A stretch of 64,000 bases of DNA from positions 2,046,001 to 2,110,000 of the forward strand of contig NZ_LGUC01000001.1 in the NCBI RefSeq assembly GCF_001307315.1, read 5' to 3'. The stretch comes from Halolamina pelagica. GTDB taxonomy: Archaea > Halobacteriota > Halobacteria > Halobacteriales > Haloferacaceae. The number at the start of each line of letters is the position of its first letter. Position 1 is the stretch's first letter. The notes under the pieces are model-generated. The model was not told the DNA's origin. It searched no databases and saw only the letters and a program-made list of their open reading frames with translations. Made by a program: the position numbers and the translations under genes. This document shows, piece after piece, positions 1-64,000 of the stretch.

Positions 1-217
1 GGCCGCGAGCCTCCAGCACGCGCTCAAGCACGGGGTTGATCGTCGCTTTTCCCCCGAGATACACCGCCGCGAACACGGCGACGAACACGACCGCGGCGCC
101 GACGGCGTTGGCCAGCACGGTCGGGAGGAACTGGTCGAGAAAGGCCGCGACGACTTTGTTCGCGCCGGCGGCGGACCCGCCGGCCGCGGGCGTCGCTGTC
201 GTCTGCAGGATCGGCAT
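1..217 (-). CDS. Membrane protein N-terminus, probably MscS-family channel (partial)
   Basis: Only the first 72 codons are in the window; the rest lies before base 1. The start is ATG at 217-215, overlapping the stop of the YhbY gene as ATGA, so the two are probably co-transcribed. The peptide has a short polar N-terminus rich in Ala/Gly, then one strongly hydrophobic helix (about residues 35-55), followed by a charged stretch (INPVLERVLEARG). This layout matches the first helix of small archaeal MscS-like mechanosensitive channels, which relieve osmotic stress at the cytoplasmic membrane. The channel domain itself is not visible, so the family is inferred; the membrane location is better supported. 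Confidence 0.55.
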   Translation of the reverse strand, partial: MPILQTTATPAAGGSAAGANKVVAAFLDQFLPTVLANAVGAAVVFVAVFAAVYLGGKATINPVLERVLEARG

Positions 218-459
218 CAGTGCAACACCGCCGTGTGGCCGCGCGTCTCGATCACCTCGGCGTCGACACGCTCGGCCAGTTCTGCCGCCAGTTCTTCGGT
301 GTCGTCGGTTCCCCGGGCCGACCGGAGGAACTTGATCTTCACCAGTTCGCGATCGTCGAGCTGGTCGGCGAGTTCGTCGACGACGGCGTCGATACCGCTT
401 TTCCCCACCCAGACGGTGACGTCGAGGTCGTGTGCCTGCTTGCGTAACTCTTCGGACAT
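217..459 (-). CDS. YhbY/CRM-domain RNA-binding protein
   Basis: An 80-residue protein consisting of a single YhbY (CRM) RNA-binding fold. It shows the family hallmarks WVGKSGI near residue 13 and the basic LVKIKFLRSARG segment around residue 40, equivalent to the GxxG loop region of CRM domains. Bacterial YhbY binds pre-50S ribosomal particles, and a ribosome-biogenesis role is the usual inference for archaeal relatives. A longer frame extends upstream to 543, but the start at 459 gives the normal family length and removes a non-homologous leader. It lies between Rnp4 and the channel gene in one transcription direction, overlapping the latter by ATGA, which suggests a small operon. Confidence 0.85.
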   Translation of the reverse strand: MSEELRKQAHDLDVTVWVGKSGIDAVVDELADQLDDRELVKIKFLRSARGTDDTEELAAELAERVDAEVIETRGHTAVLH

Positions 460-505
460 TCTTACCGGAACCACTGCCCGGGGAAGCTTTGAACCTTCGG
501 TATAG

Positions 506-787
506 CTACCGGTAGGGGTAGCGATCGGTCGCGCCGCAGTCACAGCGCCGGATCACCCGACCGCGCTGGACGCGGACGCGAACGTTCACCCCCGGGCGCT
601 GGTACACGTCGCAAGCGTCACAGGTCGAGCGCGCGAACTCGCGGGGCAGCGAGAGCCGGTGGCGCTCGGCGAGTCGACGGGCCAACCGGACGTACGCTCG
701 CGAGCGATCGAACTCGCCCTCGTCGGTGGCCGCCGCCGCCAGCTCGGCGAGTCGCTCGATTCGCTCGGCGGCGATGTCGGCGCCCAT
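506..787 (-). CDS. rnp4: Ribonuclease P protein component 4 (Rpp21/Rpr2 family)
   Basis: A 93-residue protein subunit of archaeal RNase P, which trims 5' leaders from pre-tRNAs together with the catalytic RNA. The N-terminal half is helical and charged, with repeated ERIERLAELA and YVRLARRLAERH segments that form the Rpp29-binding helices. The C-terminal half carries the zinc-ribbon cysteines: CDAC near residues 55-58 and a CDC near residues 82-84. Length and cysteine layout fit the Rpr2/Rpp21 family. It sits 46 bases upstream of the YhbY gene on the same strand, consistent with an RNA-processing operon. No obvious Shine-Dalgarno site is present. Confidence 0.92.
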   Translation of the reverse strand: MGADIAAERIERLAELAAAATDEGEFDRSRAYVRLARRLAERHRLSLPREFARSTCDACDVYQRPGVNVRVRVQRGRVIRRCDCGATDRYPYR

Positions 788-884
788 CAGTCGTCTGTAC
801 CCAACGGGGCACCGGTGTTATCGCTTTCGAGGACCGCCTACGGGCGTCGGCGCCGCCCCTGGGACAGCAGGCTGCAGAACTAGT

Positions 885-985
885 CCGGCACCCGTCAGCC
901 GGAACGTTGATCCATCGGGCCGGCACCCGTCAGCCGGAACGTTGATCCATCGGGCCGGCACCCGTCAGCCGGAACGTTGATTCAT
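885..985. repeat. 35-bp tandem repeat, three copies, in front of a glycosyltransferase
   Basis: Two perfect copies (885-919 and 920-954) and a third, truncated and diverged copy (955-985) with period exactly 35. The unit starts CCGGCACCCGTCAGCCGGAA. The array lies between Rnp4 (minus strand) and the glycosyltransferase start at 1012, ending 27 bases before it, so it occupies the promoter/leader zone. The shared unit contains the partial palindrome CCGGcacccgtcagCCGG. It is too short and has no spacers, so it is not a CRISPR array. Replication slippage duplicating a leader element is the simplest explanation. Confidence 0.9.
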
Positions 986-1011
986 CCGACCTGCCAACGA
1001 CGACGAAACCC

Positions 1012-2078
1012 GTGCGCGTCCTCGACTACCTCGAACAGGAAGACCGGATCCGTGGCGGGATCGTTACCGCCACCCGCCAGCAGCGCACGGCGCTCGCAGG
1101 GGCGGGCGTCGACGTGGTGGAGTCGCCGTGGGTCGGCGACGGCCCCGTCGACGCCGCCCGGTCGCGACTGACCGGCGGGCGCGCGTTCCGGGAGTACGAC
1201 GTTGCCCACTGCAACGTCGTCGGCCCCGGGAGCGTCGCGGTCGCCCGGCACGCCAAACGCAACGACATCCCGCTCGTTCTCCACGCCCACGTGACCGCCG
1301 AGGACTTCGGGGAGTCGTTCCGGTTTTCCGAGCGCCTCGCGCCCGCGCTGCGGCCGTACCTGCGGTGGTTCTACTCGCAGGCGGATCTGGTGCTCTGTCC
1401 CAGCGAGTACACCAAGGGGGTTCTCGAGTCCTACCCCGTCTCCGCACCCATCGAGCCGGTGACCAACGGCGTCGACATCGACTCCCTCGGCGGGTTCGAG
1501 GAGCTGCGGGAGCCGACTCGCGAGCGGTTCGACCTCGACGGGATGGTGGTGTTCTGTGTCGGCGAGGTGTTCGAGCGCAAGGGGCTGACGACGTTCTGTG
1601 AGGTCGCCCAACGGACCGACTACGACTTCGCGTGGTTCGGCCACTACGAGGCGGGCGCCGCCGCCGGCGAGGCGACGCGCTACTGGACGAACAACCCCCG
1701 GAGAACGTCACGTTCACCGGCTGGATGGACGACAAGCGCGCCGCCTTCGGCGCCGGCGACGTGTACCTGTTCCCGACAAAAGACGAGAACCAGGGGATCG
1801 CCGCACTGGAGGCCATGGCCACCGGGAAGGCGGTCGTGCTCCGGGACATTCCGGTGTTCGAGGAGTTCTTCACCCACGGCGAGGACTGCCTGAAGTGCGA
1901 GACGCGCGAGGAGTTCGTCGACGCCCTCCGGCGACTCGAGGCGAACCCCGACCTCCGGGAGCGACTGGGCGAGAACGCGAAGCAGACGGCGGCCGACCAC
2001 TCGCTGGACCGCGTCGGCGACCGGCTGGTCAAGCAGTACGAACGCCTGCTGGGGGAGAACCATTCCGGAACCCCTTAA
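1012..2078 (+). CDS. GT4-family glycosyltransferase (frameshifted as sequenced)
   Basis: Repairing one base gives a 355-residue group 1/GT-B glycosyltransferase that transfers a sugar from an activated donor. The N-terminal half contains HAHVTAEDFGESF (about residue 88), and the donor-binding half contains VTNGVDIDSL, the VFERKGLTTF segment and the family's acidic ENQGIAALEAMATGK motif, here with Q in the usual E-x7-E region. The frame breaks in a C5 run at 1695-1699; a sixth C restores NNPPENVTFTGW. The start is GTG at 1012. A second GT4 gene follows after 25 bases on the same strand, suggesting joint synthesis of a surface glycan or glycolipid. Substrate and acceptor cannot be read from the sequence. 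Confidence 0.8.
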
Positions 2079-2103
2079 CGGCGCCTCGGCCAACCGCTCG
2101 CCC

Positions 2104-3212
2104 ATGGAGTCGGTCGCGGCGTTCACGGACACCTACCTGCCGACGGTCAACGGCGTCACCTACACGGTCGAGAGCTGGCGCGACCGCTGGCAGGCCCGCG
2201 GCGGCCGCATGGCAGTCGTCTATCCGGGTTCGCCAGAGCGGACGCCTGACCGCGGCGAGTACCCCGTTCGGTCGCTCCCGCTGCCGATCTACGCGGGCTA
2301 CCGCCTCGGCGTACCGCGAGTCCCGGACGCCGTCGAAGACGTGGATATCGTCCACGCGCACACGCCGTTCGCGGTCGGCCTCGCGGGCCTGCGGCTGGCG
2401 CGAAAACGCGATCTCCCGCTGGTCGCGTCGTTCCACACGCCGACCGAAGAGTACGCGAGCTACCTCTCCTCGTGGGGCCCCGTTCGCGAGCGAACGGCGG
2501 CGATGAGCCAGCGCTACGAGTCGTGGTTCCTCGACGCCGCCGACGCCGTGATCGTCCCTCGGCGTCGACCGGCGAGTACGTCCGCGAGACCCTCGGCGTC
2601 GACGACCCGCAGGTCGTCCCGAACGGCGTCGACACCGAGCGGTTCCGGCCGGTCGATCCCGCCGCGTTCCGCGAGCGCCACGGGCTCCCGACGGACCGGA
2701 CGCTCGTCGGCTACACGGGTCGACACGGCCACGAGAAGTCGCTCCCGGCGATCATCGACGCCTGCGATCGCCTCGATCGAGAGGTGACGATCGTCTTCGG
2801 CGGCGACGGGCCGGCGCGGGAAGAGCTCGAGCAGGCGGCCCGGAACCGGAACCTGGACGCTCGCTTCCTCGGCTTCCTCGACCGGGAGGAGCTGCCGGCG
2901 TTCTACGCGAGTCTCGACGCCTTCCTGTTCCCCAGCCCGGTCGAGACGCAGGGGCTGGTCGCGCTGGAGTCGTTCGCCTGCGGGACGCCGGTCGTCGCCG
3001 TCGACAGCGGTGCTCTGCGTGACACCGTCGACGACGGCGAAACTGGCTATCACTTCGATCGCGACGACGTTGGTGGGTTCGCCGACGCGATCGAACGTAC
3101 GCTCACCGAGCGCGAGCGCCTCAGCGAGAACTGTCTGGACCGTCGCGCGTCGATCAGCGTCGACCACGCGGTCGATCAGTTGGCGGAGATCTACGCCGCG
3201 GTTCGGGAGTAG
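2104..3212 (+). CDS. GT4-family glycosyltransferase (frameshifted as sequenced)
   Basis: After correcting one missing C in the run at 2556-2558 the gene encodes 369 residues. The N-terminal Rossmann domain begins with TDTYLPTVNGVTY, the pattern seen in glycolipid mannosyl- and glucosyl-transferases of family GT4. It continues with HAHTPFAVG and SFHTPTEEYASYL. The C-terminal donor domain has VPNGVDTERF, GYTGRHGHEKSL, FGGDGPAREELE and the E-x7-E motif as ETQGLVALESFACG. The N-terminal pattern resembles diacylglycerol- or phosphatidylinositol-type acceptors, so a lipid acceptor is plausible but inferred. It is the second gene of a glycosyltransferase pair and is followed by an independent small gene. 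Confidence 0.82.
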
Positions 3213-3263
3213 TGGCTCTGCCGAATCACGCCGCTTAAACCCACGCCCGCGGAACGAGTCGGT

Positions 3264-3479
3264 ATGAGCTTCGAGAAGGGCGACGTGGTTGTCCTCAACG
3301 ACGAGCACAGCGAGTTCGACGGCGAGGAAGGCGAGATCACGCAGGTCATGGAGACCATGTTCGGCGACCCGAACTACACGATCGTGTTCGAGGACGGCCA
3401 GGAGGCCGGCATCCCCGAAGATCAGCTCGATCTGGTCGCGGAAGCGGACGACGAAGACGACGACGCCGACGAGGAGTAA
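3264..3479 (+). CDS. Small acidic conserved haloarchaeal protein, SH3/KOW-like
   Basis: A 71-residue acidic protein with an all-beta pattern: FEKGDVVVLND at residues 3-13, GEEGEITQVM at 20-29 and NYTIVFEDGQEAGIPEDQL at 37-55, then a poly-acidic tail. The GDVVVL, GxxGxI and DG spacing is that of a KOW or SH3-like barrel, which often binds RNA or protein, but no function is established from this sequence. The ATG at 3264 directly follows GGTATGAGC without a Shine-Dalgarno site. It stands between the glycosyltransferase pair and an RNA-binding protein gene on the same strand. Confidence 0.75.
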   Translation: MSFEKGDVVVLNDEHSEFDGEEGEITQVMETMFGDPNYTIVFEDGQEAGIPEDQLDLVAEADDEDDDADEE

Positions 3480-3551
3480 CGTAGTTCCGACTCGGCGGGC
3501 CGCGAGACCCGTCGAGGAAGCCTTTTGCGCGCGACCACCCTACGAGTAGCC

Positions 3552-3995
3552 ATGCCGAGCGTCCCGTTTCACTACGTCGACCTGCGAACCTTCTGCTACG
3601 CCACGGAGGACGAGAAGCGCGTCGAGCAGGCGCTCCGTCGGTTCCTGCCCGAGGAGTACGAGATCGAGCGCGCGGTCAACCGCGGCCACCACGGCGACCG
3701 GATCGTGGTGTTCTCCGCGCGCGTCGACAACGCCGACGACGTGCGCTACGTGCTCCGCCAGCTCAGCGAGCTCTCCGACATCGAGGACGTGATGGACGAG
3801 CTCGACGAGCGTGTCGACGAGAACTGCGCCTTCTTCCTCCGACTGGACAAGCAGGACGCGTTCAAGGGAGAAGTCGATCGCGGCGAGGGGATCACGCTGC
3901 GAGCCAAGGTCGAGGCCTACCCGGCGAAACAGCCTGCCGCCGTCGAGAACGCCCGCGAGGCGCTGGAGCAGGCCCGCGAACAGGCCGAGAGCTAA
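3552..3995 (+). CDS. COG1325-type RNA-binding protein
   Basis: A 147-residue protein matching the archaeal family usually annotated as an RNA-binding or exosome-associated protein (COG1325). It starts MPSVPFHYVDLRTFCYATEDE and has the alternating beta/alpha pattern EEYEIERAVNRGHHGDRIVVFSARVDNADDVRYVL. The HHGDRIVVF segment around residues 40-48 is the most distinctive stretch. ATG at 3552 is chosen because the longer frame adds a non-conserved leader. The C-terminus is a charged helix. The gene is 72 bases downstream of the small KOW-like protein and converges on the redoxin gene. Confidence 0.82.
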   Translation: MPSVPFHYVDLRTFCYATEDEKRVEQALRRFLPEEYEIERAVNRGHHGDRIVVFSARVDNADDVRYVLRQLSELSDIEDVMDELDERVDENCAFFLRLDKQDAFKGEVDRGEGITLRAKVEAYPAKQPAAVENAREALEQAREQAES

Positions 3996-4012
3996 CGCAC
4001 ACCGATCGACGC

Positions 4013-4576
4013 TCAGTCCTCCGTCCACTTGATGCTGCAGCCCCGCGACGGCCGGTCGGGGATGTCGACCGCTTCGCCGGCGAGCACCGCCTCGATAGCG
4101 TCGCGGATGTAGATCTCCGAGGCCTCGTCGTCGGGGTTGAGCGCGTCGTCGAGGCGGCCGTGGTAGGCAAGCGTCCACGAATCCCCTTCCTTGCGGAAGA
4201 GGAACGGGTCGGGGGTACAGGTGGCGCCGTAGGCCTCGGCAACCGTCTGGCTCTCGTCGCGGAGGTAGGCGTCGTAGTCGATCTCGCCTGACTCGACGAA
4301 CGCCCGCATCTTCTCGAAGCTGTCCTCCGGATACTCCTCGGCATCGTTGGGGTTGATCCCGACGACAGCGGCGTCGTCGTACTCGGCGGCCAGCTCGTTC
4401 AACAGATCGAACTTCGCCTGTGCGTAGGGGCAGTGGTTGCAGGAGAAGACGAGCAACAGCGCGTCGCTGTCACGGAAGCTGTCGAGGGAGTGGGTGCCGC
4501 CGTCGATGCCTGGAAGGGAGAACGGCGGTGCCTCGTCGCCACGGTCCAGTTCGGACTCGGATTCTTTCGCGACCAT
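4013..4576 (-). CDS. Thioredoxin-like redoxin (AhpC/TSA fold)
   Basis: A 187-residue peroxiredoxin/thioredoxin-fold protein. It opens with the family pattern GDEAPPFSLPGIDGGTHSLDSF (residues 13-34). Its redox centre is CNHCP at residues 46-50, a CxxC pair following a beta strand (LLLVFS), and a conserved cis-proline lies in TCTPDPFLF. The combination CNHCPY with TPDPFL is typical of the haloarchaeal 'thioredoxin family protein' group. The exact substrate is unknown; thiol-disulfide exchange or peroxide reduction in the cytoplasm is likely. The ATG at 4576 is preferred over 4597. It is convergent with the RNA-binding gene, with only 17 bases between the stops. Confidence 0.85.
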   Translation of the reverse strand: MVAKESESELDRGDEAPPFSLPGIDGGTHSLDSFRDSDALLLVFSCNHCPYAQAKFDLLNELAAEYDDAAVVGINPNDAEEYPEDSFEKMRAFVESGEIDYDAYLRDESQTVAEAYGATCTPDPFLFRKEGDSWTLAYHGRLDDALNPDDEASEIYIRDAIEAVLAGEAVDIPDRPSRGCSIKWTED

Positions 4577-4621
4577 ACACGAAGTTGGACCGCTCACCGG
4601 AAGGCCGTTTCGGCGGGCCCG

Positions 4622-5998
4622 TTACGCGTCCATGTAGTTCCCCTCCCGCGTGTTCCGCATCTCGCGAACGATCTCGAGATACGACTCCGTCGAGCGCTTC
4701 CCTGCTTTCGCCTCCCGGATCGCCGCGCGCTTCTCGGGATCGGCGAGCACGTCGACGACCATCGACGCGGTCACCTTCGCGGGGAGGAGGTACGCCATCT
4801 CCTCGTCGGCGGCGCCGAACTCGGTGGAGTGGGCCGCGCCCTCGAAGCCGCCCGTCCAGGGGTGGACCGCGGGAACGATCTGGCTCACGTCGCCCATATC
4901 GGTCGACCCGGTGACGTGCTGGTGCTCGCCGTGGACCGCGTCCTCGCCGATCACCTCGCGAGCGTTGGCGTCGAACGCCGCCACGAGCGTCTCGTCGGTC
5001 CGCAGCGGGAGGTAGCCGGGGAAGTCCTCGATCGTCACGTTCGAGCCGACGGCCATCGCGCCGGACTCCAGCGCGCGGTTAGTCGTCTCGTTGGCGTCCT
5101 CGATGGCGTCGACGCTTTTGGCCCGGACGTACGACTCCATGCGCACGTCCGCCGGAACGACGTTGACGCCGTCGCCGCCCTTCGTGACGATCGGGTGGAC
5201 CCGGACGTGCTCCTCGTCGGGGAACGTCTCCCGGTTGGCGTTGACGGCGTTCATCCCCGCCATCGCGGCGTTGAGTGCGTTGACGCCCTCCTCGGGTGCG
5301 CCGCCGGCGTGGGACTCACGCCCGTCGTACTGGACGGTCTTGCCGACGAACCCGTTGGAGGAGAAGTCGCTGGTGACCTCGCGCTCGGGCGTCTCGCTCG
5401 CCGCGTGGATCATCGCCGCACAGTCCACGTCCTCGAAGTAGCCTCGGCGAATCAGCTCCTGCTTCCCGCCGAAGAACTCGATCTCCCCGTCGTCGAGCAA
5501 GCCGCGGCGGTACTCCAGGTCGAGGTACTCCTCGGCGGGGACGGCGATGAACTCCACCGCTCCCGGGAGGTCGTCGACGACGCCCGACGCGACGAGCCCG
5601 TAGGCCGCGCCGACGAGGTTGGCCAGCTGTGCCTCGTGGCCGCAGGCGTGGCAGGCGCCGGTCTCCGGATCCGCGGCCGGATGGCCGGGGTTGACGAGGG
5701 CGTCGAGCTCGCCCAGGAGCGCGAAGACGAACTCGTCGTCCGCCTCGTCCGCAGCACCGGCATCCTCGTCCGACGATCCGTCACTACCGGCTCGTGCCCG
5801 CGCACCGGTGACGGCGAGTTCGGTCTCCACGTCCAGCCCCAGCTCCCGGAACTCCGCAGCGACTTTTCGGGTCGTCTCGGTCTCCTTGTACCCCAGTTCC
5901 GGCTCGCTGTGGACCGACGCCGCCAGCGAGAGAATCGCCTCGTCGTTGTCGTCGATCGCCTCCCGGACGCGCCGTTTGAGCGCCGCCGTGTCAGTCAT
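4622..5998 (-). CDS. M20-family amidohydrolase (aminoacylase / AbgB type)
   Basis: A 458-residue metal-dependent amidohydrolase of peptidase family M20. The metal-binding pieces are visible: GELDALVNPGHPAAD, CHACGHEAQ, PAEEYLDLEYRR, and later a histidine in FEGAAHSTEFGAADEEM. The central lid domain carries the dimerisation histidine in GRESHAGGAPEEGVNALNAAM. Members hydrolyse N-acyl amino acids or p-aminobenzoyl-glutamate. ATG 5998 gives the standard N-terminus (a charged helix then LAASVHSEPELGYKE). It contains an acidic Ser/Asp/Ala-rich insert near residues 80-100, a haloarchaeal feature. It is 48 bases downstream of an FAD oxidoreductase on the same strand, suggesting a two-gene amino-acid catabolic operon. 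Confidence 0.9.
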   Translation of the reverse strand: MTDTAALKRRVREAIDDNDEAILSLAASVHSEPELGYKETETTRKVAAEFRELGLDVETELAVTGARARAGSDGSSDEDAGAADEADDEFVFALLGELDALVNPGHPAADPETGACHACGHEAQLANLVGAAYGLVASGVVDDLPGAVEFIAVPAEEYLDLEYRRGLLDDGEIEFFGGKQELIRRGYFEDVDCAAMIHAASETPEREVTSDFSSNGFVGKTVQYDGRESHAGGAPEEGVNALNAAMAGMNAVNANRETFPDEEHVRVHPIVTKGGDGVNVVPADVRMESYVRAKSVDAIEDANETTNRALESGAMAVGSNVTIEDFPGYLPLRTDETLVAAFDANAREVIGEDAVHGEHQHVTGSTDMGDVSQIVPAVHPWTGGFEGAAHSTEFGAADEEMAYLLPAKVTASMVVDVLADPEKRAAIREAKAGKRSTESYLEIVREMRNTREGNYMDA

Positions 5999-6046
5999 CG
6001 ACAATCCCCATGGGCGGGGGGAAGATGAGTGTGGCGCAGGGGGCAA

Positions 6047-7213
6047 TCAAGCCACGTTTCGCTCGTGGAGCAGGTCGTCCCGCTCGAAGCGGTCGCTCCC
6101 GAGATCGGAAACGTCGACCGTCGACGCCTCGCCGTCGAGGACCAGCTCCGCGATCACCTGTCCGGTCGCAGGCGCGTGCTGGAAGCCGTGCCCCGAGAAA
6201 CCGACTGCCTGTACGAACCCGGGCATCGACTCCTCGACGATCGGGTGGTGGTCCGGAGTGACCGCGTAGAGCCCCGCCCAGCCGCGCTTGAGCCGCGTCC
6301 CGTCGCCGAAGTAGTCGCAGTAGACGCCGGCGCGTTCGACCGTCTCGGCCGCCCACGCCACGTCGTAGGACTCCGAGAAGGAGTCCGGATCGGGCGTCTC
6401 GGGCTCGTCGTCGAAGTAGCCGCCCACGACCGCCGCGCCGTCCCGCTCCGGGCGGAAGTGCGAACTCGTCTCGAGGTCGATCGTGAGCGGGTCGGTCTCC
6501 GGCACCGGGCGCTCGGGATCGACGACGAGCGCCTGCCGGCGTTGGGGCTCGATCGGGGTGTCGATCCTCGCCATCGACGCGAGTTCGCCGGCCCACGGCC
6601 CCGCGGCGTTCACCACCGCGTCGGCGTCGATCGAGCCGTCGCTGGGGGCGCCGTCGCCCGCCACGTCGACGCCGACGACGCGGCCGGCGGTCCGTCGAAC
6701 GTCGGTGACGGCGGTGTTCGTCCGGATGTCGACCCCCGCCTCGCGTGCGGCGTCTGCGAACCCCTGGAGCGCGAGGTACGGGTCCGCGAACCCGTCCCGT
6801 GGGTTGTACGTCGCGGCCGTGACCGTTTCGGGATCGACACCCCCGCAGTAGTCGGGCACTTCCTCTGGCGCCAACAGCGCCGTTTCCGCGCCGCGTTCGT
6901 GCTGGAGGTCGACCTGGCGCTCGAGGCCGGCAGCGGTCTCCGCGGTCCGGGCGAGCATCAGGTAGCCCGTCTGCCGAAAGGCGATGTCGACGCCGAATCG
7001 CTCGGCGAACGACTCCCAGACCGGTCGGCTCGCCAGCGAGAGATCGACGTTGACCGCCGTCGAGAACTGGCACCGGATCCCGCCGAGTGCGCGTGCCGTG
7101 CTCCCGCTGCCGAGGCTATCCCGCTCACAGAGCACCACGTCGGCCCCGCGGTCGGCCAGCGCAGACGCGCTCGCGAGACCGACGATCCCGCCACCGACGA
7201 CAACGACTCGCAT
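6047..7213 (-). CDS. FAD-dependent oxidoreductase, DAO family (sarcosine oxidase / DadA-like)
   Basis: A 388-residue flavoenzyme. The dinucleotide fold is MRVVVVGGGIVGLASASAL with GxGxxG at residues 7-12 and the ribose-binding Glu in VVLCER. It is followed by STARALGGIRCQFS, the flavin-contacting segment of the D-amino-acid oxidase superfamily. The C-terminus has the second FAD-contact region, GFSGHGFQHAPATGQVIAEL. Such enzymes oxidise secondary or D-amino acids (sarcosine, D-proline and similar) to imines. The ATG at 7213 sets the glycine loop at the very N-terminus as usual. It is divergent from an ornithine-cyclodeaminase family gene 221 bases away, so a shared control region is likely. 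Confidence 0.9.
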   Translation of the reverse strand: MRVVVVGGGIVGLASASALADRGADVVLCERDSLGSGSTARALGGIRCQFSTAVNVDLSLASRPVWESFAERFGVDIAFRQTGYLMLARTAETAAGLERQVDLQHERGAETALLAPEEVPDYCGGVDPETVTAATYNPRDGFADPYLALQGFADAAREAGVDIRTNTAVTDVRRTAGRVVGVDVAGDGAPSDGSIDADAVVNAAGPWAGELASMARIDTPIEPQRRQALVVDPERPVPETDPLTIDLETSSHFRPERDGAAVVGGYFDDEPETPDPDSFSESYDVAWAAETVERAGVYCDYFGDGTRLKRGWAGLYAVTPDHHPIVEESMPGFVQAVGFSGHGFQHAPATGQVIAELVLDGEASTVDVSDLGSDRFERDDLLHERNVA

Positions 7214-7434
7214 GCGCGTCTCTCGGCAGGGTGGGGGGAAAACCGTTGTGCCGGCCAACGTGGACTCATCAGGCGGCAGGCACCGACTGGCGAACAGACG
7301 ACGCGTGGGCCGCTCGCGAGGGGCGCGTCGTGCTCCCGCCCAGACGCCCTCGCGGTTCTGTCGACGGCACTGGTCGCGCGATCGCTTTTGAACGTTCGGC
7401 CAAGAACTATCTCGCACGCACCGAACGGGAAGGT

Positions 7435-8403
7435 ATGCGCGTACTCTCCAACGACGACGTGGCAGGCCTGCTCGACCTCCCGGCACTGCTGCCGGAGATC
7501 GAACGGGCGTTTCGCAAGCAGGGACGCGGCGAGGTCGAGCGCCCGGACCGACCGCATTTCCCAGTGGGAGCAGGGTTGGACGACGACGAGCCGCTGGGGA
7601 CGGGACTCACGATGCCGGCGTACATTTACGGCGACGAACGGTACGTGACGAAGTTGGCGAGCGTCCACGAGGGCAACGCCGATCGCGCGCTGCCGACCGT
7701 GCAGGCCCAGATCGCGGTCACCGACGCACGGACCGGCGAGCCGACCGGCCTGCTCGCGGGAACGCGGATCACCAACGCCCGAACGGGCTGTATCGGCGGA
7801 CTGGCGGCGAGGGAACTGGCAGTCGGCGACGGACCGGTCCGGCTCGGCGTCGTCGGCGCCGGCACGCAGGCGCGCTGGCAGACCCGCGCGATCGCGGCCG
7901 GACGTGGCGTCGAATCGGCGCGCGTCTACTCGCCCAGCGAGTCGCGGGCGGCCTGTGCGGCCGATCTCCGGGCCGAGGGGATCGACGCCGAGGCGGTCGA
8001 CTCGCCGCGCGCGGCCGTCTCGAACGCCGAGGTCGTCGTGACGGCGACCACCGCGACCGAGCCAGTGTTCCCGGGCGACGCGCTCGCCGACGGGACGCTC
8101 GTCGTCGCCGTCGGCGCCTACACCGCCGAGATGCGCGAACTCGACGCGACGACGGTTTCGCGGGCGGGACAGCTGTTCGGCGATGTGCCCGAGGAAGTCG
8201 CCGAAACGGGCGATTTCCCCGACCGCGACGCGACGGCGTTCACGCCGCTCTCCGCGGTGTTCGAAGGAGCAGCCGGCCGGAACTCGGAGGAGGAAATACT
8301 GGTCGTCGCGTCGGTGGGGTCGGCCGTGCTCGACGCCGCGGCGGCGACGGCGCTGTTCGAGCGAGCGATCGCGGAGAACGTCGGCACCGACGTTGATCTG
8401 TAA
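7435..8403 (+). CDS. Ornithine cyclodeaminase / mu-crystallin family NAD(P)-dependent enzyme
   Basis: A 322-residue enzyme with the OCD family layout. A substrate-binding half carries Lys73 in YVTKLASVHEGN and TGLLAGTRITNARTG; the Rossmann half has LGVVGAGTQARWQ (residues 137-149). The set GTRITxxRTG plus GAGTQA is diagnostic. Family members convert ornithine to proline, reduce cyclic imines such as pyrroline-2-carboxylate, or act on alanine. Pairing with a divergent DAO-type oxidase and an M20 hydrolase favours imino-acid/cyclic amino-acid turnover, but this is inference. ATG 7435 is chosen because upstream codons in the frame are non-homologous and the start gives the canonical MRVLSNDDV opening. 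It abuts the convergent HalX gene with no gap. Confidence 0.88.
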   Translation: MRVLSNDDVAGLLDLPALLPEIERAFRKQGRGEVERPDRPHFPVGAGLDDDEPLGTGLTMPAYIYGDERYVTKLASVHEGNADRALPTVQAQIAVTDARTGEPTGLLAGTRITNARTGCIGGLAARELAVGDGPVRLGVVGAGTQARWQTRAIAAGRGVESARVYSPSESRAACAADLRAEGIDAEAVDSPRAAVSNAEVVVTATTATEPVFPGDALADGTLVVAVGAYTAEMRELDATTVSRAGQLFGDVPEEVAETGDFPDRDATAFTPLSAVFEGAAGRNSEEEILVVASVGSAVLDAAAATALFERAIAENVGTDVDL

Positions 8404-9057
8404 CTACTCCTGGACGCCGCCGAAGGGGTCGTCCTCCGACTCGTCGGTGAAGGGGTCGTCGCGCTCCGCGTCGTCGAACTGGCCGTCGGCGTCGTCGAAC
8501 TCCCGGAACAGCGTCTCGAACTCGTCGTCCGACCCCATCTCGTCGATCGTGGTGTCGAGCTCCTCGCGGAGCCGTTCGAGGCGGTCGGTGAGTTTGCCGT
8601 ACTCCTCGTTCTCGTCGAGTTCGGCGTCGGTCTTTTCGGCTTCGAGGAGGGCTTTCTTCGACGCCAGCGAGAACAGCTCTTGGACCCCCGAGTCGTACGT
8701 CCCCCGGCGGTTCAGGTTTTCGACGGTCTCGAGGAGTTCGTCCCGAGCAACCGGCTTGACGAGGTAGTCGTCGAACCCCATCCCGAGCACGTCGAAGTCG
8801 GGTTCGACGGCCGTCACCATCGCGACCTGACAGTCGAGGCCGCGATCCTGGATCACGTCCAGCACGTCGTCGCCAGAGAGCCCGGGCATCCGGCGATCGA
8901 GCAGCACGATGTCGACCTCAGCGTCGAGGTTGTCGAGCGCCTCGCGGCCGCCGTAGGCGGTTCGAACGCGGTAGCTGTCGCCAAGCCACGCGGCGTAGAG
9001 ATCTGCCAGGTCTGCCTCGTCCTCGACCACGAGCACGAGAGGTCGATCGTTACTCAT
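8404..9057 (-). CDS. HalX-type response regulator
   Basis: A 217-residue protein with an N-terminal receiver domain (residues about 7-120): acidic pocket VEDEAD, phospho-acceptor Asp54 in VLLDRRMPG, and signalling Lys in DDYLVKPVARDEL. This is followed by a HalX domain (about residues 125-190), a charged helical segment ending in REELDTTIDEM. No DNA-binding domain is present, as in other haloarchaeal HalX regulators, so signalling is by protein interaction. The C-terminus is an acidic tail with repeated DDPF motifs. There is no histidine kinase next to it, making it an orphan regulator. It ends directly against the OCD-family stop codon. Confidence 0.92.
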   Translation of the reverse strand: MSNDRPLVLVVEDEADLADLYAAWLGDSYRVRTAYGGREALDNLDAEVDIVLLDRRMPGLSGDDVLDVIQDRGLDCQVAMVTAVEPDFDVLGMGFDDYLVKPVARDELLETVENLNRRGTYDSGVQELFSLASKKALLEAEKTDAELDENEEYGKLTDRLERLREELDTTIDEMGSDDEFETLFREFDDADGQFDDAERDDPFTDESEDDPFGGVQE

Positions 9058-9150
9058 CTGAAGGGAAGGGTTGCTATGGATGAAAACGTGTGGCCGGCTA
9101 TATCAAAATACCCCTTCCGGACTCGCGAGCCCGAAAACGGCCGCGCGTGG

Positions 9151-10638
9151 TTACTCGTTGGGGCTGTAGTTGGGCGCTTCGTCCGTGATCATCACGTCGT
9201 GGGGGTGGCCCTCGGTCTGGCCGGCCGAGGAGACCCGGATGAACTCCGAGCGCTCCTTGAACTCGGGGATGCTCTCGGCGCCGACGTACCCCATCCCGGA
9301 CTGCATCCCGCCGACGAGCTGGTGGAGCTCGGAGGCCAGCGTCCCGGTGTAGGGAGTCGCCGCCTCGACGCCCTCGGGCACGTACTCCTCGTCGTTCTCC
9401 TCTTTGAGGTAGCGCTCGCCGCCGCCGGACTGCATCGCACCGACGCTCCCCATCCCGCGGTACTGCTTGTACTTCTTGCCGTTCATCGTGATGACGCGGC
9501 CGGGCGCCTCGTCGGTGCCGGCGAAGTAGGAGCCGAGCATCACCGCGTCGGCGCCGGCGGCGATGGCCTTGATCGCGTCGCCGGAGTAGCGAATCCCCCC
9601 GTCGGCGATCACGGGCACGTCGTGCTGGCTCGCCACGTCGGCCACCTCGGCGACGGCCGTGATCTGGGGCATCCCCGCGCCGGAGACGACCCGGGTGGTA
9701 CAGATGCTCCCCGGCCCGATCCCGACCTTGAGGCCGTCGGCGAAGTCGACGGCGGCCTCCGCGGCCGCCCGGGTGCCGACGTTGCCGAGCACCACGTCGG
9801 CGTCGACGGTCTCGGTGATGGCCCGTGCGGAGTCGAGCACGTTGAGGTTGTGTGCGTGGGCGCAGTCGATGAACAGCACGTCGGCGCCGGCCTCGTCGGC
9901 GGCGACGGCGCGCTCGTCCTCGAAGGGACCGACCGCGGCGCCGACGCGCAGGCGGCCGTCCGCGTCGCGAGCCGCGTTCTCGTTCTCGCGGCGTGCGAGG
10001 ATCCCCTGCATCGTCACCAGGCCGACGAGGTGCTCCTCGTCGTCGACGATGGGGACGCGCTCGATCTTGTGGTCGTACATGAGTTCGAGCGCGTCACGCG
10101 CGCTCACGTCCTCGCTCGCGGTGACGACCTCGTCGGTCATCGCCTCGCGCACCTCGTCGCTCTCGCCGACCTCGAGGTACGGGCGGATGTCCGTGCCGGA
10201 GATGATCCCCAGCACTCGGTCCTCGTCGTCGACGACCGGGGCACCCGAGACGCCCTCGTGTTCCATCATCGCGTCCACGTCGTTGACCGTCTGCTCTGGC
10301 GCGGCAGTGACGACGTTCTCCCGGCGGATCACCAGCTCGTCGGCGCGCTTGACCTGAGCGATCTGGGCCTCCATCTCCGCGGTGTCCATGCTGCGGTGGA
10401 GCACGCCCAGCCCGCCCTCGCGAGCCATCCCGATAGCCATCTCGGCCTCGGTGACCGTGTCCATCGCCGCCGAGAGGATGGGAATCTGGAGTTCGACGTT
10501 GGTCGAGACGCGCGTGGATACGTCCGCGGCGTCCGGTTCGACACGACTCTCCATCGGCCGCAGGAGCACGTCGTCGAACGTCAGCGCCTCCGGCACTCGA
10601 AGCTTCTCTGAGAAGGGTTCCGACCCGTTACTCGCCAT
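9151..10638 (-). CDS. guaB: IMP dehydrogenase
   Basis: A 495-residue IMP dehydrogenase catalysing the NAD-dependent oxidation of IMP to XMP, the first committed step of GMP synthesis. The N-terminal (beta/alpha)8 strand opens with [11 protein letters not shown]. Two CBS domains (about residues 95-215) interrupt the barrel. The catalytic cysteine loop is [11 protein letters not shown] (about residue 310), followed by [15 protein letters not shown]. The mobile flap is [12 protein letters not shown]. Length matches the family. ATG at 10638 is chosen from the longer frame because it gives the usual short polar leader. It has its own upstream spacer and probably its own promoter. Confidence 0.97.
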
Positions 10639-11088
10639 GTTGTCGGTGGTGAGGCTCGCCCCAAAAACGTTCCGAGTCGGGGAACCGTGTGGCCATGATG
10701 CGCACACTATCCTGGCGGGACGGGCCGAGTGACAGCCTCGTCCGTCGCGTTCGGGGCCCCGATCGACGTTTCTTCAGTTCCTGCGTATATCTCCCGATGG
10801 TTCTTCGACTTTTGTCCAGTTTCACCGATAATCTGGCCGTGGTTATGGGGCTCTCTCTCACGCAACGTTTATCGGCTTATCGGCGGAACTACTGTGTATG
10901 GACGTCGACAGTCTCGCCGCATCGCGCATCGTCGGCCAGTCGCCCAACAGCGCCGTCGACCAGCCGAAACCGATGTGGCGAACAGTTCGATGTCTTTTCC
11001 CGACATTTGCAGGATTTGACGGCCGTCGCGGCTATCCGGACTCGGGAGAACACCACCGTTTGGCCACGGGTGAGGCCGCGAGCTAGTC
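10639..11088. other. 450-bp intergenic region with a TATA-like box and one weak small ORF
   Basis: This spacer separates guaB (minus) from the DUF5794 gene (plus), so it should hold both promoters. A TATA-like AT patch (GCAACGTTTATCGGC, near 10863-10877) lies about 25-30 bases before an ATG at 10898 that opens a 62-codon frame ending at 11086, immediately before the GTG start at 11089. That small product has no recognisable family and includes arginine- and proline-rich stretches unlike haloarchaeal acidic proteins, so it may be untranslated leader instead of a gene. Nothing else is apparent. Confidence 0.4.
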
Positions 11089-12066
11089 GTGAGCGTCTCA
11101 GACCATCCGATCGCGTTACGCCTCGAACAGCGCGTCGGCGGCGCCACGAAGCTGCTGGCGACGGTGATGGGGCTCCCGCTCGTCGACGGTATCTTCCCCG
11201 CCCTCGTCGTCGCCGGTGCCCTGACGACCGACACGGGCGGGATGGACCCGTGGGGCGTGCTCCAGACCGGACTGCTCATCTTCGGCGGCTCCGCTACGGT
11301 CGCGGTGGTCCTCGCCGAGATGGAGGGGAGCCCCGTCGAGAAAGCCACGTCAGTCCTCCTGATCGGCGTCGGCCTCATCCCGCTCGCCGTCGTCGAGGCG
11401 GCGTTCGCCCAGACGCTGTACTCGATGTTCGATCCGGACGTGTTCCAGCGGTTCGCCGGGCTGGTGATTCTCGCGATCGCCGCCAAGACCGCGAGCGCGG
11501 AAGTCGGCACGTACCTCCCGGGTCCCGGTGCGATCGTCGCACTGGGGATCGTCGCCAGCTACCGCCCCTCGGGCGCCGAGTTGACGACGAGTTTCGAACT
11601 GTCGACGCTGCTGCCCGCCGCGGCCGCCGCCGGCACGGGGATCGCGTTCGCGCTCGGCGTCGCCCTCAGCGCCCCGCAGCTTCAGGGCGCGGTCGATATC
11701 GACCGGTTCCGATTCGGGAGCGCCGTCGCGCTGGGGATGCTCGCGGTCGACGTTCTCGGCGTGCTGGCGACCGATCAGCCGGTCGCGCTCGCCGTGCTCG
11801 CGGTGACCGCGCTACTCTCCTACGATCCGAACTCGGAGCCCAGCGATACGGGGCCGACGGTCGAGGACGACGCGCCGCCGATGTACAGCCCCGACGCCGA
11901 TAGCGAGGACAGACCGGTCGATCTGCCCGCCGAACTGGCTGCTGCCAGTCGGGGCAACGGCGCCGATGCGGAGTCGGCCGTCGGCGCGGCCGACGGCGGG
12001 ACGATCGAGTCTGAGGCGGAGGCAGCCGCGGAGTCGGACGAGCCCGAACGCCCGCCGTATCTCTGA
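11089..12066 (+). CDS. DUF5794 multi-pass membrane protein
   Basis: A 325-residue protein with about seven to eight hydrophobic helices in the first 245 residues (for example GIFPALVVAGALTTD, ATSVLLIGVGLIPLAVVEA and AVALGMLAVDVLGVLA), then an acidic, probably cytoplasmic C-terminal tail rich in Asp, Glu and Ala. The sequence fits the haloarchaeal DUF5794 family, whose function is unknown. The start is GTG at 11089 (MSVSDHPIALRLEQRVGG). It converges with the HTH membrane regulator at 12074, leaving 7 bases between the genes. Confidence 0.85.
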   Translation: MSVSDHPIALRLEQRVGGATKLLATVMGLPLVDGIFPALVVAGALTTDTGGMDPWGVLQTGLLIFGGSATVAVVLAEMEGSPVEKATSVLLIGVGLIPLAVVEAAFAQTLYSMFDPDVFQRFAGLVILAIAAKTASAEVGTYLPGPGAIVALGIVASYRPSGAELTTSFELSTLLPAAAAAGTGIAFALGVALSAPQLQGAVDIDRFRFGSAVALGMLAVDVLGVLATDQPVALAVLAVTALLSYDPNSEPSDTGPTVEDDAPPMYSPDADSEDRPVDLPAELAAASRGNGADAESAVGAADGGTIESEAEAAAESDEPERPPYL

Positions 12067-12073
12067 ACCGGGC

Positions 12074-12772
12074 TCACCGGTTTCTCAGCCACCAGACGGC
12101 ACCGATACCGAGCAGCATCGCCAGCCCGCCGAGGAAGAACAGCACCCCCGGCGGGAGCGCCAGCGCGTCCTCCGCGGTTCGGACGGTGTCGGCCATCGCC
12201 GTCGCCGTGGGCTCGGGGGTCGAGGTGGTCTGGGCGATCCCGATGCCGCCCTCGGTCTCCGTTGGGGTCTGGGTCGCAGCCTGATTTGCGCCGGTGTCGT
12301 AGTCGTCGGCGCCGCCGGTCCCCGCGAACGGGAGCGACAGCTCGCCGAGATACGCCTGCACGAGGATGCTCATCATCCCCAGCGCCGCGACGGCGCCGAT
12401 GAGTCGTGAGAGCGCGGCTTTCAGGCCGGTCGTGTCGTCCTCGGTGCCGGCGTAGACGATCAGCGGCGCGTCGGCCGGACCGTACACCGTCATCTCGCGG
12501 CCTTTCTCCGAGTACACCGTGTCGACCGGTTCGATCAGGCCGGCCTCCTCGAGGTTGCCGATGTGGTACTGGGCGTTCTGCAGCGAGAGATCCAACCGAT
12601 CGGCGATACCTGAGGGGGTGGCCGGTTCGTCGTGGAACTCGCGCAGCATGCCCCGAGCGGTGTCCGAGGAGAGCGCGGCGAGGGTCTCGCCCGCCTCGTC
12701 GCTGTCGACGCCGAGCACCCGAGGGTCCGGGTCGGGGTCGGCGTCCGGGGTGGAGGGCAGTATGTCGACCAT
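12074..12772 (-). CDS. Winged-helix regulator with two C-terminal transmembrane helices
   Basis: A 232-residue protein. Residues about 25-95 form an ArsR/HTH-type winged helix with the recognition region PATPSGIADRLDLSLQNAQYH and a wing IEPVDTVYSEKGREMTVY. Two hydrophobic segments follow: LSRLIGAVAALGMMSILVQAYL near residue 125, and LPPGVLFFLGGLAMLLGIGAVWWL at the C-terminus. Between them is a Thr/Glu/Pro-rich, probably extracytoplasmic loop. This is the common haloarchaeal design of a membrane-tethered transcription factor sensing envelope conditions; target genes are unknown. ATG at 12772 starts with a Pro/Asp-rich leader. Convergent with DUF5794. Confidence 0.85.
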   Translation of the reverse strand: MVDILPSTPDADPDPDPRVLGVDSDEAGETLAALSSDTARGMLREFHDEPATPSGIADRLDLSLQNAQYHIGNLEEAGLIEPVDTVYSEKGREMTVYGPADAPLIVYAGTEDDTTGLKAALSRLIGAVAALGMMSILVQAYLGELSLPFAGTGGADDYDTGANQAATQTPTETEGGIGIAQTTSTPEPTATAMADTVRTAEDALALPPGVLFFLGGLAMLLGIGAVWWLRNR

Positions 12773-12869
12773 GCAGCTTTTCGTTTTACACGGGTGGTTG
12801 AAACTCTATCCCCTTCCAGTTCGACCGGCGTTCACGTCGGTACGTTGCGCCGCCGTCGTCACGTCGCGC

Positions 12870-14243
12870 TCAGTCGCGCTGCCCGGGCACGACCAGCACC
12901 CGGAGATCGTTCACGTTCGTCCCCGTCGGGCCGGTCACCAGCGCCGCCTCCTGATCGTCGAGATAGCCGAGGGAGTCGTTGCGCGCGAGCGCGTCGCGGG
13001 CCGTCGCTCGATCCGTCACCGTCCCGGCGTCGACCAGCCCGCCCGCGGCGTCGGTGGCGCCGTCCCGACCGTCGGTGTCGACGGCGGCGACGACCACCGC
13101 CTCGGCCGCGTTGTCGACGCCGGACGCCAGCGAGCACGCCGCGGCGAGCGCGAACTCCGTGTTCGGGCCGCCCGCGCCGTCGCCCTGCACGTCGACGGTC
13201 GTCTCCCCGCCGGAGAGAACGACTGCGGGTGGGTCGACGGGATCCCCAGCGGCCGCCGCCTCCTCCGCGACCGCGACGTGAGTCGGCGCCGCCGCGCGCG
13301 CCCCACCGCGAACCCGCGAGGAGAGCACACAGGGCTCGTAGCCGCGTTCCTCGGCCGCGGCCGCGGCGGCGTCGATGGCCGTTCGCGCGCCGGCGACGAC
13401 GTGGGTGGGAACCTCGGCGACCGCGGGGTCGGCCGGGCCGGGGGTCTCCGGCCGCTCACCAGCGGCGCCGGCTTCCAGGTGCTCGCGAACCGCCGGCGCC
13501 GCGACCGCGTACCGCGAGAGCACGTCGAGCGCGTCGTCGTAGGTGGTCGCGTCCGGCGCGGTCGGCCCGGACCCGATCACCGAGGGCGGGTCGCCGGCCA
13601 CGTCGCTCACGGCGAGGGTGAGAACCGTCGCCGGCGCCGCGGCCGCGGCGAGCCGGCCACCCTTGACTCGCGAGCAGTGCTTGCGGACGGCGTTGAGCGC
13701 CTCGATGTCCGCGCCGGCGTCGAGTAGTGCGCGGGTAACGTCGCGGAGGTCGTCGACGGAGAGATCACCAGCCGGCGAGGCGAGGAGGGCGCTCGCGCCG
13801 CCGGTGACGACCGAGAGCACGAGCGTGGACTCGTCGGCCGACTCGGCGAGATCGAGCAGTCGATCGGTCGCGTCGGCGCCGTCGGCGGTCGGAACGGGGT
13901 GTCCGCCGGCCGCGACGGCGACGGCGCCGATCGACTCGCCGACCGCAGGGTCGTCGGCGGGGACGACGATCACGCCGTCCGAGATCCGGTCGCCGAGGCG
14001 GGCCTCGAGCGCGCGGACCACCCCCGGCGCGGCCTTCCCGCCGCCGACGACGAGCACGCGGTCGAACGCCGAGAGGTCGAGGAGCGATCGCTCGCCCGTG
14101 GCGATCTCGAGGTCGGCCCCAGTCAGGGCGAGCGCCTCACGGGTCGCGCGCTCGGGATCGGCGCCGCGGATGCCGGCGGCGAGACAGTCGAGCGCGACCT
14201 CGTGGGCGGGTGATCGGGCGTGGGTCGCGCGGTTCTCGAACAC
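12870..14243 (-). CDS. Glycerate 2-kinase (GckA/TtuD, DUF4147 + MOFRL)
   Basis: A 457-residue protein of the MOFRL glycerate kinase family. The N-terminal DUF4147 domain has VVGGGKAAPGVVRALEARLG and SVVTGGASALLASPAG; the linker contains TLAVSDVAGDPPSVIGSGPTAPD. The C-terminal MOFRL domain shows LSGGETTVDVQGDGAGGPNTEFALAAA, the signature of the family. It phosphorylates glycerate to 2-phosphoglycerate, feeding central carbon metabolism, and in haloarchaea is tied to the semi-phosphorylative Entner-Doudoroff route. GTG at 14243 is preferred over the upstream ATG because it gives the usual N-terminus (FENRATHARSPAHEVAL). It is divergent from the TraB gene, with 93 bases between the starts. Confidence 0.92.
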   Translation of the reverse strand: MFENRATHARSPAHEVALDCLAAGIRGADPERATREALALTGADLEIATGERSLLDLSAFDRVLVVGGGKAAPGVVRALEARLGDRISDGVIVVPADDPAVGESIGAVAVAAGGHPVPTADGADATDRLLDLAESADESTLVLSVVTGGASALLASPAGDLSVDDLRDVTRALLDAGADIEALNAVRKHCSRVKGGRLAAAAAPATVLTLAVSDVAGDPPSVIGSGPTAPDATTYDDALDVLSRYAVAAPAVREHLEAGAAGERPETPGPADPAVAEVPTHVVAGARTAIDAAAAAAEERGYEPCVLSSRVRGGARAAAPTHVAVAEEAAAAGDPVDPPAVVLSGGETTVDVQGDGAGGPNTEFALAAACSLASGVDNAAEAVVVAAVDTDGRDGATDAAGGLVDAGTVTDRATARDALARNDSLGYLDDQEAALVTGPTGTNVNDLRVLVVPGQRD

Positions 14244-14336
14244 GACAGAGCACGCGGCGGCAGAGGGGAAAAACGGTTCGGGAGGGGCCACCGCGCTTCG
14301 TCACGGTAAAGGCCCGGCAGCGCCGAACCGTGCTCA

Positions 14337-16007
14337 ATGAGTGAGTCGGAGGGGAGCGTGCAGGTCGTGGGGACCGCGCACGTCTCCGCCGAGAGCGTCC
14401 GGGAGGTCGAGGAGACCATCGAGACGGAGCGTCCGGACGCCGTCGCCGTCGAGTTGGACGAGGGGCGCTACAACCAGATGCGCGGCGGGGAGCCCGAGGA
14501 TCTCTCCGCTGGCGACCTGCTCGAGGGCAACACCGTCTTCCAGTTCCTCGCGTACTGGATGCTCTCGTACGTGCAGGCGCGGCTGGGCGACCGCTTCGAC
14601 ATCCAGCCCGGTGCAGAGATGCTCGCAGCCGTCGAGACGGCGGAGGACCTCGGCATCGAGGTCGCGCTGGTCGACCGGGACATCCAGGAGACGATCCGGC
14701 GGTTCTGGTCGCGGATGGGCTTGTTCGAGAAGCTCCAGGTCGTCGGATCGCTCGCGTTCGGCGTCACCGACCCGCGGATCGCCGGCGTCGTGTTCGGGCT
14801 GTTGGTCGGGGTCGTCCTGGGCCCGCTGCTGGGCGTTTTCGGCGGCGCCGTCGGAATTACGGAGTCGCTGCTGGTCGGGCTCACCGGGAGCGCGCTGGTG
14901 GGCCTGCTTTCGGCGTACGTGCTCGCGGAGGTCTCGTTCCGCACGCTCGAGGACGACGCGCTGGCGCTCGCGGTCGCCGGCGGCGGCGGGTTCGCCGTCG
15001 GTACCCTCGCCGGCGTCGGCCTCGGGCTGACCGACGCGCTGGTCACGGGGTACCTCGGCGACTTCGTGATCAGCGCCGTGGGGTCGATGACGCTGGGGCT
15101 CGCCGCGGGGCTGGCCGTCGGCGTCGCCGTCGCGGGCGCGATGAGCCTCCTCGGCGAGGGCGGCGAGCCGGCCGACGAGGAGATGGAGGAGCTACTCGAC
15201 CCGGACGACCTCACCGACACCGACGTGGTGACGGCGATGATGGAGGAGTTCCGGCAGTTCTCCCCCGGCGGTGCCGAGGCGCTGATCGACGAGCGCGACG
15301 CGTTCATCGCGCACAACCTGCTCGAGCTGCGCGCCCAGGGGAAGGATGTGGTCGCGATCGTCGGCGCCGGCCACCGCGCGGGAATCGAGGAGTACCTCGC
15401 CCACCCCGAGCGACTGCCGCCGCGGGAGTCGCTCACGGGACAACGGGAGCGCCTCCTACCGTGGGGGAAGATCGCGGCCGTCGCCATCACCGGCGCGTTC
15501 GTCGCGTTCTTCGTGCTGCTGGCGATGGCGGGCGTCGAGGACCGGTTCCTGCTGGAGCTGTTCGCGGCGTGGTTCGTCGTCAACGGCGTGTTCGCGGCGG
15601 GGCTGGCCCGACTGGTCGGCGCCCACTGGCCGTCGGCGCTGGTCGGCGGCTCGGTCGCGTGGCTCACCTCGGTGAACCCGCTGCTCGCGCCCGGCTGGTT
15701 CGCCGGCTACGTCGAACTCCGGTACACCACCGTGAACGTCGGCGACATCGAGACGCTGAACGCGATGCTCGACGACCAGGAGACGCCGCTGCTGGAGCTG
15801 ATCGACCGGATGTTCGACGTGCCGCTGTTCAAGCTCATCATGATCGTCGCGCTGACCAACGTCGGGAGCTTCGTCGCCTCGTTCCTGTTCGCGCTGTACG
15901 TCCTGCCGCCGTTCTTCGGCGACATCGGCGGCGTGGGCGCGGTGCCACAGCTCCTGATCGATGGCGCACAGAACAGCGCCCGAACCATCTGGGGGTGGCT
16001 CGCGTGA
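14337..16007 (+). CDS. TraB-family protein with C-terminal membrane domain
   Basis: A 556-residue TraB/PrgY/GumN family protein. The N-terminal domain starts VQVVGTAHVSAESVREVEE and contains VAVELDEGRYNQM and DRDIQETIRRFW, the metal-site region of this protease-like fold. Its last conserved piece, VVAIVGAGHRAGIEEYL, comes after an inserted hydrophobic section. Several membrane helices occur around residues 140-270 and again at residues 375-545. Known TraB proteins of bacteria and mitochondria limit pheromones or organelle signals and the fold is related to erythromycin-esterase/GumN hydrolases; the archaeal role is unknown. It overlaps the M50 protease gene by GTGA, implying translational coupling and a shared job in membrane proteolysis. 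Confidence 0.9.
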   Translation: MSESEGSVQVVGTAHVSAESVREVEETIETERPDAVAVELDEGRYNQMRGGEPEDLSAGDLLEGNTVFQFLAYWMLSYVQARLGDRFDIQPGAEMLAAVETAEDLGIEVALVDRDIQETIRRFWSRMGLFEKLQVVGSLAFGVTDPRIAGVVFGLLVGVVLGPLLGVFGGAVGITESLLVGLTGSALVGLLSAYVLAEVSFRTLEDDALALAVAGGGGFAVGTLAGVGLGLTDALVTGYLGDFVISAVGSMTLGLAAGLAVGVAVAGAMSLLGEGGEPADEEMEELLDPDDLTDTDVVTAMMEEFRQFSPGGAEALIDERDAFIAHNLLELRAQGKDVVAIVGAGHRAGIEEYLAHPERLPPRESLTGQRERLLPWGKIAAVAITGAFVAFFVLLAMAGVEDRFLLELFAAWFVVNGVFAAGLARLVGAHWPSALVGGSVAWLTSVNPLLAPGWFAGYVELRYTTVNVGDIETLNAMLDDQETPLLELIDRMFDVPLFKLIMIVALTNVGSFVASFLFALYVLPPFFGDIGGVGAVPQLLIDGAQNSARTIWGWLA

Positions 16008-16696
16008 GCACACCCGGTGGCGGCCGTGGCGGAGCGGGCGGCGGCCGGTTCGAGCCCGACCCCTCGCTGCGGTTCTCGGCCCAGGAGATTCAGGACCTGC
16101 TGATCGCGTGGCTCGCCCTCGGCGTCGCGTTCGCGATCTTCTTCGCCGGCGGCGGGCAGCGAGCGATCGCTCTCGTGACGGGGAGTCCAACGGCGTTCGC
16201 GGTCGCGCTGGTCGTCTCGCTGCTGACCGCCGGCGTGGGGTTCCTCCTCCACGAACTCGGGCACAAGGTGATGGCGGTTCGGTACGGCAACGTCGCCGCG
16301 TTCCGCGCTGAGTACAACATGCTGTTTCTGGCGATCATGAGCGCGTTCCTCGGGTTCATCTTCGCGGCGCCGGGCGCGGTCCACCACCGCGGCCGGCTGA
16401 CCGAGCGCCAGCACGGGCTGATCGCGCTCGCCGGCCCCGCCGTCAATCTGGTGCTCGCGGTCGTGTTCGTGCCGCTCTGGATCGCCGGGGGCGTCGCCGG
16501 CATCGGCCTCCTGGAGCTGCTGGGCGGTCGCGGGCTCGCGGTGAACCTGTTCCTCGCGGCGTTCAACATGATCCCGATCGGCGCGCTCGACGGGAAGACC
16601 GTGGTCGGCTGGAGCAAGACGGTCTGGCTCGGCGTCGCCCTGCCGAGCATCGCGGTGACGGTGTACGTGGTGTTCGTGCTGGGCGTCGGCTTCTGA
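16004..16696 (+). CDS. M50-like site-2 family membrane metalloprotease
   Basis: A 230-residue membrane protein. Zinc motif HELGH at residues 83-87 lies within helix FLLHELGHKVMAVRYG; the second metal element is NMIPIGALDGKTV near residue 188, replacing the classic NxxPxxxLDG. About six hydrophobic helices are present. The N-terminus is a Gly/Arg-rich polar leader. The protein probably cleaves substrates within the membrane. The start is GTG at 16004, overlapping the TraB stop, with no spacer, so the two proteins are very likely made together. Substrates are unknown. Confidence 0.9.
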   Translation: MSTPGGGRGGAGGGRFEPDPSLRFSAQEIQDLLIAWLALGVAFAIFFAGGGQRAIALVTGSPTAFAVALVVSLLTAGVGFLLHELGHKVMAVRYGNVAAFRAEYNMLFLAIMSAFLGFIFAAPGAVHHRGRLTERQHGLIALAGPAVNLVLAVVFVPLWIAGGVAGIGLLELLGGRGLAVNLFLAAFNMIPIGALDGKTVVGWSKTVWLGVALPSIAVTVYVVFVLGVGF

Positions 16697-16755
16697 CCGG
16701 TTCGCGTGCGCGGCGGAGCGGAGGACTTTTGCGCGGCCCTCCCGCCGCTTCAGCC

Positions 16756-17736
16756 ATGACCGAGGAGGAGGGGCTGACGTACTCGGACGCAGGGGTCGAT
16801 ATCGCCGACAGCGAGGCCGCCACGGCCGCGCTCGTGGGCGCCGCGGGCGCCGCGGGCGAGGGCACCGACAGCGACTACGCGGGACTGCTGGATATCGGCG
16901 ACCGCTACCTCGCGCTGGCGACCGACGGCGTCGGGACGAAACTGCTCGTCGCCGAGGCGATGGCCGACTACTCCACCGTCGGCATCGACTGCATCGCGAT
17001 GAACGCCAACGACCTCGTCGCCGCGGGCGTGCGCCCCGTCGCGTTCGTCGACTACCTCGCGGTCGACGAGCCCGACGAGACGTTCGCCGAGCAGATCGGC
17101 GAGGGGCTCGCCGCGGGCGCCGACGCCGCGGATCTCGAACTCGTCGGCGGCGAGACGGCGGTGATGCCGGAGGTCGTGAAGGGGCTCGACCTCGCGGGCA
17201 CCTGCGCGGGGCTGGCCCGGAAGGACGCGGTGTTCGAGGGAAGCGCCGAACCTGGCGACGCGCTCGTCGGCTGGGCGTCCTCCGGGATCCACTCCAACGG
17301 CCTCACCCTCGCGCGCGAAGCCGTCACCCGGGAGTACCAGTACACCGACCCCTACCCCGGCGAGCGCTACGACGCCGTCGGCGACGCGCTGCTGGAGCCG
17401 ACCCGGCTGTACACGGACCTGCTGGACCCCATGCGCGAGCACGGCGTCCGCGCCGCCGCGCACGTGACCGGCGGCGGCTGGACCAACCTCGAACGGCTGG
17501 GCGACTTCCACTACGAGATCGACGACCCGTGGCCGGCCCAGCCGGTGTTCGACTTCGTCCAGGACCTCGGCGACGTGAGCGACGAGGAGATGCACCGGAC
17601 GTTCAACATGGGCACCGGCTTCGTCGCGGCGCTGGATCCGGACGTGGCCGAATCGCTGGCGGAAGCGACGGGAGGGCGCGTGATCGGCCACGTCGAGGCG
17701 GGCGAGGGCGTGGCGATTCGCGGGCTGGAACTGTAG
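16756..17736 (+). CDS. purM: Phosphoribosylformylglycinamidine cyclo-ligase (AIR synthase)
   Basis: A 326-residue PurM that closes the imidazole ring, converting FGAM to AIR with ATP in purine synthesis. Recognisable blocks are the N-terminal TYSDAGVDI, the ATP/Mg loop DGVGTKLLVAE, the conserved IDCIAMNANDLVAAGVRPV, GGETAVMPEVV, and C-terminal THVTGGGW-like AAHVTGGGWTNLERL and FNMGTGFV. The ATG at 16756 gives the family N-terminus. It is preceded by a 59-base spacer with TTTTGCGCGG. The gene stands apart from other purine genes here (guaB, purF elsewhere in the window). Confidence 0.96.
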   Translation: MTEEEGLTYSDAGVDIADSEAATAALVGAAGAAGEGTDSDYAGLLDIGDRYLALATDGVGTKLLVAEAMADYSTVGIDCIAMNANDLVAAGVRPVAFVDYLAVDEPDETFAEQIGEGLAAGADAADLELVGGETAVMPEVVKGLDLAGTCAGLARKDAVFEGSAEPGDALVGWASSGIHSNGLTLAREAVTREYQYTDPYPGERYDAVGDALLEPTRLYTDLLDPMREHGVRAAAHVTGGGWTNLERLGDFHYEIDDPWPAQPVFDFVQDLGDVSDEEMHRTFNMGTGFVAALDPDVAESLAEATGGRVIGHVEAGEGVAIRGLEL

Positions 17737-17773
17737 CGCGCTCGAAGCGCTGTTTCTCGCGGCGATCGCCGCG

Positions 17774-18313
17774 CTAGGAGAGGTGGCTTGCGATGTCGGC
17801 TTCCGTGATGATCCCCACCGCCTCGCCGCCGTCGGTGACGATCACGGCCTTGTAGTGGTCGAGCAGGTTCCGGACCTCGTCGACGGTCGCGTCGGCGCCG
17901 ACGGTCGGGAACGACTCGCTCATCACCTCGGCGACGGGCAGGTCGCCGACGTTCTCGCCGGCGTGGACCACGTCGGACTGGGAGATCGAGCCCACGGGGA
18001 CGCCGTTCTGGATCACCGGCAGCTGTGAGTACGCCTCCTCGTCCATCAGCTCCACGGCGTCGGTGACCGAGTCGTCCGGCCCGACGTTGACGACGTCCTC
18101 GTGCATCAGGTCCACCGCGCGGACGACCTCGCCCTCGGCCTCGTCGAGCGCTTCGACGATGCGCCGGAGCGTCGAGAGCCGCGGGTCCACGTCGTCGTTC
18201 TCGACGCGGGCGATCAGCGGCTGGGACACGTCCGCCCGCTCCGCCAGCGCGGACTGGGTCAGCCCGACCGCGTTCCGCCGCTCGCGTAGGTCCTCGGGTG
18301 TCGGCAGCTCCAT
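17774..18313 (-). CDS. XRE-type HTH + two CBS domains regulator
   Basis: A 179-residue protein. Residues about 8-60 form a Cro/C1-type helix-turn-helix (RNAVGLTQSALAERADVSQPLIARVENDDVDP). Two CBS domains follow (about residues 68-120 and 125-178) with VNVGPDDSVTDAVELM, GVPVGSISQSDVV, and EAVGIITEADIASHL. CBS pairs bind adenine nucleotides or SAM, so the protein likely links energy state to transcription. This fusion is widespread in euryarchaea; targets are not known. ATG at 18313 precedes a standard N-terminus. Convergent with purM, with a 37-base gap. Confidence 0.93.
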   Translation of the reverse strand: MELPTPEDLRERRNAVGLTQSALAERADVSQPLIARVENDDVDPRLSTLRRIVEALDEAEGEVVRAVDLMHEDVVNVGPDDSVTDAVELMDEEAYSQLPVIQNGVPVGSISQSDVVHAGENVGDLPVAEVMSESFPTVGADATVDEVRNLLDHYKAVIVTDGGEAVGIITEADIASHLS

Positions 18314-18457
18314 GCGGGGGAATAACTACGGGTAATTTGAAAGCGTTTCGGAAGAACACTCGGCAGCGAGCGCGCAGTTTTCGGCGCCACACGACCACGG
18401 CGAGGCGCTCCGAGACTGCGCGACGGGACGCGCAGGCGGTCGCCAGCCGTGGCCGGC

Positions 18458-18826
18458 TTACTCCGCGGCCTGTTCGTCGTCCGCTTCGGTCTCGATCGTC
18501 TGGATGACTTCGAGGGGCACGTCACGGAGCGCGCCACCGACCTCGCTTTTGGCGATGCGGGTGGCGTGCTCCTCGTTCTCGGCGTTGAAGATGTCGATCT
18601 CCAGGACGAGGCCCACCAGCGCGGTGCCGGCGGCGATGAACGCGGAGTCGAACGGCTCGCCACAGGCCGGGCAGTCGGTCAGGCCGACCTCGACGTCGAC
18701 GTACTCCTTGTCCGCCTCGTTGAGTCGGCGGCCCGACTCCGAGACGGCGACGCCGATGGCGTCGTCGATATCTTCGACGTCTCGCACGAGCCACGCAGCC
18801 TCCATCACGACGTGATAGTTGCTCAT
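18458..18826 (-). CDS. DUF555 (UPF0212) protein
   Basis: A 122-residue member of the archaeal UPF0212 family. It begins SNYHVVMEAAWLVRDVEDIDDAIGVAVSE, has a single CPAC metal-like pair (DCPACGEPFDSAF, about residue 51), a central hydrophobic strand TALVGLVLEIDIFNAENEEHATRIA, and an acidic tail. Function is unknown; the two cysteines alone would not complete a zinc site, so dimer-shared metal is possible. Start ATG at 18826 fits the family exactly. It is separated by 73 bases from the GtrA-type gene downstream on the same strand. Confidence 0.9.
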   Translation of the reverse strand: MSNYHVVMEAAWLVRDVEDIDDAIGVAVSESGRRLNEADKEYVDVEVGLTDCPACGEPFDSAFIAAGTALVGLVLEIDIFNAENEEHATRIAKSEVGGALRDVPLEVIQTIETEADDEQAAE

Positions 18827-18899
18827 ACTGGGACGAGTAGCCTGCGGACGTTAACTCCAGCGAAGCGCGACGAGGAGTTGCTGGCGGCTCGACCGACTC

Positions 18900-19328
18900 T
18901 CAGGTCCGTCCCCACGTCCACTTCGCGTCGAAGAAGTAGCGGTAGACGCCGCTGATGAGGATCCCGGCCGCGTTCGCCAGCAGGTACTGAATCCCCAGCC
19001 AGTCGACCAGCGCGTACAGCACCGCCAACTGGATCGGAATGGCCGTCCCGCGCACGACGTTCGTCTTCACCAGCCCGGTGAGGTACTCCGACCAGCCGGT
19101 GTTCTGCATCGCCGCGAACGTCCAGGCGTTGTTGAGCACGTACGTCATGACGATCGTGATCTCGATCGCGACGGTCGCGCCCAGGAGGTAGTTCACGCCG
19201 CCGGAGTCGACGAACAGCCAGAGCAGCAGCATCTGCACGCCGGCCGTCGTCGCGCCGACGATGACGTAGCGCCTGAGTCGAACGGCGAGCGGGCCGCTCA
19301 GGAGGCTGCGGAGAAACGAGCGAATCAT
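18900..19328 (-). CDS. GtrA-family membrane protein
   Basis: A 142-residue protein with four predicted membrane helices: YVIVGATTAGVQMLLLWLFVD, YLLGATVAIEITIVMTYVLNN, TAIPIQLAVLYALVDWLG and YLLANAAGILISGVYRYFF. The first helix's FxxVG and the N-N-x-W-T-F motif (LNNAWTF) are GtrA hallmarks. GtrA proteins are associated with movement of polyprenyl-linked sugars across membranes. It starts directly after the sulfatase stop (ATG at 19328, stop at 19329-19331), so the pair is an operon and may work on surface glycans. Confidence 0.9.
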   Translation of the reverse strand: MIRSFLRSLLSGPLAVRLRRYVIVGATTAGVQMLLLWLFVDSGGVNYLLGATVAIEITIVMTYVLNNAWTFAAMQNTGWSEYLTGLVKTNVVRGTAIPIQLAVLYALVDWLGIQYLLANAAGILISGVYRYFFDAKWTWGRT

Positions 19329-20787
19329 CTAGCGGTAACCCAGCGCCTCGAGTCGGTTCTCCAGGTCCGCGTCGACGCCGTCCTCCTCGGGCCCGGCCGC
19401 GGTGTCCGCCTCGGCGGCGGCACGCAGCAGGTCGGCGTGGGCGTCGACGATGGGAGCGAACTCGGCCATCACGTCCGCCTGCTCGGGGTCGGATCCGTCG
19501 CCAGATTCGTCTGCTGGGTCGGGTCGTCGGGACGGTGGTAGAGCTCGGTCGCCTCGGCATCGCCGGCGTCGTCGGCCGTGACGTTCTCGACGTAGGTCCA
19601 GTCGCGGCCCCGGACGCTCACCAACAGGTCGCCGTCGTCGAGCGATCGCGGGATGGGCTGGCTGGTCACCTCCTCACCGCGGACCGTCACGGAGACGACG
19701 GGCTCGTCCGCCGGCTCCTCGCCGTCGAGCACGCTCGGGGCGACGCTCGACCCGGTCCAGGCCGCCGGCACGTCGACGCCGAGCAGGTCGGTCACGGTCG
19801 GGGGAATCGCGTCGAGGCCGACCTGCCCCTCGATCCGCGCGCCGTCGGCGCCGGGGACGTCGACGATCAGGGGACGTTGATCAGTTCGTCGTACAGCTTG
19901 GGGTAGTGTGCGAGGTGACCGTGCTCCTGGAACTCCTCGCCGTGGTCGCCGGCGACGACGACCGCCGTCTCGTCGTCGACGCCCGCGGCCTCCAGGGAGT
20001 CGAGCACGCGGCCGACGCTGGCGTCGACCTGTCGGACCACCGCCTGGTACAGCGTGCGGAGATCCCGCAGCGTCCGGTCGCCGACGTTCCAACCCAGCCC
20101 AGTCCGCGTGTGGGCGTGGATCATCCGGTGGGTGCCGAGCAGGCCGTCGGACACTTCGCGGATGTACCGCGGCGCCGGGACGTAGGGCGTGTGGGCGTCC
20201 ATGTAGTGGATCCAGAGGAAGAACGGCTCCTCCGTGTCCTCGATGAAGTCGGTCGCGGCGTGTTCCACGTCGAACATCCGCGAGGTGTCCAGGAACGGAC
20301 GCTCGTCGGTGCCGCCGCGGAGCCACGAGCCGAACCGCCGCACGGGCGAGGTGGCCAACTGGAGCCACGCCTCGACGGTCGGGTGGGTGGCGAGATACTT
20401 GCTGTAGATGCTCGACCCCACGCTGGCGACGAACGGTTCGAACTCGTCGAAGCCGTCGTCGTACCCCCAGTGGGAGGTGAGAAAGCCGTTGGCGGCGTTG
20501 AACCCCGCCGTGGCGAACCCCGCCGCCGAGAGCGCCTCCGCGAGCGTCGTCGCGTCCTCGACGCCGATACGCCCGTTGTCGGCGAACACGGGCCGCGAGG
20601 ACAGGATCGACGGGAACGAGAAGGGTGTCCAGTTGCCGGTAGCGAACGCGCGGTCGAACGTCGTCCCCCGGTCGGCCAGGTCGTCGAGCACGGGCGTGTG
20701 GCGGTCGTCGTCGTAGGCGCCGAGCGCGTCGGCACGGAGCGAGTCGACCGTGACGAGGACGACGTTCGAGAGGTCGGTGTCGGTCAT
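19329..20787 (-). CDS. Sulfatase / alkaline-phosphatase superfamily hydrolase (two frameshifts as sequenced)
   Basis: Restoring one base in the G4 run at 19870-19873 and one in the G4 run at 19485-19488 gives a 486-residue sulfatase-family protein. Features: VLVTVDSLRADALGAY (metal Asp), TPFSFPSILSSR (serine-type version of the C/S-x-P-S-R nucleophile motif), WIHYMDAHTPYVP, VVVAGDHGEEFQEHGHL (metal site), and after the first shift LIVDVPGADG and DLLGVDVP. Haloarchaeal relatives modify or remove sulfate or phosphate groups, or transfer phosphate headgroups, often near glycosylation genes. A GtrA gene follows at once. The C-terminus after both repairs ends LENRLEALGYR. Confidence 0.85.
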
Positions 20788-20958
20788 GATGGGTCCCCGA
20801 CTGCGAACGGGTACTGTCGATTCCCGCTGACAGACGGGAACGACGCGTCGGACGGGTATATACGTACTACGCGACGGCCCGGGGCTAAAAGTACCACTAT
20901 CCCGCGGTCGCGTTCGGCCGCCGAGTTACACACGTGAGTGGAGGATCCGGACCGGTGG

Positions 20959-20973
20959 TTACGAAATTCGTAA
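20959..20973. promoter_or_regulatory. AT-rich palindrome in the sulfatase/carB divergent region
   Basis: Perfect inverted repeat TTACGAA-A-TTCGTAA (7-bp arms, 1-base centre) in the 249-bp gap between the divergent sulfatase (start 20787) and carB (start 21037). It lies about 45 bases upstream of the carB TATA-like TTATTA (21007-21012). Its AT richness stands out against the surrounding GC-rich sequence. The layout suggests a dimeric repressor or activator site, but no cognate factor is identified. Confidence 0.5.
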
Positions 20974-21005
20974 ACCTGCTTCGGAACTCGTAGCTATTCG
21001 CCGAG

Positions 21006-21036
21006 CTTATTACGATACGCGTATTCCGATGGGGTA
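21006..21036 (+). promoter_or_regulatory. carB core promoter and ATACGCGTAT palindrome
   Basis: The TATA-like CTTATTACG at 21006-21014 lies about 27 bases before the ATG at 21037, so the message is probably leaderless. A perfect 10-bp palindrome, ATACGCGTAT (21015-21024), sits between TATA box and start, where a bound protein would block initiation. The start codon has no Shine-Dalgarno site. Confidence 0.5.
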
Positions 21037-24000
21037 ATGACGGATACCGGCAGTGACGACGGAGCGACGAACGCCCCGGAACCAGTCACAGACGGCGGCG
21101 ACACGGGCGCCGACCGGACGATCCTGCTGATCGGGAGCGGCCCGATCCAGATCGGGCAGGCCGCGGAGTTCGACTACTCCGGCGCGCAGGCCTGCCGCGC
21201 GCTGCAGGAGGAGGGCGCCGAAGTGGTGCTCGTCAACTCAAACCCGGCGACGATCATGACCGACCCCGAGACGGCCGACCGGGTGTACGTCGAGCCGATC
21301 ACGCCTGACGCCATCGCCGAGGTGATCCGGAAGGAGAACCCGGACGGCGTCATCGCCGGCTTGGGCGGCCAGACCGGGCTGAACGTCACCGCCGAACTCG
21401 CCGAACAGGGCGTCCTCGAGGAGCACGACGTGGAGATCATGGGGACGCCGCTGGACACGATCTACGCCACCGAGGACCGCGATCTGTTCCGCAAGCGGAT
21501 GGAGGATCTGGGCCAGCCCGTTCCGAAATCGACGACGATCACCCTCGACGAGGACGAGTCGGCGACGGAGCTCGACGAGGCCGCCCTGCGTGAGCGCGTC
21601 GAGGCTGGCGTCGAGGCCGTCGGTGGCCTCCCGGTGATCGCCCGCACGACGTACACGCTGGGTGGCTCAGGATCCGGCGTCGTCGGCGAGATGGACGAAC
21701 TGCTCGAGCGCACGCGCAAGGGACTGCGCCTCTCACGTAACGACGAGGTGCTCCTCACCGAGTCGATCTCGGGCTGGGTCGAACTCGAGTACGAGGTGAT
21801 GCGCGACGCCGGCGACTCCTGCATCATCATCTGCAACATGGAGAACCTCGACCCGATGGGGATCCACACCGGCGAGTCGACGGTCGTCACGCCCTCGCAG
21901 GTGATCCCCGACGACGGCCACCAGGAGATGCGCGACGCGGCGCTCGAAGTGATCCGCGATCTGGGGATTCAGGGCGGCTGTAACATCCAGTTCGCCTGGC
22001 GCGACGACGGCACGCCCGGCGGCGAGTACCGCGTCGTCGAAGTGAACCCCCGCGTCTCCCGCTCCTCGGCGCTGGCGTCGAAGGCGACGGGCTACCCGAT
22101 CGCCCGCGTCACCGCGAAGGTCGCGCTGGGCAAGCGCCTCCACGAGATCGACAACGAGATCACCGGCGAGACGACCGCCGCCTTCGAGCCCGCGATCGAC
22201 TACGTCGTCACCAAGGTGCCGCGCTGGCCCCTCGATAAGTTCCCCGAGACCGACTTCACGCTCTCGACGGCGATGAAGTCGACCGGGGAGGCGATGTCGA
22301 TCGGCCGCACGTTCGAGGAGAGCCTGCTGAAGGCGCTCCGGAGCTCCGAGTACGACCCGGCGGTCGACTGGACCGCGGTCGACGACGACGAACTCGCGGA
22401 GTCGTACCTCGTCAGGCCGAGCCCCGATCGCCCCTACGCGATGCTCGAGGCGTTCGTCCGCGGCTTCTCCGTCGAGGAGGTCGCCGATCTCACCGGGATC
22501 GAGGACTGGTACGTCGAGCGCTTCAAGCACGTCGCCGACGCGGCGATCGAGGCGGCCGACGGCGACTACACTGCGGCCGCCGAGGTGGGGTTCACCGACA
22601 ACGAGATCGCCGCCATCGCCGGCGGCGAGTTCCCGGACACGCACGCGTCCTGGCTGCCGGCCTCCGAGCCGGCCGTCGCCGACGGCGCGCCGGCAGCCGC
22701 TGACGGGGGCGAGACGGTGCCGGCGACGCCCCAAGAGATCGCGAGCGAGACGCCGGATCGCTCGTTCAAGCAGGTCGACACCTGCGCGGGCGAGTTCGCG
22801 GCGTCGACGCCGTACTACTACTCCGCGCGCCGCCCCGAACTGTTCGACGATCCGGGCGCGGCGAGCGAACTGCAGATCGACACCGACGTCGAGAGCGTCG
22901 TGGTCGTCGGCGGCGGCCCGATCCGCATCGGGCAGGGCGTCGAGTTCGACTACTGTGCGGTGCACGCGGTCCGTGCGCTGGAGGAACTGGGCATCGACGC
23001 CCACGTGGTGAACAACAACCCCGAGACGGTGTCGACGGACTACGACACCTCCGACGGGCTGTTCTTCGAGCCGATCACGGCCGAGGAGATCGCCGACGCG
23101 ATCGAGGCGACCGACGCCGACGGCGTGATGGTCCAGTTCGGTGGGCAGACCTCCGTCGACGTGGGCGAGCCGCTGGAGGCGGAGCTCGACCGCCGCGGGC
23201 TCGACTGTGAGATCCTCGGCACCGGCGTCGACGCGATGGACCTCGCGGAGGACCGCGACCGCTTCAACCGCCTGCTGGCCGAGCGCGGGATCGAGCAGCC
23301 GGCCGGCGGCTCGGCGACCAGCGAGGCCGAGGCGCTCGATCTCGCCCACGAGATCGGCTACCCCGTGCTCGTCCGCCCCTCCTACGTGCTCGGCGGGCGC
23401 GCGATGGAGGTCGTCCACAGCGACGACGAGCTCTGTGAGTACGTCGAGGAGGCCGTCCGCGTCTCCCCGAGAAACCGATCCTGGTCGACTCGTTCCTCGA
23501 GGACGCCGTGGAGCTGGACGTCGACGCCGTCAGCGACGGCGAGGACGTGCTGATCGGCGGCGTGATGGAACACGTCGAGAGCGCGGGCGTCCACTCGGGC
23601 GACTCCGCCTGCGTGATCCCCCGCGCTCGCTCGACGACGAGACGCTGACCCGCGTCCGCGAGGTCGTCGAGGAGATCGCCGAGTCGCTCTCGACGGTCGG
23701 CCTGCTGAACGTCCAGCTGGCGGTGCAGGAGGGCGACGACGGGCCGACCGTCTACGTGCTCGAAGCGAACCCGCGCTCCTCGCGCACCGTCCCGTTCGTC
23801 TCGAAGGCGACGGGCGTCCCGATCGCCAAGCTCGCCGCCCGCGCGATGGCCGGCGAGTCGCTGGCCGAGATCGACGCCGCCGAGCAGATCCCCGAACAGC
23901 CGAGCGTGAAGGAGGTCGTGCTGCCGTTCGACCGCCTGCCGGACTCGGACCCGCGTCTCGGCCCGGAGATGAAGTCCACCGGCGAAGTGATGGGCACCGC

Positions 24001-24373
24001 CGACAGCTTCGGCGCGGCCTACGGGAAGGCACAGATCGCCGCCGACAACGAGATCCCCGAGTCCGGCACGCTCGCGGTCGACGGCGACTGGCCCGCGGCC
24101 GTGATCGACGAGTTCACGGAGTATCTCGACGCGATCGACCCCGACGACCTCGACGCGGCGCTCAAGGAGGGCCGCGTCGACTTCCTGCTGTCGACGGAGC
24201 GAGACAGCCTCAGGACGGCCGTCGACGAGGAGATCCCCTACCTCTCGACGGAGGCGTCGGCCCGCGCGGCGCTCGCAGCGCTCGAAGCCGGCGCGGAGGC
24301 CGACGGCTCGTTGGCGGGCGTCGACGTGGCCGCGCTCTCTGATCGCCCGACGCGCGAGGAGAACTGGGGCTGA
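21037..24373 (+). CDS. carB: Carbamoyl-phosphate synthase large subunit (two frameshifts as sequenced)
   Basis: Carbamoyl phosphate synthase large chain, making carbamoyl phosphate from glutamine-derived ammonia, bicarbonate and two ATP for arginine and pyrimidines. Repairs at the C4 run 23465-23468 and C5 run 23618-23622 give 1112 residues with both ATP-grasp halves. First half: [52 protein letters not shown]. Second half: [54 protein letters not shown]. The oligomerisation domain contains a low-complexity Ala/Asp/Gly insert (residues about 545-565). The final allosteric (MGS-like) domain is very short, ending at NWG, so it looks reduced. No carA is adjacent. Both breaks remove a C from a C run. 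Confidence 0.93.
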
Positions 24374-24390
24374 ACGCGCGGCGCTGCTCG

Positions 24391-25212
24391 CTACTCGAGC
24401 TTGTTGAGCGCCTCGAAGAACTCCGTGTCCGGTCCGGCCAGCCGGATCGGCGTGTCGGCGGTCCGGATCGTCACCGTCGTCGGCGGCTCCGGGCTCCGTG
24501 TCACGCGGCCATCGACGATCACGTGCGCCTCCGGTGCGCCCGCGAGTCGAACCGTTATCTCGCTATCGAGTCCCACCGCGAGCGGCGGCATCCCCGACTC
24601 GGCACACATCTCGTTCAGGACCACCGCCTCGGCCTCGGGATGAACCAGCGGCCCGCCCTCCGAGAGGTTGTACGCGGTCGACCCCGTCGGCGTCGCCGCG
24701 AGGACGCCGTCGGCCCGGCCGGAGGAGAACAGCGAGCCGTCGACTCGGGTCTCGAGGTCGATCCCGCCGGCTGGGCCACGCTGGGCACCCTGCAGCACGA
24801 TCTCGTTCACGGCGGCGGGGCTCACCCAGTCGTCGCCCTCGGCGACCAGCCGGGGCGCCTCCCGAACCGTGAGCTCCCCGGCGCGGAGCGCCTCGACCTC
24901 GTTCAGCACGGCCTCGACCGCCTCCTCCGGCCCGATCGCGTTGAGGAAGCCCACCTCACCCAGATTGATGCCGACGATCGGCGTGTCGCCGACGCCGCGG
25001 GCCGCGAACAGGAACGTCCCGTCGCCGCCGATCGCGACGACGAGATCACACGCGTCCATCGCCGACACCGGATGGCCCGACTGCTCGTGCGCCTCGGCCG
25101 TGGCTTCGTCCAGCCACACCTCCACATCGGCGTTCTGGAGACGGTCACGGATGTCCGCCGCCAGGAACGACGCCCGCCTGTTGCCTCGCCTCGCGACGAT
25201 ACCGACCAGCAT
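24391..25212 (-). CDS. nadK: NAD(+) kinase
   Basis: A 273-residue ATP-NAD kinase making NADP. GGDGTF is at residues 62-67 in VVAIGGDGTFLFAARG. Further family blocks are GINLGEVGFLNA, the NE pair in AAVNEIVLQGA, and the substrate loop FSSGRADGVLAATPTGSTAYNLSEGGPLVHP. ATG at 25212 (MLVGIVARRGN) fits the family; a longer frame to 25269 adds no conserved sequence. It converges with carB, 17 bases apart. Confidence 0.95.
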   Translation of the reverse strand: MLVGIVARRGNRRASFLAADIRDRLQNADVEVWLDEATAEAHEQSGHPVSAMDACDLVVAIGGDGTFLFAARGVGDTPIVGINLGEVGFLNAIGPEEAVEAVLNEVEALRAGELTVREAPRLVAEGDDWVSPAAVNEIVLQGAQRGPAGGIDLETRVDGSLFSSGRADGVLAATPTGSTAYNLSEGGPLVHPEAEAVVLNEMCAESGMPPLAVGLDSEITVRLAGAPEAHVIVDGRVTRSPEPPTTVTIRTADTPIRLAGPDTEFFEALNKLE

Positions 25213-25335
25213 GGGTCGCGGTTCCAACCCCGCCGTCAAAAGCGCGCGGATACGCCACGCCACGGACAACCTTCATTTGCGGGCGCGCCGAGTGTTCGAT
25301 AATGACCGGCCGCCTCGGGGGGTGGACACGCCCAC

Positions 25336-26643
25336 ATGAGCGACGACGAGGAGGAAGACTGGTTCGAGCGCGCGATGCGCGAGGCCGAGACGGCGTCCGA
25401 GGAGGAGTCGGACGACGAGAGCCCGTCGGACGCAACCGACGAGGGGCCGACCGACGACGGGGCAGCGACCGAAGCGCCGGACGGCGACGAGGGGCCGACC
25501 GACGACGGGGCAGCGACCGAAGCGCCGGACGGCGACGAGGGGCCGACCGACGACGGGGCAGCGACCGAAGCGCCGGACGGCGACGAGGCGCCGGACGACG
25601 AACCGCCGGAGGAGAGCTCGGTGTCGGGCCCCTTCGGCGAGAGCGGCGAGAGCGGTGCGGGGCCCGAAAGCGACCCGTTCGACGGCGACAGTCGGGGCGG
25701 AGGGATCGGCACGGAGTCCGATCCATTCGGCGGCGTCGCCGGCAGCCGCGAGCGGACGGACCAGACAGACCCGTTCGGTGATGCCCCCGGGTTCGGCGAG
25801 GAGGCCGGAGCTGCCGAGCAGGGAACCGACGACGCGTCGGGCGGATTCGGCGGCGGTGGGTTCGGCGGCGACGACGGCGGGTTCGGCGACAGCAGCGACT
25901 TCGGCGGCGGGCAGGAGTCGTTCGAGGACGCCGAGCTCGACTCCGACATCGATCGCATCAACGTCGGCATCGAGGGGCTGGACGAGATGATCCTCGGCGG
26001 CGTCCCCCAGCGCTCGCTGATGGTGGCAATCAGTTCCGCCGGGACCGGGAAGACCACGTTCGGCCTCCAGTTCCTGACCGAGGCGCTCGAGGACGAAGGG
26101 CGGGGGATCTACATCACGCTGGAGGAGTCCCGAGAGGCGATCCTCTCGACTGCCGAGGAGAAGGGCTGGCCGTTCCGCCAGTGGCGCGACGAGGGCCGCC
26201 TCGCCATCGTCTCGATGGACCCGATCGAGATGGCGAACTCGCTGTCGTCGATCCGGAACGACATCTCGCGGCTGGTCGAGGAGTTCAACGCCGACCGACT
26301 CGTGCTCGACTCGGTGTCGCTGCTGGAGATGATGTACGACCACCCGGCCCAGCGCCGATCGGAGGTGTTCGACTTCGCGCGCTCGCTCAAGCGGGCGGGC
26401 GTGACGACGATGCTCACCTCAGAGGCCAGCAGCGACGACGCCTACACCTCGCGGTACGGGATCATCGAGTACCTCGTCGACGCGGTGTTCATCCTCCAGT
26501 ACGTGCGCCCCTCGGACTTCCGGGAGACCCGACTCGCCGTCGAGATCCAGAAGATCCGGGACGCGAACCACTCCCGCGAGACGAAGCCCTACGAGATCAC
26601 CAACGAGGGGATCTCGGTGTACCGGCAGGCGAACATCTTCTGA
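25336..26643 (+). CDS. KaiC-like RecA-superfamily ATPase with disordered repeat N-terminus
   Basis: A 435-residue protein. Residues 1-200 are low-complexity: acidic DEEE leader, three perfect 16-residue repeats (units of EGPTDDGAATEAPDGD, about residues 35-82), then Gly/Phe/Asp-rich sequence. The ATPase domain (residues 205-435) is KaiC-like: INVGIEGLDEMILGGVPQRSLMVAIS, Walker A SSAGTGKTT with an unusual SSAG lead-in, Walker B-type DRLVLDSVS, and EASSDDAYTSRYGIIEYL. Single-domain archaeal KaiC-like ATPases act in signalling, with regulator partners; the C-terminus QANIF is typical. ATG at 25336. Downstream is a DUF2391 gene on the same strand, 102 bases on. Confidence 0.9.
   Translation: MSDDEEEDWFERAMREAETASEEESDDESPSDATDEGPTDDGAATEAPDGDEGPTDDGAATEAPDGDEGPTDDGAATEAPDGDEAPDDEPPEESSVSGPFGESGESGAGPESDPFDGDSRGGGIGTESDPFGGVAGSRERTDQTDPFGDAPGFGEEAGAAEQGTDDASGGFGGGGFGGDDGGFGDSSDFGGGQESFEDAELDSDIDRINVGIEGLDEMILGGVPQRSLMVAISSAGTGKTTFGLQFLTEALEDEGRGIYITLEESREAILSTAEEKGWPFRQWRDEGRLAIVSMDPIEMANSLSSIRNDISRLVEEFNADRLVLDSVSLLEMMYDHPAQRRSEVFDFARSLKRAGVTTMLTSEASSDDAYTSRYGIIEYLVDAVFILQYVRPSDFRETRLAVEIQKIRDANHSRETKPYEITNEGISVYRQANIF
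25438..25581 (+). repeat. 48-bp tandem repeat, three identical copies, in-frame
   Basis: Three perfect copies (25438-25485, 25486-25533, 25534-25581) inside the KaiC-like gene, each encoding the same 16 residues (DEGPTDDGAATEAPDG). The period is a multiple of three, so copy number can change without breaking the protein. DNA identity across copies implies recent expansion. Confidence 0.95.
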
Positions 26644-26745
26644 CCGTCCGGGTCGCCGTCTACCGGGTGACTCGGTCGGCGCCGGCGGTGATCGTCGACC
26701 CTCGAAAGCCGTCGGAGTAAAGGCGCCGGACGGCGTCGCGGAACT

Positions 26746-27179
26746 ATGACCAGTTTCGCGCGGCGGCTGTTTCGGCGGCTGTTCAACCGCCAGTTCCGGC
26801 CGGCCGACGTGGCCCAGCAGATCGTCGGCGGCTTCCTGCTCGCGGGGCCGTTCGTCGTGACCGAGGAGGTCTGGGTGCTGGCGGGAGTGATGGGCCCCGC
26901 TCAGTGGGCGGTGACGGTGACGATGGTGTTCGCCATCGGCTGGGGGCACTCTACCGCGCCGACAGCGACCGCGATGCCGACGACGAGACGGAGGTCGCCG
27001 GCATCCCGTATCGGTTCCTGACGCTGATGGTGGTTTCCTTCGGCTCGGTGCTCGCGCTGGCGTTCAGTTTCGCCGCGCCGGAGGCGTTCGGCGCGGACAG
27101 CTACCAGACCGCCAAGGCGGTGAGCATCGGCGCCGTCTTCGCGGTCGTCGGGGCCGCCACCGCCGACAGCGTGTTCTAA
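26746..27179 (+). CDS. DUF2391 family membrane protein (frameshifted as sequenced)
   Basis: Adding one G to the G5 run at 26942-26946 gives 144 residues with four hydrophobic helices: QIVGGFLLAGPFVVTEEVWVL, QWAVTVTMVFAIGWGALY, FLTLMVVSFGSVLALAFSFA and AVSIGAVFAVVGAATADSVF. The ATG 26746 start (MTSFARRLFRRLFNRQF) has a basic leader and the second half reads on after the break to TAA at 27179. It matches the DUF2391/TIGR02587-type integral membrane family; function unknown. It follows the KaiC-like ATPase on the same strand. Confidence 0.78.
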
Positions 27180-27198
27180 CCGTCGACGGCGCGTGACC

Positions 27199-27222
27199 GC
27201 TCGCGGCCTCCGTGCCGCGAGC
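27199..27222. other. Perfect 9-bp-stem hairpin after DUF2391 gene
   Basis: GCTCGCGGC / GCCGCGAGC with loop CTCCGT, centred about 30 bases after the DUF2391 stop. Such hairpins can protect mRNA ends or mark termination zones, but haloarchaeal termination usually uses T-runs and none follows here. The rest of the 229-bp gap up to the GNAT gene holds no gene; GAGTTAAATCCCC about 25 bases before the GTG at 27409 may be its TATA element. Confidence 0.35.
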
Positions 27223-27408
27223 ACGGAACTCGATGCCGTCGACGTGTGAGAACCACCGCCGGCGCGTGACCTGCCGCGCGCTCCGTCGGGCGACGCCGAC
27301 CGACCGCGTCGCGGCGTCGGCCGGCCGCGTCGGTCCGCCGTACTCCCCCGGTTTCCACCCCCTACCGACGACGGAGTTAAATCCCCGTCACGACTACTGC
27401 CGCCAAGC

Positions 27409-27885
27409 GTGAGCGCGACCGTCGAGACGCGCCGGGACCCGCGGGGCGACGCCACCCACGAGTCCGCGGCGTGGCAACTGAAGGAGCAGATCCGCCGGGA
27501 GGAGGGCGTACTGAAGCAGCGCCGGAGCTTCTTCAGGGACGCCTATCGCCGCGCGGACTGCCGACTGCTGTTCGTCGACGACGACCTCGCCGGATTCGTC
27601 TCGGCCCGCCGGGACGGCTACATCCTGTTTCTCGCCGTCTCGCCCGACTACCGCGGCGAGGGGTTCGGCGAGCGCCTCGTCGCCGCCGTCGCCGAGGACC
27701 ACGACTCGGTCAGCTGCCACGCCCGCGCGACCAACGACGACGCACTGGCGTTCTACCGTCACATCGGCTTCGAGGACATCCGCCGGATCGACAGCTACTA
27801 CGAGGACGGCGGCGACGCCTACTACCTGAAGCTGGGCGAGGATCGGACGCTGTCGGAGAAGCTGTCGGAGTTCGTACGCAGATAA
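27409..27885 (+). CDS. GNAT-family N-acetyltransferase
   Basis: A 158-residue acetyltransferase. The acetyl-CoA loop is SPDYRGEGFGERLVAAVAEDH (R-x-x-G-x-G/A around residues 83-95). Beta4-beta5 reads GYILFLAVSPD and SVSCHARATNDDALAFYRHIGFEDI, typical of RimI/ElaA-like enzymes. The C-terminus YYLKLGEDRTLSEKL is charged. The substrate is unknown. The start is GTG at 27409. The adjacent region 27886-28063 between this gene and the convergent metB-like gene is highly structured. Confidence 0.9.
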   Translation: MSATVETRRDPRGDATHESAAWQLKEQIRREEGVLKQRRSFFRDAYRRADCRLLFVDDDLAGFVSARRDGYILFLAVSPDYRGEGFGERLVAAVAEDHDSVSCHARATNDDALAFYRHIGFEDIRRIDSYYEDGGDAYYLKLGEDRTLSEKLSEFVRR

Positions 27886-27912
27886 CCCGCGACCTTTCTA
27901 CTCGACCAAAAG

Positions 27913-27989
27913 CCTGCGAGCTCCCGTTGGTCTGCGGGCGACCCCCGAGTCGCTCGCAGGACCTGAGAGACGGCAAAGCCGTCCCTCTC
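27913..27989. other. Structured intergenic element with two adjacent inverted repeats
   Basis: Between convergent genes. A 9-bp inverted repeat CCTGCGAGC (27913-27921) / GCTCGCAGG (27952-27960) encloses a GC-rich loop. Directly after it lies a second hairpin, GAGAGACGGC-AAA-GCCGTC-CCTCTC (27965-27989), with a one- to two-base bulge. Together they could fold into two stacked stems, bidirectional terminators or a small RNA. No coding frame fits. A C/T-rich tract (CACTTGCTTCGCTCGTTCGC) follows. Confidence 0.5.
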
Positions 27990-28063
27990 TGATCGGCTCT
28001 TGGCCCACTCACTTGCTTCGCTCGTTCGCGGTCGGTAGTTCTACAAATCCACCCGCAGCCCGA

Positions 28064-29235
28064 TTACTCAAGCGCCGCCTCGAACGCCTGCTCCAGATCG
28101 CCCTTCAGGTCGTCGACGTGCTCGACGCCGACGCTCACCCGGATCAGCCCGTCCTTCAGCCCCGCCGCCTCGCGCTCTTCTTTCGGGATCGCGGCGTGGG
28201 TCATCGTTGCCGGCTGCTCGATCAGGCTCTCGACGCCGCCGAGGCTCTCGGCGAGCGTGAACACGTCGGTCTCGGAGACGACCGTCTCGGCCTGCTCCAG
28301 CGTGCCGTCGAGTTCGAAGCTGAGCATCCCGCCGAAGTCGTCCATCTGCTCGCTCGCCAGTTCGTGGTCCGGGTGACTCTCCAGGCCAGGGTAGTAGACG
28401 CGGTCGACGGCGTCGTGGTCCTGCAGCCAGCCCGCCAGTTCGTTTGCGTTCTCGCAGTGGCGGTCCATCCGGACTGGGAGGGTCTTCGTCCCGCGGAGGA
28501 CGAGGAAGCAGTCGAACGGCGACGGCGTCGCGCCGACGGAGTTCTGGTAGAAGCCGATGCGCTCGTCGAGCTCGGCGTCGTCGACGATCAGCGCGCCGCC
28601 GACCACGTCGGAGTGGCCGCCGAGGTACTTCGTCAGCGAGTGGGAGACGATGTCGGCGCCGTGTTCGAGCGGGCGCTGGAGCATCGGCGTCGCGAACGTG
28701 TTGTCGACCGCCGAGAGCGCGTCGTACTCGTCGGCGATGTCGGTCAGCGCGTCGATGTCGTTGACGTTCATCAGGGGTTCGTCGGCGTCTCGACCCAGAG
28801 GAGTTCGGTGTCCTCGGTCATCGCCTCGCGAACGGCCTCGTGGTCGGTGGTGTCGACGAAGTCGAACTCCAGGTCGTAATCCTCGTACACCTGGGTGAAG
28901 ATGCGGTGGGTGCCGCCGTACACGTCGTCGCCTGCGACGACGTGGTCGCCAGACTCGAGCAGGTTCAGGACGGTGTTGATCGAGCCCATCCCGGAGGAGA
29001 AGGCGCGACCGAACTCCCCGCCCTCCAGCGCGGCGAGGTTCGCTTCGAGGTCGGTCCGTGTGGGGTTGCCCGTGCGGGAGTACTCGTAGCCGCGGTGGTC
29101 GCCGGGCGCGTCCTGTTTGTACGTCGAGTTGGCGTAGATCGGCGTCATCAGCGCACCGCTCTCGGCTTCGGGTTCCTGGCCGGCGTGGATGGCCCGGGTC
29201 TCGATGCGCTCGTCGTCGCCGCGGTCGTCGTTCAT
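28064..29235 (-). CDS. metB: Cystathionine gamma-synthase/lyase-type PLP enzyme (frameshifted as sequenced)
   Basis: Repairing one base in the G4 run at 28774-28777 gives a 390-residue Cys/Met metabolism PLP enzyme. Blocks: [66 protein letters not shown], the PLP lysine in [20 protein letters not shown], and [18 protein letters not shown]. Close relatives make or break cystathionine in methionine/cysteine synthesis; the two activities cannot be separated from sequence alone. ATG at 29235. It is divergent from L21e with 140 bases between, which holds the L21e TATA box. Confidence 0.9.
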
Positions 29236-29339
29236 ACCGGCGTGTCGAGCGGCGGGGGCGTCATAGTTCCGCTTCCGGATCGGTGGGGTGGGGTCTCGGC
29301 CGGTGCGGCCGGTCGGAAACTCGACCCGAGAACGCATCG

Positions 29340-29345
29340 TTTATA
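29340..29345 (+). promoter_or_regulatory. TATA box of the L21e-rpoF operon
   Basis: TTTATA within GCATCGTTTATACACCG, the clearest archaeal TATA element in the window. It predicts transcription starting near 29367-29370, a few bases before the L21e ATG at 29376, hence a very short leader. It lies upstream of an L21e-Rpb4 gene pair joined by a TAATG overlap. Confidence 0.75.
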
Positions 29346-29375
29346 CACCGACCGCGAGTACGCGACGACAAGACC

Positions 29376-29669
29376 ATGCCTAGCTCCAACGGGCCCAACA
29401 CTGGCACTCGCAACAAGCTGTCCAACCACCCCCGAGACCGCGGCACGTCGCCGCCCCAGCGCGCCATCGCCGAGTACGACGAGGGCCAGAAGGTCCACCT
29501 CGTGCTCGACCCCTCGGTCGAGGACGGGCGGTTCCACGCCCGCTTCAGCGGCCACACCGGCGAGGTCATCGGTACGCAGGGCGACGCGTTCAAGGTCCAG
29601 ATCACCGACGGCGGGAAGGAGAAGACGATCATCGCCAGCGCCGCCCACCTTCGCGCACAGGAGGAGTAA
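29376..29669 (+). CDS. rpl21e: Large ribosomal subunit protein eL21 (L21e)
   Basis: A 97-residue archaeal/eukaryotic-type ribosomal protein of the 50S subunit. It opens [22 protein letters not shown], matching the conserved TRxKxxxxxRxxG N-terminus, then [38 protein letters not shown], an SH3-like barrel. The stop TAA shares its last base with the next ATG (TAATG), coupling it to the RNA polymerase subunit gene. Its own TATA box is at 29340-29345. Confidence 0.97.
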
Positions 29670-30025
29670 TGACGATCTTCAAAGAGAAGCTCGACGAGGA
29701 GTACCTCACGGCCGCGGAGGTCAAAGAGGAGCTCCAAGACGTCGAGGAACAGCGCGCGGCCGAGGACGACCGTGAGCTCCGCTACGAGCTCGCACGCGCC
29801 ATCGAGCACGTGAACCGGTTCGCGCTGCTCGACGCCGAGGAGTCCCGCGAGCTGGTCGAGCGACTCAAGGAGCTCGACAAGGTCGACAACCCGACCGCCC
29901 ACAAGATCGCGGATCTGCTCCCTCGCGACCGCGACGAGCTCCGGACGGTGTACGCCCAGGAGCGCTACTCGCTCTCCGGCGACGAGCTCGACGCGATCCT
30001 CGACATCGTCGCGGAGTACGCCTAA
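29669..30025 (+). CDS. rpoF: DNA-directed RNA polymerase subunit Rpo4 (RpoF/Rpb4)
   Basis: A 118-residue polymerase stalk subunit that pairs with Rpo7. It has the HRDC-like helical C-terminus ENRFALLDAEESRELVERLKELDKVDNPTAHKIADLLPRDRDELRTVYAQERY, including the KIADLLP pattern of archaeal Rpb4. The N-terminus TIFKEKLDEEYLTAAEVKEEL is also family-like. Translational coupling with L21e is a known archaeal arrangement. The downstream DUF655 gene is 63 bases away with its own TATA-like GTTTATCC. Confidence 0.95.
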   Translation: MTIFKEKLDEEYLTAAEVKEELQDVEEQRAAEDDRELRYELARAIEHVNRFALLDAEESRELVERLKELDKVDNPTAHKIADLLPRDRDELRTVYAQERYSLSGDELDAILDIVAEYA

Positions 30026-30088
30026 CTTCTCGCGGACCCGGCCTCACACCGGGCAACAGTTTATCCGTCGCGGTGACTTATCAGGGGC

Positions 30089-30691
30089 ATGAGCGATGCA
30101 GAAGAGTCCGACACGGCCGAGGAACCGGCCGAGGACACAGCGGTCGAGCACGCGGTCGTGCTCGACCACCTCCCCTACGGTCGCCCCGACGACGACCGGC
30201 CACAGCACCAGAAACCCGAGATCGCCTACGCGGTCGGCGAGGAGCAGTTCGACCTGTTCGAACTCACCCTCGTCGACGGCGCCGACGTGAGCATCGGCGA
30301 CCGGATCGTCGTCGCGCCCGACGCCGACCGTGACCTGGTCGATCGCTACCGCGAGATCGACCACGGTGACCTCTCCAGGGGCGCCGAACAGGAGCTCGAC
30401 TACGTCATCGAGGAGATCGTCGACCGCCACCCACAGCGCTTCCTCGACTACTTCAACGACGCCCAGCCCCTGACCCTGCGGCTCCACCAGCTCAACGTCC
30501 TGCCCGGGATCGGCGACAAGCTCCGGGACGACATCCTCGAGAGCCGCAAGCGCCAGGGCCCCTTCGAGAGCTTCGAGGACCTCGAAGAGCGTATCTCCGG
30601 GCTCCACGACGCGAAGGGCGTCGTCGTCGAACGGATCATCGAAGAGCTCACCGAGGACGTGAAGTACCGCGCGTTCGTCGGCGACGAGTAG
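30089..30691 (+). CDS. DUF655 protein with helix-hairpin-helix C-terminus
   Basis: A 200-residue archaeal DUF655 protein. An acidic leader (EESDTAEEPAEDTAVEHA) precedes an OB-like region (AVVLDHLPYGRP to VSIGDRIVVAPD). The C-terminal half has a helix-hairpin-helix nucleic-acid-binding motif in LNVLPGIGDKLRDDILESRKRQGPFESFEDLEERISG. Its steady position among L21e, rpoF and ksgA in euryarchaea suggests RNA or ribosome-related function, which remains unproven. TATA-like GTTTATCC (30059-30066) lies about 27 bases before the ATG, so the message is probably leaderless. Confidence 0.92.
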   Translation: MSDAEESDTAEEPAEDTAVEHAVVLDHLPYGRPDDDRPQHQKPEIAYAVGEEQFDLFELTLVDGADVSIGDRIVVAPDADRDLVDRYREIDHGDLSRGAEQELDYVIEEIVDRHPQRFLDYFNDAQPLTLRLHQLNVLPGIGDKLRDDILESRKRQGPFESFEDLEERISGLHDAKGVVVERIIEELTEDVKYRAFVGDE

Positions 30692-30778
30692 CCGTCCCGC
30701 CCCGCACTGACAGTCGCCGGACAGATCGAACGAGGCCGGAGCGGGGCTTTTAACGCCGGTGGCGCGCTATCGCGGGTA

Positions 30779-31645
30779 ATGACTGGGCCCGACGACCTGC
30801 GGGACCCCGACGCCCTCATCCGCCGTGCCAAGCGGGGGAACCCGGAGTTCGACCAACACTTCCTCGTCGACGATCGGGTGCTCGACCGGCTCCCGAGCTA
30901 CCTCCCCGAGTCTGCCGACCGCAGCCACGTGCTGGAGATCGGCGGCGGCACGGGAGCACTCACCGACCGACTGCTCGCAGCCGCTCCCGACGACGGCGAG
31001 GTGACCGTGGTGGAGCGCGACCCGGATCTCGTCGCGTTCTTGCGCCAGGAGTTCGCCGACGCCGTCGACGCCGGCGAGCTGACCGTGGTCGCGGGCGACG
31101 CGCTGGAGGTCGAGCTTCCGGAGTTCTCTGCCTCGGTGTCGAACCTCCCCTACGGCGCCTCCTCGGAGATCGCGTTCGACCTCCTTCCCCGGAAGCGGCC
31201 GCTGGTGTTGATGTTCCAGCAGGAGTTCGCCGAGCGCATGGTCGCCGAGCCGGGCGAGGACGACTACGGCCGGCTTTCGGTGTCGGCCCAACACTACGCC
31301 GACGTGGAGATCGTCGAGCACGTGCCGGCCGACGCGTTCGATCCCCGGCCGCGGGTCGACAGCGCCGTCGTGCGCTGCACGCCGCGTGCGCCCGAGTACG
31401 AGGTCGCCGACGAGGCCTTTTTCCTCCGGTTCGTGAAGGCGCTGTTCACCCAGCGCCGGAAGACGATGCGCAACGCGGTCCGGAACACCGCCCACATCTC
31501 CGGGCTCGCGGATCCGGACGCGGTCGTCGACGCGGCCGAGGAGTCCCTGATGAGTCGGCGCGCGGGAACCGTGTCGCCCGCCGAGTTCGCCGAACTGGCG
31601 GCGCTGGCCCGGCAGGTCGATCCCGGCGTCGAGAGAGGTGGCTGA
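30779..31645 (+). CDS. ksgA: 16S rRNA dimethyladenosine transferase
   Basis: A 288-residue KsgA/Dim1-type methyltransferase that dimethylates two adjacent adenines in the 3' end of 16S rRNA during small-subunit maturation. SAM loop: VLEIGGGTGALTDRLL (51-66); adenine-handling motif SNLPYGASSEI; QEFAERM and the C-terminal small domain with FFLRFVKALFTQRRKTMRNAVRN. The N-terminus NPEFDQHFLVDDRVLDR matches the QxFL motif. The stop is directly followed by the MscS gene ATG, so the genes are co-transcribed. Confidence 0.96.
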   Translation: MTGPDDLRDPDALIRRAKRGNPEFDQHFLVDDRVLDRLPSYLPESADRSHVLEIGGGTGALTDRLLAAAPDDGEVTVVERDPDLVAFLRQEFADAVDAGELTVVAGDALEVELPEFSASVSNLPYGASSEIAFDLLPRKRPLVLMFQQEFAERMVAEPGEDDYGRLSVSAQHYADVEIVEHVPADAFDPRPRVDSAVVRCTPRAPEYEVADEAFFLRFVKALFTQRRKTMRNAVRNTAHISGLADPDAVVDAAEESLMSRRAGTVSPAEFAELAALARQVDPGVERGG

Positions 31646-32842
31646 ATGGCCACGAACCCCATCCGCGAACTGATCTGGGCCGCGACGATGTCGACGGGGG
31701 CCCGGATCCTGGCGACGGTGCTCGTGCTGGCGCTGTTCGCTGGCATCAGCGTCGGCGTTCGCCGGCTCGGAAGCCGACTGAAACAGCACGTCGGCGACAC
31801 CGTCGCGGAGTCCGCGCAAGCGACGGTCGTCGCGCTCGCGAGCGCGGGGACGGCGATGGTTCTGGTGGCGGTCTGGCGGGCTGGCTGGCTGCTCAAGCAG
31901 GGGTTCGATCAGATCGACCCGTCCCGCCAACAGGTCGTCGCGATCGTCTTGAGCGGCGTCATCTTCGTCGCCGCGTACCTGCTGACACGGTTCACCAAGA
32001 ACAGTATCCGTCGACTCTCGAAGGAGCGCGGCGCCATCACCGACCACCAACAGGAGGTCGCCCACCACCTCGTCCAGCTGTTGATCTTCGGGATGGCCGT
32101 GTTGGTCGTGCTGGGGATCTGGAACGTCGATCCGGGCCAACTGCTGCTCGGGGCCGGGGCCGCCGGTGTCGTGATCGGCCTCGCGGCTCGGCAGACTCTC
32201 GGCGCGGTGCTCGCGGGGTTCGTCGTGCTGTTCTCGCGACCGTTCGACCTGGGCGACTGGGTCGTCATCGGCGAGGAGGAGGGGATCGTCACCGACATCA
32301 GCGTGTTCAACACCCAGATCCGCACGTTCGACGAGGAGTACGTGATGATCCCCAACGACATCGTCACGGACACGGAAGTGCGAAACCGCACGCGGAAGGG
32401 TCGGCTGCGCCTCGAAACCGACGTGGGCGTCGACTACGACACCGACGTGGAGCACGCGATGGACGTCGCCGCCGAGGCGATGGCGGACACCGAGACGCCG
32501 ATGGAGCGCCCGGACCCCAACGTCGTGCTCGCGGAGTTCGGCGGCTCGAGTGTCGTGCTCCGGCTCCGCTACTACATCGACAACCCCAGCGCCAGGAAGA
32601 TGTGGAAGGCCCGGACGGAGGTCATCGCCGCGGTCAAGCAGGCGTTCGCCGCCGAGGGCATCAAGATCCCGTTCCCGCAGCGCGAACTCTCCGGGCGACC
32701 GGAGACGGGGAACTTCGCTGTCTCCGCCGGCGCGAACGAAGTGGCCGACGACGGCGACGATGGGAGCGACGACTCGGACCGGGTGGAACGTGCGGACGCC
32801 GCCACGGACGGCGCCGGCGACGACGACACGGGGGCACAATGA
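31646..32842 (+). CDS. MscS-family mechanosensitive channel
   Basis: A 398-residue small-conductance mechanosensitive channel. Three to four N-terminal helices (LATVLVLALFAGISVGV, ATVVALASAGTAMVLVAVW, QQVVAIVLSGVIFVAAYLL and LIFGMAVLVVLGIW) lead into the pore helix GAGAAGVVIGLAARQTLGAVLAGFVVLFSRPFDLGDWVVI. The beta domain follows with GIVTDISVFNTQIRTFDEEYVMIPN. The C-terminus is a negatively charged cytoplasmic tail. The protein relieves hypo-osmotic shock. It begins at the base after the KsgA stop and overlaps the methyltransferase gene by ATGA, giving a three-gene operon. Confidence 0.95.
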   Translation: MATNPIRELIWAATMSTGARILATVLVLALFAGISVGVRRLGSRLKQHVGDTVAESAQATVVALASAGTAMVLVAVWRAGWLLKQGFDQIDPSRQQVVAIVLSGVIFVAAYLLTRFTKNSIRRLSKERGAITDHQQEVAHHLVQLLIFGMAVLVVLGIWNVDPGQLLLGAGAAGVVIGLAARQTLGAVLAGFVVLFSRPFDLGDWVVIGEEEGIVTDISVFNTQIRTFDEEYVMIPNDIVTDTEVRNRTRKGRLRLETDVGVDYDTDVEHAMDVAAEAMADTETPMERPDPNVVLAEFGGSSVVLRLRYYIDNPSARKMWKARTEVIAAVKQAFAAEGIKIPFPQRELSGRPETGNFAVSAGANEVADDGDDGSDDSDRVERADAATDGAGDDDTGAQ

Positions 32843-33479
32843 CCGCGAACGACTCCGAGGAGACCGAATCGACCGCGACCACGCTCGCGGACCGTCGCGG
32901 GCAGGAGACGAAAGTGTACCAGCCCGCGGAGGACTCGGGGCTACTCGCCGACGCCGCCGAGGAGTACGCCCGCGGGCGGACACTGGAGGTCGGCACCGGC
33001 TCGGGCTGGGTCGCCGAACAGGTCGCCCCGCACGTGCCGCAGGTCGTCGCCGCCGACGTGAACCCCCACGCCTGTCGGCAGGCCCGAGAGCGCGGCATCG
33101 AGACGGTCCGGACGAACCTCTTGGACGCGTTCGCCGACGGGAGCTTCGAGACGGTGCTGTTCAACCCCCCTACCTCCCGACCGATCCGGAGAACGAGTGG
33201 GACGACTGGATGGAGCAGGCGCTGTCGGGCGGCGAGAGCGGCCGCGAACTGATCGAGCCGTTCCTCGACGACCTCGGGCGCGTGCTCGCACCCGGCGGAC
33301 AGGCGCTGCTGCTCGTCTCGTCGCTCGCCGGCTACGAAGCGGTCGAGGAGCTGGTGCGCGACGCGGGCTTCGTCCCCGAGGAGGTTCGCCAGGAGTCCTA
33401 CCCCTTCGAGACGCTGTCGATCCTGCGGCTCACTCGGTTTACGCTGTGTGGCAAGCCGTCGGCCGGGGAGATCGAGTAG
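32839..33479 (+). CDS. HemK2/MTQ2-like class I methyltransferase (frameshifted as sequenced)
   Basis: Adding one C to the C6 run at 33165-33170 restores a 213-residue methyltransferase and its catalytic NPPY motif in VLFNPPYLPTDPENEW; the break falls within that motif's codons. SAM loop: LEVGTGSGWVAEQVAPHV, then ADVNPHACRQARERG. The NPPY class includes glutamine-N5 methyltransferases acting on release factor 1 in archaea and eukaryotes, the probable role here. An acidic leader (TANDSEETES) precedes the fold. It is the last gene of the ksgA-mscS operon, starting within the MscS stop codon (ATGA). Confidence 0.9.
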
Positions 33480-33520
33480 GGCGTCGACGCCCGGTGGCGC
33501 CGCTGTTCGAGTCTAAGTGT

Positions 33521-33591
33521 TGCGAGGGAAGAACGCTCTGTGAGCGCCCTCCCGCATGGGTGCGTGGTTGCGCACCGACATGCGAGGGAAG
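33521..33591. repeat. 11-bp direct repeat of the tRNA-Leu(CAA) 3' end
   Basis: TGCGAGGGAAG occurs at 33521-33531 and again at 33581-33591, exactly 60 bases apart. The second copy is the 3' end of the minus-strand tRNA-Leu(CAA) gene. Duplicated tRNA ends are typical traces of site-specific integration, but 11 bases is short and the span between copies carries no gene, only a GGTGCG/CGCACC hairpin. Confidence 0.45.
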
Positions 33592-33664
33592 GGATTTGAA
33601 CCCTCGGACCTCTACAGGAGCGGATCTTGAGTCCGCCGCCGTTTCCCAGCTTGGCTACCCTCGC
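33581..33664 (-). tRNA. tRNA-Leu (anticodon CAA)
   Basis: An 84-nt class II tRNA on the minus strand. Acceptor stem GCGAGGG pairs with CCCTCGC and the discriminator is A. The anticodon stem GCGGA/TCCGC holds the loop CTCAAGA, giving anticodon CAA (complement of 33627-33629). A long variable arm (TCCTGTAGAGGTCCGAGG region) and T-loop GGTTCAAATCC are present. The 3' CCA is not encoded and no intron is seen. It shares most of its D-arm and variable arm with the second leucine tRNA at 40561. Confidence 0.96.
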
Positions 33665-33739
33665 ACGCAGTCTGGGGAAACGGCCCATCGCGGTTTAAGC
33701 CACCGATTCGGGCTGACTCCCCGCGGGCCCGGGCCTGGG

Positions 33740-33814
33740 TTCACACTCGCCGCCTGCTCGGCCCGGCGATAGTTTCACACTCGCCGCCTGCTCGGCCCGG
33801 CGATAGTTTCACAC
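33740..33814. repeat. 34-bp tandem repeat upstream of the DUF309 gene
   Basis: Two near-complete copies with period 34 (33740-33773 and 33774-33807), plus a 7-base partial third copy (33808-33814). The unit begins TTCACACTCGCCGCCTGCTC and ends GGCGATAG. It lies directly upstream of the DUF309 start at 33839, ending 24 bases before it, so its last copy covers the expected promoter. It resembles in length and position, but not sequence, the 35-bp array at 885-985. Confidence 0.9.
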
Positions 33815-33838
33815 CCCCGCCCGTTCTACCGGTCGACG

Positions 33839-34335
33839 ATGGACGAGCACACCCGCGACCCCGGCGTCGCACCGCCGTTGGGGATCCAACCGGGTGGCGC
33901 GATGATCGCCGCTGGGAGCACGCGACGCTCCGCCGGGCCGCCGAACACGGCGTTCGGTTGTACAACGACGGCGCCTACACCGAGAGCTACGACTGCTTCA
34001 AGTTCGAGTGGTACAACTACGGCCGCGGCACCGCGGAGTCGGCGTTCTGCCACGGGATGCAGCAGGTCGCCGCCGGCACGCACAAACACGCCGCCGACTG
34101 CGGCCGCGGCGCCGACGCCGGCGACGCCGGGATGCGCTCGTTGTTCTCGACCGCGCTGGGGTATCTCCAGGGCGTCCCGGACGACTTCTACGGCGTCGAC
34201 GTGGCCGCAGTCCGGCGCCGCCTGCTCGTCGCCATCTTCGAACCTCAGTTGATCGACGGCTGGCGCATCGCCATCGACGACCACACCCCCGACGCCTACC
34301 CGGCCGACTACGAGTACGCCGCGGGGCTGGGGTAA
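33839..34335 (+). CDS. DUF309 family protein (frameshifted as sequenced)
   Basis: One G added to the G4 run at 33880-33883 gives 165 residues starting MDEHTRDPGVAPPLGDPTGW. The DUF309 core is seen in LYNDGAYTESYDCFKFEWYNYGRGTAESAFCHGMQQVAAGTHKH, whose H/E-rich helices resemble a metal-free helical bundle; here the usual histidines of the repeats are partly replaced by Tyr/Cys. Function unknown. The stop TAA at 34333-34335 is one base before the GTG of the next gene. The tandem 34-bp array lies just upstream. Confidence 0.82.
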
Positions 34336-34336
34336 C

Positions 34337-35113
34337 GTGCTGGCGCCCGACCGCGTCGCGGCCGCCGAAAACGCTAAGCGGCGCGTGCTCGCCGACGTGA
34401 CCGAGACACGCTTCGGGACGTTCGTCCACGACCCGGCCCACGAGAACCGCGCGGCGGCGACCCAGCTCCTCGACGCGCGCCTGCCGCGCGTCGACGCCCC
34501 GCCGGCGCCCGCGCGAGACCAGGCCGCCCGGGCGCTCTTCGGCCGGCTCAACGCGCTGTTCGACCGTCACGGCCTCCCTCACCGTATCGTCGCGGGCGTC
34601 GACGCCGAGACGGCCGCCCGGCTCGCACCGCTAGCCAGATCGCGTGGGTACGAACGGGAGGACTACTGGGCGCTGGTCGGGCACGGCGTCGACGCGCCCG
34701 CAATCCCGGACGGCCTCCGGCTCGAAATCCGACCTCACGGCAGCGACGCCGCAGGCCTCGTCCACGAGTCGGTGGGGCGCGACCGCGACGGCGTCGCGTA
34801 CGCGGCCGCAGTCGCGAGCGAACTCGGCGGGCAGGAGCTGCTCGCGTTCCGTGACGGCGAGCCAGTGGGCGCAGCGGGCTGGTACGTCCACGGTGACGCC
34901 GACGATCCGGTGGCGCGGCTGACCCACGTCGGCGTCATTCCCGCGGCACAGGGAGCGGGCGTTGGCTCGGCGCTGGTCCGTGCGGTCGTCGACCGCTGCC
35001 CGCTGCCGGCCGATCGCGTCGTCGTCTGTGCGACCGCCGCCCGGGCGGGGTTCTACGAGCGACTCGGGTTCGTCCGGAACGCCGCCCTCTGGCGGTTCGC
35101 CCGGCTCCCCTGA
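34337..35113 (+). CDS. GNAT-family N-acetyltransferase
   Basis: A 258-residue protein with an N-terminal helical region (residues 1-110) of unknown role and a C-terminal GNAT domain. The acetyl-CoA loop is THVGVIPAAQGAGVGSALVRAVVDR (R/Q-x-x-G-x-G pattern as QGAGVG), the next strand PADRVVVCATAARAGFYERLGFVRNAALWRF. The substrate is unknown. The start is GTG at 34337, one base after the DUF309 stop, indicating an operon. It ends 57 bases before the M42 peptidase gene. Confidence 0.88.
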   Translation: MLAPDRVAAAENAKRRVLADVTETRFGTFVHDPAHENRAAATQLLDARLPRVDAPPAPARDQAARALFGRLNALFDRHGLPHRIVAGVDAETAARLAPLARSRGYEREDYWALVGHGVDAPAIPDGLRLEIRPHGSDAAGLVHESVGRDRDGVAYAAAVASELGGQELLAFRDGEPVGAAGWYVHGDADDPVARLTHVGVIPAAQGAGVGSALVRAVVDRCPLPADRVVVCATAARAGFYERLGFVRNAALWRFARLP

Positions 35114-35170
35114 GCCGGCGAGGGTCGCCCCGACCGGAGCGCCTTTGCCCGCGCCGGGAGAGTCTCGGGT

Positions 35171-36198
35171 ATGCACGACCGCGAGCTGCTGTTCGATCTC
35201 TCCGCGGCCGCCGGCCCGGTGGGCTACGAGGACGGCGTCCGTGAGGTGGTCCGGGAGGCGCTGGCCCCCCACGTCGACCGACTCCAGACGGACGCGATGG
35301 GGAACGTCGTGGGGACGGTCGACGGTGAGAGCGACCGCGAGGTCGTCGTCGCCGCGCACATGGACGAGATCGGCTTCATGGTCGCAGCCGTCACCGACGA
35401 CGGCTTCCTGAAACTCGACTCGCTGGGCGGCTGGAACGCGCAGATCCTGCGGGCCCAGCCTGTGACCGTGCACACCGAGGGCGGCGAACTGCCGGGCGTC
35501 ATCGGCGCCGAACCGGCCCACACCCGCGACGAGGACGACGTCGAGGGGTCGACGATCTCGCGGTGGATCTGGGACTCGACGGCGACGCCGCCGCCGACGC
35601 GGTCGCCGTCGGTGACGTGATCACGCTCGACACCGAGCCGCGCGTGCTCGGCGACTGCGTGACCGGGAAGGCGCTCGACGACCGTGCGGGCGTGTACGCG
35701 CTGCTCGCGGCCGCACGGGTCGCCGAACCCGACGCGACGGTCCACTTCTGTGCCACGGTGCAGGAGGAGGTCGGCCTCCGCGGCGCCCGCGCGATCGCGA
35801 CCGACGACCAGTTCGACCCTGACCTCGTGATCGCGCTCGACGGCACACTCGAACGGAGCGTGCCGGGCGTCGACGAGGCCGAGACGATCACGACGCTCGG
35901 CGACGGCGTCGGCATCAAGCGCAAGGACGCCTCCGTGATCCCGACGCCGATGGTCGTCGACTGGCTGACGGATGTGGCCGAGGACGAGGGCGTCGAACAC
36001 CAGCGGGAGGTGGCCTGGAACATCGGCACCGACACCGGCGCACTGCAGAACGCCGGCGGCGCCGTGCTGTCGGGAGCGCTCTCGGTGCCGGTTCGCTACC
36101 ACCACTCGCCGGTCGAGACCGCCCATCGCAGCGATCTGACAGCGACGGTCGAACTGCTCGCGGCAGCGCTCGCGCGAACCGGCGAGCTGGTCGACTGA
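35171..36198 (+). CDS. M42-family metallo-aminopeptidase (frameshifted as sequenced)
   Basis: Restoring one G in the G4 run at 35545-35548 gives a 342-residue glutamyl-aminopeptidase/TET-type peptidase. Metal and catalytic pieces: VVVAAHMDEIGFMV (zinc His and Asp), VTGKALDDRAGVYALL (bridging Asp), ATVQEEVGLRGARAI (catalytic EE pair), VIALDGTLERSVPG, and the last zinc His in VRYHHSPVETAHRSDL. It probably degrades short peptides as a large cytosolic complex. ATG at 35171. The frameshift region reads VEGVDDLAVDLGLDGD after repair. Confidence 0.9.
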
Positions 36199-36272
36199 CG
36201 GCCGCTCGATCGCTGCCGGCGACGCAGTCCGGAGGCGAGCCCTTCTTGCCCGTTCGTCCCGTCTCGGAGTGT

Positions 36273-37076
36273 ATGCAGATCCACCAGTTGGGCGAGGGAC
36301 AGCCCGAACTGGCCGTCGTCGCCGGGATCCACGGGGACGAGCCCTGCGGCGTCGAGGCGGTCAAGCGCCTCGTCGCCGACGACCCAGCGGTCGAGCGGCC
36401 GGTGAAGCTGATCATCGCCAACGAAGAAGCGCTCGAGGCCGGCGAGCGGTTCCTGGAGGAGGACCTCAACCGCGCGTTCCCGGGCGATCCGGACGGCGAC
36501 ACCCACGAGTCGCGGCTGGCACACGAACTCGCCCGCGAGGTACAGGGCTGTACGGTGCTGGCGCTGCACTCCACGCAGTCCTACGCCGAGCCGATCGGGG
36601 TCATCGACACCGTCGACGAAATCGCGCGCTCGCTCGCGCCGTTGTTGCCCGTCGACGTGCTGATCGAGACGGACAACCACACCGACGGCCGGCTGATCGA
36701 ACACGCCCACACGATCGAACTGGAGTGTGGGCTCCAGGGGACCGACGAGGCCGCCGACAACGCCTACTGGCTCACACGGTCGTTCCTCTCGGCGACCAAC
36801 GCGCTGTCGGTGCCGGTATCGGACGACCGACTCGCCCAGCCCGGCCGCGACGAGGTGCAGGTGTTCCGCCTGGACGGCCCGATCGCCAAGCCGCCGGGCC
36901 GGGAGTACGACGTTGTCGTGCCGAACTTCGAGCGCGTCGAGGCCGGCGAGCGGTTCGCACTCGCCGACGGCGAGGCGCTGACCGCCGACGAGCCGTTCTA
37001 CCCCGTGTTGCTCTCGGCGGAGGGGTACGACGACATCTTCGGCTACGCTGCCGAAGCCGTCGGCACCATCGAGTAG
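36273..37076 (+). CDS. Succinylglutamate desuccinylase/aspartoacylase-family zinc hydrolase
   Basis: A 267-residue M14-like zinc hydrolase. The zinc motif is HGDE at residues 20-23 (VVAGIHGDEPCGVEAVKR), followed by NEEALEAGERFLEEDLNRAFPGD (substrate Arg/Asn region) and the third ligand in VLALHSTQSYAEP. The catalytic Glu is expected in TIELECGLQGTDEAADNA. Related haloarchaeal proteins are annotated as succinylglutamate desuccinylase/aspartoacylase, but the native substrate is not established. ATG at 36273 gives the compact start MQIHQLGEGQPELAVV. It precedes the Lsm gene by 70 bases. Confidence 0.88.
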   Translation: MQIHQLGEGQPELAVVAGIHGDEPCGVEAVKRLVADDPAVERPVKLIIANEEALEAGERFLEEDLNRAFPGDPDGDTHESRLAHELAREVQGCTVLALHSTQSYAEPIGVIDTVDEIARSLAPLLPVDVLIETDNHTDGRLIEHAHTIELECGLQGTDEAADNAYWLTRSFLSATNALSVPVSDDRLAQPGRDEVQVFRLDGPIAKPPGREYDVVVPNFERVEAGERFALADGEALTADEPFYPVLLSAEGYDDIFGYAAEAVGTIE

Positions 37077-37116
37077 GCGAAGCGACCGACTGGCACGGCG
37101 TCGGCGGTTCGGTACG

Positions 37117-37123
37117 TTTATTT
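37117..37123 (+). promoter_or_regulatory. TATA box of the Lsm-L37e operon
   Basis: TTTATTT within GGTACGTTTATTTCCGG, about 27 bases before the Lsm ATG at 37147. The spacing predicts initiation at or within a base of the start codon, i.e. a leaderless message for the Lsm-L37e pair. Confidence 0.65.
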
Positions 37124-37146
37124 CCGGCACCGGGGTTTGAGTGACC

Positions 37147-37377
37147 ATGAGTGGACGCCCGCTCGACGTGCTCGAGGAGTCGCTCTCGGAGCCGGTGACG
37201 GTCCATCTGAAGGACGGCGAGTCCTTCTACGGGACGCTCTCGGGCTACGATCAGCACATGAACGTCGTGCTCGAAAGCGCCGACGCGAACGAGGCCGTGC
37301 TGGGCGAACTCGACGTCGAGGAAGTGGACAACACAACGATTATCCGTGGGGACAACGTCGTTTCGGTAACTCTATGA
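37147..37377 (+). CDS. lsm: Sm-like (Lsm) RNA-binding protein
   Basis: A 76-residue Sm-like protein, forming heptameric rings that bind U-rich RNA. The Sm1 motif is in [29 protein letters not shown] and Sm2 in [15 protein letters not shown] with the IRGDNV signature. ATG at 37147 is preferred to the GTG six bases earlier. It overlaps the L37e gene by ATGA, the conserved haloarchaeal arrangement. Confidence 0.95.
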
Positions 37378-37550
37378 CCGGCGCAGGAACACCGAGCCAG
37401 GGGAAGAAGAACAACACGACCCACACGAAGTGCCGTCGCTGCGGCGAGAAATCCTACCACACCAAGAAGAAGGTCTGCTCGTCGTGTGGCTTCGGGAAGT
37501 CCGCGAAGCGACGCGACTACGCGTGGCAGTCGAAAAGCGGCGACAACTAA
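37374..37550 (+). CDS. rpl37e: Large ribosomal subunit protein eL37 (L37e)
   Basis: A 58-residue zinc-binding 50S protein. The cysteine pairs CRRCG and CSSCGFG bracket a basic stretch ([10 protein letters not shown]), the classic zinc-finger of eL37. It is highly basic, unlike most proteins here, as expected for a buried rRNA-binding protein. It is translationally coupled to Lsm. The following 189 bases up to purF hold no gene; an AT-rich stretch there (GGGGGTTTTTGG) may include the purF promoter. Confidence 0.96.
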
Positions 37551-37739
37551 CGGATCTCTCTGCGGCCGTTCTCTACTTCGCTAGCGACAGCGCTCTCCGT
37601 GCCTTCGTCGTCGACGACACCCACAGCGACAGCGTCGTGTACGGGTGGCTATCCACGATAGTGCATACTCTTTGGAAGTGACGGCGAGTATGTAGCACGA
37701 TAGCGGGGGTTTTTGGTTCCCGAACCCGGACCGACAGGT

Positions 37740-39224
37740 ATGCACGAGGGTTCGGCTGGGAGGCCGGCCGGCGAGGACGGGATGCGAGACAAATGCGGCG
37801 TCGTCGGCGTCGCACTCGAAGACCGCGGGGCCGCCCGCCCATGCTACTACGGGCTGTACGCGCTCCAGCACCGGGGCCAGGAGTCCGCGGGGATCGTCAC
37901 CCACGACGGGTTCCAACAGCACGACCACGTCGAGATGGGGCTGGTCGGCGAGGCGTTCACGGAGGACGACCTCGACGGCCTCCAGGGGGCGACCGGCGTC
38001 GGGCACGTCCGCTACCCGACCGCCGGGAGCGTCGACAAAGCCTGCGCCCAGCCGTTTACCGTCTCCTTCCGCTCGGGGTCGCTGGCGCTCTCACACAACG
38101 GGAACCTGGTCAACGCGGGCGAAATCCGCGAGGAACTGGCCGGCGAGGGGCACGCGTTCACCTCCGACGGCGACACCGAGGTGATCGCCCACGACCTCGC
38201 CCGGAACCTGCTCGATTCGGATCTCGTGCGCGCGGTCAAGCGCACGATGGACCGCATCCACGGCTCCTACGCGCTGACGGTGATGCACGACGAGACCGTG
38301 CTGGGCATCCGTGACCCGCAGGGGAACCGCCCGCTCTGTCTCGGCAAACTCGACGACGGCTACGTGCTCGCCTCGGAGTCGGCGGCGATCGACACCCTCG
38401 GGGGCGAACTCATCCGGGACGTGAAGCCGGGCGAGCTCGTCCTGCTCGACCCCGACGGCACCGGCTACGAGAGCTACCAGCTGCTCGAGGAGGAGAACAC
38501 CGCCCACTGCTTCTTCGAACACGTCTACTTCGCGCGGCCCGACTCGGTGATCGACGAGGAGCTCGTGTACGACACGCGCCGCGATCTCGGAGCCCGTCTC
38601 TGGGCGGAGTCGGGCGTCGAGAGCGACGTCGTGATGCCCGTCCCCGACTCCGGACGCGCGTTCGCGGGCGGCTACGCGGAGGCAGCGGCCGAGGAACTGG
38701 GCGACGACGCCCCGGAGTTCGCGGAGGGGATGATGAAGAACCGCTACGTCGGCCGGACGTTCATCATGCCGACCCAGGACCAGCGCGAGCAGGCAGTCCG
38801 CCTCAAGCTCAACCCGATCCGCTCGACGGTCGAGGGGAAGTCGGTCACGCTCATCGACGACAGCATCGTCCGCGGGACGACGTCGACGCAGTTGGTCTCC
38901 CTCCTGGAGGAGGCCGGCGCCGCCGAGGTCCACCTCCGCATCGGCGCGCCACAGATCGTGGCCCCCTGCTACATGGGGATCGACATGGCCTCCCGCGACG
39001 AGCTGATCGCGGCGGGCCAGGACGCCGACGGGATCCGCGAGACCGTCGGCGCCGACACGCTGTCGTATCTCTCGGTCGACGGCGTCGCCGAGGTGCTGGG
39101 GGAGTCGCGCGTGGACCTCTGTCTGGGCTGTGTCACCGGAGAGTACCCGTACGACATCGACGACGAGGAGACGGACCGGGACGTGACGCGACCGGATATC
39201 GACGCGGTCGTCGCCGACGACTGA
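37740..39224 (+). CDS. purF: Amidophosphoribosyltransferase
   Basis: A 494-residue PurF, catalysing the first step of purine synthesis (PRPP plus glutamine to phosphoribosylamine). The N-terminal nucleophile cysteine is in MRDKCGVVGVALEDRG (Cys19 from the ATG at 37740), so a short propeptide must be removed or translation begins at the ATG at 37782. Glutaminase blocks: YALQHRGQESAGI, GHVRYPTAGS, LSHNGNLVNA. The PRTase site is VTLIDDSIVRGTTST, and MKNRYVGRTFI precedes it. CxxC pair near the C-terminus (DLCLGCVTGEYP). The gene has its own promoter region. Confidence 0.95.
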   Translation: MHEGSAGRPAGEDGMRDKCGVVGVALEDRGAARPCYYGLYALQHRGQESAGIVTHDGFQQHDHVEMGLVGEAFTEDDLDGLQGATGVGHVRYPTAGSVDKACAQPFTVSFRSGSLALSHNGNLVNAGEIREELAGEGHAFTSDGDTEVIAHDLARNLLDSDLVRAVKRTMDRIHGSYALTVMHDETVLGIRDPQGNRPLCLGKLDDGYVLASESAAIDTLGGELIRDVKPGELVLLDPDGTGYESYQLLEEENTAHCFFEHVYFARPDSVIDEELVYDTRRDLGARLWAESGVESDVVMPVPDSGRAFAGGYAEAAAEELGDDAPEFAEGMMKNRYVGRTFIMPTQDQREQAVRLKLNPIRSTVEGKSVTLIDDSIVRGTTSTQLVSLLEEAGAAEVHLRIGAPQIVAPCYMGIDMASRDELIAAGQDADGIRETVGADTLSYLSVDGVAEVLGESRVDLCLGCVTGEYPYDIDDEETDRDVTRPDIDAVVADD

Positions 39225-39298
39225 TTCGGCGGGCGGCTCCCCGGCTGACAAACTGAGCCGGCACAAGACGTTTGTCCTGTCGAACAGACCGATGGCGC

Positions 39299-39844
39299 AT
39301 GCAGACGTTCTCGCCGGAGGAGGACGCCACTCGGCAGTCACTCTCGGACGCCCTCGACACGACCGACGTGGCGATCAATCGGTACCGACTCCCGGCGGAC
39401 GAGGGCCTCCCGGGCGGGCTCCACACCCACCTGAGCCAGGAGGAGGTGTTCGTCGTCCTCGACGGGACGGTGCGCTTCGAGACGCTCGCGGACCCGGTCG
39501 TCGTCGACGCTGGTGCGGCAGTCAGGTTCGCACCCGGCGAGTACCAGACCGGTTTGAACGACGGTGACTCGCCGGCGGTAGTGCTGGCTCTCGGTGCACC
39601 GAAAGCGAGTGAACTGCGCGTCCCGCTCGACTGTCCGAACTGTGGCCACCGCGGGCTCTCCCCGAAGTGGCAGGACGGCGAGGTGATGCTCGGCTGCCCA
39701 GATTGTGACGCCGACCACCGGACGCGGGGTTGTCCGGAGTGTGAGCGAGAGGAGATGCAGGCGGCGCCGGGCGGGAGCGACGGAGAGGCAGTCGTCGTGT
39801 GTCCGGACTGTGGGGCGGTCCGGTCAGAACCGCAGTGGGTGTAG
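39299..39844 (+). CDS. Cupin domain protein with C-terminal zinc ribbons
   Basis: A 181-residue protein. Residues about 20-95 are a cupin barrel (LPGGLHTHLSQEEVFVVLDGTVRFET, AVRFAPGEYQTGLNDGD), with His, His and Glu as likely metal ligands. The C-terminal part (about 108-178) holds four CxxC pairs: CPNC, CPDC, CPEC and CPDC, forming two rubredoxin-like zinc ribbons. The combination suggests metal-dependent sensing or RNA/protein binding, but no substrate is known. ATG at 39299 gives a polar leader. It converges directly with the DUF420 gene (stop 39844, stop 39845). Confidence 0.85.
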   Translation: MQTFSPEEDATRQSLSDALDTTDVAINRYRLPADEGLPGGLHTHLSQEEVFVVLDGTVRFETLADPVVVDAGAAVRFAPGEYQTGLNDGDSPAVVLALGAPKASELRVPLDCPNCGHRGLSPKWQDGEVMLGCPDCDADHRTRGCPECEREEMQAAPGGSDGEAVVVCPDCGAVRSEPQWV

Positions 39845-40408
39845 TTAGCCGACCACGTACACCATCAGGTACACCACGACGCCGAGGGCGAACGAGATCG
39901 CCCACAGCGGCGCCGCGACTTTCCCGACCTTCCGGTGGTTCGTCGCCGGGATCTCGCTCACGGGGTGGCTCCAGGCCAGCAACAGCGTGTAGAACAGCAG
40001 CGGCACGGAGAGCACCGCGAGCGTGATGTGGATGCCGAGGATGGCAAAGTAGACCGTCTCGATCAGCCCCGATCCGGGGAACTCCGTCGGGCCGATCAGG
40101 GCGACTCGGTAGAGGTAGCCGACGAGGAACACGACGAACAGGCCGAACGCCGACCCCATCAGCTTCCGGTGGCGGTCGATGTTCCCGTCGCGGATGGCGC
40201 GGACGCCGACGATAATCAGAACGAACGCGACAGCGCTGACGGCGGCGTTCACGTGCGGGATGGCGTCGATGATCACCGAGGGCGCACGCGGCAGCGCTTC
40301 GGCGGGGACGACTCGCAACGCGGCGGCGAACACCAGCGCGACCGCGGCGGTTGAGAGCACCGCCGCGGTACCGAGGGTGTGGTCTCGAACGGCAGCACGG
40401 AAGTCCAT
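39845..40408 (-). CDS. DUF420 membrane protein (CtaM-like)
   Basis: A 187-residue, five- or six-helix membrane protein of the DUF420 family, which is linked to haem-copper oxidase biogenesis in some bacteria. Helices include LSTAAVALVFAAALRVV, AVSAVAFVLIIVGVRAI, MGSAFGLFVVFLVGYLYRVAL and LGIHITLAVLSVPLLFYTLLLAW. Histidines sit in AIPHVNAAVSA, IDRHRKLMG and LGIHITL, matching the family's conserved residues. No oxidase genes lie nearby. The ATG at 40408 begins with MDFRAAVRDH. Confidence 0.85.
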   Translation of the reverse strand: MDFRAAVRDHTLGTAAVLSTAAVALVFAAALRVVPAEALPRAPSVIIDAIPHVNAAVSAVAFVLIIVGVRAIRDGNIDRHRKLMGSAFGLFVVFLVGYLYRVALIGPTEFPGSGLIETVYFAILGIHITLAVLSVPLLFYTLLLAWSHPVSEIPATNHRKVGKVAAPLWAISFALGVVVYLMVYVVG

Positions 40409-40560
40409 ACCGGACCGTCGGCCCGGAGGGGATTAAACGTGTGGCGACGGCACGGGCGGACCCGGAGGTCGGCCCCCTCGGATAGCGCCGTCGCCCGAGG
40501 GGAAAGGGAAGCCCTTTTACTGGCCCGACGGCAACGAAGGAATGCAGCAAGAACACGCGA

Positions 40561-40645
40561 GCGTGGGTAGCCAAGCTAGGCCAACGGCGCAGCGTTGAGG
40601 GCGCTGTCCTGTAGAGGTCCGCCGGTTCAAATCCGGTCCCACGCA
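40561..40645 (+). tRNA. tRNA-Leu (anticodon GAG)
   Basis: An 85-nt class II tRNA. Acceptor stem GCGTGGG/CCCACGC with discriminator A at 40645; anticodon stem CAGCG/CGCTG surrounds loop TTGAGGG, giving anticodon GAG at 40597-40599. Long variable arm (TGTCCTGTAGAGGTCCG) and T-loop GGTTCAAATCC are present. No encoded CCA, no intron. It marks the left edge of an AT-richer island that extends to about 46.7 kb. Confidence 0.96.
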
Positions 40646-40693
40646 CTCTCCTAACAGTACGAATCCGCTAGCCGGCGCTCTCGCTACCACGAG

Positions 40694-41162
40694 GTGTTCG
40701 GCATGAGCCGCGGTCGCTTCCCGCAGTTCAACGCCGCGGCGCAATCCTTCCTCGAGGCAGATGTCGGGCCTGTCGACCCCTCCACTTCCTGTGGGCTAGG
40801 TGCCTGTAACACAGCCGCCGTCTACCGCGTTCCGTGGCACAGCGTCGGCGGCCATCGCCTACTGCGGCTACCATCTCGCTCGGTATCGCGAGCGGCATCC
40901 CGATCTGTTCCAGCGCATCCAGGAGGCAGTCGACGAGGACCTGACCGCGTTCGCGACACGCGGTGACCGCTTCCTCACTTTCGACGCCGTTCCCGAAACG
41001 CTGTTTGAAGAGAAGTTCGTCGCCATCGCGCTGCTCGCGAGCGGTCACGCGCTTGGTCGGGCACTCTGTTACGACGCAGCGGTAGTACTCCTAGCCGACA
41101 GGAGACTCGAAGGAGACACCGGCTTTTTATCATCTGTATTGGAAGCGTATAGCGTTCAGGAG
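40694..41162 (+). pseudogene. Remnant of a zinc-binding conserved gene beside tRNA-Leu(GAG)
   Basis: Two frames together look like one decayed protein. The first (40694 to about 40857) has FNAAAQSFLEADVGPVD and a metal-binding-like CGLGACNTAAVYRVPWHSVGG. The second continues YCGYHLARYRERHPDLFQRI and VAIALLASGHALGRALCYDAAVVLL, including further Cys and His. Joining them needs two extra bases or loss of one, so it differs from the single-base losses elsewhere. The second frame reads without a stop into the histidine kinase, around an AT-rich junction near 41110. It is probably a gene whose 3' end was replaced when the island arrived. Family unknown. Confidence 0.5.
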
Positions 41163-42851
41163 ATGTTTGATGCGAATCTACCGCTTCTACTGTCGCTCCT
41201 GTTACGCGTTTTGGGAGTCATTCTCTCACTGTTTCTGTTACGGCAAGTCGGAGACCGACGGTTCGTATTCTTCACCGCACTGCTCTCTCTGATGGCGATT
41301 CGGCAGGCCATCACGGTGTTAGGTGCACCACCGGGGCTCCGCGAGGTGCCGGGGTTCATCGTCAGCATACTCACAGTTGTACTCGTTCTCTATCTGCTGC
41401 AGTATGTCCGGCAAGAAGCAGCCCTCAAAGACCGGCTGCAAACGATCAACGACGAACTCCGCGCGAATCAAAACCGTCTCCAGGCCGTCCTTGAGGGATC
41501 GCCAGACACGATTTTCCTCGTCGACGAGGCCGGTCGGTGTCGCGAGATACTCGCGGGGACTGAAACGTTCCTGGATGAGGAGGCGGCAGCCTCCGTAGAC
41601 CGTCCGATCGACGAACTCCTGTCTGACGAGGCTGCGACTGCGATCCAGGAGGCGGCCGAGACGACACTCCGTACAGACGACAGCGAGCGCATCGAGTACT
41701 CTGTCGAACGGTCCAACGAACAGCTCGCGTGGTACGAAGCGCGGACGGCCCCACTCGAGCATCCGACCAAGGAGTCCGATCTCGTCCTGTTCACGGCACG
41801 CGACGTGACCGAACGGAAAGACCGCGAACAGAATCTCAGGCGTTTCCGCCGCGCGATCGACACGGCCGGGCACGCTATCTACATTACCGATCACGACGGC
41901 ACGATCGAGTACGTCAATCCCGCATTCGAGGAGGTTACCGGCTACGCGCCCGAGGAAGCTCTCGGTCAGACGCCGAAGTTGCTCGACTCCGGACGGATGG
42001 CTGATGAGTACTTCGTCGACTTGTGGGAGACGATTCTGGCGGGCGACGTGTGGGAGGAGAACGTGCTCAACGAGACCAAAAGCGGCGCGCTCTATCACGC
42101 CCACCAGACGATCGCACCGATTACCGACGAGTCCGGCACCGTCGAGGAGTTCGTCGCTATTCAGACGGATATCACACCGCTCAAAGAGCGCGAACGGCAA
42201 CTCAAAGTGCTCTCGCGAGTCCTGCGACATAATCTTCGAAACGAGATGAACGTAATCCTCGGGAAGGCAGGGGAGATTCAACTGACCGCCACTGGGAAGA
42301 CTGCAGCGGATGCGGCACAGATCGAACAGACCAGCGAAGGGCTGTTGTCGCTCGCCGAGACATACCGTGACATTCTCGATCTCATAGAGACGTCGGAGTC
42401 CCCGCGTCCGATCTCGCTCGTCGACCGCCTCCGAACGCAGGTGCAGCAGTTCCGACGGGAGTATCCTGAGGCACGCGTGACTGTCGAGATAGACTGTCCC
42501 GAAGAGACGGCTGTCGTCGCGATGCCAGGCATCGAACGGGCAGTCGGAGAGCTACTCGAGAACGCTGCTGTGCACGCGGAGCAAGCGCATCCAGCGGTCA
42601 CGCTGCGAGTCGAAGACCACACCGACACAGTTCGGATCCAGGTCGCCGATACCGGTCCAGGTATCCCCGCTGTAGAGCGCGAGACACTGCTGGGCGAGAC
42701 CGAGATTGGATCGCTGTCTCACGGGACCGGGCTCGGCCTGTGGTTCGTGTACTGGATCGTCAGGCGGTCGAACGGCCACCTGTCGTTCGAAGAGAACGAT
42801 CCTCGAGGGAGCATCGTGACGATAGAACTGGAGCGATCGACGAGGGAGTAA
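41163..42851 (+). CDS. Membrane PAS-domain histidine kinase
   Basis: A 562-residue sensor kinase if started at ATG 41163, which lies about 35 bases after a TATA-like CTTTTTATC (41123-41131); the open frame extends to 40800. Three N-terminal helices (LLLSLLLRVLGVILSLFLL, FVFFTALLSLMAIRQAITVL, GFIVSILTVVLVLYLLQYV) are followed by a coiled linker and two PAS domains (about residues 100-215 and 225-345; YITDHDGTIEYVNPAFEEVTGY in the second). The H-box is VLRHNLRNEMNVI. HATPase boxes are ELLENAAVHA, DTGPGIP and GTGLGLWFVYWIV. No response regulator is adjacent. It shows lower GC and freer codon use than neighbours, suggesting transfer. Confidence 0.88.
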   Translation: MFDANLPLLLSLLLRVLGVILSLFLLRQVGDRRFVFFTALLSLMAIRQAITVLGAPPGLREVPGFIVSILTVVLVLYLLQYVRQEAALKDRLQTINDELRANQNRLQAVLEGSPDTIFLVDEAGRCREILAGTETFLDEEAAASVDRPIDELLSDEAATAIQEAAETTLRTDDSERIEYSVERSNEQLAWYEARTAPLEHPTKESDLVLFTARDVTERKDREQNLRRFRRAIDTAGHAIYITDHDGTIEYVNPAFEEVTGYAPEEALGQTPKLLDSGRMADEYFVDLWETILAGDVWEENVLNETKSGALYHAHQTIAPITDESGTVEEFVAIQTDITPLKERERQLKVLSRVLRHNLRNEMNVILGKAGEIQLTATGKTAADAAQIEQTSEGLLSLAETYRDILDLIETSESPRPISLVDRLRTQVQQFRREYPEARVTVEIDCPEETAVVAMPGIERAVGELLENAAVHAEQAHPAVTLRVEDHTDTVRIQVADTGPGIPAVERETLLGETEIGSLSHGTGLGLWFVYWIVRRSNGHLSFEENDPRGSIVTIELERSTRE

Positions 42852-43344
42852 CAAACGAGGGAGTTCAGCTTACTTACTAGAGAGGGTGTCATAGAACGCT
42901 TCTCACACCGAGATGATCGTGCTTCCCGGATCGTCTCCACGTTCGTAGTTAGTGATTGCGACGAGGAGGCGAAGCCACAGCGCGAAAATCATCTTGCAGG
43001 GTCGCTGAACTCATCCACCTCAGCATTCACCCTGCTCTTTGGTGTGCCACTCGTTCTATGACACCCTCGGGCGAGTGGCAACTCGGCTCCATATGAACCG
43101 TCTGTACTTAGCAATCTTCTCAGTCTATTTCAGCCACTGTAGCGTGACTGATTCGCATCTCTCATCTACCGGCTGTTTCAGATGAGAACCTATCCGGAGA
43201 AGAGGATTTCAACAGAGCCACTGACTCCACCGACTATCTTGATTTGTTGAAGAAGACGACCTGCTCCAACACTACCCAGCATATCCCGACGAGATTTCCT
43301 TGGATTACTGTACACGATCTGTTCTCTGGGATAACGAGTGGCGG
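42852..43344. other. 493-bp AT-rich spacer between kinase and surface protein
   Basis: Holds the 187-bp insertion-sequence remnant (42882-43068). The rest (43069-43344) contains no convincing gene. One frame near 43246-43344 reads EEDDLLQHYPAYPDEISLDYC, which looks coding but has no start and runs into the surface-protein gene region in antisense, so it is at most a relic. The segment is clearly AT-richer than the window average. Confidence 0.6.
42882..43068 (-). mobile_element. 187-bp MITE-like internally deleted insertion sequence
   Basis: Perfect 17-bp terminal inverted repeats: GAGGGTGTCATAGAACG at 42882-42898 and its reverse complement at 43052-43068. On the minus strand a GTG soon after the right end opens MNAEVDEFSDPA, then the frame stops at an internal joint. 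Beyond it comes MIFALWLRLLVAITNYERGD and a further nine residues to a stop just before the left repeat. This looks like the first dozen and last ~29 codons of a transposase with the middle deleted. No target-site duplication is obvious in the flanks. It could still be mobilised in trans by an intact relative elsewhere. Confidence 0.8.
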
Positions 43345-45837
43345 TTACCGTCTACACAAGAGAAGAGCTCCACCCAGCAGCGAGACGAGGGCTGATACAA
43401 TTCCGAACCCTGGTGCGGACGTCCCGGTTGTCGTTGGTGCCGGCGTTGTTTTAGTCGCCGTGTCAATTGAGGGTACGGGTTCAGTCGTCGTTGGTGTCGT
43501 CGTTGACGTGCTAGTCTGGGTGCTAGTGGTAGTCGGTGTAGTGGTCGTTGTTTGTTCAGGTGTGTCCTCTACGACGACAACGAATGTCGGGAAACTCTGT
43601 GTGTCGATCCTATACGTATCGTTTCCGAGATACGTTTTTTCAGTTTGACCCCACGTCTCGCCGTCCGCGTGATAAACATCGACTGCTGACGGGTCATCAG
43701 GCATCTGTTCTTCTGGGACCCGTACTGTAATTTCACCGTTCGTGACTCTATCTGCGAGATTCCCGTCGATAGTAACACTCACGTAGCCCGTCTGCTCAGC
43801 ATCACTGTATTCGGGGACACCTTGTGGTGGTTCCGTTCCGGCTTGGACCTTCATATCGTTGTGGATGTTTGTCCCCATGTCGAAGGACACGTTTACTCGC
43901 TCAACGACGATTGTTTTCGTATCCACGTTTTCGGTCGGAACGGATAATGTATCCCCGATTTTGTACCCAGTAATAGTGCCCTGCATCTCTCCATCTTCGG
44001 TCGCGGTTTCAGTATCCTGCTCATCGATCTCGAACCCTGTCGAAATACTACTACCACCCCCGCCAGTGGACGGATCCGTCGTATCGACATCATACGTCGT
44101 CGACACCGCACTGCTCATCTCATTCCCGTCTAGGTCTTTCGCTCCATCGACTTCCAAACTTACTCCCGTTACCTCCTCGTTGTCATCCGCAAATTGAACG
44201 TCCAGTTTAAAGGTTTGAGCATCAGTCCAGCGTTTATTCTCGACTGTCGGAACAGTCGATAAGTCACCGTTGACGTCCGGCGTGACTGTGACATCATCCG
44301 TATTTTGGGACATTCTTTCGCTAAATGACACGGTGACCGTAACCTCATTGCCATCACCGGTCTCCGCATTAGTTATCGGCGTGGGTGAGAGAATCGGCGT
44401 GCTTCCCGTCGGGTTCGTCGTACTGACGACGAACGTGTTCGACGTATCCGGACTGCTCATCACGTTTCCGTTCGAATCGGCAGCCCCGCTCACCTCAATC
44501 GTTGCTGTCACGTCCTCGTCATTGTCCGCGATAGTGACCGCCCCTGTCCAAGTGGAATCACTGAACGAACTCTCAGAGACTGTGATCGGACCACCACTCA
44601 CACCCGTAATCTCGACTATTGGAGTCGTCGATGTATCCATCGATTCTGCAAACTCAACAGTGACTATCTGCTGATTTCCTGCATTTCCATCAGTTATCGG
44701 CGTGTTCGAGATCGAGGCGCTGCTCACTTTCGGGTTCGTCGTATCGACATCATACGTCGTGGACACCGAACTGCTCATCTCATTCCCGTCTAGGTCTTTC
44801 GCTCCATCGACTTCCAAGCTTACCCCCGTTACCTCCTCGTTGTCATCCACAAATTGAACGTCCACTTTAAAGGTTTGAGCATCAGTCCAGCGTTTATTCT
44901 CGACTGTCGGAACAGTCGATAGGTCACCGTTGACGTCCGGCGTGACTGTGACATCACCCGTATTTTGTGTCATGTCCTCGTCAAACGTTACCGTTACTGT
45001 AACTTCATTCGTGTCGCCCGTCTGGGCATCCGTGATCGGAGTCGTTGAGAGTTTGGGTGTGGTTCCGGTCGGAGAGACAACAGCATCGCTCGTTTTTGCT
45101 GTTGCCGCTCCACCGAAGAAGTTGAACGAACCTGCCTCATTTTCGGTTACGTTGATCGTGATTTTCTCTAACGTCTTGTCCGAGTTAGCAGAGATTGCAA
45201 ACCCCCAGATTCCGGGAGCATCTGCATCCTCGTAATATGAGGGGTAAACCGACGGATCACCCTCATGGTACCATCGGTCCATTCCATCTTTGAGGACGTA
45301 TCCCGGATTGTTAGGCGGACCTCCATACCAATCCGGAACTGTGAATTCTTGAGACGTGTAGGAAGTGCCATCACTATAGTGAAGTTTGGCCCTGAATTTT
45401 GCAGGTGAACCGGCGCCAGCTCCCCCGGCAGAGGCAATCACGTGAACCGTTTCATACTGTCCATCTGAAACAGTGAACGTATTTTCATTCGTTGTGGAGA
45501 CTTGCCATGCGTTGTTACCAGCGTTGCCATGAGTAGTAGCGAGTTCTATCCTTGGGTGGGTCGAAGTTGAAGGGAAAACGCCATCATCCGGTAATCCATC
45601 ACCTGAATTCGCATTATTACCTGCAACAGTATTTGTAACTAACGCTCCCCAGCCATCAAAGTCCCCGGACTCATCTTCTCCATATACGACGTCTGCATTG
45701 TAGGCTGAAGAAAAGTCGAATTGAACTGTATTACCGGCTGCACTCGCTGATCCTGAGACGGCTACAACACCGACGAATATCGACGACACGATCATTAGAG
45801 ACAGCCACACAGCCCCTAGTTTATCTACACTTGACAT
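43345..45837 (-). CDS. Surface glycoprotein-like protein with Ig-like repeats and PGF-CTERM anchor
   Basis: An 830-residue secreted protein. Signal peptide: VWLSLMIVSSIFVGVVAVSGSASAAG (residues about 10-35). A Tyr/Trp/Gly-rich beta domain occupies residues 36-250. Three SbsA-type Ig-like repeats cover residues about 265-590 (TPITDAQTGDTNEVTVTVTF and variants), the first and third nearly identical in DNA. A PGF-pre-PGF-like domain (residues about 640-760) is followed by a Thr-rich, probably O-glycosylated stalk. The C-terminal sorting signal is PGFGIVSALVSLLGGALLL plus CRR, recognised by archaeosortase A. ATG 45837 gives the signal peptide; the frame is open to 45978. AT-rich composition marks it as island cargo, probably an adhesin or surface decoration. 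Confidence 0.88.
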   Translation of the reverse strand: MSSVDKLGAVWLSLMIVSSIFVGVVAVSGSASAAGNTVQFDFSSAYNADVVYGEDESGDFDGWGALVTNTVAGNNANSGDGLPDDGVFPSTSTHPRIELATTHGNAGNNAWQVSTTNENTFTVSDGQYETVHVIASAGGAGAGSPAKFRAKLHYSDGTSYTSQEFTVPDWYGGPPNNPGYVLKDGMDRWYHEGDPSVYPSYYEDADAPGIWGFAISANSDKTLEKITINVTENEAGSFNFFGGAATAKTSDAVVSPTGTTPKLSTTPITDAQTGDTNEVTVTVTFDEDMTQNTGDVTVTPDVNGDLSTVPTVENKRWTDAQTFKVDVQFVDDNEEVTGVSLEVDGAKDLDGNEMSSSVSTTYDVDTTNPKVSSASISNTPITDGNAGNQQIVTVEFAESMDTSTTPIVEITGVSGGPITVSESSFSDSTWTGAVTIADNDEDVTATIEVSGAADSNGNVMSSPDTSNTFVVSTTNPTGSTPILSPTPITNAETGDGNEVTVTVSFSERMSQNTDDVTVTPDVNGDLSTVPTVENKRWTDAQTFKLDVQFADDNEEVTGVSLEVDGAKDLDGNEMSSAVSTTYDVDTTDPSTGGGGSSISTGFEIDEQDTETATEDGEMQGTITGYKIGDTLSVPTENVDTKTIVVERVNVSFDMGTNIHNDMKVQAGTEPPQGVPEYSDAEQTGYVSVTIDGNLADRVTNGEITVRVPEEQMPDDPSAVDVYHADGETWGQTEKTYLGNDTYRIDTQSFPTFVVVVEDTPEQTTTTTPTTTSTQTSTSTTTPTTTEPVPSIDTATKTTPAPTTTGTSAPGFGIVSALVSLLGGALLLCRR
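44077..44307 (-). repeat. Direct repeat, copy encoding residues ~510-587 of the surface protein
   Basis: About 231 bp nearly identical to 44737-44967, at an exact offset of 660 bases. It encodes the third Ig-like repeat (NTDDVTVTPDVNGDLSTVP to STTYDVDTTDP). Differences include V/A and K/S changes only. Confidence 0.92.
44737..44967 (-). repeat. Direct repeat, copy encoding residues ~290-367 of the surface protein
   Basis: Partner of 44077-44307. Both encode QNTxDVTVTPDVNGDLSTVP and the following Ig-like strands. The near-identity at DNA level indicates recent duplication or gene conversion, with a diverged middle repeat between. Confidence 0.92.
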
Positions 45838-46556
45838 CACTCCACCCCCCTCAGTTGATCCGCGAACCGTGCTCTCATTGGTGCATCTCCTTGCGCGGAC
45901 AATACTGAACACTCTGTAGACTTCCGACCGAGCGACAATCCCCCCAATCATGAACACGAGCCGGCCCTTTCGTGCCACCCCGCAACCGAGCCTTCCCGAG
46001 ATCTAGTCCTCCGTCAGTCCAGACGGTAACGGACTCATTGATTCCCAAGACCTCCCGCGGCTCCCCCTTCCTTTGGCTTCTTGGTTCGCCCCCGGCGAGC
46101 GAGCGAACAATGTCAGGTACAGCTTCAGGTTGGTGTCCATTTTGTACGTCGCTCGCGCCACGCCTAAGCATGTTTAACGATTACATACCTATACCAAAAC
46201 CGTTTTGGCGCTCATCCATTTTGAAACCGCTCACTGCAATATATTGTAAGGTAGGAGTCCCGTGATCTAGACGGTCAGTGAGTAGATTTCAGCCAAAATA
46301 GTCGGGGATCATATAATTGTCACGGCCACTCGGCGATCACTGGTCCAAAGAAGAGCAAAAGGCGGGTCAACAATCAAGTATGGCCTACGCCGAGCGGCTG
46401 TTTCAGAACGCCGAAACTGTCGCTATCCCTTTGTCGGTCTTCGAGCGCAAGAAAGTATTGCGCTCGCCAACCAGGCGGCCTCCACCATCCGGGCCTTGCC
46501 CACCCAAAATCCGTCCGAACGATAGCCAACGAGCGACAGCGATATCCTGCGGAACT
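45838..46556. other. 719-bp AT-rich region upstream of the surface protein
   Basis: Contains the surface-protein promoter; the minus-strand sequence just before its ATG (GGGGTGGAGTGATG) gives a weak ribosome-binding site. A 98-codon minus-strand frame (45875-46171) and a 97-codon plus-strand frame (45972-46265) overlap each other; neither has a recognisable family or good start context, though the minus one contains the coding-like EVLGINESVTVWTDGGLDLG. Strong AT runs around 46171-46316 (ATATATTGTAAGG, ATCATATAATTGTCACGG) look like promoter or relic DNA. No gene can be supported. Confidence 0.5.
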
Positions 46557-46763
46557 ATGGGTCAGGACTCCCGAGCCACGCGTATGCCCGGTCGATCCAG
46601 CGACTCCCCACTGCTTATCGTCATCGGACTGGCCGTCGCGGCCATCGCGTTCGTCGGAACCGCGGTCTTCGGCTGGGAGTTCGGTGCTACCAGCGGTCCA
46701 GTCCCGGTAGTCATCGGTGTCGCCTGTGCTATCCTCGGTGTGGTCGTCTATCTCCGACAGTAA
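46557..46763 (+). CDS. Small two-helix membrane protein
   Basis: A 68-residue protein, MGQDSRATRMPGRSSDSPLL, with a polar N-terminus and two hydrophobic helices: LIVIGLAVAAIAFVGTAVFGW and PVPVVIGVACAILGVVVYL. The frame is open further upstream (to 46317) but that part is arginine- and proline-rich and non-coding in appearance; ATG 46557 is chosen because it lies about 25-30 bases after an AT-rich GATAGCC tract. An alternative start is ATG 46590. Function unknown. It lies at the right edge of the island, 191 bases from the convergent L12 gene. Confidence 0.6.
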   Translation: MGQDSRATRMPGRSSDSPLLIVIGLAVAAIAFVGTAVFGWEFGATSGPVPVVIGVACAILGVVVYLRQ

Positions 46764-46954
46764 CTCGACGACCAGCCAGCAAGGCATCGTGTTCCCGGTC
46801 GCCGACGCTGCGATGCTGTCTCAGCAGGGCAATCCGGATCGACCCACCGACGTGGTCGACGAACCGCCGGCGTCGTGAGTCGACGGCGCCACGGCTCTGC
46901 GGTCGGCGTCGAAAGAAAGCGGCACTGTCGAAGCGGTCGAGAGCGGAGAGCCGG

Positions 46955-47290
46955 TTACCCGAACAGCTCGCCGAGGCCTTCGCCGCCGTCGCCTTCGTCC
47001 TCGTCTTCTTCCTCTTCCTCGGCCTCGGCCTCCTCCTCGGCCTCGTCCGCTTCGTCCTCGGCCTCGTCGGCGCCGCTGGCGCCGCCGGCGGCCGCACCGC
47101 CCGCGGCGGGCGCAGCGGCGGCCGTCTCGATGGCCTCCTCGATGTCGACGTCCTCCAGCGCGGCCACCAGGGCCTTGACGCGGGACTCCTCGACGTCGAC
47201 GCCGGCGGCTTCGAGCACCGCCGTGACGTTCTCCTCGTTGATCTCCTCGCCCGATTCGTTCAGCGTGAGTGCAGCGTAAACGTATTCCAT
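46955..47290 (-). CDS. rpl12: Ribosomal stalk protein P1 (L12)
   Basis: A 111-residue archaeal L12/P1. The helical N-terminal dimerisation domain is [57 protein letters not shown]. An Ala/Gly hinge and a long Glu/Asp run follow, ending with the conserved [12 protein letters not shown] tip that recruits translation GTPases. It is the last gene of the L1-L10-L12 operon, 9 bases after L10. The same C-terminal tip is repeated in L10. Confidence 0.97.
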
Positions 47291-47299
47291 TGTACTGAG

Positions 47300-48348
47300 T
47301 TACCCGAACATCTCGCCGAGCCCTTCGCCGCCGTCGCTCCCGTCGTCGTCGGAGTCGTCCTCCGGTTCGGAGTCGTCGGCGTCCTCGGCGTCCGTTGCTT
47401 CGTCGTCCTGTGCGTCCTCCTCGTCGGTCTCCTCGGTCGCTGCCGGGGCTTCGACGCCCTGCAGCTCCTCGGGGAGCGCCTCCTCGTCGTCGATCTGGGC
47501 GGCCAGCGCACGCAGCTGTGCGTCCGCCTTGCCGATCAGATCGGGGGCCAGCTCCTCGTTGACGATCGTCGCCTCGAGGCCGACGGACTTGGCTTCGCCG
47601 GCCGCCTTCGCGAGCAGCGTGCCCGCGTTCTCGGCAGTCGGGTAGGCCGCGTTGACCGAGAGGTTGCGGGCGGCCGCGGCGGCAGCCTGCACGTCCTCGC
47701 GGTACTCGTCGACGTCGATGGCCAGCTCGTCAGGCTCGAACAGCACGCCGTCGGCGTAGACGGCGCGCAGGTCGAGACCGACCTCCTTGGGCTCGATGCC
47801 CATCTCGGCGAGCACGTTCGCCAGGTCCTGGTCGACGACCTCGCCGGCGTCGAGCACGTGGGAGTCCTCGGTGACCTTGATCGACCCCTCCATGATCCGC
47901 GCGGACGCGCCGATCGACTGGAGTTCGCCCACGAACGGACCGGGGTCGATCCCGGTGTCACCCTCGGGATGACGATGTCGTTGGGCGCGGTCTCGCCGGC
48001 GCCGATCGGCGCCGGCGTCTTCGAGGCTTCGAGCTCCTTGAACAGCCCGAACGGGTTGTCGTTCGTGCCGACGAAGGCGACCTCGCCGGCGATCTCGGCG
48101 GCGAGCTGCTCGAGGCCCTCGTCGACCTGCTCGACGGCGCGGGTCATGAGCGTGTTGCGGCTCATGCGCACCTCGGCGGTGCCGTGGAGCCCGCGGCGCA
48201 TGCTCTGAAGCTGCCGCGAGGGGATGCCCGTGACGCCGACGATGCCGACGGCGTCGTAGCGCTCGAGGAAGTCGACGAGCTCGTCGACTTCCGCCTGCTT
48301 CCACTGGGGCACCGTCTCGGTCTTGCGGACGTCTTCGGCTTCGCTCAT
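47300..48348 (-). CDS. rpl10: Large ribosomal subunit protein uL10 (P0; frameshifted as sequenced)
   Basis: One base added to the G3 run at 47966-47968 gives a 349-residue uL10/P0, the base of the ribosomal stalk that holds L12 dimers. N-terminus: [37 protein letters not shown], then [23 protein letters not shown] (23S rRNA contact). The break falls in [16 protein letters not shown]. The C-terminal helical spine and acidic tail end GEGLGEMFG like L12. An intact gene is essential, so the shift is almost certainly an artefact. Its start overlaps the L1 stop (ATGA). Confidence 0.95.
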
Positions 48349-48983
48349 GCGGGCACCTCCACGGACGGCCCCATCGTCGTCTTCACGAAGATGGAGTCGA
48401 TGTTGAGGGGCCCCTTCTCGAGGTCAGCCTCGAGCCGTCGGACGATCACGTCGATGTTGTTCGAGACCTCCTCGGGCGTCATGTCCTGGGCGCCGACGCG
48501 GGTGTGGAACGTCCGGCGGTCGCCGGAGCGGATCTGAACGGTGTTTTTCATCCGTTCGACCGTCTCCACGACGTCGTCGTCGGGCTGGAGCGGGGTCGGC
48601 ATCTTCCCTCGCGGACCGAGCACGGTCCCGAGGTAGCGGCCGATATCTTGCATCATCGCGGCCTCCGCGATGAAGAAATCCGTCTCGTCGGCGAGGTCTT
48701 TGGCCTCGTCGTCGTCGTCGCCGAGGTCCTCGAGCTCGTCGGGGCCGAGCACCTCGTCGGCGACGTCCTCCGCACGAACGGCGGTCTCACCGGTCGCGAA
48801 GACGACGATACGGGTCTCCTGTCCGGTACCGGACGGGAGAACGACACTCTCGTCGACCCGGTTGGACGGGTCGTTCAGGTCGATATCGCGCAGGTTAATC
48901 GCGAGGTCGACCGTCTCGGTGAAGTTCCGAGCCGGGGCGTCCTCGAGTGCGCGGGATACTGCTTCCTCTATTGAATCTGCCAT
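48345..48983 (-). CDS. rpl1: Large ribosomal subunit protein uL1
   Basis: A 212-residue uL1, the E-site stalk protein and a translational autoregulator in archaea and bacteria. Motifs: [56 protein letters not shown] (conserved GPRGKMP), and C-terminal [18 protein letters not shown] strong Shine-Dalgarno sequence, GGAGGTG, lies just upstream (complement of 48988-48994), unusual for this genome. First gene of the L1-L10-L12 operon; L11 is not adjacent here. Confidence 0.97.
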
Positions 48984-49044
48984 CTTTCACCTCCGTAGTA
49001 CGCGTAGGCGGCTCCTACGGGTGAGTGAAACAGGCTACGCCTGT
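48984..49044 (-). promoter_or_regulatory. L1 mRNA leader: Shine-Dalgarno and two hairpins (candidate L1 autoregulatory site)
   Basis: Minus strand, upstream of rpl1. In transcription order: hairpin ACAGGC-GTA-GCCTGT (49030-49044), hairpin CGTAGG-AGCCG-CCTACG (49003-49019), then GGAGGTG (48988-48994) and the ATG. Archaeal L1 is known to repress its own operon by binding an mRNA leader mimic of its 23S site; these stems adjoining the ribosome-binding site fit such an element. The match to the rRNA site was not computed. Confidence 0.55.
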
Positions 49045-49242
49045 CTCGTCGGAGAAGACGGCGATGCGAGACTTAAAGCCGTCGAACTGGGGAGCCGTCG
49101 AAACCCCGGGATGGCACCGGCTCGAGCCCTGTGACCGCGTCCCGTGGCGGGGCCGCGAGGAGAGCTTGCGGCCCGGGACTCCGTCGGTGAGCGCCGCCCG
49201 ACAGCAAGGCCTATACCCCGAACTGCACAATCGGGCACAGAG

Positions 49243-50418
49243 ATGGAGGACCGCACGCGTAACTACCTTCGGGGCCGCTTCGGCGACTACTACGCCGATG
49301 CCGACCTCTCGGTGCCGCCGGCGCCCGACGCCCGCGAGTGGGGGCACATCCCCTACACCGAGAGCGCCGGGACGACGATGGTGCGCCACCGCTCGCTGTT
49401 GGACATGGGCGGGGATGCACAGTCGATCCGGGAGTTCCTCGAGCGTGAATCGCCCCGACACGCCTACTTCTCGGCGGCGCGCTACGACGACCCCGGCGCC
49501 CGGCAGATGCCCGAGAAAGGGTGGCGCGGCGCGGACCTCGTGTTCGATCTGGACGCCGACCACCTTCCCGGCGTCGACGAAACCGAAGCCAGCTACGCCG
49601 AGATGCTCGACGCCTGCAAGGACGCGCTGCAGCGCCTGCTTGATCTCCTCCGGGAGGACTTCGGCTTCGACGACGACGAGCTGCTGATCGTGTTCTCCGG
49701 CGGCCGCGGCTACCACGTCCACGTTCGCAACGACGCGTTGCTCGAACTCGACAGCGAGGCGCGCCGCGAGATCGTCGACTACCTGCGCGCGGTCGATCTC
49801 GACCGCGACGACCTGATCCGCACGGTCTCCTACGACGGGACGACCCGCCGCGAGCTCAAAACCAGCGGGGGCTGGGGTCGGCGGGTCCACCGCGAACTCG
49901 TCGAGTTCGTCGCCGACCTCCGAGAGCAGAGTCGCGAGGACGCGATGGACCGACTCACCGCCTTCGACGGCATCGGCGACGGCCGCGCGGGCACCATTCT
50001 CGACGCCGTCGAGCGCAACCCCGAGGCGATCCGCGAGGGGAACGTCGAGGCGGGCGGCCCCGGCCTGCGAAAGCTGGTCGAGGCGCTGAGCGCGCAGGTG
50101 GTCGGGAACGAGACCGCGCCGATCGACGAGCCGGTCACGACCGACGTACGCCGGCTGATCCGCCTGCCCGGCACGCTCCACGGCGGCACGGGGTTCGTCG
50201 TGAAACCGATCGCTCCGGCTGACCTCGACGCGTTCGACCCGCTCGAGGACGCCGTCGCCGACCGGTTCCGCGGGCAGCGGATCATGGTGAACGTGACCGA
50301 GCCGGGCCCGATCGACGTTGGCGCCGAAACAGCTATGGACCCCGGTCCGCAATCAGTTGAAGAGTACGTCGGCGTGTTCCTCATGGCGAGGGGGCGCGCC
50401 GAGAAAGCCGCAGAGTAA
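49243..50418 (+). CDS. priS: DNA primase small (catalytic) subunit
   Basis: A 391-residue archaeo-eukaryotic primase catalytic subunit that makes RNA/DNA primers. The catalytic acids are in GADLVFDLDADHLPG (Asp101 and Asp103 region); the third catalytic element is LLIVFSGGRGYHVHVRN (about residues 147-163). The N-terminal FSAARYDDPGARQMPEKGWRG and C-terminal IRLPGTLHGGTGFVVKPI are also conserved. ATG 49243 follows a spacer that diverges from rpl1. A GINS gene follows 49 bases on, linking two replication proteins. Confidence 0.96.
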   Translation: MEDRTRNYLRGRFGDYYADADLSVPPAPDAREWGHIPYTESAGTTMVRHRSLLDMGGDAQSIREFLERESPRHAYFSAARYDDPGARQMPEKGWRGADLVFDLDADHLPGVDETEASYAEMLDACKDALQRLLDLLREDFGFDDDELLIVFSGGRGYHVHVRNDALLELDSEARREIVDYLRAVDLDRDDLIRTVSYDGTTRRELKTSGGWGRRVHRELVEFVADLREQSREDAMDRLTAFDGIGDGRAGTILDAVERNPEAIREGNVEAGGPGLRKLVEALSAQVVGNETAPIDEPVTTDVRRLIRLPGTLHGGTGFVVKPIAPADLDAFDPLEDAVADRFRGQRIMVNVTEPGPIDVGAETAMDPGPQSVEEYVGVFLMARGRAEKAAE

Positions 50419-50467
50419 TCGAACAGGCCCGCAGGCCCCCGGCGGTACGCGCACAACGACACCAAAC

Positions 50468-51379
50468 ATGGACATCGACGAACTCCAAACCGTCCAAAGC
50501 AAGGAGCGCCAGAAGGACAGCCTCCAGCACCTGCGGGACTCCTTCTACGAGGACGTGGCGGCCTACATCGAGGAGCTGAAGCAGGAACGCAGCCGCGTCG
50601 CCGAGGCGACCGACGATCCGTTCTCGGATCCGGAGGTCTCCCAGCTCTCCGACGACATCGAGCGCGCGGAGGACGTGGTCGAGGCCATCTACGAGCGCCG
50701 GGTCGGCAAGGTCGTGAAGATGGCCTCCTTCGCCGCCGCGGACATGCCCGTCGAGGAGGAGGGCCTCACCACCCAGGAGCGGGACCTGTTCGAGGACATG
50801 GTCGGCCGCATCGGCGAGAACCGCTCGCGGGTGCTCGACATCCTCGCCGGCGAGGGCGACAGCGTGCCCGCATCCTCCGTCGGCGCGCCCGGCGCCCAGC
50901 CCGAACCGACCGAGTCGGCGACGCCCGAGGAGCCGGCCCCGGCGCCCGAGGAAGCGGCGCCGACGCCCGGAGAGTCCGTCCCGACGGGCGACGAGACTCC
51001 CTCCCGGGACGAACCGGCAGTCGGCACCGGCACGACGGCTGCGTCGCCCGCCGGCCCGCCCGAGGAGTCGGACGACGTTCCCGCGGCGCCGCCGGACGCG
51101 CCACCGCGCGACGCCGACCAGCCGTCGTCGCCGCCGGAGGAGCCGGCCGATCCCCGATCCGACGGCGGAGTTGCGACCGCGTCGACGCCGGAGGGGTCGC
51201 CGGCATCCACCGAGGACGCCGACACCGACCGGACGACCGTCCGTGTCACCGAAGACGTGGGGCGCCTGCTCGGCGTCGACGACCGCGAGTACGAGCTCAA
51301 AACTGCGGACGTGGTCGCACTCCCCGACGACAACGCCGAGGCGCTGCTCCAGCGCGAGGCCGCCGAAGAGCTCTGGTAG
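50468..51379 (+). CDS. GINS complex subunit (Gins51-type) with long disordered insert
   Basis: A 303-residue replisome protein. The helical A domain (residues 1-135) starts MDIDELQTVQSKERQKDSLQHLRDSFYEDVAAYIEELKQE; the small beta-rich B domain (about residues 250-303) includes TTVRVTEDVGRLLGVDDREYELKTADVVALPDDNAEALL. Between them is a roughly 110-residue Pro/Glu/Ser/Thr/Asp-rich linker (for example EEPAPAPEEAAPTPGES). GINS ties MCM helicase to other replisome factors; coupling to priS is conserved. The A-then-B order is that of Gins51. ATG 50468 follows CCAAAC. Confidence 0.92.
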   Translation: MDIDELQTVQSKERQKDSLQHLRDSFYEDVAAYIEELKQERSRVAEATDDPFSDPEVSQLSDDIERAEDVVEAIYERRVGKVVKMASFAAADMPVEEEGLTTQERDLFEDMVGRIGENRSRVLDILAGEGDSVPASSVGAPGAQPEPTESATPEEPAPAPEEAAPTPGESVPTGDETPSRDEPAVGTGTTAASPAGPPEESDDVPAAPPDAPPRDADQPSSPPEEPADPRSDGGVATASTPEGSPASTEDADTDRTTVRVTEDVGRLLGVDDREYELKTADVVALPDDNAEALLQREAAEELW

Positions 51380-51397
51380 TGAAGCCCCCTCGGGGAA

Positions 51398-52267
51398 TCA
51401 CCGGTTCGGTTTTCGTTCCTGTTCGGGGTGGTCGGCGATGAACACGCTCGTTTCGTCCGGGACGTCTTCGGTCACCCACGAGTTCGCCCCGATGCTCACG
51501 TGATCGCCCACCGAGACCGTGCCGAGGACGTTGCTTCCGGCGCCGATCACGACGTGATCGCCGATGTCGGGGTGGCGCTTGTACCCTTTCGCCAGCATGT
51601 GTTCCTCCCCTTCCTCCTCCTCGAAGTGCAGCGCACCGAGGGTGACGTTCTGGTAGATCCGCACCCAGTCGCCGACCGTCGCGGTCTCGCCGATCACCGT
51701 CCCGGTGCCGTGATCGACGAAGAAGTACTCCCCGATCTCCGCACCGGGGTGGATGTCGATCCCCGTCTCCGACTTCGAGTACTCCGCGAGCTCGCGGGCG
51801 TAGCCGACACAGCCGTGCTCGTAGAGCCCGTGCGCGACGCGATGGGTGAGGATCGCGTGGAACCCCGGGTACGATCGGATGATCTCGCAGTACTGCGTCG
51901 CCGCCGGGTCGCCCTTGTAGGCGGCCTCCACGTCCCGTTTCAGCTTCTGCCTGACTGTGGGCAGCCGGTCGAGCGTCTCGTCGACGATCGCGGCCGGCGC
52001 CGCCGACCCGCCCGAGTACGCCCGGATCCCCCGGCGCATACAGCGCCCCAGTTCGGTCAGCTGGGCACGCGTCGCTCCGGGGTCGCCCAGCAGCTCGCCC
52101 CCGTTCCAGCACCGCGGGAACAGAAGCCGCTTGAGCAGCGGTGGTTCCTCGCGTAAGGAGTCCTGACGCGGGTACGCCGACGGCGCGCCCGTCGGGAACG
52201 GGGACTCGTCCGCGCGGTACGATTCGACGAGCGCCGTGTGTGCGTCTCCGTCGTACTCGTAGGCCAT
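51398..52267 (-). CDS. cysE: Serine O-acetyltransferase
   Basis: A 289-residue CysE-type enzyme making O-acetylserine for cysteine. The left-handed beta-helix carries hexapeptide repeats (GIDIHPGAEIGEYFFVDHGTGTVIGETATVGDWVRIYQNVTLGA), with active-site His in DIHPGA and VDHGTG. A loop insert HFEEEEGEEHMLAKGYKRHP precedes IGDHVVIGAGSNVLGTVSVGDHVSIGANSWV. The N-terminal helical domain contains SYPGFHAILTHRVAHGLYEHG, a CysE feature. ATG 52267 is chosen; a longer frame to 52453 lacks homology. Convergent with GINS. Confidence 0.95.
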   Translation of the reverse strand: MAYEYDGDAHTALVESYRADESPFPTGAPSAYPRQDSLREEPPLLKRLLFPRCWNGGELLGDPGATRAQLTELGRCMRRGIRAYSGGSAAPAAIVDETLDRLPTVRQKLKRDVEAAYKGDPAATQYCEIIRSYPGFHAILTHRVAHGLYEHGCVGYARELAEYSKSETGIDIHPGAEIGEYFFVDHGTGTVIGETATVGDWVRIYQNVTLGALHFEEEEGEEHMLAKGYKRHPDIGDHVVIGAGSNVLGTVSVGDHVSIGANSWVTEDVPDETSVFIADHPEQERKPNR

Positions 52268-52416
52268 TCGTGTGACTGCTTCGTGGGGGCGCGTAATCTC
52301 TTTACTGCCTCTCCCGGCGACGCCACGGCCCGTGGTTGTCTGGGTAGTGGATGGGTGGCTGTGGCCACACCGCTGGTAGCGGAAAGCGTTAGTCCCCGCC
52401 GCACGCAGTTCCGGCC

Positions 52417-52872
52417 ATGCTCGAACCCGGCGACGACGCACCCGAGTTCTCACTCCCGAACCAGAACGGCGAGGAAGTCTCGCTCGCGGCGCTGCCCGGC
52501 GAGTACACGGTGGTCTACTTCTACCCCCGCGCGGACACGCCTGGCTGTACCACCCAAGCCTGCTCGTTCCGCGACGACTGGGACACCTACGAGGCGGCCG
52601 GCATCTCCGTCGTCGGGATCAGCGACGACCCCGTCGAGGATCTCGCCGACTTCCGCGAGAAGTACGATCTCCCCTTCGATCTGCTCTCCGACGAGGACGG
52701 CGCGGTGTCGGCGGCGTACGACTCCTACGGCGAGAAGAACGTGTTCGGCAACGAGGTGATGGGCGTGTTCCGCAACACGTTCGTCGTCGACAGCGAGGGT
52801 GAGATCGTCGCCGTCTACGAGGGCGTCGACCCCGAGAACCACGCCGACGAGATCCTGGCGGACCTCGACTGA
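52417..52872 (+). CDS. bcp: Peroxiredoxin (BCP/PrxQ)
   Basis: A 151-residue thiol peroxidase. Peroxidatic Cys44 in YPRADTPGCTTQACSFRDDW with a nearby resolving Cys49 (the BCP subclass with a five-residue gap). Core: GDDAPEFSLPNQNGEEVSLAAL, VVGISDDPVEDLADFREKYDLPFDLLSDEDGAV, and RNTFVVDSEGEIVAVYEGV. Reduces hydrogen and organic peroxides using thioredoxin. ATG 52417. Ends three bases before the convergent EamA gene stop. Confidence 0.96.
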   Translation: MLEPGDDAPEFSLPNQNGEEVSLAALPGEYTVVYFYPRADTPGCTTQACSFRDDWDTYEAAGISVVGISDDPVEDLADFREKYDLPFDLLSDEDGAVSAAYDSYGEKNVFGNEVMGVFRNTFVVDSEGEIVAVYEGVDPENHADEILADLD

Positions 52873-52875
52873 GTG

Positions 52876-53831
52876 TCAGGCCGTCAGTTTGCCGAGCTCC
52901 GCACTCACGGCTTCGCGGTTCAGGACGAGGAAGCCGACGAGAATACAGCTGAAGCCGGCGATCGCCAGCGGCGGTAGCCGCTCGTCGAGCAGCGCCCACC
53001 CCGTGACCGACGCGACCGGCGGCACGGCGTAGCTGACGAGGTTGGCAGTGAACGGCCCGCGCCGCCGCATCAGCGTGAAGTACGCGCCGTAGCCCACCGA
53101 GCTCGCGACGACGCCGACGTACGCCACGGCGAGCAGCGTCCACTTCCCGGAGGGGACCATCGGCGACTCCCCCATCGCGAGGCTGGCGGCGTGGAGCATC
53201 AGTGCGCCGACGGCCATCGCCCAGCCGGTCGTCGGGAGGCTCGCCATCGGCGCCTCGATCCGGCGCAGCAGCACGCTCCCGGCGGCGACACCGATGACGG
53301 CACAGAACACCAGCGCCGCGCCGACACCGTCGGGGCCGAGCACCGCAAAGGCGGTCGAGAGGAACTCCGGCGCCTCGGCCGGCGCGGTGTTCGTCGCGGC
53401 CGGGTCAGGGCGGGCGATCAGGAGGACGCCGATCAGGCCCAGGCCGACGCCGACGGCGTCCCGAGCCGCGAAGCTCGTCCCCGAGAGCAGGAGGGCGGCG
53501 AAGCCGACGGTCAGCACGGGGTTGAGGCTGTAGACGACCGACGCGATCGAGCCGGAGGTGTAGAGCTGGCCGACGAAGAGGAAGAACACGTTGGCGAACA
53601 CGAGCAGGGCGGCGGCGACGAAGATAGCGTACCAGTCGGCCCGCACCTGTGGGCGGTCCAGCCGCCCGAGCGCCGCGAGCGCGACCAGCGTCACGACCGC
53701 ACCGATGTCGAACCGGAAGCCGCCGAACAGGATCGGGGGGATCGTCTCCAGCCCGACTTCGATGGCGGAGAAGCCCGCCCCCACGCGACAGCCAGCACCG
53801 CGAACAGCCCGGCGTCCTGGTAACGAGACAC
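52876..53831 (-). CDS. EamA/DMT-family permease (frameshifted as sequenced)
   Basis: Adding one base to the C5 run at 53778-53782 gives 318 residues starting from GTG at 53831: MSRYQDAGLFAVLAVAWGAG then FSAIEVGLETIPPILFGGFRFDIGAVV. Ten hydrophobic helices in two EamA repeats; second repeat has ALVFCAVIGVAAGSVLLRRIEAPMASLPTTGWAMAVGALMLH and VAYVGVVASSVGYGAYFTLMRR. Members export metabolites such as amino acids. Without the repair the ORF would start at an internal position and lose the first helix. The substrate is unknown. Confidence 0.85.
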
Positions 53832-53892
53832 GGCGGACCTCGTGGCGGCGGCGGCTTGAGCGTGTTCATCGCGGCCAGTTGCGTGGGCGGCC

Positions 53893-54117
53893 TCAGTGCA
53901 TGATCTTCTCGAACAGCGGATCGACGTACTCCCACTTGGCGTCCACGAGGAACGGCAGCGCGAACAGCACCAGCACCGTGAGGCCGCTCGCGATGTTCCC
54001 CGGCAGCCCGAACGTCGGAAGGATCGACCCCGCGAACGCGCCGGTGTGGGCGCCGGCGATGACGAACAGCAGTTGGCGGACTGAGCGGCGGCGACGGTCG
54101 CTGGGCGTCGACTCCAT
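53893..54117 (-). CDS. Small two-helix membrane protein
   Basis: A 74-residue protein with basic leader MESTPSDRRRRSVRQLL and two hydrophobic helices (LLFVIAGAHTGAFAGSILPTF, NIASGLTVLVLFALPFLVD), then KWEYVDPLFEKIMH. The sequence is haloarchaea-like, but no named family is recognised. It lies between the EamA gene and idsA on the same strand, 46 bases from the latter; co-transcription is possible. Confidence 0.7.
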   Translation of the reverse strand: MESTPSDRRRRSVRQLLFVIAGAHTGAFAGSILPTFGLPGNIASGLTVLVLFALPFLVDAKWEYVDPLFEKIMH

Positions 54118-54163
54118 GGGCGCTCGTCGCCGTGGGTCCGTAAAAATCGATGCGGCTCGGGGC

Positions 54164-55210
54164 TCAGTAGCCCCGGTTGATCAGGTAGTCAGCCAGATCC
54201 GCGAGCAGGTGGCTCGCCTGATTGTCCGGCAGCACGTCGAGATGCTCCTTCGAGCGGGCGGTCAGCTCCTCGGCCTTCGACCGGGCGTACTCGATGCTGC
54301 CCGCGTCTTCGAGCGTCGCCACGGCGTCGGCGACCTCCGTCTCGGTCAGCTCGTCGGCGGTCTCGGCGTCGACGAGGCCGTCCACGTCGACGCCCTGCTG
54401 GCGCGCGTGGAGCGTGATCAGCGTCTCCTTCTCGCCGACGAGGTCCGAGCCGCGCTGCTTGCCCAGCTCCTCGCTGGGCACCGTGAGGTCGAGCACGTCG
54501 TCCTGGATCTGGAACGCGCGCCCGGAGTCGATGCCGTACTGTCGTAGCGCCTCGACGGTGTCGTCGTCGGCGCCGAGCAGGATGGCGGGGATGGCCGCGG
54601 AGGCGCCGTACAGCACGGCGGTTTTGAGTTCGACCATCTCCAGATACTCCTCGGGCAACACGCCGTGACGGTTCTCGAACTCCACGTCCAGCGCCTGCCC
54701 CTCGCAGATCTCCGTACAGGTGCGCGCGAGGCGGTTGGTGGCGGCGACGGAGAGTTCGGGCTGGCTCCCGGTGTCGGTCATGAACTCGAACGCCTTGGCG
54801 TACAGCGTGTCGCCCGCGAGGATCGCCGTCGCCTCGTCGTACTCGCGGTGGACCGCCGGCACGCCGCGCCGGAGGTCGTCGTCGTCCATGATGTCGTCGT
54901 GGATCAGCGTGAACGACTGGATCACCTCGATACTGACGGCGGCCCGCAGCAGGTCGACGTTGCCGTCGAACAGCGCCGGGAACTCGCGGTAGTCGGCGCT
55001 GCCAGGCTCCACGTCGGCGAGTGCCTCGCCGACCAGGAGACACACCGTCGGCCGGAGGCGCTTCCCGCCGGCGTCGAGGAGGTAGCGAGACGCCTCGTAC
55101 AGCCGTTCGGGCTCCTGGATCGGGAGCTCCTCGGTGATCGCGTCGTTGACCCGCTCGCGGCGCTGTGTCACCGCGGCGAGCAGCCGTTCGACCGTCGCTT
55201 CGTCGCTCAT
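54164..55210 (-). CDS. idsA: Geranylgeranyl/farnesyl diphosphate synthase
   Basis: A 348-residue polyprenyl synthetase making the C15/C20 isoprenoid precursors for archaeal ether lipids. First Asp-rich motif: FTLIHDDIMDDDDL (Asp105, Asp106, Asp109); second: QIQDDVLDLTVPSEELGKQRGSD. GKRLRPTVCLLVGEAL and the AILAGDTLYAKAFE block are also characteristic. ATG 55210 lies two bases after the RNase J stop (TAA at 55213-55215), an arrangement conserved in haloarchaea and suggesting one transcript. Confidence 0.96.
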   Translation of the reverse strand: MSDEATVERLLAAVTQRRERVNDAITEELPIQEPERLYEASRYLLDAGGKRLRPTVCLLVGEALADVEPGSADYREFPALFDGNVDLLRAAVSIEVIQSFTLIHDDIMDDDDLRRGVPAVHREYDEATAILAGDTLYAKAFEFMTDTGSQPELSVAATNRLARTCTEICEGQALDVEFENRHGVLPEEYLEMVELKTAVLYGASAAIPAILLGADDDTVEALRQYGIDSGRAFQIQDDVLDLTVPSEELGKQRGSDLVGEKETLITLHARQQGVDVDGLVDAETADELTETEVADAVATLEDAGSIEYARSKAEELTARSKEHLDVLPDNQASHLLADLADYLINRGY

Positions 55211-55212
55211 CG

Positions 55213-56554
55213 TTACTCAGTCAGCGTGTGGACCGTGCCGTTCCGGGAGAGGTGGACGTCGTCGCCCAGGCTGTACCCCTCGGACTCACAGAGGTCGACA
55301 TACTTCGCCAGGTTCTGGAGGTTCTGGTGGGCCGGGATCACGTTCTCGGGCTGGAGCGCCTCCAGCATCTGGTAGTGGCCCTCCTGGCTCAGGTGGCCCG
55401 AAACGTGGATGTCGTCGTAGATGTGCGCGCCCTGCATCCGGAGCAGCTGCTCGGACTGGTAGCGCTGGCCCTCGTTGGTCGGCTCCGGGATGACCCGGGC
55501 GCTGAAGATGACCTTGTCGCCGTCCTCGATGTCGTAGGGGTCTCGCCGCGACCCATCCGGGTGAGCATCGCGCGGGGCTCGCCCTGGTGGCCGGTGACAA
55601 TGGGGAGGTAGTTCTCCTTGCCCTCCTTCATGATCCGCTTGAACGTGCGGTCGACGGACTTGCGGTGGCCGTACATCCCGAGGTCGTCCGGGAAGTCGAC
55701 GAAGCCGAGGCGCTCGGCCGTGCCGGAGTACTTCTCCATCGAGCGACCGAGCAGCACCGGCTCGCGGCCGATCTCCTCGGCGAACTCGACGAGGCTCTTC
55801 ACGCGGGCGATGTGGCTGGAGAAGGTGGTGGCGACGATGCCGCCGTCGTAGTCCTCCAGACTCATCATCACGTCACGCAGGTGCTCGCGGGCGACGCGCT
55901 CGGAGGGCGTCCGGCCCTTCTTCGAGGCGTTGGTACAGTCCTCGATGTATGCGAGGACGCCCTCCTCCCGGCTGATCTCGCGGAACCGGTCCATGTCGAT
56001 CGGGTCGCCGATGACCGGCGTGTGGTCCATGCGCTTGTCCAGCCCGTACACCACGGCGCCTTCGGGGTGTGGAGGACGGGGTTGATCGCGTCGATGATGG
56101 AGTGGGTGACGTTGACGAACTCGAGTTCGGTGTCGTCGCCGATCTGCATCGTCTCGCCCGGATCCATCTTGATCAGGTCGTTGTCGACCTGGAACTTGGA
56201 CTCGCCCTGGATCTGCTGTTTGACCAGTTCGATGGTGAACGGCGCCGAGACGATCGGCGCGTCGTAACGGTGTGCGAGCTTCGAGATGGCGCCGATGTGG
56301 TCGAGGTGACCGTGCGTCGGCACGATGGCCTGCACGTCGCCCTCGATCTCGGACATCACGCGGTCGTCCGGGATGGCACCCATGTCGATCAGGTCGAGGC
56401 TGTGCATCTGCTCGGTCTCGACGTTGTCGTGGATCAGGACCTTACTCAGGTTCAGGCCCATGTCGAAGATGACCACGTCCTGTCCCGCGCGGACCGCGGT
56501 ACACTGTCTACCGACCTCTTCGTAGCCGCCGATTGTTGCGATTTCGACTTCCAT
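55213..56554 (-). CDS. rnj: Ribonuclease J (archaeal; two frameshifts as sequenced)
   Basis: Repairing one base at each G4 run, 56064-56067 and 55537-55540, gives a 447-residue 5'-exonuclease/endonuclease of the metallo-beta-lactamase/beta-CASP family. Metal motif: [17 protein letters not shown] (HGHLDH at residues 81-86). Others: [48 protein letters not shown], and the C-terminal [28 protein letters not shown]. It degrades or trims RNA from the 5' end. ATG 56554 ([10 protein letters not shown]). Neighbour idsA follows on the same strand. Confidence 0.94.
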
Positions 56555-56787
56555 GGTTGGATGCACTCAAAGCCACGTTTGTGGCGGTGTGCGTACTGAA
56601 ACAGCCGCGAGTTTGGGGGTCGTGGACCCCGGCGTCTTACAGCGCGTCGGTCACCGATCCCCGCAACGCCTCGCTGGCGTTTACCCGCGGGATGTTCTTA
56701 CCCGTCCTTCTGGGCCAGGGGGTAAAAATGGCGCGGGTCCACCGTCGACGGCTCGGCCGGGCGTCGGCGACGCCCGCAGACACCGCC

Positions 56788-57881
56788 TCAGACTCCGAAC
56801 ACCGAACGCAGCAGATCTCGCGTCCCCGGGCCGAGACCGACGGCGCTGACCGCGATCAACAGAAGCGTCGTGTACCGCGGCGTCTCCTCGACCAGTTCGG
56901 GTTCGAACACCCAGATCAGGAACGTCGCCGCCGCCATCTTCACGACCAGGAACGGCCACGCGGCGCCGAAGAGATCGACGATGAACCGGTTCGCGGGGTG
57001 TTTGGGGGTCAGGTTGTACGGGACGCCGAGCGCCATCAGGTAGTCGAGTCCGATCACGTTCGCCGCGCCGTCGACGGCGTGAGCGACGAGCACCATCGCG
57101 CCGGCCAACCCGGTCCCCTCGTTGATCTTCGGGGCGAACGCCTCGATGGCGTACCACGTCCCGGCCGCGGCGGCCGCACTGAGGCCGACCATCGCGAGTA
57201 GCACCAGCGGGTAGAACGTCACCTGCGGCTCGGTCGCCGCCAGCATCGTGAGGTACGCGACGGAGGCGAGGAAGGCGAGGCTCCCCATCGCCGTCAACGG
57301 ACGCACGTAGTCGTCGACGTAGCCGCGCCGCGACAGCCAGAGCGCGAGGAGGATGCTCCCGAGTGCGATCACGAAGATCGTGACGTAGATCGTCGGACTG
57401 ATCAGCAGCGTGTTCAGCGGGTAGTCGAACCAGCTGTCGCCGATCGCGTTGTGGGCGTCTTCGACGGTTCGGAGCGCGCCGCCGAGGAACATGAACGGCA
57501 CCATCGCCCAGAACAGCCCGCGGTCCTCGCCGATGTTCAGGTACTCGAGCAGCAGCACGACGCCGGTGATCGTGATCAGCAGCGCGACGATGTAGCCGAT
57601 CTCGCTGACCACGGTGTAGCCGGGCTCGGCGACGGGCTCGGCGGCCGCCTGACAGGCCGAGGAGCTGTAGAGGTACTCGACCGTGCTGCCGGGCCGGACC
57701 GCACAGACCGCGTTGTGGGCGTCGGCCTGCACTGGCCCCAGAAGTAGTGCCAGACGAAGCCGTCGTACACCGTCTCGGGGAACAGGATCGAACCCCCGAT
57801 GAGGGCAGCCAGAAGCGTCCCGACGACCGCAGCCCAGGCTCGTGCTGGGTTCTCGGCGGCGCGCTCGCGGAGGGAGAACAT
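56788..57881 (-). CDS. DUF63 membrane protein (frameshifted as sequenced)
   Basis: One C added to the C4 run at 57736-57739 gives 364 residues with eight or more hydrophobic helices. The N-terminal part [16 protein letters not shown] then [25 protein letters not shown] matches DUF63, an archaeal family whose conserved core includes HxFxGPVxADA. Helices include [38 protein letters not shown] and [23 protein letters not shown]. Function unknown. The following spacer (56555-56787) holds the RNase J promoter and no gene. Confidence 0.85.
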
Positions 57882-57966
57882 ACCCCAACAGCACACAGCG
57901 CGGGGCTTCAGGGTTGCGGTATCCCCGACCAGTAACGTTACTCCGGGCGGCGCCGCCACCGTCGAT

Positions 57967-58334
57967 ATGGTCACGCCGACACCGATGTTCGTCGCCGCCG
58001 GCGTCGTACTGGCCGGGCTCGTCGTTTACGTCGCCTACCGGAAGGGAGAGCGGACGGAATCCGGCAGGCGCAGCGGGCAGCCTCTCGCGAGGCCCACGAG
58101 AACGCGACCGACCGCGAGCCACCCGTCGAGATCGGCGAGCGAGTCACGCTCGGCATCAAGGAGTTCAACGCCCACCACTCCGGCGAACGCGTGGCGGTCT
58201 GCAAACGGGAGGGGTTCGTCATCTTCGTCGACGGCGTCCCCGAGCGCGCCGACGTGGGCGACGTGGTCGACGCGGAGATCGTCTCGTTCGGTCCGGACCG
58301 CAACTCCGCGGAGGCTGAGTACGTCGGCAACTGA
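57967..58334 (+). CDS. Membrane-anchored TRAM-domain protein (frameshifted as sequenced)
   Basis: One missing G/C near 58040-58090 separates the two parts; repaired, the protein has 122 residues. The N-terminal part is a membrane helix, [28 protein letters not shown]. The C-terminal TRAM domain is [57 protein letters not shown], an OB-like RNA/tRNA-binding fold. The anchor is unusual for stand-alone TRAM proteins and could tether RNA handling to the membrane. Family assignment of the TRAM part is good; the role is unknown. It is divergent from DUF63. Confidence 0.82.
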
Positions 58335-58343
58335 GTCCGTCGG

Positions 58344-58793
58344 TCAGATGGGCAGGCCGTCGGCCTCGTAGTCGGTGCCGAGGACGATCATCGTCTGGGA
58401 GCGGGTGAACCCCTCGGTGTCGGCGATGTGGTCGAACATCAAATCCCGGAGCGCGTCGGTGTCCTCGGCGTGGAGTCGCACCATCACGTCCCACTGCCCC
58501 GTGGTCAGGTGGACCTCCTGCACCTCGGCGAGGCCGGCCAGATGCGCGAGCGCCTCCTCCTCCCGGCCCTGTTCGGTCCGAAGCCCGACGAACGCGCTCA
58601 CGCCGTAGCCGACCGCCCGGGCGTTGACCTTGGCGTGGTACCCCTCGATGACCCCTGCGTCCTCCATGCGGTTCACCCGATCGTGGACGGTCGCGCTGGA
58701 CATGTCGATCCGGCGCGCCACCTCGCTGAACGGCGTCCGGGCGTCCTCCTGGAGGATGCGGAGGATCTGCCGGTCCGTGTCGTCGAGTTCCAT
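58344..58793 (-). CDS. Lrp/AsnC-family transcriptional regulator
   Basis: A 149-residue regulator. HTH: MELDDTDRQILRILQEDARTPFSEVARRIDMSSATVHDRVNRMEDAGVIEGY (residues 1-53). The ligand/RAM domain follows: VSAFVGLRTEQGREEEALAHLAGLAEVQEVHLTTGQWDVMVRLHAEDTDALRDLMFDHIADTEGF. The TGQWDVMVRL pattern is diagnostic. Ligand and targets are unknown. It converges with the TRAM gene, 9 bases apart, and ends its own spacer toward the IMPase-family gene. Confidence 0.94.
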   Translation of the reverse strand: MELDDTDRQILRILQEDARTPFSEVARRIDMSSATVHDRVNRMEDAGVIEGYHAKVNARAVGYGVSAFVGLRTEQGREEEALAHLAGLAEVQEVHLTTGQWDVMVRLHAEDTDALRDLMFDHIADTEGFTRSQTMIVLGTDYEADGLPI

Positions 58794-58860
58794 ACCCGGA
58801 GGTGAGAGGTGGGGCCTCTTTGGGGTTGCGGCTGTCGCGGCGGCGACGGGGAAAACCGGA

Positions 58861-59679
58861 TTACTGCTCGGCGTCGATCTCCTGGGCCGCGTCCAGCAGC
58901 ACGTCGTGGAGTTCGCCGTTCGAGACGACCAGTCCGCGGGCGTCGTGGTGCCACGGCTCGCCCCGGAGATCCGTCACCGTGCCGCCGGCCTGTCGGACGA
59001 GGTGGACGCCGGCGATCGTGTCCCACGGCTTCGTCTGGACGTTGGTGATCACGCCCTCGACGGCGCCGGCGGCGACCATCGCGAGTGCGGCCTGTGCGCT
59101 CCCGGGCCGGCGGAGATCACCGAACCGGGAGACGATGGCCTCGCAGGCGCGGGCGTACTCGTCGCGGCGCGCCTGTGGCCACCAGACCGTCGGGATCACG
59201 GCGGCGCGCTCGGGGTCCGCGACCGTCGAGACCGAGATCTCGGCGCCGTTCCGGTAGGCCGCCTCGCTGTCGGCGGTGTACACGTCGTCGAGTGCGGGTA
59301 GGACGTTACAGGCCGCGACAGGCTCGCCGTCGACGACGCAGGCGACCGCAGTCGCCCAGGTCGTCAGCTCCCGGACGAAGCTGTTAGTGCCGTCGATGGG
59401 GTCGACGACCCAGGCGGGCCCCGCACTCGGCACCTGCTTCAGCGCCTCACCCTCCTCGCCGACGAACGGTTCCGCTGGATGCTCCGCGCGGATGGCCGTC
59501 TCGACCGCCCGCTGGGCCGCGCGGTCGGCCTCCGTCACCACGTCCGTCTTCCCGTCTTTCGTCTCCACCGCGACGCCGGTGCGGAAGAACTCCGCGGCGA
59601 CCTCGCCGCCCGCCACCGCCGCACTGTGAACCAACGCGGCGCGGCTGGTCGCTGCGTGCTCGTGCATGGCTTTCGACAT
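58861..59679 (-). CDS. Inositol monophosphatase/FBPase-family phosphatase
   Basis: A 272-residue metal-dependent phosphatase. Motif one: FVGEEGEAL (Glu75/Glu76 region); motif two WVVDPIDGTNSFVREL (residues 90-105); motif three: KPWDTIAGVHLVRQAGGTV. These form the Mg-dependent Li-sensitive site shared by inositol-1-phosphatases and archaeal FBPase/IMPase. The substrate (inositol phosphate or fructose bisphosphate) is undecided; the absence of an FBPase-specific loop leaves it open. ATG 59679 is preferred over the long N-terminal extension. It is divergent from the CBS protein, 184 bases apart. Confidence 0.92.
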   Translation of the reverse strand: MSKAMHEHAATSRAALVHSAAVAGGEVAAEFFRTGVAVETKDGKTDVVTEADRAAQRAVETAIRAEHPAEPFVGEEGEALKQVPSAGPAWVVDPIDGTNSFVRELTTWATAVACVVDGEPVAACNVLPALDDVYTADSEAAYRNGAEISVSTVADPERAAVIPTVWWPQARRDEYARACEAIVSRFGDLRRPGSAQAALAMVAAGAVEGVITNVQTKPWDTIAGVHLVRQAGGTVTDLRGEPWHHDARGLVVSNGELHDVLLDAAQEIDAEQ

Positions 59680-59862
59680 CTGTGAGCCAGCCCCAAGAAC
59701 GCTCGGGTCCTGCCTAGTGACGAACTGTCGGTAGGTCGATATCGGTGTGGGGTCCCCGTTCGACCGGTTCCAGGCCTCCAGCGGGCGGTGCAGGTGAAAA
59801 TCCCGGATACTGGGACGCGGCGACAAGCTTCAAGGCCTCGCCGCGGGAATCAATACGTGTCT

Positions 59863-61022
59863 ATGGACATCTCTGATATCGCTGTCAAGGAGTTTGTCGA
59901 GGTCGAGGCCGACACCCGGGTTGCGAAGGTGCGGTCGCTGTTCGAGCGGGAGAACCCGAAGGGGATCGTCGTCATGGACGACGGCGACTGTATCGGCGTC
60001 ATCCGTGAGAAACAGCTGATCCAGTCTCACGTCGAAGACGACACCAAAGCTGGGGCGATCGTCCGCTCCTCCCGCAGCGGCGGGAGTCCGCCGAACGTGC
60101 GGCGCTACGACGACGTCCGCGAAGTCAGCCGGGTGCTCGTCGAGGGCGACGTGAAGATCGCGCCCGTTTACGAGGGGAGAACCTCTGGGGCGTCGTGACC
60201 GCCGACGACATCCTCCGCGCAGTCCACGAGAACCTCAAGGCGATCACGGTCGGCGACATCGCCTCCGAGTCCATCGTCACCGTGACCGAGGACGACCACG
60301 TCGGGAAGGCGATCAACCGCCTTCGGGAGAACGGCATCTCCCGGCTCCCGGTCACCAACGAGAGTGGGGGACTCACCGGCATCGTCACGACCAACGACAT
60401 CGTCGACTTCGCGGTCCGTGACGAGGAGCGCCAGGGCGAGGGCGACCGCCGCGGCGAACTCGACCGGATGCTCGACATCCCCGCGTACGACCTGATGTCG
60501 AGCCCGGTCCAGACGATCACCGCCGGCGAGACCGTCGACGAGGCGGTGTCGGTCATGTTCGAGAACGGTATCTCCGGGCTGGTCGTGACGGCGACGCCCG
60601 ACGGCTCGGAGATCGAGGGCGTCATCACCAAGACCGACGTGCTGCGTGCGCTGACGCACACCGAGGAGGAGTCGATGGACGTCCAGATCACGAACGTCAA
60701 TCTGCTGGACGTGCTCACTCGGGAGGACATCGTCGCCGACATCACCAGCGTCGCCGACAAGTTCCAGGAGATGAACGTGCTCCACGCCCACGTGCGCTTC
60801 ACCCAGCACAAGGAGAAGCTCCGTGGGACGCCGCTGCTGCGCTGTCAGATCCGCCTGCGGACGACGCAGGGCCAGGTCGCCGGCTCCGGCGAAGGGTACG
60901 GCGCCGAGCACGCCTTCCACGTCGCGCTCGACCGACTGGAGCGTAACGTCCTCGAACTCAAAGGTGTGAAAGCCGACGAGGAGTACCGCGGCCAGCTGAT
61001 GCGGAAGCTGAACGAACTGTAG
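59863..61022 (+). CDS. Four-CBS-domain protein with HPF-like C-terminal domain (frameshifted as sequenced)
   Basis: A 386-residue protein after adding one G to the G4 run at 60174-60177. Residues 1-265 hold four CBS repeats (KGIVVMDDGDCIGVIREKQL, DVKIAPVYEGENLWGVVTADDIL, GISRLPVTNESGGLTGIVTTNDIVDF, GISGLVVTATPDGSEIEGVITKTDVL). The C-terminus (about 272-386) reads HAHVRFTQHKEKLRGTPLLRCQIRLRTTQG then GSGEGYGAEHAFHVALDRLERNVLELKG, resembling the beta-alpha-beta-beta-beta-alpha HPF/RaiA (S30AE) fold. Such a fusion would let nucleotide-sensing CBS domains control ribosome hibernation; this role is inferred. It starts at ATG 59863 downstream of an AT-poor promoter and is followed by a decayed small gene. 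Confidence 0.85.
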
Positions 61023-61113
61023 AGAGGTGCCGACCCACCGCTGACGAACCGCCTCCTTTTTTCCCGACCCGTATGGTCGTAACCCGGCGTGTCTCGTCGA
61101 GGATTTCTCCCCG

Positions 61114-61491
61114 ATGTGGCGTGCTGCTCTATCGGGTGCCCTCGTTGGAACGATGCTGCTTCCGCTCGGAATCGCGTTTGTCGGTACCGCGCCGGACCTG
61201 CTGTTCTGGGCGTGCCGTTCGTCGCTGGCGCTGTCGCCGGCTTCGTGGCACCGAGATTGACGCCTACGCGAGGAGGACGGGCCGGCGCCGTCACCGCGCT
61301 CCCGTTCCTCCTCGTGCTCCTGTTCTTGTTCGGCCGGAGTCTGCTCTCGGGGCCCACGTCGAGACTCGCGTAGTCGCCGCCGCATTGGGATACGTCGCCT
61401 TCGGTGTCGACCTCGGCTACCTCGCCGGCGGACCGGCGCCGGAATCGGCGGCTGGCTGGCGGTCCAGTTCGGCAGCAAAGGGCCCGCTTAG
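61114..61491 (+). pseudogene. Small multi-helix membrane protein (three frameshifts as sequenced)
   Basis: Adding one G at each of 61208-61210, 61349-61352 and 61441-61442 gives a continuous 126-residue protein: MWRAALSGALVGTMLLPLG, FVAGAVAGFVAPRLTPTRGGRAGAVTALPFLLVLLFLFG, then ALGYVAFGVDLGYLAGG and GIGGWLAVQFGSKGPA. The Gly/Ala-rich helices and the RGGRAGA loop resemble DUF5518-type haloarchaeal membrane proteins (inferred). Three breaks in 126 codons could be artefact or true decay. The end overlaps the radB stop by a few bases on the opposite strand. Confidence 0.55.
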
Positions 61492-62186
61492 AACTCCTCG
61501 GTCGGCTCCAGTCCGGCACCGGTGATCTGGAAGGTCGCCGAGTCACCGGTCGGCTTGGAGCGGTGTTTCTCCAGGGACGCGCGGCGGTTCCCGCCCCGGA
61601 ACCGCTCCAGCCGCAGCACCACGCCCGTCCAGTGCTCCAGCGTGTTGCCGCCGAGCCCGCGGGTCCGGTCGGCGTCGGGGTCGCGGAACACTTGGTTGGT
61701 GATGACGACGGCGAGCTCGTGTTTTCGGGCCAGCGAGAGCAGGTGGGTGACCTGGTCGGCGACCTTCCGGAGCGACTCGCCGCCGGAGTCGTCGCCGGCG
61801 CGTTCGAGCCGGTAGAACCCCGTCGCGGAGTCGAGCACGATCAGGTCCGCAGTATCGGCGAACTCCGCGGCGTCCCGGACCGCCTCGGCCTGCTCGTCGA
61901 AGTCGTGGGCCTCCGAGACGACGATGCGGGAGGCGACTTCCTCGAAGTCGGCCTCGCCGTCGGTCTTCCCCTCGACGATCTGGCGGAAGCGGTCGATCGA
62001 TAGCCCCTCGGTGTCGATGTAGAGCGCGCGGCCACCGTTGACGGCTGCTTCGACCGCCGCCGCGAGGACGAGGTTGGTCTTCCCCGCCGCGGGTTCGCCG
62101 TAGACCTGCGTGACGGTGCCGCGCTCGAAGCCGCCGCCGAGCAGGTCGTCGATCGGGTCGCAGCCGGTGGGGACGGGGTCGCTCAT
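61488..62186 (-). CDS. radB: DNA repair and recombination protein RadB
   Basis: A 232-residue archaeal RecA-fold recombination mediator. Walker A is VYGEPAAGKTNLVLAAA (residues 29-45), Walker B LIVLDSATGFYRLE. The protein lacks the RadA N-terminal helix-hairpin domain, as expected for RadB, and retains VITNQVFRDPDADRTRGLGGNTLEHW. RadB assists RadA in recombination. ATG 62186; C-terminus EPTEEF. Confidence 0.96.
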   Translation of the reverse strand: MSDPVPTGCDPIDDLLGGGFERGTVTQVYGEPAAGKTNLVLAAAVEAAVNGGRALYIDTEGLSIDRFRQIVEGKTDGEADFEEVASRIVVSEAHDFDEQAEAVRDAAEFADTADLIVLDSATGFYRLERAGDDSGGESLRKVADQVTHLLSLARKHELAVVITNQVFRDPDADRTRGLGGNTLEHWTGVVLRLERFRGGNRRASLEKHRSKPTGDSATFQITGAGLEPTEEF

Positions 62187-62258
62187 CGGGCGTGGGTAGC
62201 GCGGGGGGTACGAAAGCGCTCGGGACTCGGCCCAGCACCGCCGACTCCCGGCGGGCGC

Positions 62259-62474
62259 TCAGTCGCCGAACGCGTGCCAGGGTGGAGGGATCGTGCCGAT
62301 GACGGTCAGGACGACGGCGGGGAACCAGTAGATGCCGACGACCGCCGGCGTGAGCTCGCGACGGACTGCCAGCCACCCACCGAAGCAGAGGAACGGCAGC
62401 ACGAACACCGCCCAGACCGCGACGGTCCGTTGTCGTTCTTCGTCCACATCGGACAGGTGGGTGATTCGTGTCAC
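62259..62474 (-). CDS. Small two-helix membrane protein
   Basis: A 71-residue protein from GTG 62474: MTRITHLSDVDEERQRTVAV with an acidic/basic leader then helices WAVFVLPFLCFGGWLAVRR and VGIYWFPAVVLTVIGTI. No named family is recognised. The start is inferred because the frame is open further upstream (to 62702) through the LarC gene on the same strand; the chosen GTG lies 24 bases after the LarC stop. It lies between radB and larC. Confidence 0.6.
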   Translation of the reverse strand: MTRITHLSDVDEERQRTVAVWAVFVLPFLCFGGWLAVRRELTPAVVGIYWFPAVVLTVIGTIPPPWHAFGD

Positions 62475-62497
62475 TAAGCTCCGACGGAACGTGGTCG

Positions 62498-63811
62498 CTA
62501 CTCCCGGACTGCCTCCTCTGCCCGCCGAACGACCTCCCGGACCGCCACGCCCGTCTCCTGGGCAACCTCGAGAGCGTCGTCGTACTCCGCGCTGCGGTCG
62601 AACACCACGCCGTCGTCGTCGCTCGCGACCTTTACCGACAGTTCGTAGCGCTCGCCGTCGATCTCGATCTCGGCGGTCTCGAACTCGCGGTTCGCCACCC
62701 ACCGGTGGCCGGCGCCGTGTTCACGGATCCCCAGCGTCCCCGTCTCCTCGGCCAGTCGACGCGCCACGCGCTCGGCGTCGTTCGGGCGGCAGATCACCTT
62801 CACCAGGTGGCCCGGTCGCGATTTCTTCATCGTCGTCGGGACGATGGTCACGTCCCGCGCGCCGGCGTCGGTGAGCGTCTCCTGCAGGCTCCCGAGCACC
62901 TCCGGCGTGGCGTCGTCGAGGTTCGTCTCGAGGACGGAGATCCCCTCCCGAGTGAGGCTCCCGTCGGTCTCCCCGATCAGCGCGCGCACCACGTTCGGGT
63001 GCTGCTCGAACTCCTTCGCCCCGGCGCCGTAGCCCGAGGCAGCGACGCGCAGTTCCGGCAAGCTCTCGACACCCTCCGCGACGGCGGCGAGGATCGCGGC
63101 GCCCGTGGGTGTGAGCAGCTCGGAATCGATCGGCCCGCCGCGCAGCGACCAGTCCGCGCGCTCGGCGATCTCGACGACCGCGGGCGAGGGAACCGGGTAC
63201 GTGCCGTGGGAGAACGTCACCTCGCCGCCGCCCGCGCGGACGGGTGTGGTCACGACGCGCTCGACGCCCTGGGCCCGGAGGTCGTCGAGGAGGAGCATAC
63301 AGCCGACCACGTCGGCGATGGCGTCGTCGGTGCCGACCTCGTGGAACCCCGTCTCCGCGAGTTCCATGCCGTGAACCGACGCCTCCGCCTCGCCGAGGAT
63401 CCGGAACGCCTCCAGCGCGTCTGCCTCGACCGAATCGGGGAGCTCCATCGACTCGACTAGCTCGACGACCTCCGCGTAGGTGCGCGTGTGGCCGTGCCCC
63501 TCGGCGTCGCCGTGGTCGTGGGAGTGACTGTGAGAGTGATCGTGGCCCTCGTGAGAATGATCGTGAGCGTGGCCGTCGTGGCTGTGGTCACCGTGCGTGT
63601 GGTCGGACTCGCCAGCCTCGGCGTCCTCGTGGACCACTCGAACCCGTGTCGCGCGGATGGCGTTCCGCATCACCTGTTCGGCCTCGAACTGGATCGGCAT
63701 CGACGCCTCGACGGGATCGAGCACCGCGCTGTCGGCGCCCGCCGCGAGCAGGGCGCCGAGCAGCATGTCGCCTGCGGCGCCGGTCCGGCCGTCGAACGCG
63801 AGCGTCTGCAT
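62498..63811 (-). CDS. larC: Nickel insertion protein LarC homologue with His-rich insert
   Basis: A 437-residue LarC/DUF111 family protein. N-terminus: MQTLAFDGRTGAAGDMLLGALLAAG, the family signature (FDGxxGAAGDM). A long histidine-rich insert occupies residues about 70-110 (DHTHGDHSHDGHAHDHSHEG and more). The C-terminal domain contains SVLETNLDDATPEVLG, VTIVPTTMKKSRPGHLVKVICRPND and LGIREHGAGHRW. In bacteria LarC inserts nickel into a pincer cofactor of lactate racemase using CTP; larB/larE are not visible here. The insert likely buffers Ni. ATG 63811. Confidence 0.93.
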   Translation of the reverse strand: MQTLAFDGRTGAAGDMLLGALLAAGADSAVLDPVEASMPIQFEAEQVMRNAIRATRVRVVHEDAEAGESDHTHGDHSHDGHAHDHSHEGHDHSHSHSHDHGDAEGHGHTRTYAEVVELVESMELPDSVEADALEAFRILGEAEASVHGMELAETGFHEVGTDDAIADVVGCMLLLDDLRAQGVERVVTTPVRAGGGEVTFSHGTYPVPSPAVVEIAERADWSLRGGPIDSELLTPTGAAILAAVAEGVESLPELRVAASGYGAGAKEFEQHPNVVRALIGETDGSLTREGISVLETNLDDATPEVLGSLQETLTDAGARDVTIVPTTMKKSRPGHLVKVICRPNDAERVARRLAEETGTLGIREHGAGHRWVANREFETAEIEIDGERYELSVKVASDDDGVVFDRSAEYDDALEVAQETGVAVREVVRRAEEAVRE

Positions 63812-63942
63812 ACCGACGCTGGGTCGCCGTCGGAGAAAGAGGCCACGATTCGGTACCCGAAATGGTTGCAGAAAACTCGACCCTAACGCCACACTTATGC
63901 GCGGACACCCCTTGGTTACACGTAACTCACTCCGGGTCACTC

Positions 63943-64000
63943 ATGAACGAAGTTCAACTGGAAGTCGCGAAAGCGTACCCGAACGACTCGGGCCGTGGCA
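63943..64000 (+). CDS. cdc48: CDC48/VAT-type AAA+ ATPase, N-terminus (partial)
   Basis: Nineteen codons from ATG 63943 read MNEVQLEVAKAYPNDSGRG, matching the N-domain start of haloarchaeal CDC48-type ATPases (EVQLEVAKAYPNDSGRGIARL). The gene continues past the window edge, so the AAA modules cannot be checked. CDC48/VAT unfolds proteins for degradation. It is divergent from LarC with 131 bases between. Confidence 0.8.
   Translation, partial: MNEVQLEVAKAYPNDSGRG

Follow-up and report, generated by a model that had tools for sequence, protein, structure and literature searches.

Among the described elements closest to the one reported here, ISH2 of Halobacterium is presented in PMC10264941 as a MITE with ISH8-type ends that is mobilised in trans. 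The same source gives MITEHsal2 of Halobacterium salinarum 91-R6 a length of 411 to 413 bp with 6- to 8-bp duplications and lists the duplications of the insertion sequence (IS) ISH11 as 6, 8 and 9 bp. The MITEs of Haloquadratum are described in PMC3119063 as unrelated to their partner transposon save for the terminal bases, and MITEs tend, according to PMC10969869, to be multicopy. The window analyzed here, a stretch of 64,000 nucleotides from Halolamina pelagica (contig NZ_LGUC01000001.1, positions 2,046,001 to 2,110,000), contains an element of 187 bp (42882 to 43068 of the window, no strand assigned) that is very probably a solitary internal-deletion relic of an ISH11-like insertion sequence. 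Like the relic, ISH2 is transposase-free and dependent on another IS; unlike the relic, it belongs to another IS group, is multicopy, and is related to its partner by the termini only. Compared with the Haloquadratum MITEs, the window element is also of another kind, being the remnant of an internal deletion.

Anatomy and origin of the 187-bp element

The element is bounded by terminal inverted repeats of 28 nt (left, 42882 to 42909, plus strand; right, 43041 to 43068, minus strand) that are 86% complementary and perfect over the outer 17 nt. The first-pass annotation had reported these perfect 17-bp ends, and its coordinates for the element proved exact. The repeats start with GAGGGTGTCATAGAA, as in the ISH11-like group. 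In relatives, the perfect outer repeat usually extends over 16 nt at most, and the 17th base pair is nearly private to the window copy: of 54 full-length relatives, 42 have a T at position 17 and one has a G.

Aligned with intact copies, positions 1 to 104 of the element correspond to one end of an ISH11-like element and its last 81 nt to the other, collinear and in the same orientation. Identity reaches 94% for the left 104 nt (E ~1e-41) and 98% for the right 81 nt (E ~1e-34). The closest left end, matching at 98 of 104 positions, belongs to an interrupted copy on a plasmid of Halococcus dombrowskii (L166), and the best right ends match at 79 of 81. The correspondence of the two halves with the two ends of one kind of IS sustains the original proposal of a non-autonomous element formed by internal deletion. 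The idea of a chance inverted repeat was discarded as having a negligible probability, since both ends match annotated IS elements at E values of ~1e-30 or better.

The same terminal inverted repeats are carried by ISH11 itself (Halobacterium salinarum NRC-1, 1,068 bp, annotated as IS5-like) and by ISHma6 (Haloarcula marismortui), which also share the ends and the orientation of the transposase gene with the 187-bp element. Identity to these two is 88 to 90% on the left and 86 to 96% on the right, other copies being closer. Unlike them, the window element is without ~880 bp of the middle, without a transposase and without a target duplication.

Remnants of both ends of one transposase frame, as first claimed, are present on the minus strand. 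The 3'-end remnant (42903 to 42985), delimited by alignment to ISH11 (Halobacterium NRC-1) and ISHma6, retains approximately the last 27 codons with the stop codon (FALWLRLLVAITNYERGDDPGSTIISV), and the 5'-end remnant (42988 to 43014) encodes the first nine annotated codons, MSSATLQDD, that is, the annotated start codon and eight further codons. The two stubs are joined out of frame at the deletion junction (42986 to 42987, no strand assigned), which consists of two bases outside both matching halves, marks the loss of ~880 nt and has no clear microhomology. Because the complete DDE transposase gene of the ISH11-like group is missing, the element is a derivative and not an IS. The intact transposase of this group has a DDE_Tnp_1 domain and an NCBI annotation as IS5-like; of the NCBIfam models, one for IS1182 matches it best, with a score under the curated cut-off.

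This anatomy suggests that a copy of ~1,068 bp, with its transposase on the minus strand, would have lost ~880 bp of its middle, presumably in a single event, leaving both ends and an out-of-frame gene stub. The deletion may have occurred in place, or an already shortened copy may have arrived. The relic sits in a gap between convergent genes, a location that would tolerate insertions. Excess decay of the relic was considered and rejected: a singleton count gives two private bases on the left and none on the right, and by the same count 10 of 49 full-length copies also have at least two private bases at the left end.

A search of 72,556 plasmid records recovered the ends of the element from numerous haloarchaeal insertion sequences, among them the annotated ISH11 (NRC-1) and ISHma6 (H. 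marismortui); 95 records had any match at E values up to 10. Of 170 family genomes, 81 have related ends, as do 178 of a sample of 392 genomes from the order. The first reading had been staked on other copies or a related transposase existing in some haloarchaeon, and both such ends and intact transposases are widespread. Phages gave weak matches only to the element, and its junction is absent from the viral contigs searched. The ISH11-type end motif was also seen in one viral contig, IMGVR_UViG_3300034190_002401 (L161, 4498 to 4514).

Copy number, target duplication and mobility

The element is present in a single copy in the genome, whose assembly is rated 79.9% complete. The suggested search for its end motif, run with up to three mismatches, found this pair and nine scattered sites with three mismatches in the genome, compared with two for the reversed control. 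A search with the ISH11 transposase matched the remnant itself and retrieved no further related transposase in the genome, and the one DDE_Tnp_1 match of this genome sits elsewhere, not at the element; given the completeness of the assembly, the unassembled remainder could hold a partner transposase or additional copies. Since both ends are intact, an ISH11-type transposase could in principle move the relic in trans. As no ISH11-type transposase was found in this genome, the relic is probably stranded and immobile.

The deletion junction is not shared in the 170 family genomes, the 392 order genomes or the 72,556 plasmid records, and an 18-nt junction pattern was matched at 7 of 246 loci, all seven being this genome's own copy. 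Other deletion derivatives of the same group, of 333 bp (L175), 634 bp (L155) and 931 bp (L222), have different junctions, and further derivatives of ISH11-like elements measure 246 bp (L164), 325 bp (L165) and 146 bp (L034). Those at L175, L155, L164, L165 and L034 have the same type of origin as the 187-bp element but different junctions. Because the junctions differ among ISH11-like derivatives, these represent separate deletions. Hence, these widespread haloarchaeal elements repeatedly lose their middle and keep both ends, and such end-retaining deletions are raw material for elements that are moved in trans.

Both flanks are present for 54 distinct full-length relatives; in 31 of these the flanks show an exact duplication of 6 to 12 bp and in 23 there is none, whereas randomly paired flanks show a duplication at a rate of 1.4%. 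The window copy has no target duplication between its left and right flanks (0 bp). Only six of the 104 left positions separate the relic from its nearest relative; with so few changes, a duplication of ~8 bp should still show if both flanks had stayed, and we infer that at least one flank was likely replaced after insertion.

The label "MITE-like" in the first-pass annotation fits insofar as the element is short, free of a transposase and bounded by the terminal inverted repeats of a known IS, but it does not fit a single copy whose junction is shared by nothing searched. The signs by which transposition of the short form itself would be recognized, namely, a target duplication and the same junction at several sites, are not seen. 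The element is a solitary relic and not a demonstrated MITE.

Elements with the same ends provide a comparison. A 395-bp element of Halomicrobium katesii occurs in five copies that differ at 0 to 2 positions and have exact flank duplications of 6 to 12 bp, and the same genome carries a full-length ISH11-like element (L061). Its 405-bp relative in H. salinarum 91-R6, flanked by a 7-bp duplication, is probably MITEHsal2, judging from length and strain. Both share the terminal ~24 nt with the relic, lack a transposase and have target duplications of ISH11 size. The 395-bp element is multicopy, unlike the relic, and the interiors of the 395- and 405-bp elements match neither the relic nor ISH11-like elements. 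The five copies of the 395-bp element suggest that ISH11-type ends without a transposase of their own can be moved in trans. Relatives of these 395- to 405-bp elements (L093, 4716 to 5110; L257, 21 to 425) in several genera contain an annotated open reading frame for a CopG-type ribbon-helix-helix protein.

Self-folding of the relic

Self-folding of the relic yields −96.1 kcal/mol (z of −10.5). When the intact ends of 49 full-length relatives are joined artificially, the median is −81.5 kcal/mol and the most stable join reaches −90.8 kcal/mol, so that the relic is more stable than all of them. Six substitutions in the left half (positions 17, 30, 51, 70, 84, and 94) are derived with respect to both the nearest relative and the majority of 54 copies, and jointly they stabilize the fold by 10.8 kcal/mol. 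Positions 17, 30, 51, and 84 contribute 2.1 to 4.6 kcal/mol each, position 70 contributes nothing, and position 94 acts slightly in the opposite direction. Position 17, in the left arm, has acquired a pairing partner in the right arm, and positions 30, 51, and 84 gain Watson-Crick partners as well. Position 94 also gains a partner, at approximately neutral energy, and position 70 is unpaired.

The observed gain was reached by none of 3000 random sets of six substitutions and by none of 3000 sets with the same base changes placed on the left half. Measured against real rare substitutions in relatives, the window copy ranks first of 27, a ranking that comprises the window copy and 26 relatives with rare substitutions, relatives without any being excluded (48 of 50 sequences were usable, and two were dropped for indels at the left end). 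In this comparison, four of the six substitutions in the window copy are stabilizing versus 12 of 54 in the relatives (Fisher p of 0.038). The derived substitutions mostly strengthen self-folding, and the weaker figure, p of 0.038, was adopted over 0 of 3000. Because the test was made after the fold had been seen, the trend is treated as suggestive.

Weighing the alternative explanations

A genuine MITE would require that the shortened form itself transposed to this site through an ISH11-type transposase acting in trans, one that was lost later or that the assembly does not include. The completeness of both ends and the apparent movement of the same-ended, transposase-free elements of H. katesii (395 bp) and 91-R6 (405 bp) speak for such an event, but the single copy, the unshared junction and the missing target duplication make it rather unlikely. 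The other alternatives concern the fold. It is doubtful, albeit conceivable, that an IS relic freed from coding is evolving towards a near-perfect foldback, either by template switching from arm to arm or by selection as a bidirectional hairpin. The mutational version, in which template switching from one arm of an imperfect palindrome to the other improved the folding without any function, draws on the pairing of position 17 across the arms, on the partners gained at positions 30, 51, and 84, on the failure of both sets of 3000 simulations to match the gain, and on template switching that perfects hairpins being documented elsewhere (as described in PMC8794818). Nevertheless, one tract cannot cover all of the changes, because position 51 is in one arm of the inner hairpin and positions 84/94 are in the other. 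Moreover, position 94 is approximately neutral in energy and position 70 is unpaired, the comparison with real substitutions gives a weak signal (rank 1 of 27, Fisher p of 0.038), and the test was chosen with the fold in view, which leaves this process improbable.

Co-option of the relic, with the foldback at the 3' ends of convergent genes being kept or perfected as a bidirectional hairpin that ends transcripts or protects the 3' ends of mRNAs, is very unlikely. It would suit the convergent genes on either side, a fold that surpasses all 49 artificial joins, and the four of six derived substitutions that stabilize this fold, none clearly weakening it. On the other hand, no consensus terminator-like site is found inside the element, the fold is largely inherent to the ends of the family, as the median of the joins shows, and the trend reaches a p of only ~0.04 against the real substitutions of the relatives. 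As a solitary deletion relic of an ISH11-like IS, the element is an ordinary and well-explained object, and the folding trend is the sole point that deserves another look. If this trend were confirmed, relics of this kind would show palindromes being perfected in archaeal chromosomes; if the foldback reading were true, they would offer a natural archaeal record of the passage from a deleted IS to a palindromic, MITE-like or regulatory hairpin.

Genomic surroundings of the relic

As the first-pass annotation placed it, the element lies between a kinase and a surface protein, within a gap of 493 bp that separates the convergent genes of a PAS-domain histidine kinase (40800 to 42851, plus strand) and a PGF-CTERM surface protein (43345 to 45978, minus strand). 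The left flank, from the stop codon of the kinase gene to the element, measures 30 bp (42852 to 42881, no strand assigned). The GC content falls from ~68% to 50 to 63% over positions 40750 to 46500, which bound both genes.

From 41069 to 42851, the kinase DNA shares 93.5% identity with a gene from a different genus of the same family (G086; L211, 5863 to 7645). The similarity stops exactly at the stop codon (42851), and there is none upstream of 41069. Within its own genus, the only other kinase match at an E value of 1e-60 or better is a relative with 36% identity (G050). The gene body looks transferred, and the N-terminal part is a different one.

The gap contains a second relic, a solo end of ~70 bp from a different IS5-type element (43150 to 43220, minus strand), with the end sequence GGCTCTGTTGAAAT. 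Intact related copies of this second element, of 1,450 and 1,470 bp and with 8-bp flank duplications, are present in one genome of the same genus (G055). The solo end, largely without coding sequence, is found again in 47 plasmid records; the record of Halorubrum sp. PV6 has it at 13 places. Two IS relics thus mark the intergenic gap, next to a kinase gene that another genus shares and that looks transferred. Assignment of the right flank to an IS6 end was rejected, given that the transposase encoded by intact copies with these ends is of the IS5 type and that 8-bp duplications flank those copies. The right flank was likewise rejected as a second MITE in complete form, because the stretch of 81 bp separating the relics resembles the other end of the second element no better than shuffled sequence does, and a right-flank peptide was rejected as a transposase piece for want of any plasmid match. 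In the same genus, a 307-bp stretch (L191, 1501 to 1807) has the ends of the second IS5-type element, an 8-bp flank duplication and no transposase open reading frame.

No empty site was found, and G086 has no comparable site, the similarity being lost at the stop codon of the kinase gene. A query with the joined flanks against the 392 genomes returned the genome's own flanks, the kinase end of G086 and otherwise short matches of 16 to 44 nt (E of 0.0004 to 1), which are taken as chance; in plasmids, it returned one partial match of 47 nt. The first-pass annotation had suggested that the element may have helped to rearrange the island. A rearranged junction would fit both the missing target duplication and the kinase homology, which ends 30 bp short of the element, although a target duplication is also missing in 23 of the 54 full-length relatives, and none of these observations points to the relic as the cause of a rearrangement. 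On the other side of the gap, the surface-protein gene contains a direct repeat of 300 nt (44071 to 44370 and 44731 to 45030) with 89% identity and a spacing of 660.
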